Assembly (NCBI GenBank): GCA_946885765.1
Contig: CAMPHD010000105.1
Coordinates: 1 to 9,056 of the forward strand
Source: an uncultured Thalassospira sp.
GTDB lineage: Bacteria; Pseudomonadota; Alphaproteobacteria; Rhodospirillales_A; Thalassospiraceae
DNA: 9,056 nt
Direction of reading: 5' to 3'
Shown here: in pieces, positions 1 through 9,056 of the stretch
How the letters are laid out: every line of letters starts with the position of its first letter
How positions within the stretch are numbered: the stretch's first letter is position 1
Notes under the pieces: generated by a model
Seen by the model: only the letters and a program-made list of their open reading frames with translations
Told to the model about the DNA's origin: nothing
The model's database searches: none
Program-made: the position numbers and the translations under genes

Positions 1-304
1 AGAAATTGCGCGTCACCGACATCAGCGGGATCAACGCAAGATCCTGATAGACGGTGGCGATCCCGGCCTTCAGCGCATCGCGGGGGTCGTTGAAATGAAC
101 CTGCTCCCCTTCAAAAAATATCTCCCCGCTGGTCGGCTGATGCACGCCGGACATCGTCTTGATGAAGGTGGATTTTCCGGCGCCGTTGTCGCCCAGGAGA
201 CAATGGCATTCGCCCGCTATCAGATCGATCGAGACGCCGTTCAGCGCGATGACCGAGCCGAAATGCTTGCTGATATTCACCATTTTCAGGATCGGTTCCG
301 ACAT
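1..304 (-). CDS. Sugar ABC transporter ATP-binding protein, N-terminal part only
   Basis: This is the first 101 residues of a CUT2-type (ribose/inositol/fructose class) ABC ATPase that powers sugar import on the cytoplasmic face of the membrane. The gene runs off the left edge. Reading from the ATG at 304-302, the product begins [18 protein letters not shown]. Walker A is G38-D-N-G-A-G-K44-S-T46, and the Q-loop glutamine is Q87 in VYQD. The signature motif, Walker B and the H-loop lie outside the window, so it cannot be said whether this is a single-domain ATPase (about 260 residues) or a duplicated RbsA-like one (about 500). The start codon follows the permease stop after one base, so the two are surely co-transcribed and probably translationally coupled. 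Family assignment is firm; the substrate is inferred only from the neighbours. Confidence 0.93.
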
Positions 305-305
305 C

Positions 306-1403
306 TCACCGCTCCCCGGTGATGATGCGGCGGATATAGGTGTTCATGATGACGGCAAGGATCAGGATACCGCCCAGGAACACACGGAACAGCGAACTTT
401 CAGCCCCGGCAAAAAACAGCCCCTGCTGAACCACACCGAAAATCAACGCGCCAAGTGCCGCCCCGATGACCGAACCATATCCCCCGGTCAGAAGCGCACC
501 ACCGATCACCACACAGATAATCGCTTCGAACTCTTTCAAAAGCCCGCGGTCTGCTGCGGCCGAACCGAATTCCATCACCTGACAGGTGGCGAAAACCGTG
601 GCACAGAACGCGGTAAACATGAACATCAGGATTTTGACCCGATTAACCGGAACACCGACATAACGCGCTGCCTGCGCATCCCCGCCGGATGCGAAAATCC
701 AGTTGCCGAAACGGGTTTTGGTCAAAAGCCAGTGCCCGAAAATCACCAGAACCACCGCCCAGACCACCAGCATCGGCAGGCCTTCGACAACCGGCTGCCC
801 CTCGCGCGAACCGCGCGTAAAGGTATCTAGCAGGCCAAGATCGGCAAACCACTGGAACAGGTCCTTGAAGATCACGCCACCAAACAGGAAGGCCAGCGGA
901 TCACCCTCTGCGGCTTCCTTAACCCCGCCAATAATCGTCTGGCGCGTGGTCAGGATCGATAGCCAAATGGTCAGACCGCGCAGGATATAAAGGAATGCAA
1001 GTGTAACGATAAAGCTCGGTAACCCGGTCTTGATCACAAGGAACCCGTTTAGCGCGCCAAGCGCGACACAAACGACAAAGGCCGCAATGATCGACAGCCA
1101 CACCGGCCATCCCATATGCACCGACAGAATGGCAATCACTACCCCGGCAAAGCCGATCATCGATCCGACCGACAGATCAAATTCGCCGGCAATCATCAAA
1201 AGACAGGCGCCAACGGCGATAATGGCAAACTGGGCAGAAACCACGCCCCAGTTCTGGACCCCTTCGGGCGAGAACATGCCGCTATCGCCCGCGATCATGA
1301 AGAAGAAAACAAAGACCAGGATCGTGCCGCAAATAGCACCCAGTTCCGGCCGGATCATGGCACGTCGAAGGGTTGAGACTTGCTTGAGCCGCTCGTCCGT
1401 CAT
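306..1403 (-). CDS. CUT2-family sugar ABC transporter permease
   Basis: This 365-residue inner-membrane permease forms the sugar channel. I count about nine or ten hydrophobic segments, for example near residues 22-40, 54-75, 82-95, 103-122, 130-150, 212-230, 255-275, 293-335 and 340-357. The block [12 protein letters not shown] (residues 70-81) matches the conserved GIDLSVGS-type segment of RbsC-like permeases. The segment around residues 230-257 ([12 protein letters not shown]...VPVNRVK) is the usual cytoplasmic loop contacting the ATPase. A hydrophilic stretch at about 155-205 is longer than in RbsC. The start ATG at 1403 has only a weak purine-rich AAAAGAG upstream. The gene lies 75 bp after the binding-protein gene and 1 bp before the ATPase gene. 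It probably acts on a sugar or cyclitol; an inositol-type transporter is the best guess, supported only by resemblance and by the operator sequence. Confidence 0.92.
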
Positions 1404-1436
1404 GACATCACTCTTTTAATGGCAGGTGAGTTTTGC

Positions 1437-1464
1437 CAGGGGGCGGCCAGATGCCAGCCCCCTG
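1437..1464 (-). promoter_or_regulatory. Intercistronic stem-loop between binding protein and permease genes
   Basis: A perfect 8-bp inverted repeat, CAGGGGGC (1437-1444) and GCCCCCTG (1457-1464), encloses a loop with a further GGC/GCC pair (1445-1447 and 1453-1455). No T-run follows on the transcribed strand, so it is not a standard intrinsic terminator. In sugar ABC operons such hairpins after the binding-protein gene commonly protect the upstream mRNA from 3' exonucleases, or partly stop transcription, giving more binding protein than permease. That role is inferred here. Confidence 0.6.
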
Positions 1465-1478
1465 ACGGGAGGTTACAC

Positions 1479-2420
1479 TTAACGGAATTCGCCAGCGTAT
1501 TTTTCAACAAGCTCGATATTGTCCTTGGTAATAAAACCAGGACCGGAATTGATGTTGCCGGACGGCAGAACACCATATCGTGCATAGTTGGTCAGGATGA
1601 CAACCGGCAGGTACCCCTGAAGGTAAGGCTGCTGATCGATGGCGAAATTGATCTCGTCATTCTTGATTGCTTCGGCAATTTCACCCGAAAGATCAAACGT
1701 GCCAAATATGATCTGACCGGCAAGACCGGCATCACGAACGGCGGCCAGCGTCGGATGCGCCGAATTCGGACCAAGGGTCAGGATCGCATCGACATCCGAA
1801 TTGGTGTTCAGATAGGCTGAGACCTTGTTTTTAACTTCCGACGGGTCCATGCCGCTATCGATCATCTGGCTGCCAAGTTCGACACCAAGTGCATCGGCAA
1901 AGCCACGGCAACGTTCAACCGATGCCGGGTTGGTGATGTAATGGTTCACACAGACAAATGATTTTGCACCGGCTGCTGCGGCCCGTTTGCCCGCCCCGAA
2001 ACCGGCATCATATTCCGGCTGGCCAACATGCATCAGCGCGCCAAGCTCGGCCGACTGTTCAACCGTACCCGAATTGATCGTGATCACTGGAATACCGCGA
2101 TCAACCGCATCCATGATCGGGCCTTTAAGCACGTTGAAATCGGCGATGGTAACGATAATGCCATCCGGGTTGGTGGCCGCCGCCTGCTCGACAATACGGG
2201 CCATATCGGCCAGATCGCCGGTCGGCGGGTTACGGTAATCAACCGTGACTTCCATCTGGTCGCCTGCGACCTTGATGGCATTCTTGATGGTGTTCCACCA
2301 GCTGTCCGAGTCCGGTGCATGGCTGATCAGAACGAATTTTTCACCTTCTGCCGATGCCGTACCGGTCAATCCGGCAAAAGCAATCGCAGCGGCCGCAATT
2401 GCGGTCAAAGTCTTCTTCAT
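1479..2420 (-). CDS. Periplasmic sugar-binding protein of the ABC transporter
   Basis: This is a 313-residue periplasmic binding protein of the ribose/inositol (Peripla_BP_4) class. It captures the substrate and delivers it to the permease. It opens with a typical Sec signal peptide: MKK, an Ala-rich hydrophobic core, and a probable cleavage after A24 (TASA|EGEK). The mature part begins with FVLISHAPDSDSWW and later shows the family's alternating beta/alpha pattern, with DGIIVTIAD, GIPVITINSG and DAILTLG strands. The start at 2420 is well supported by GGGAGG six bases upstream. An operator-like palindrome lies about 150 bp upstream and the RpiR-type regulator gene beyond it. The N-terminal segment resembles alphaproteobacterial binding proteins annotated for inositol-like sugars; this is from memory and not proven. 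The ligand therefore remains open. Confidence 0.92.
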   Translation of the reverse strand: MKKTLTAIAAAAIAFAGLTGTASAEGEKFVLISHAPDSDSWWNTIKNAIKVAGDQMEVTVDYRNPPTGDLADMARIVEQAAATNPDGIIVTIADFNVLKGPIMDAVDRGIPVITINSGTVEQSAELGALMHVGQPEYDAGFGAGKRAAAAGAKSFVCVNHYITNPASVERCRGFADALGVELGSQMIDSGMDPSEVKNKVSAYLNTNSDVDAILTLGPNSAHPTLAAVRDAGLAGQIIFGTFDLSGEIAEAIKNDEINFAIDQQPYLQGYLPVVILTNYARYGVLPSGNINSGPGFITKDNIELVEKYAGEFR

Positions 2421-2476
2421 CGTTAGCCTCCCTAGTGGCTTTGAAACGGGGTCACATGTTGCGCCCCGATGCGTCG

Positions 2477-2494
2477 ACTGAATGTTCAGTGAAC
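2477..2494. promoter_or_regulatory. Overlapping dyads in the binding-protein gene leader
   Basis: Two overlapping palindromes share bases here: ACTGAA-TG-TTCAGT (2477-2490) and GTTC-AGT-GAAC (2484-2494). They lie 57-74 bp upstream of the binding-protein start codon, between it and the RpiR-like operator. They could bind a second regulator or form a small RNA hairpin. No regulator is recognised. The sequence differs from the RpiR-type palindrome, so it is not a third copy of that site. Confidence 0.35.
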
Positions 2495-2540
2495 GGTCCG
2501 GCCTGTGATTTTTTAAGGCGTCACTTTTACCGGGCCTCGC

Positions 2541-2562
2541 TTCGGGGTCAGATTGCCCCGAA
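2541..2562 (-). promoter_or_regulatory. GC-rich hairpin downstream of the rpiR-type gene / in the binding-protein leader
   Basis: This is a perfect 7-bp inverted repeat, TTCGGGG (2541-2547) and CCCCGAA (2556-2562), with an 8-base loop. On the minus strand it lies about 50 bp past the regulator's stop codon and 120 bp before the binding-protein ATG. It lacks a T-run on that strand, so it is a weak terminator candidate. It may instead be a leader hairpin of the transporter mRNA. Confidence 0.4.
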
Positions 2563-2570
2563 TTCGATAT

Positions 2571-2588
2571 ATGGAATTTTTATTCCAT
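2571..2588. promoter_or_regulatory. Operator-like palindrome before the transporter operon (RpiR-type site 1)
   Basis: An 18-bp dyad with perfect 7-bp arms, ATGGAAT (2571-2577) and ATTCCAT (2582-2588), surrounds TTTT. Its core reads GGAA-N6-TTCC, the motif I recall for the RpiR-type inositol repressor IolR of Sinorhizobium. It sits in the AT-rich 194-bp gap between the regulator and binding-protein genes. The same architecture recurs at 3504-3521 with one changed base per arm. On the minus strand both copies are preceded by the 9-mer ATCAAAATA. It is best read as the binding site by which the adjacent regulator controls the transporter operon. Confidence 0.7.
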
Positions 2589-2614
2589 TTTTATTTTGAT
2601 GCAACAAATTTTTT

Positions 2615-3439
2615 CTATTCCGCTGTCTGATCCCGCTTTGCGCCGATTGCCACCGCCAGCGAAATCGCCAGCGAAAGCGTGGCCGACAGCGCCCTGAATG
2701 CGCCAACATCAACTTCGGATACTGCAAGGGTCAGGGCATCAATCCGGCGAAGCGGGCTGGTCATCGTATCGGTAATCGCCACCACCGGGTTGCCGAGTCC
2801 CCGTGCATAGGCCGCCAGATCGATGGTTTCCTGCGAATAGGGCGCAAAGGTAATGGCGATCATCACATCGCCCTTTCGGATGGCGTGACGCGGGTTAAGC
2901 TTCCCCACCCCGTCATGCAGAACCGCCGGGATATCCATCTTTTCAAACGCATAGGATAAATAACTCGCGACCGGAAAGGCGCGCCTGAAGCCGACAATAT
3001 GGATCATCGGGGCCGCGGCCAGCACATTGACCGCATCCTCAAGCAAACCGGCATCGATTGATGATGCCAGATTTTCCAGCGACAGGCGCCCGGCCTCGAC
3101 AAATTCCGCCAAAAGCGCACTGGGGCTATCGGCCCCGCTTGCCCGCAGATTTTCCAATCGCGTCGCATAATCGGGCCATTTCTGGGCATATGTTTCGCGA
3201 AACATCTTCTGCATTTCGGAAAAACCCGAAAAACCCAGCAACTGGCAAAACCGCATGAAGGCGGATGGTTGCACCCCGGCCCCGACCGAAAGTTCCGCCA
3301 CGGTCGAAACCGCAATACGGTCGGTATTCTGGGCCACGAATTCGGCACATTGCCTCAACCTCTTGGGCATTGCCTCCGATATTTCAGCCAGCCGATGATT
3401 GAATTCCTCAAGCGATACCGGCGCGGTTTGGTCCGTCAT
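2615..3439 (-). CDS. RpiR/MurR-family transcriptional regulator (HTH + SIS)
   Basis: This is a 274-residue regulator of sugar-phosphate or cyclitol metabolism. The N-terminal HTH_6 domain spans about residues 10-90. It includes the FVAQNTDRIAVSTVAELS stretch and the recognition region QPSAFMRFCQLLGFSGFSEMQ, typical of RpiR proteins. The C-terminal SIS domain (about 125-260) carries MIHIVGFRRAFPVASYLSYA, and KGDVMIAITFAPYSQETIDL followed by NPVVAITDT. SIS domains bind phosphosugars, so the inducer is probably a phosphorylated or otherwise early intermediate of the imported sugar. I start at ATG 3439 because AGGAAA lies upstream at good spacing. The longer reading frame from 3496 has no ribosome-binding site, adds a low-complexity lysine/threonine stretch and would begin close to the operator. 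It is divergent from the dehydrogenase gene. A palindrome in its own promoter region suggests autoregulation. Confidence 0.9.
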   Translation of the reverse strand: MTDQTAPVSLEEFNHRLAEISEAMPKRLRQCAEFVAQNTDRIAVSTVAELSVGAGVQPSAFMRFCQLLGFSGFSEMQKMFRETYAQKWPDYATRLENLRASGADSPSALLAEFVEAGRLSLENLASSIDAGLLEDAVNVLAAAPMIHIVGFRRAFPVASYLSYAFEKMDIPAVLHDGVGKLNPRHAIRKGDVMIAITFAPYSQETIDLAAYARGLGNPVVAITDTMTSPLRRIDALTLAVSEVDVGAFRALSATLSLAISLAVAIGAKRDQTAE

Positions 3440-3503
3440 GGCGTACGGGTTTCCTGTTTTTGTTTTTGCTTGACGCTGGATGTATTCCATGATCATCCAT
3501 TTT

Positions 3504-3521
3504 ATAGAATAAAAATTCTAT
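3504..3521. promoter_or_regulatory. Operator-like palindrome in the divergent promoter region (RpiR-type site 2)
   Basis: An 18-bp dyad with perfect arms ATAGAAT (3504-3510) and ATTCTAT (3515-3521) flanks AAAA. It is the same design as the 2571-2588 site, with GGAA changed to AGAA and TTCC to TTCT. It lies 27 bp before the dehydrogenase ATG and 64 bp before the regulator ATG. On the minus strand it overlaps a TATAAA-like -10 (complement of 3501-3506). Its own arm TAGAAT resembles a -10 on the plus strand. A protein bound here could block both divergent promoters. Confidence 0.68.
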
Positions 3522-3548
3522 TTTGATATCGGCAGGGAGTCCAGCGAA

Positions 3549-4676
3549 ATGGCATCAATCGGAATAGGCCTGATCGGCACCGGTTTCATGGGCAAGGCGC
3601 ATGCGCTTGCATTTGGCGCGGTGCGCGCCGTGATGGGCGATGTTCCCGATGTGCGGCTTGAACTGCTGTGCGACACCCCGGCGGACAAGGCCCAAACCAT
3701 GGCCGATCAGTTCGGTTTTGCCCGCGCCACCGATGACTGGAAGGCGATGATTGCCGATCCGGCGGTTGATATCGTCTCGATCACCACCCCAAATATGCTG
3801 CATTTCGACATGGCATTGGCGGCGATTGCCGCGGGCAAGCATGTCTATTGCGAAAAGCCGCTTGCCCTGACACTCGATCAGGCACGCGCGATGCGCGATG
3901 CAGCGCGCAATGCCGGGGTCAAAACCATGGTCGGCTACAATTACATCAAAAACCCCGCCTTCACCCATGCCTGTAAATTGCTCCGCGAGGGTGCGATTGG
4001 CGATATCGTGCATTTCCGCGGCTGGGTGGACGAAGATTATCAGGCCAATCCCGAACTGCCCTGGACCTGGCGCAGCACGATTGCCGATGCCGGATTGGGG
4101 GCGTTGGGGGATATGGGATGCCATCTGGTATCGATGACCTATGGCCTTGTCGGCCCGATCGACAGCCTGATTGCCGATATGCAGACCGTTCACGATACCC
4201 GCCCGCTGGCCGATGGATCGGGTCGGGCAAAGGTCGAAAACGAGGATACCGCAACCGCCCTTGTCCGCTTCGCCAGCGGTGTTCAGGGCAGCATCTCGAC
4301 CTCGCGTTCGGCATGGGGCCGCAAAAGTCGGCTGGCGTGGGAAGTCCACGGCACCAGGGGCATGCTGTGCTTTGATCAGGAACGCATGAACGAATTGCAG
4401 CTTTATCGCAACGATGGCCCGGCGGCAAAGCAGGGCTTCACCACCATCCTGACCGGCCCCGAACATCCGCCTTATGGCAATTTCTGCCCCGCACCGGGTC
4501 ATCAGCTTGGCTTCAACGACCTCAAGGTCATCGAAGCCGCTGCCCTGCTGCGCGCCATCCGCGACAATCACGCCGCCTATCCGGGCTTTGACGATGCGTT
4601 CGAGTTTGAAAAGGTCATTCACGCGGTTGCCATGTCGGCCCGCGAGGAACGGCGCGTAAAAATCGACGACCTGTAA
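3549..4676 (+). CDS. Gfo/Idh/MocA-family NAD(P)-dependent oxidoreductase
   Basis: This 375-residue cytoplasmic dehydrogenase belongs to the glucose-fructose oxidoreductase / inositol dehydrogenase family. The N-terminal Rossmann fold has G10-T-G12-F-M-G15 for the dinucleotide. The family's C-E102-K103-P104-L motif supplies the usual catalytic lysine. G187-D188-M-G-C-H192 supplies the Asp and His of the DxxxH pair, matching the Lys/Asp/His triad of inositol dehydrogenase. Length is normal for the family. The start at 3549 has AGGGAG at good distance. It is transcribed away from the regulator and shares the operator at 3504-3521, so it probably oxidises the imported sugar or cyclitol, or a 3-keto derivative. 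The exact substrate (myo-inositol, an isomer, another sugar) cannot be told from sequence alone. The enzyme is not close enough, to my eye, to canonical IolG to give that symbol. Confidence 0.9.
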   Translation: MASIGIGLIGTGFMGKAHALAFGAVRAVMGDVPDVRLELLCDTPADKAQTMADQFGFARATDDWKAMIADPAVDIVSITTPNMLHFDMALAAIAAGKHVYCEKPLALTLDQARAMRDAARNAGVKTMVGYNYIKNPAFTHACKLLREGAIGDIVHFRGWVDEDYQANPELPWTWRSTIADAGLGALGDMGCHLVSMTYGLVGPIDSLIADMQTVHDTRPLADGSGRAKVENEDTATALVRFASGVQGSISTSRSAWGRKSRLAWEVHGTRGMLCFDQERMNELQLYRNDGPAAKQGFTTILTGPEHPPYGNFCPAPGHQLGFNDLKVIEAAALLRAIRDNHAAYPGFDDAFEFEKVIHAVAMSAREERRVKIDDL

Positions 4677-4687
4677 CGTAACGGTCG

Positions 4688-4704
4688 CTTCGGTATCACC
4701 GAAG
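4688..4704. terminator. Hairpin between convergent genes
   Basis: CTTCGGT (4688-4694), loop ATC, and ACCGAAG (4698-4704) form a perfect 7-bp stem between the stop codons of the plus-strand dehydrogenase (4676) and the minus-strand DUF3008 gene (4710-4708). The position is right for a bidirectional terminator. There is no T-tract on either side, so it may be only a 3'-end protecting hairpin. Confidence 0.45.
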
Positions 4705-4707
4705 GGC

Positions 4708-4896
4708 TCAGGAATCCGACTTATGTTCGGGTTTCCCCTTCCGCTTGCCCGATGCCAGCTCCTCAAGCTCCTGCTCGGACATGGTTTCTTCCATCTCTTT
4801 CGCAGCACCTTTAAGCTCGCTTTTCTTCTTCTCACCCCGTTTGACCGAAAGCGCCAAACCGGCCGCCATCTGCTGTGCTTTGGATTTTGCAGGCAT
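4708..4896 (-). CDS. Small DUF3008-type protein
   Basis: This is a 62-residue, highly charged, lysine- and glutamate-rich soluble protein. The sequence begins MPAKSKAQQMAAGLALSVKR and ends with SGKRKGKPEHKSDS. It carries the SELKGAAKEMEETMSEQELEELAS core that I recognise from the DUF3008 family (MPAKSKAQQ... KRKGLPEHK) of widespread small bacterial proteins of unknown function. No membrane segment or cysteine is visible; the middle is probably helical. The ATG at 4896 is chosen because CAGGGA lies about eight bases upstream and the family starts at MPAKS. The open frame extends further upstream (to about 5070), but that part looks noncoding. It is convergent with the dehydrogenase gene and has a striking inverted repeat just before the ribosome-binding site. 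There is no obvious functional link to either neighbour. Confidence 0.85.
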   Translation of the reverse strand: MPAKSKAQQMAAGLALSVKRGEKKKSELKGAAKEMEETMSEQELEELASGKRKGKPEHKSDS

Positions 4897-4910
4897 TGTA
4901 TCGTCCCTGA

Positions 4911-4940
4911 TTGATGTTTGCCCTATTTGCCAAACATCAA
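4911..4940 (-). promoter_or_regulatory. Perfect 10-bp inverted repeat upstream of the DUF3008 gene
   Basis: TTGATGTTTG (4911-4920) and CAAACATCAA (4931-4940) are exact reverse complements separated by ten bases. The repeat ends 14 bp before the DUF3008 ATG, directly upstream of the CAGGGA ribosome-binding site. It could be a protein operator over the promoter or, if transcribed, a leader stem-loop affecting translation. TTTGCC also occurs twice in direct orientation inside it (4917-4922 and 4926-4931). No known regulator motif is recognised. Confidence 0.6.
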
Positions 4941-5259
4941 AACGGTCGGGAAGTTCCGAAAAGACGATAAAATCGCTGCCACAAAGGCAGATTTTTCTGA
5001 TTTTGGCGGCATGGATGTGAAACCAGCTACGTCTTTCATCCTCTGGTATGATCAAATATCCACGAAGCAAGTTTGGAACGACTTTCCGACCGAAATCCCG
5101 ATGTTACACTCTTGCGTCGCAATTTTACTGTGTGATTGCCTCAAGGTTCCTGCCACCTGCCTTCCAATTCGCAATAGATTTTCAAATCTTTTTAATCGCT
5201 CGTTGTTCATCAAGGGCGAATGAAGAGCAGGTTACCTGCCGCATGAAAAGAGGGAGACT
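4941..5259. other. Noncoding stretch with minor dyads
   Basis: No convincing gene is seen on either strand; the open frames here have atypical composition and no ribosome-binding sites. The stretch is more AT-rich than the flanking genes. It holds two short dyads: AGATTT-TC-AAATCT (5176-5189), followed by four T's, and GCAGGT-T-ACCTGC (5227-5239). The first has an AT-only style stem with a two-base spacer and is more operator-like than terminator-like. The second lies just outside the structured region that follows and could mark a regulatory site or an element boundary. Promoters for the DUF3008 gene (leftward) and for the RNA or gbc operon (rightward) should lie here, but none is clear. Confidence 0.4.
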
Positions 5260-5503
5260 TTGGGTGCAATTGATAGCCCGTGCCATGCACGAGACTGGCA
5301 ACCCGCATGCGGGAACCTGTCTTGCCCGTATTGGCCGCCCTGTAATTGACAGCGCGGGCTATGCCGGACTGTGCCAACAGGGGCCAATACCAGGCGATTT
5401 TCTGTCCTCTGGCTGCTTCCGTGACGAGCGCCCGAAACCTGCTGGCAATCGCGCCAGTCGGATGAAAGTCGCAGCATCCTGTTTCCTTGCACCCAAGACA
5501 GGT
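5260..5503 (+). ncRNA. Large structured noncoding RNA candidate with pseudoknot, upstream of gbcA
   Basis: The stretch is dense in complementary segments. Helix A pairs TTGGGTGCAA (5260-5269) with TTGCACCCAA (5487-5496). Helix B pairs ACCTGTCTTG (5315-5324) with CAAGACAGGT (5494-5503). A and B cross, giving an H-type pseudoknot or two alternative folds; only three bases are shared. Within lies helix C, GTATTGGCC (5328-5336) with GGCCAATAC (5382-5390), continued after a 2-base bulge by CCTGT/ACAGG (5339-5343, 5377-5381). Smaller hairpins are CGTGC/GCACG (5279-5291), CCCGCATGCGGG (5302-5313), CTGGC/GCCAG (5442-5457) and GGATG/CATCC (5460-5479). GCTGC/GCAGC (5412-5416, 5471-5475) may add a longer pair. 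No protein-like frame runs through it. The strand is inferred from the gbc genes; the helices themselves do not fix it. The class is unknown. An orphan HEARO/IscB omega RNA is one possibility, a gbc leader element another. No IscB or TnpB gene is present. Confidence 0.55.
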
Positions 5504-5517
5504 CCATTATCTATAAT
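5487..5517 (+). promoter_or_regulatory. Possible sigma-70 promoter for gbcAB
   Basis: TATAAT (5512-5517) is a perfect -10 hexamer 62 bp before the gbcA ATG. The best -35 is TTGCAC (5487-5492) at a long 19-bp spacing, so a weak or activator-dependent promoter is implied. The -35 falls inside the 3' strand of the structured region. If this promoter is used, the gbc mRNA starts near 5524, after the RNA structure. Confidence 0.35.
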
Positions 5518-5523
5518 TCCGCA

Positions 5524-5540
5524 AGGACCGACAAAGTCCT
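5524..5540 (+). promoter_or_regulatory. Small leader hairpin before gbcA
   Basis: AGGAC (5524-5528) and GTCCT (5536-5540) form a 5-bp stem with loop CGACAAA about 40 bp before the gbcA ATG. It would be at the very 5' end of an mRNA started from the TATAAT at 5512, where it could protect the end. Its role is unproven. Confidence 0.3.
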
Positions 5541-5579
5541 CTCTTTCGTGGTACCGCTTAGACGCCGAGGTATCTGATC

Positions 5580-6854
5580 ATGCGCTTTTCTTCTGACATA
5601 CAAGATCTCGTGTCACGCCGCGAAAAAGGCAAAAGCCTCGAAGCGCCATTTTATAACGCCCCGGAAATCCTCAAGCTTGATGTCGAGGCGATCTTCAATC
5701 AGCACTGGATTTTCGTCGCGGTCGAACCGGAACTGCCCGAACCCGGTGATTGCATCACGGTCGAGGTGGGTCGCGCCTCCATCCTGCTTCTGCGCGGCGA
5801 CGATATGGAAATCCGCGCCTTTCACAATGTGTGCCGTCACCGCGGGGCAAAGCTGATCGACGAACGGGCGACCACAATCGGCAATATCGTCTGTCGTTAT
5901 CACGGCTGGACCTATAACGAAGATGGCGACCTGATTCTGGCCGAACATATGGGTGCGGGCTTCGATAAAAGCTGCCACGGGCTAAAGGCCGTCCATATCC
6001 GCTCCATCGCCGGACTGATTTTCATCTGCCTTGCCGACGAAGCACCCAAAGACATCGATGAAATGGCGCGCGTGATGACGCCCTATATCGCGCCGCACGA
6101 TATCGTCAATTGCAAGGTTGCCTTCACGTCTGACCTGATCGAGGAAGGTAACTGGAAGCTGACGATGGAAAACAACCGCGAATGCTACCACTGCGAAGCC
6201 AACCATCCGCAATTGACCGTGCCGCTTTCCGAATTCGGTTTTGGTTTCTCCCCTGATGAGATGGACGAACGCCGGTCCGAAGACGTCAAGAAATACACCA
6301 ACGCGGTTGAAAACGATCATAAACGCTGGGAATCCTGCGGCCTGCCATCCGCAGAAGAAGATCACCTTTCCGATGTCACCGGCTTCCGCACCATGCGCCT
6401 GCCCCTGATGTGGGAAGGAGAATCCCAGACGCTCGACACCAAGGTCGCCTCCAAAAAGCTGCTCGGCAAATTCACCGATCCGAAGCTTGGCGGGCTCAGC
6501 TTCTGGACTCATCCGAATTCCTGGCACCATTTCATGAGTGACCATATCGTCACCTTCTCCGTCCTGCCGCTGTCAGCAGATCGCACGCTGGTGCGCACCA
6601 CCTGGCTTGTCCACAAGGACGCGATTGAGGGCGAAGACTACAATCTCGATAACCTGACCCAGGTCTGGAAAATGACCAACCAGCAGGACGCCGATCTGGT
6701 GCGCATTGCCCAGCTTGGCAGTGAACAGCCATCCTACGAGCCCGGCCCCTATTCAAGCTTTACCGAACCGCATGTCGAAGCATTCTGTGACTGGTACATC
6801 GCACGGATGAAAAAGCATCTGGCCAAAGACAAATCCGGGGCGGTTACCAAATGA
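5580..6854 (+). CDS. gbcA: Glycine betaine demethylase, Rieske oxygenase subunit
   Basis: This 424-residue Rieske non-heme iron oxygenase oxidatively removes one methyl group from glycine betaine, giving dimethylglycine and formaldehyde. The Rieske [2Fe-2S] ligands are C85-R-H87 and C105-R-Y-H108. The catalytic iron site is in NWKLTMENNRECYHC: H204 and H209 are ligands, E201 is the bridging acidic residue three before the first His, as in carnitine and betaine oxygenases, and D370 in TNQQD is the likely third ligand. Blocks such as AFHNVCRHRG, NWKLTMENNRECYHC, WLVHKDAIEG and YEPGPYS match the Pseudomonas GbcA pattern as I recall it. Stachydrine demethylase (Stc2) is the closest alternative. 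The start at 5580 has GAGG nine bases upstream. It overlaps the reductase gene by 4 bp, and a BCCT transporter follows. The 62-bp leader carries a TATAAT and a small hairpin; the structured region lies before it. Confidence 0.92.
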   Translation: MRFSSDIQDLVSRREKGKSLEAPFYNAPEILKLDVEAIFNQHWIFVAVEPELPEPGDCITVEVGRASILLLRGDDMEIRAFHNVCRHRGAKLIDERATTIGNIVCRYHGWTYNEDGDLILAEHMGAGFDKSCHGLKAVHIRSIAGLIFICLADEAPKDIDEMARVMTPYIAPHDIVNCKVAFTSDLIEEGNWKLTMENNRECYHCEANHPQLTVPLSEFGFGFSPDEMDERRSEDVKKYTNAVENDHKRWESCGLPSAEEDHLSDVTGFRTMRLPLMWEGESQTLDTKVASKKLLGKFTDPKLGGLSFWTHPNSWHHFMSDHIVTFSVLPLSADRTLVRTTWLVHKDAIEGEDYNLDNLTQVWKMTNQQDADLVRIAQLGSEQPSYEPGPYSSFTEPHVEAFCDWYIARMKKHLAKDKSGAVTK

Positions 6855-7984
6855 TGACCCAGACCAATCCACCGGCCACCGGCCAAGCCGCCCCGTCCGG
6901 CGACGATGAAAACTTTACCGAAGCCACCCGCATCCCGCTTTGGGACCCGGAACAGGATGACGTTCTGGTCTGCCGGCAGGTGCGGCAGGAAACCCATGAC
7001 GTAAAGACATTCGTCTTTTCGGCCCGCGAACCGCGCGCGTTTCGCTTCTATCCGGGCCAGTACATGACGTTTGAATTGCCCGTCGAAGGCATGGTCACGC
7101 GCAGTTACACGGTTTCGGGATCGGCCGCCCGTCCCTACCGGATCGAAATCACGGTCAAACGCGTACCGGGTGGTCCCGGTTCGAACTGGCTGCATGATTA
7201 TATGCTGCCGGGCAAGGAGGTGAATGTTTCCGGCCCGTTCGGTGAATTCACCACCGACGCCACCGGCGAGGAAAAGCTTCTGTTCATTTCCGCTGGCAGC
7301 GGCATCACCCCGATGATGTCGATGACCCGCACGGCCTGCGATCTGTCCGAACCGTCAGATTTGTGCTTCATTCACGCCGCACGCACCCCGGCCGACATCA
7401 TTTTCCGCGATGAACTCTCGCTTCTCGCGGCCCAGAACCCCGGCCTGAAACTTGCCTTCACCTGCAGTACGGCAGCCGCCCATCATAGCTGGAGCGGCTA
7501 TACCGGCCGCTTCAACATCCAGATGCTGTCGCTCATGCTGCCTGATTTCAAGGACCGCAAGGTGTTCTGCTGCGGTCCTGCCCCCTTCATGGAAGGTGTC
7601 CGCAACATGCTGCGCGATACCGGTTTCGACATGGAGAAATATTACGAGGAAAGCTTCGACTTCGGCGCGGAAACCGCCGGAACCTTTGAAGAGCCTGTCG
7701 CGGCCCCGGAAATAAGCGGCCAGACTTTCCGGGTGAGCTTCACCAAAACCGGCCATGTTGTCGAATGTGGTCCGGGCATGACGGTTCTGTCAGCCGCCCG
7801 CGAGGCGGGGATATTGCCAATGTCCTCCTGCCAGCGCGGCATCTGCGGCACCTGCAAGTCAAAACTGATTTCCGGTGAAGTCGATATGCAACACGGTGGC
7901 GGCATCCGCCAGCGCGAAATAGATCAGGGAAAAGTCCTGATTTGTTGTTCGACACCTTTGTCGGACATCGAGGTCGAACTCTAA
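6851..7984 (+). CDS. gbcB: Glycine betaine demethylase, ferredoxin-type reductase subunit
   Basis: This 377-residue electron-transfer partner of GbcA carries electrons from NAD(P)H via FAD and a [2Fe-2S] cluster to the oxygenase. After a flexible N-terminus of about 35 residues comes an FAD domain with R84-S-Y-T. The NAD(P) domain has GSGITPMMS (149-157) and CCGPAPFME (240-248). The C-terminal plant-type ferredoxin domain has C327-x4-C332-x2-C335-x29-C365, all four cluster cysteines present. The ATG at 6851 lies within the gbcA stop (ATGA, 4-bp overlap), implying translational coupling. A second ATG at 6854 is possible. There is little Shine-Dalgarno signal, consistent with coupling. Length and domain order match GbcB; related reductases of stachydrine or carnitine oxygenases are the alternative. 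Confidence 0.92.
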   Translation: MMTQTNPPATGQAAPSGDDENFTEATRIPLWDPEQDDVLVCRQVRQETHDVKTFVFSAREPRAFRFYPGQYMTFELPVEGMVTRSYTVSGSAARPYRIEITVKRVPGGPGSNWLHDYMLPGKEVNVSGPFGEFTTDATGEEKLLFISAGSGITPMMSMTRTACDLSEPSDLCFIHAARTPADIIFRDELSLLAAQNPGLKLAFTCSTAAAHHSWSGYTGRFNIQMLSLMLPDFKDRKVFCCGPAPFMEGVRNMLRDTGFDMEKYYEESFDFGAETAGTFEEPVAAPEISGQTFRVSFTKTGHVVECGPGMTVLSAAREAGILPMSSCQRGICGTCKSKLISGEVDMQHGGGIRQREIDQGKVLICCSTPLSDIEVEL

Positions 7985-8138
7985 GACCTCTGCCTTACGC
8001 CCCGCACGTTAAGACAGTTCTGAACGAGCTCGCCTTTTGGCGTGCGTGGCACCTTTGATTCAAAATCACAAGAAGGGTCCAGCAAAAGGATCTCTCCTGA
8101 CGGAATTTTTTCGCAGGTTCATAACAGGAGAATGCTTC
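7985..8138 (+). other. 154-bp intercistronic gap with a weak bulged hairpin
   Basis: No gene is seen between gbcB and the BCCT gene. The clearest structure is TGATT-CAA-AATCA (8056-8068), extended through a 4-base bulge by CCTT/AAGG (8052-8055 and 8073-8076). A six-T run occurs at 8106-8111 but is not directly preceded by a strong stem, so a real terminator is unlikely. The transporter may be read through from gbcAB or have its own promoter; no clear -35/-10 pair is visible. Confidence 0.4.
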
Positions 8139-9056
8139 ATGAGTGACGTAAAAACAGCGGCAGAAGAAACGCCGCCAGAAGGCCAGATCGATACAGACTA
8201 CAATATTGGTCAGGACAATATCGAAGGCAAACTGGGCCCCATCGGGTTCGATATCCATAACCCCGTCTTTGCCGTCTCCGCCCTGACCGTTATCGCGTTC
8301 GTTGCCTACACACTGCTGATGCCAGATCAGGCGAACTCTGTTTTCAGCCTGTTATTCTCCGAAGTCACACAGGGCTTCGACTGGTTCTTCATCGGTGCGG
8401 CCGATATTTTCGTAATCCTCTGCCTCGTCGTCGTCGTCAGCCCCTATGGCAAGGTCCGGCTTGGTGGACGGGACGCAACACCTGATTTCAGCTATGTAAG
8501 CTGGTTTTCCATGCTGTTTGCTGCTGGCATGGGGATCGGGCTTATGTTCTATGGTGTCTCGGAACCGCTAAGCCACTTCTCGTCTTCGCTGGGCGGCACT
8601 GCCGTGGGTGCCGATGGCATTCGCACCGACTGGGCCCCGCTGGGTGCCGCGGCCACGCAGGAAGAAGCCGTTCGTCTGGGCATGGCGGCCTCGATTTTCC
8701 ATTGGGCACTTCACCCATGGGCGATTTATGCCATCGTCGCACTCAGCCTTGCCCTGTTTAGCTATAACAAAGGTCTGCCGCTGACCATCCGTTCCGCCTT
8801 CTATCCGATCTTCGGTGAACGCGTCTGGGGATGGCCGGGACATATCATTGATATTCTTGCTGTTTTTGCGACACTTTTCGGTCTTGCCACCTCGCTTGGT
8901 CTTGGTGCGGTTCAGGCAAACTCCGGCTTTAACAAACTGTTCGGAATGCCTATCGATACCACCTGGCAGGTTATCCTGATTGTCGGCATCACCTCCATCG
9001 CCCTGTTCTCGGTCGTTCGCGGCATTGAATCAGGCGTCAAGCTGTTATCCGAAATC
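8139..9056 (+). CDS. BCCT-family betaine/choline transporter, N-terminal part
   Basis: The first 306 residues of a sodium-coupled betaine/choline/carnitine transporter are present; the gene runs off the right edge (full-length members are 500-650 residues). A hydrophilic, acidic tail of about 40 residues precedes the first membrane segment (about 43-61). The glycine-rich stretch G130-M-G-I-G134 followed by LMFYGVSEP is the family's TM3 motif, as in BetP. The helix FHWALHPWAIY (187-197) keeps the two Trp and one Tyr that form the aromatic betaine cage in BetP; later cage residues are outside the window. The start at 8139 has a strong AGGAG eight bases upstream. Its place after gbcAB argues that glycine betaine is the substrate and that it serves catabolism as much as osmoprotection. 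Choline or dimethylsulfoniopropionate transport cannot be excluded. Confidence 0.9.
   Translation, partial: MSDVKTAAEETPPEGQIDTDYNIGQDNIEGKLGPIGFDIHNPVFAVSALTVIAFVAYTLLMPDQANSVFSLLFSEVTQGFDWFFIGAADIFVILCLVVVVSPYGKVRLGGRDATPDFSYVSWFSMLFAAGMGIGLMFYGVSEPLSHFSSSLGGTAVGADGIRTDWAPLGAAATQEEAVRLGMAASIFHWALHPWAIYAIVALSLALFSYNKGLPLTIRSAFYPIFGERVWGWPGHIIDILAVFATLFGLATSLGLGAVQANSGFNKLFGMPIDTTWQVILIVGITSIALFSVVRGIESGVKLLSEI

Follow-up and report, generated by a model that had tools for sequence, protein, structure and literature searches.

Introduction

In Escherichia coli, the small upstream ORF uof is coupled to the main gene fur, and an sRNA regulates the pair at the start of the upstream ORF (uORF). 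Translational coupling of neighboring genes has been described by RNA-unfolding and reinitiation models (PMC12548453, PMC6728339). In Mycobacterium tuberculosis, a B12 riboswitch acts on ppe2 via uPPE2, an out-of-frame uORF that overlaps the start of the gene, and the expression of ppe2 needs translation of the uORF, mainly by termination-reinitiation (PMC11260477).

In this study, we analyzed the region upstream of a gbcA-like gene in the window, i.e., the whole 9,056-nt stretch of Thalassospira DNA. The first-pass annotation of this DNA had placed an orphan structured RNA with a pseudoknot or a conformational switch at 5260–5503, built on long-range helices A, B, and C, and had seen no coding signal in it. 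We propose, with a probability of about 0.56, that the element is a structured mRNA leader with a translated uORF that is coupled to gbcA, and that regulation is probably exerted at the start site of the uORF. The leader has covariation support, lies outside Rfam, and stands before an operon that probably degrades a major marine osmolyte. What would be new is a structured leader that relays its effect through a long, barely conserved uORF and that has two apparent coupling routes. To our knowledge, a strongly structured RNA combined with an open frame whose peptide is barely conserved has rarely been described, and a literature search of titles and abstract openings found no paper on this leader.

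The ppe2 leader is the nearest described system that we found. As there, a structured leader would act on the gene through translation of an overlapping uORF. The ppe2 leader is reported to combine a known B12 aptamer with an AUGA overlap and a gene that lacks a Shine-Dalgarno sequence (SD), whereas the gbcA leader, which is known from sequence alone, has no known aptamer, a uORF of 61–140 codons, and a gbcA gene preceded by an SD. The uORF and gbcA overlap by 17 nt (8 nt in Celeribacter) or, in clades B and C, are separate, with a putative anti-SD helix. If our reading holds, the gbcA leader works likewise, but we do not regard it as a ppe2-type member because no aptamer is known here. Compared with the coupled gene pairs described above, an overlap of stop and start and an upstream ribosome that opens a structure over the next SD may both occur here; in contrast to those pairs, the upstream frame encodes no recognizable protein, and lineages of one gbcA leader appear to take the two different routes. 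The likeness to uof-fur is a small upstream ORF that would be coupled to the main gene and regulated at its own start, whereas uof is short and no sRNA is known for the gbcA leader.

Results

Gene context and promoter region

The features of the window are collected in Table 1. From the ORF list, we take positions 1–4676 to carry look-alikes of a sugar ABC uptake set, an RpiR-type regulator, and a Gfo/Idh-type oxidoreductase. The best NCBIfam match of the gbcA product was NF058607 (glycine betaine monooxygenase oxygenase subunit) at 430.5 bits, below the cutoff of 670, and the nearest solved chains were 3n0q, 3vca, and 4qup (ring-hydroxylating dioxygenase/demethylase). Glycine betaine is a likely substrate of this GbcA-like enzyme. 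The stop codon of gbcA and the start codon of gbcB overlap as ATGA (6851–6854), and the two enzymes may be translationally coupled too.

The promoter-like block upstream of the leader was conserved in the gbcA upstream regions of 25 sequences, including the window, and partly, by eye, in three Celeribacter sequences. With GTCGCA and TTGaCTTA kept from Thalassospira to Celeribacter, the block is likely to be an activator site, and we presume that it resembles AraC/GbdR-type half-sites. Transcription probably starts just downstream of it, near 5195.

Table 1. Positions of the leader elements and neighboring genes in the window
Feature	Position	Strand	Basis or remark
Small ORF, 120 codons or shorter	4708–5070	-	Between upstream cluster and gbcA promoter; no NCBIfam match
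Promoter/operator-like block (CGTCGCA..TACTG..TTGaCTTA..TTCTgCC..AATAGATTTT)	5118–5190	+	Conserved; putative promoter role
Strongly conserved RNA core: P1, SD, GUG start, P2	5223–5283	+	BLAST, alignments, pattern matches
P1 hairpin, GCAGG-UUA-CCUGC	5227–5239	+	25 distinct sequences aligned
SD of uORF, AGGGAG	5251–5256	+	AGGGAGA in 28/28 alignment rows; putative role
Helix A, 5' arm (UUGGGUGCAA)	5260–5269	+	Overlaps GUG start of uORF; repeat search
P2 small hairpin, GGGU (5262–5265)/GCCC (5276–5279)	5262–5279	+	Holds first two bases of GUG start
uORF, 110 codons, GUG 5264, UGA 5594–5596	5264–5596	+	Overlaps gbcA by 17 nt
P3-like hairpin of the window's lineage, CGUGC-CAU-GCACG	5279–5291	+	Longer P3 proper in other clades
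P4-like hairpin of the window's lineage, GAC-U-GG ... CCCGcaugCGGG ... CC-U-GUC	5293–5321	+	Read by eye, pairing then counted
Helix A, 3' arm (UUGCACCCAA)	5487–5496	+	10/10 pairs in 6/6 clade-A sequences
SD of gbcA, GAGG	5567–5570	+	Inside uORF in window; conserved context; putative role
gbcA-like Rieske oxygenase, quaternary-amine type	5580–6854	+	NF058607, nearest solved chains
gbcB-like reductase	6851–7984	+	NF058606, 355.2 bits, below cutoff of 500
Presumed BCCT-type transporter, cut by window end	8139–9056	+	ORF list

Distribution of the leader

A search of 60 genomes with 5200–5600 gave matches in 24, all within the 29 genomes of the same genus (Thalassospira-type), and in none of the 31 others; the nearest genome, G001, had 60% of sampled words in common with the window. 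Five matches spanned the whole query (75–90%), and the remaining ones lay mainly around 5223–5282. A gbcA homologue stood beside the match in all 26 matched loci, and a gbcA orthologue (E below 1e-240) was present in the same 24 genomes as the leader and absent from the other five of the genus. The pattern of the conserved core was found exactly once per genome in 23 of the 29, and P1 is of a variant form in G012, the 24th of the genomes matched by BLAST. A second GbcA-like gene (L074–L079), 43–46% identical, occurs in nine of the 29 genomes and is followed in L074 by a GbcB-like ORF (39%). The leader does not precede this second copy, because its pattern occurs at most once per genome.

With a looser pattern, a species-wide collection yielded 21 loci: 17 from Thalassospira, one from a Rhodospirillales MAG, and three from Celeribacter, which we take to belong to another order than Thalassospira. 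A gbcA homologue lay directly downstream in 19 of these loci, and the other two sequence pieces end before it. Judged from sequence, the leader–gbcA module is common to Thalassospira and Celeribacter, because the Celeribacter proteins closely match those of the window (76% identity for GbcA and 82% for GbcB) and because L090 and L101 also have a transporter homologue next to these genes, downstream. The module may have been transferred between the orders. Model R1, run with stricter filters over 385 genomes of the class (nine candidates scored per genome among the matches listed), gave two matches, both in the same genus, and no carrier outside it. Five gbcA homologues from other families (58–61% tblastn identity) had, by eye, no such leader.

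Structure and covariation

The + strand of 5240–5530 gave a modestly better fold than shuffled sequences did (z −2.29, reached by 3 of 200), and the − strand did not (z −1.05, reached by 29 of 200). In distant relatives, the BLAST block covered about positions 24–82 of the query. Outside clade A, i.e., outside the window's own clade, which consists of the window and L001–L005, four helices were counted: P1 (5 bp), P2 (4), P3 (7), and P4 (9), 25 pairs in total, of which RNAalifold proposed 23 unaided.

Among the 19 sequences outside clade A (18 distinct), 14 of the 25 pairs showed two-sided changes, and 91.8% of the cells paired. This count of two-sided changes was matched by none of 500 shuffles and by none of six slid versions; kinship inflates the shuffle-based figures, as the alignments cover one genus and three Celeribacter sequences, while the slid controls keep the kinship and were still far lower. 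Thirteen of the 14 pairs lie in P3 and P4. P1 and P2 hardly vary: P1 was paired in 100% of cells, with a two-sided change at one pair in one of the 25 distinct sequences, and P2 in 99%, with U-G changed to U-A in four of the 25, one pair broken in one, and no two-sided change in any. The 19-sequence alignment used 19 of 25 sequences, since the P3/P4 region of the six clade-A sequences could not be aligned; these were restored in an alignment of 28 of 28 sequences (25 distinct, including Celeribacter). The latter gave 92.0% paired cells, 14 pairs with two-sided changes, and 58 two-sided cells against 20.8 expected, figures that belong to an alignment built through, and fitted to, a covariance model, with four distinct clade-A rows having no letters in P3/P4. 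The leader set excludes L025 and L026, the second matches of G012 and G003.

In clade A, shorter hairpins (5279–5291 and 5293–5321), which the covariance model could not place, replace P3 and P4. The P3-like hairpin had 5 of 5 pairs in the window and L001–L003 and was lost in L004–L005 (2–3 of 5). The outer and middle pairs of the P4-like hairpin were complete (5/5) in all six clade-A sequences, and its inner pairs, in the same register, numbered 4 of 4 in three of the six and 2 of 4 in the other three; with its 3' side, the hairpin reaches into the 5' arm of helix B. Clade-B leaders were very conserved in their 3' part as well, where one hairpin had three compensated pairs (columns 281–302).

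The leader is, by covariation found mostly in P3 and P4, a structured RNA. Rfam gave no match at the gathering score across the whole window; at E values up to 10, 5030–5640 had one chance match, to mir-BART2 (20.4 bits against 60), and no credible match to HEARO (RF02033), RNase P, 6S, or a riboswitch, which the first-pass annotation had named as models to check. A tRNA/tmRNA search found none. That annotation's central proposal, a conserved structured RNA upstream of gbcA and outside Rfam, is thus supported by the compensatory changes and the lack of an Rfam match. Its boundaries need revision: the element starts about 40 nt further upstream, near 5223, and is part of the whole leader up to gbcA.

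Long-range helices A, B, and C

The repeat search found the two perfect (100%) 10-bp inverted repeats, 5260–5269/5487–5496 (helix A) and 5315–5324/5494–5503 (helix B), and a 9-bp one (100%), 5328–5336/5382–5390, which is the main part of helix C. In 2000 dinucleotide shuffles, the frequency with which 5260–5503 held two perfect repeats of 10 bp or longer was 0.0005. When 244-nt windows were tiled over the 9 kb in 61-nt steps (n = 145), five contained at least one perfect repeat and none contained two. The repeats had therefore been located and spelled correctly at the outset, and they are rarer than expected by chance.

The helices drawn from them fared unequally among the six clade-A sequences. 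Helix A was kept in full in the relatives; a single U-A pair became U-G, and no pair changed on both sides. Helix B was partly broken (8 of 10 pairs in L001–L003 and 9 of 10 in L004–L005, the latter with G-U pairs), and the main part of helix C was lost (4 of 9 pairs in L001–L003 and 2 of 9 in L004–L005, with 4–5 of 5 in its small extension). These pairing counts in the five close relatives rule out helices B and C as conserved elements. The compensatory changes anticipated for the three helices were absent from them and were found elsewhere in the RNA. Of the three, relatives support helix A alone; it may still be real, with its 5' arm covering the GUG of the uORF. The idea of a pseudoknot or switch fits a helix A lying over that start codon, on the strength of conserved pairing and not of covariation. 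The leader also contains a 38-nt direct repeat (5265–5302 and 5341–5378, 71% identity), perhaps a fossil duplication of a hairpin.

The upstream ORF

Seven bases separate the SD of the uORF from its GUG at 5264. Downstream of this GUG, the frame was open for 61–140 codons in all 28 sequences, comprising 25 from the genus, with the window, and three from Celeribacter, each of the latter having 71 codons. Against dinucleotide shuffling, the Fisher combined P for openness was 9.8e-6 over ten representatives with less than 70% identity (21 of the 28 names were offered and ten kept), with single values of 0.01–0.37. Between GUG and gbcA, eight stop codons fell in the uORF frame, all past the frame end, vs 33 and 28 in the other frames. 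The region in which no coding signal had been seen at first therefore does hold one, a long open frame that has an SD and a start codon of its own.

The linker between P1 and GUG varied from 24 to 27 nt among 21 loci, so the frame is maintained only downstream of GUG. The distance from GUG to gbcA was congruent to 1 modulo 3 in seven of the ten representatives and in 23 of the 28 sequences. Internal gaps within clades were two of 3 and two of 1 in clade A, where the single ones compensate each other (window vs L001–L003, by eye), one of 12 in clade B, one of 3 and one of 1 in clade C, and none in Celeribacter; clade D, with gaps of 2 (twice), 7, 18, 74, and 151, departs from multiples of three.

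The peptide itself was barely conserved, and by eye few residues past the first ones are common to the clades. It had no NCBIfam match; three similar predicted proteins were found, and these contained no Pfam domain. dN/dS was computable for 13 of 15 pairs and ranged from 0.30 to 1.58, lying between 0.30 and 0.71 in eleven, and codon-position counts were weakly skewed. The openness effect is modest, and dN/dS and codon positions give no clear signal of protein-coding constraint. The frame seems to be kept more than its product, for which reason we favor passage of the ribosome over a function of the peptide. In predictions for 18 of the 28 leaders, with 20 shuffles each, the GUG was less open than the mean of the shuffled controls in 15, and the SD of the uORF was mostly paired, similarly to its controls.

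Two apparent routes to gbcA

The stop codon of the uORF lay inside gbcA in 10 of the 28 sequences. Counted from the A of the gene's start codon, it came 14 nt later in the window, L001–L003, L016, L021, and L024, and 5 nt later, with an overlap of 8 nt, in the three Celeribacter sequences. In the other 18, it lay 29–151 nt before gbcA. In 13 of the 14 clade B/C sequences, the uORF contained at codons 54–58 an anti-SD, ACCUCGGC, complementary to the gbcA SD over 8–10 nt, with a G-U pair in one of the 13; the fourteenth, L008, has CCUCGGCU, which by eye keeps 8 bp in another register. L004, L005, and L018 showed neither the overlap with gbcA nor a clear anti-SD. An alternative pairing of ACUUUGG (5257–5263) with the gbcA SD was dropped, as it fails by eye in several clades.

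In the accessibility predictions, the gbcA SD fell in the lowest 10% of the shuffled controls, with an openness of 0.00–0.04, in five of the seven clade B/C leaders (L020, L022, L009, L012, and L006) and not in L008 and L023. Among the other leaders of the genus, this was the case in one of eight (L017), and for the window, L001, L005, L016, L018, L021, and L024, closure did not exceed that of the controls. In the three Celeribacter leaders, the gbcA SD was more open than the controls (0 of 3 in the lowest 10%). It is suggestive, as a pattern noticed after the fact, that the two putative coupling routes complement each other across lineages.

Discussion

In the reading that we prefer, the element would be the 5' leader, approximately 390 nt long, with which the gbcA-gbcB operon of Thalassospira (and Celeribacter) begins, and it would carry a translated uORF. 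Transcription would start near 5195 under the control of the upstream activator site, and ribosomes would enter the uORF at the P1–SD–GUG–P2 module. They would then translate the uORF in a frame whose openness is statistically maintained and whose amino acids hardly matter, and this translation would make gbcA accessible in either of two ways. In the window, L001–L003, L016, L021, L024, and the three Celeribacter sequences, ribosomes would cross the SD and start codon of gbcA, stop just inside the gene, and reinitiate. In clades B and C, where the uORF ends earlier, its ribosomes would cover the anti-SD ACCUCGGC, which would otherwise pair with the gbcA SD. Regulation would act on the start of the uORF, e.g., if the GUG were concealed in helix A or P2. 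If this is confirmed, one orthologous leader would show an evolutionary swap between overlap with reinitiation and unmasking of an SD.

A riboswitch-like leader, in which the P1–P2 module binds a small molecule, the structure alone matters, and the open frame is incidental, is an unlikely alternative. Aptamers typically combine a core of conserved sequence with hairpins that vary and covary, and helix A together with the crossing repeat would permit alternative folds. However, the core coincides with an SD and a GUG start whose downstream frame stays open, and Rfam offers no match. Moreover, in the genus, class, and species-wide scans, the leader was found before one gene only and not before several genes of a pathway, as is usual, if not obligatory, for riboswitches.

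It is rather unlikely that translation of the uORF instead shields the nascent leader from Rho-type termination and so controls read-through into gbcA and not initiation at gbcA. Such shielding would agree with a frame that is open across most of the leader, with an excess of C over G in all 28 uORFs (ratio 1.04–1.55), and with the barely conserved peptide, which is expected if ribosome passage alone matters. The C excess is, however, small in Thalassospira, and attenuation alone accounts neither for the uORFs that run into the gbcA start (10 of the 28 sequences) nor for the anti-SD of clades B and C.

We consider it very unlikely that the uORF is a real, quickly evolving gene for a small protein with its own function. 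Its frame is open in every sequence, and dN/dS is about 0.4–0.6 in several pairs (e.g., 0.43 for window–L001 and 0.41 for L010–L009), but it exceeds 1 in L005–L004 (1.11) and L012–L013 (1.58, on few changes), the clades share few residues and no family matches, and the covarying hairpins P3 and P4 occupy the same bases. A trans-acting sRNA or a mobile-element RNA (HEARO/OMEGA-like) would also be a folded RNA in an intergenic region, but the lack of an Rfam match, the position beside gbcA, the absence from the five genomes of the genus without gbcA, and an ORF list in which no transposase or nuclease was noticed by eye make this extremely improbable.

The uORF-coupled leader that we favor can be extended to a bolder and quite doubtful proposal, namely that P1–SD–GUG–P2 is a new aptamer class of marine alphaproteobacteria, which would bind glycine betaine or another methylated amine and gate a long uORF of nearly free sequence, whose ribosomes would pass the signal on to gbcA, in some lineages by reinitiating and in others by masking an anti-SD. 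We know of no natural riboswitch for glycine betaine or other methylated amines, and a search for a betaine-sensing RNA could begin with the gbcA leader.

Similar layout at PotA-like start sites

When the pattern of hairpin, SD, and GGGUG was searched in 394 genomes of the Celeribacter family, it gave seven matches and, among the matches listed, no control match. One of the seven was a gbcA leader, five were the starts of genes for PotA-like transporter ATPases, and the last (L112) is not a transporter start and was set aside as a probable chance match. The proteins of the five PotA-like genes (366–368 aa) begin at the GUG of the same hairpin–SD–GUG layout, and one of them matched NCBIfam potA at 370.7 against a cutoff of 355.6. 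These genes show that the layout can serve as a start site, which independently supports the start of the uORF. In the same 394 genomes, R1 gave four weak matches besides Celeribacter (E of 1e-4 to 0.045 per genome), which were rejected as gbcA leaders since they are PotA-like start sites.

For a wider set of potA-like leaders from Rhodobacteraceae, 35 loci were taken and one was dropped for want of an SD. As in the gbcA leader, a GGGAG SD follows a hairpin by about 8–12 nt, the hairpin being GCAGG-loop-CCUGC in 7 of the 34, and five leaders have their GUG start within GGGUG. Unlike in the gbcA leader, the start codon in the potA-like ones is that of an actual gene for a transporter ATPase, there is no uORF, and the hairpins vary in sequence; a hairpin of a different sequence stood 8–15 nt before the SD in 15 of the 34. 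We count the resemblance as one of layout and not as proven kinship, because other members of the potA-like family have other hairpin sequences. Thirteen of the 34 hairpins reached 0.05 or less against letter shuffles. The PotA-like genes of Rhodobacteraceae (L106, L108, L109, L111, L113–L116, and L117–L146) thus often have a hairpin about 8–15 nt before the SD, with stems that vary (GCAGG, GGCCG, GCGGG, and GGUCG), which may be a separate regulatory element.
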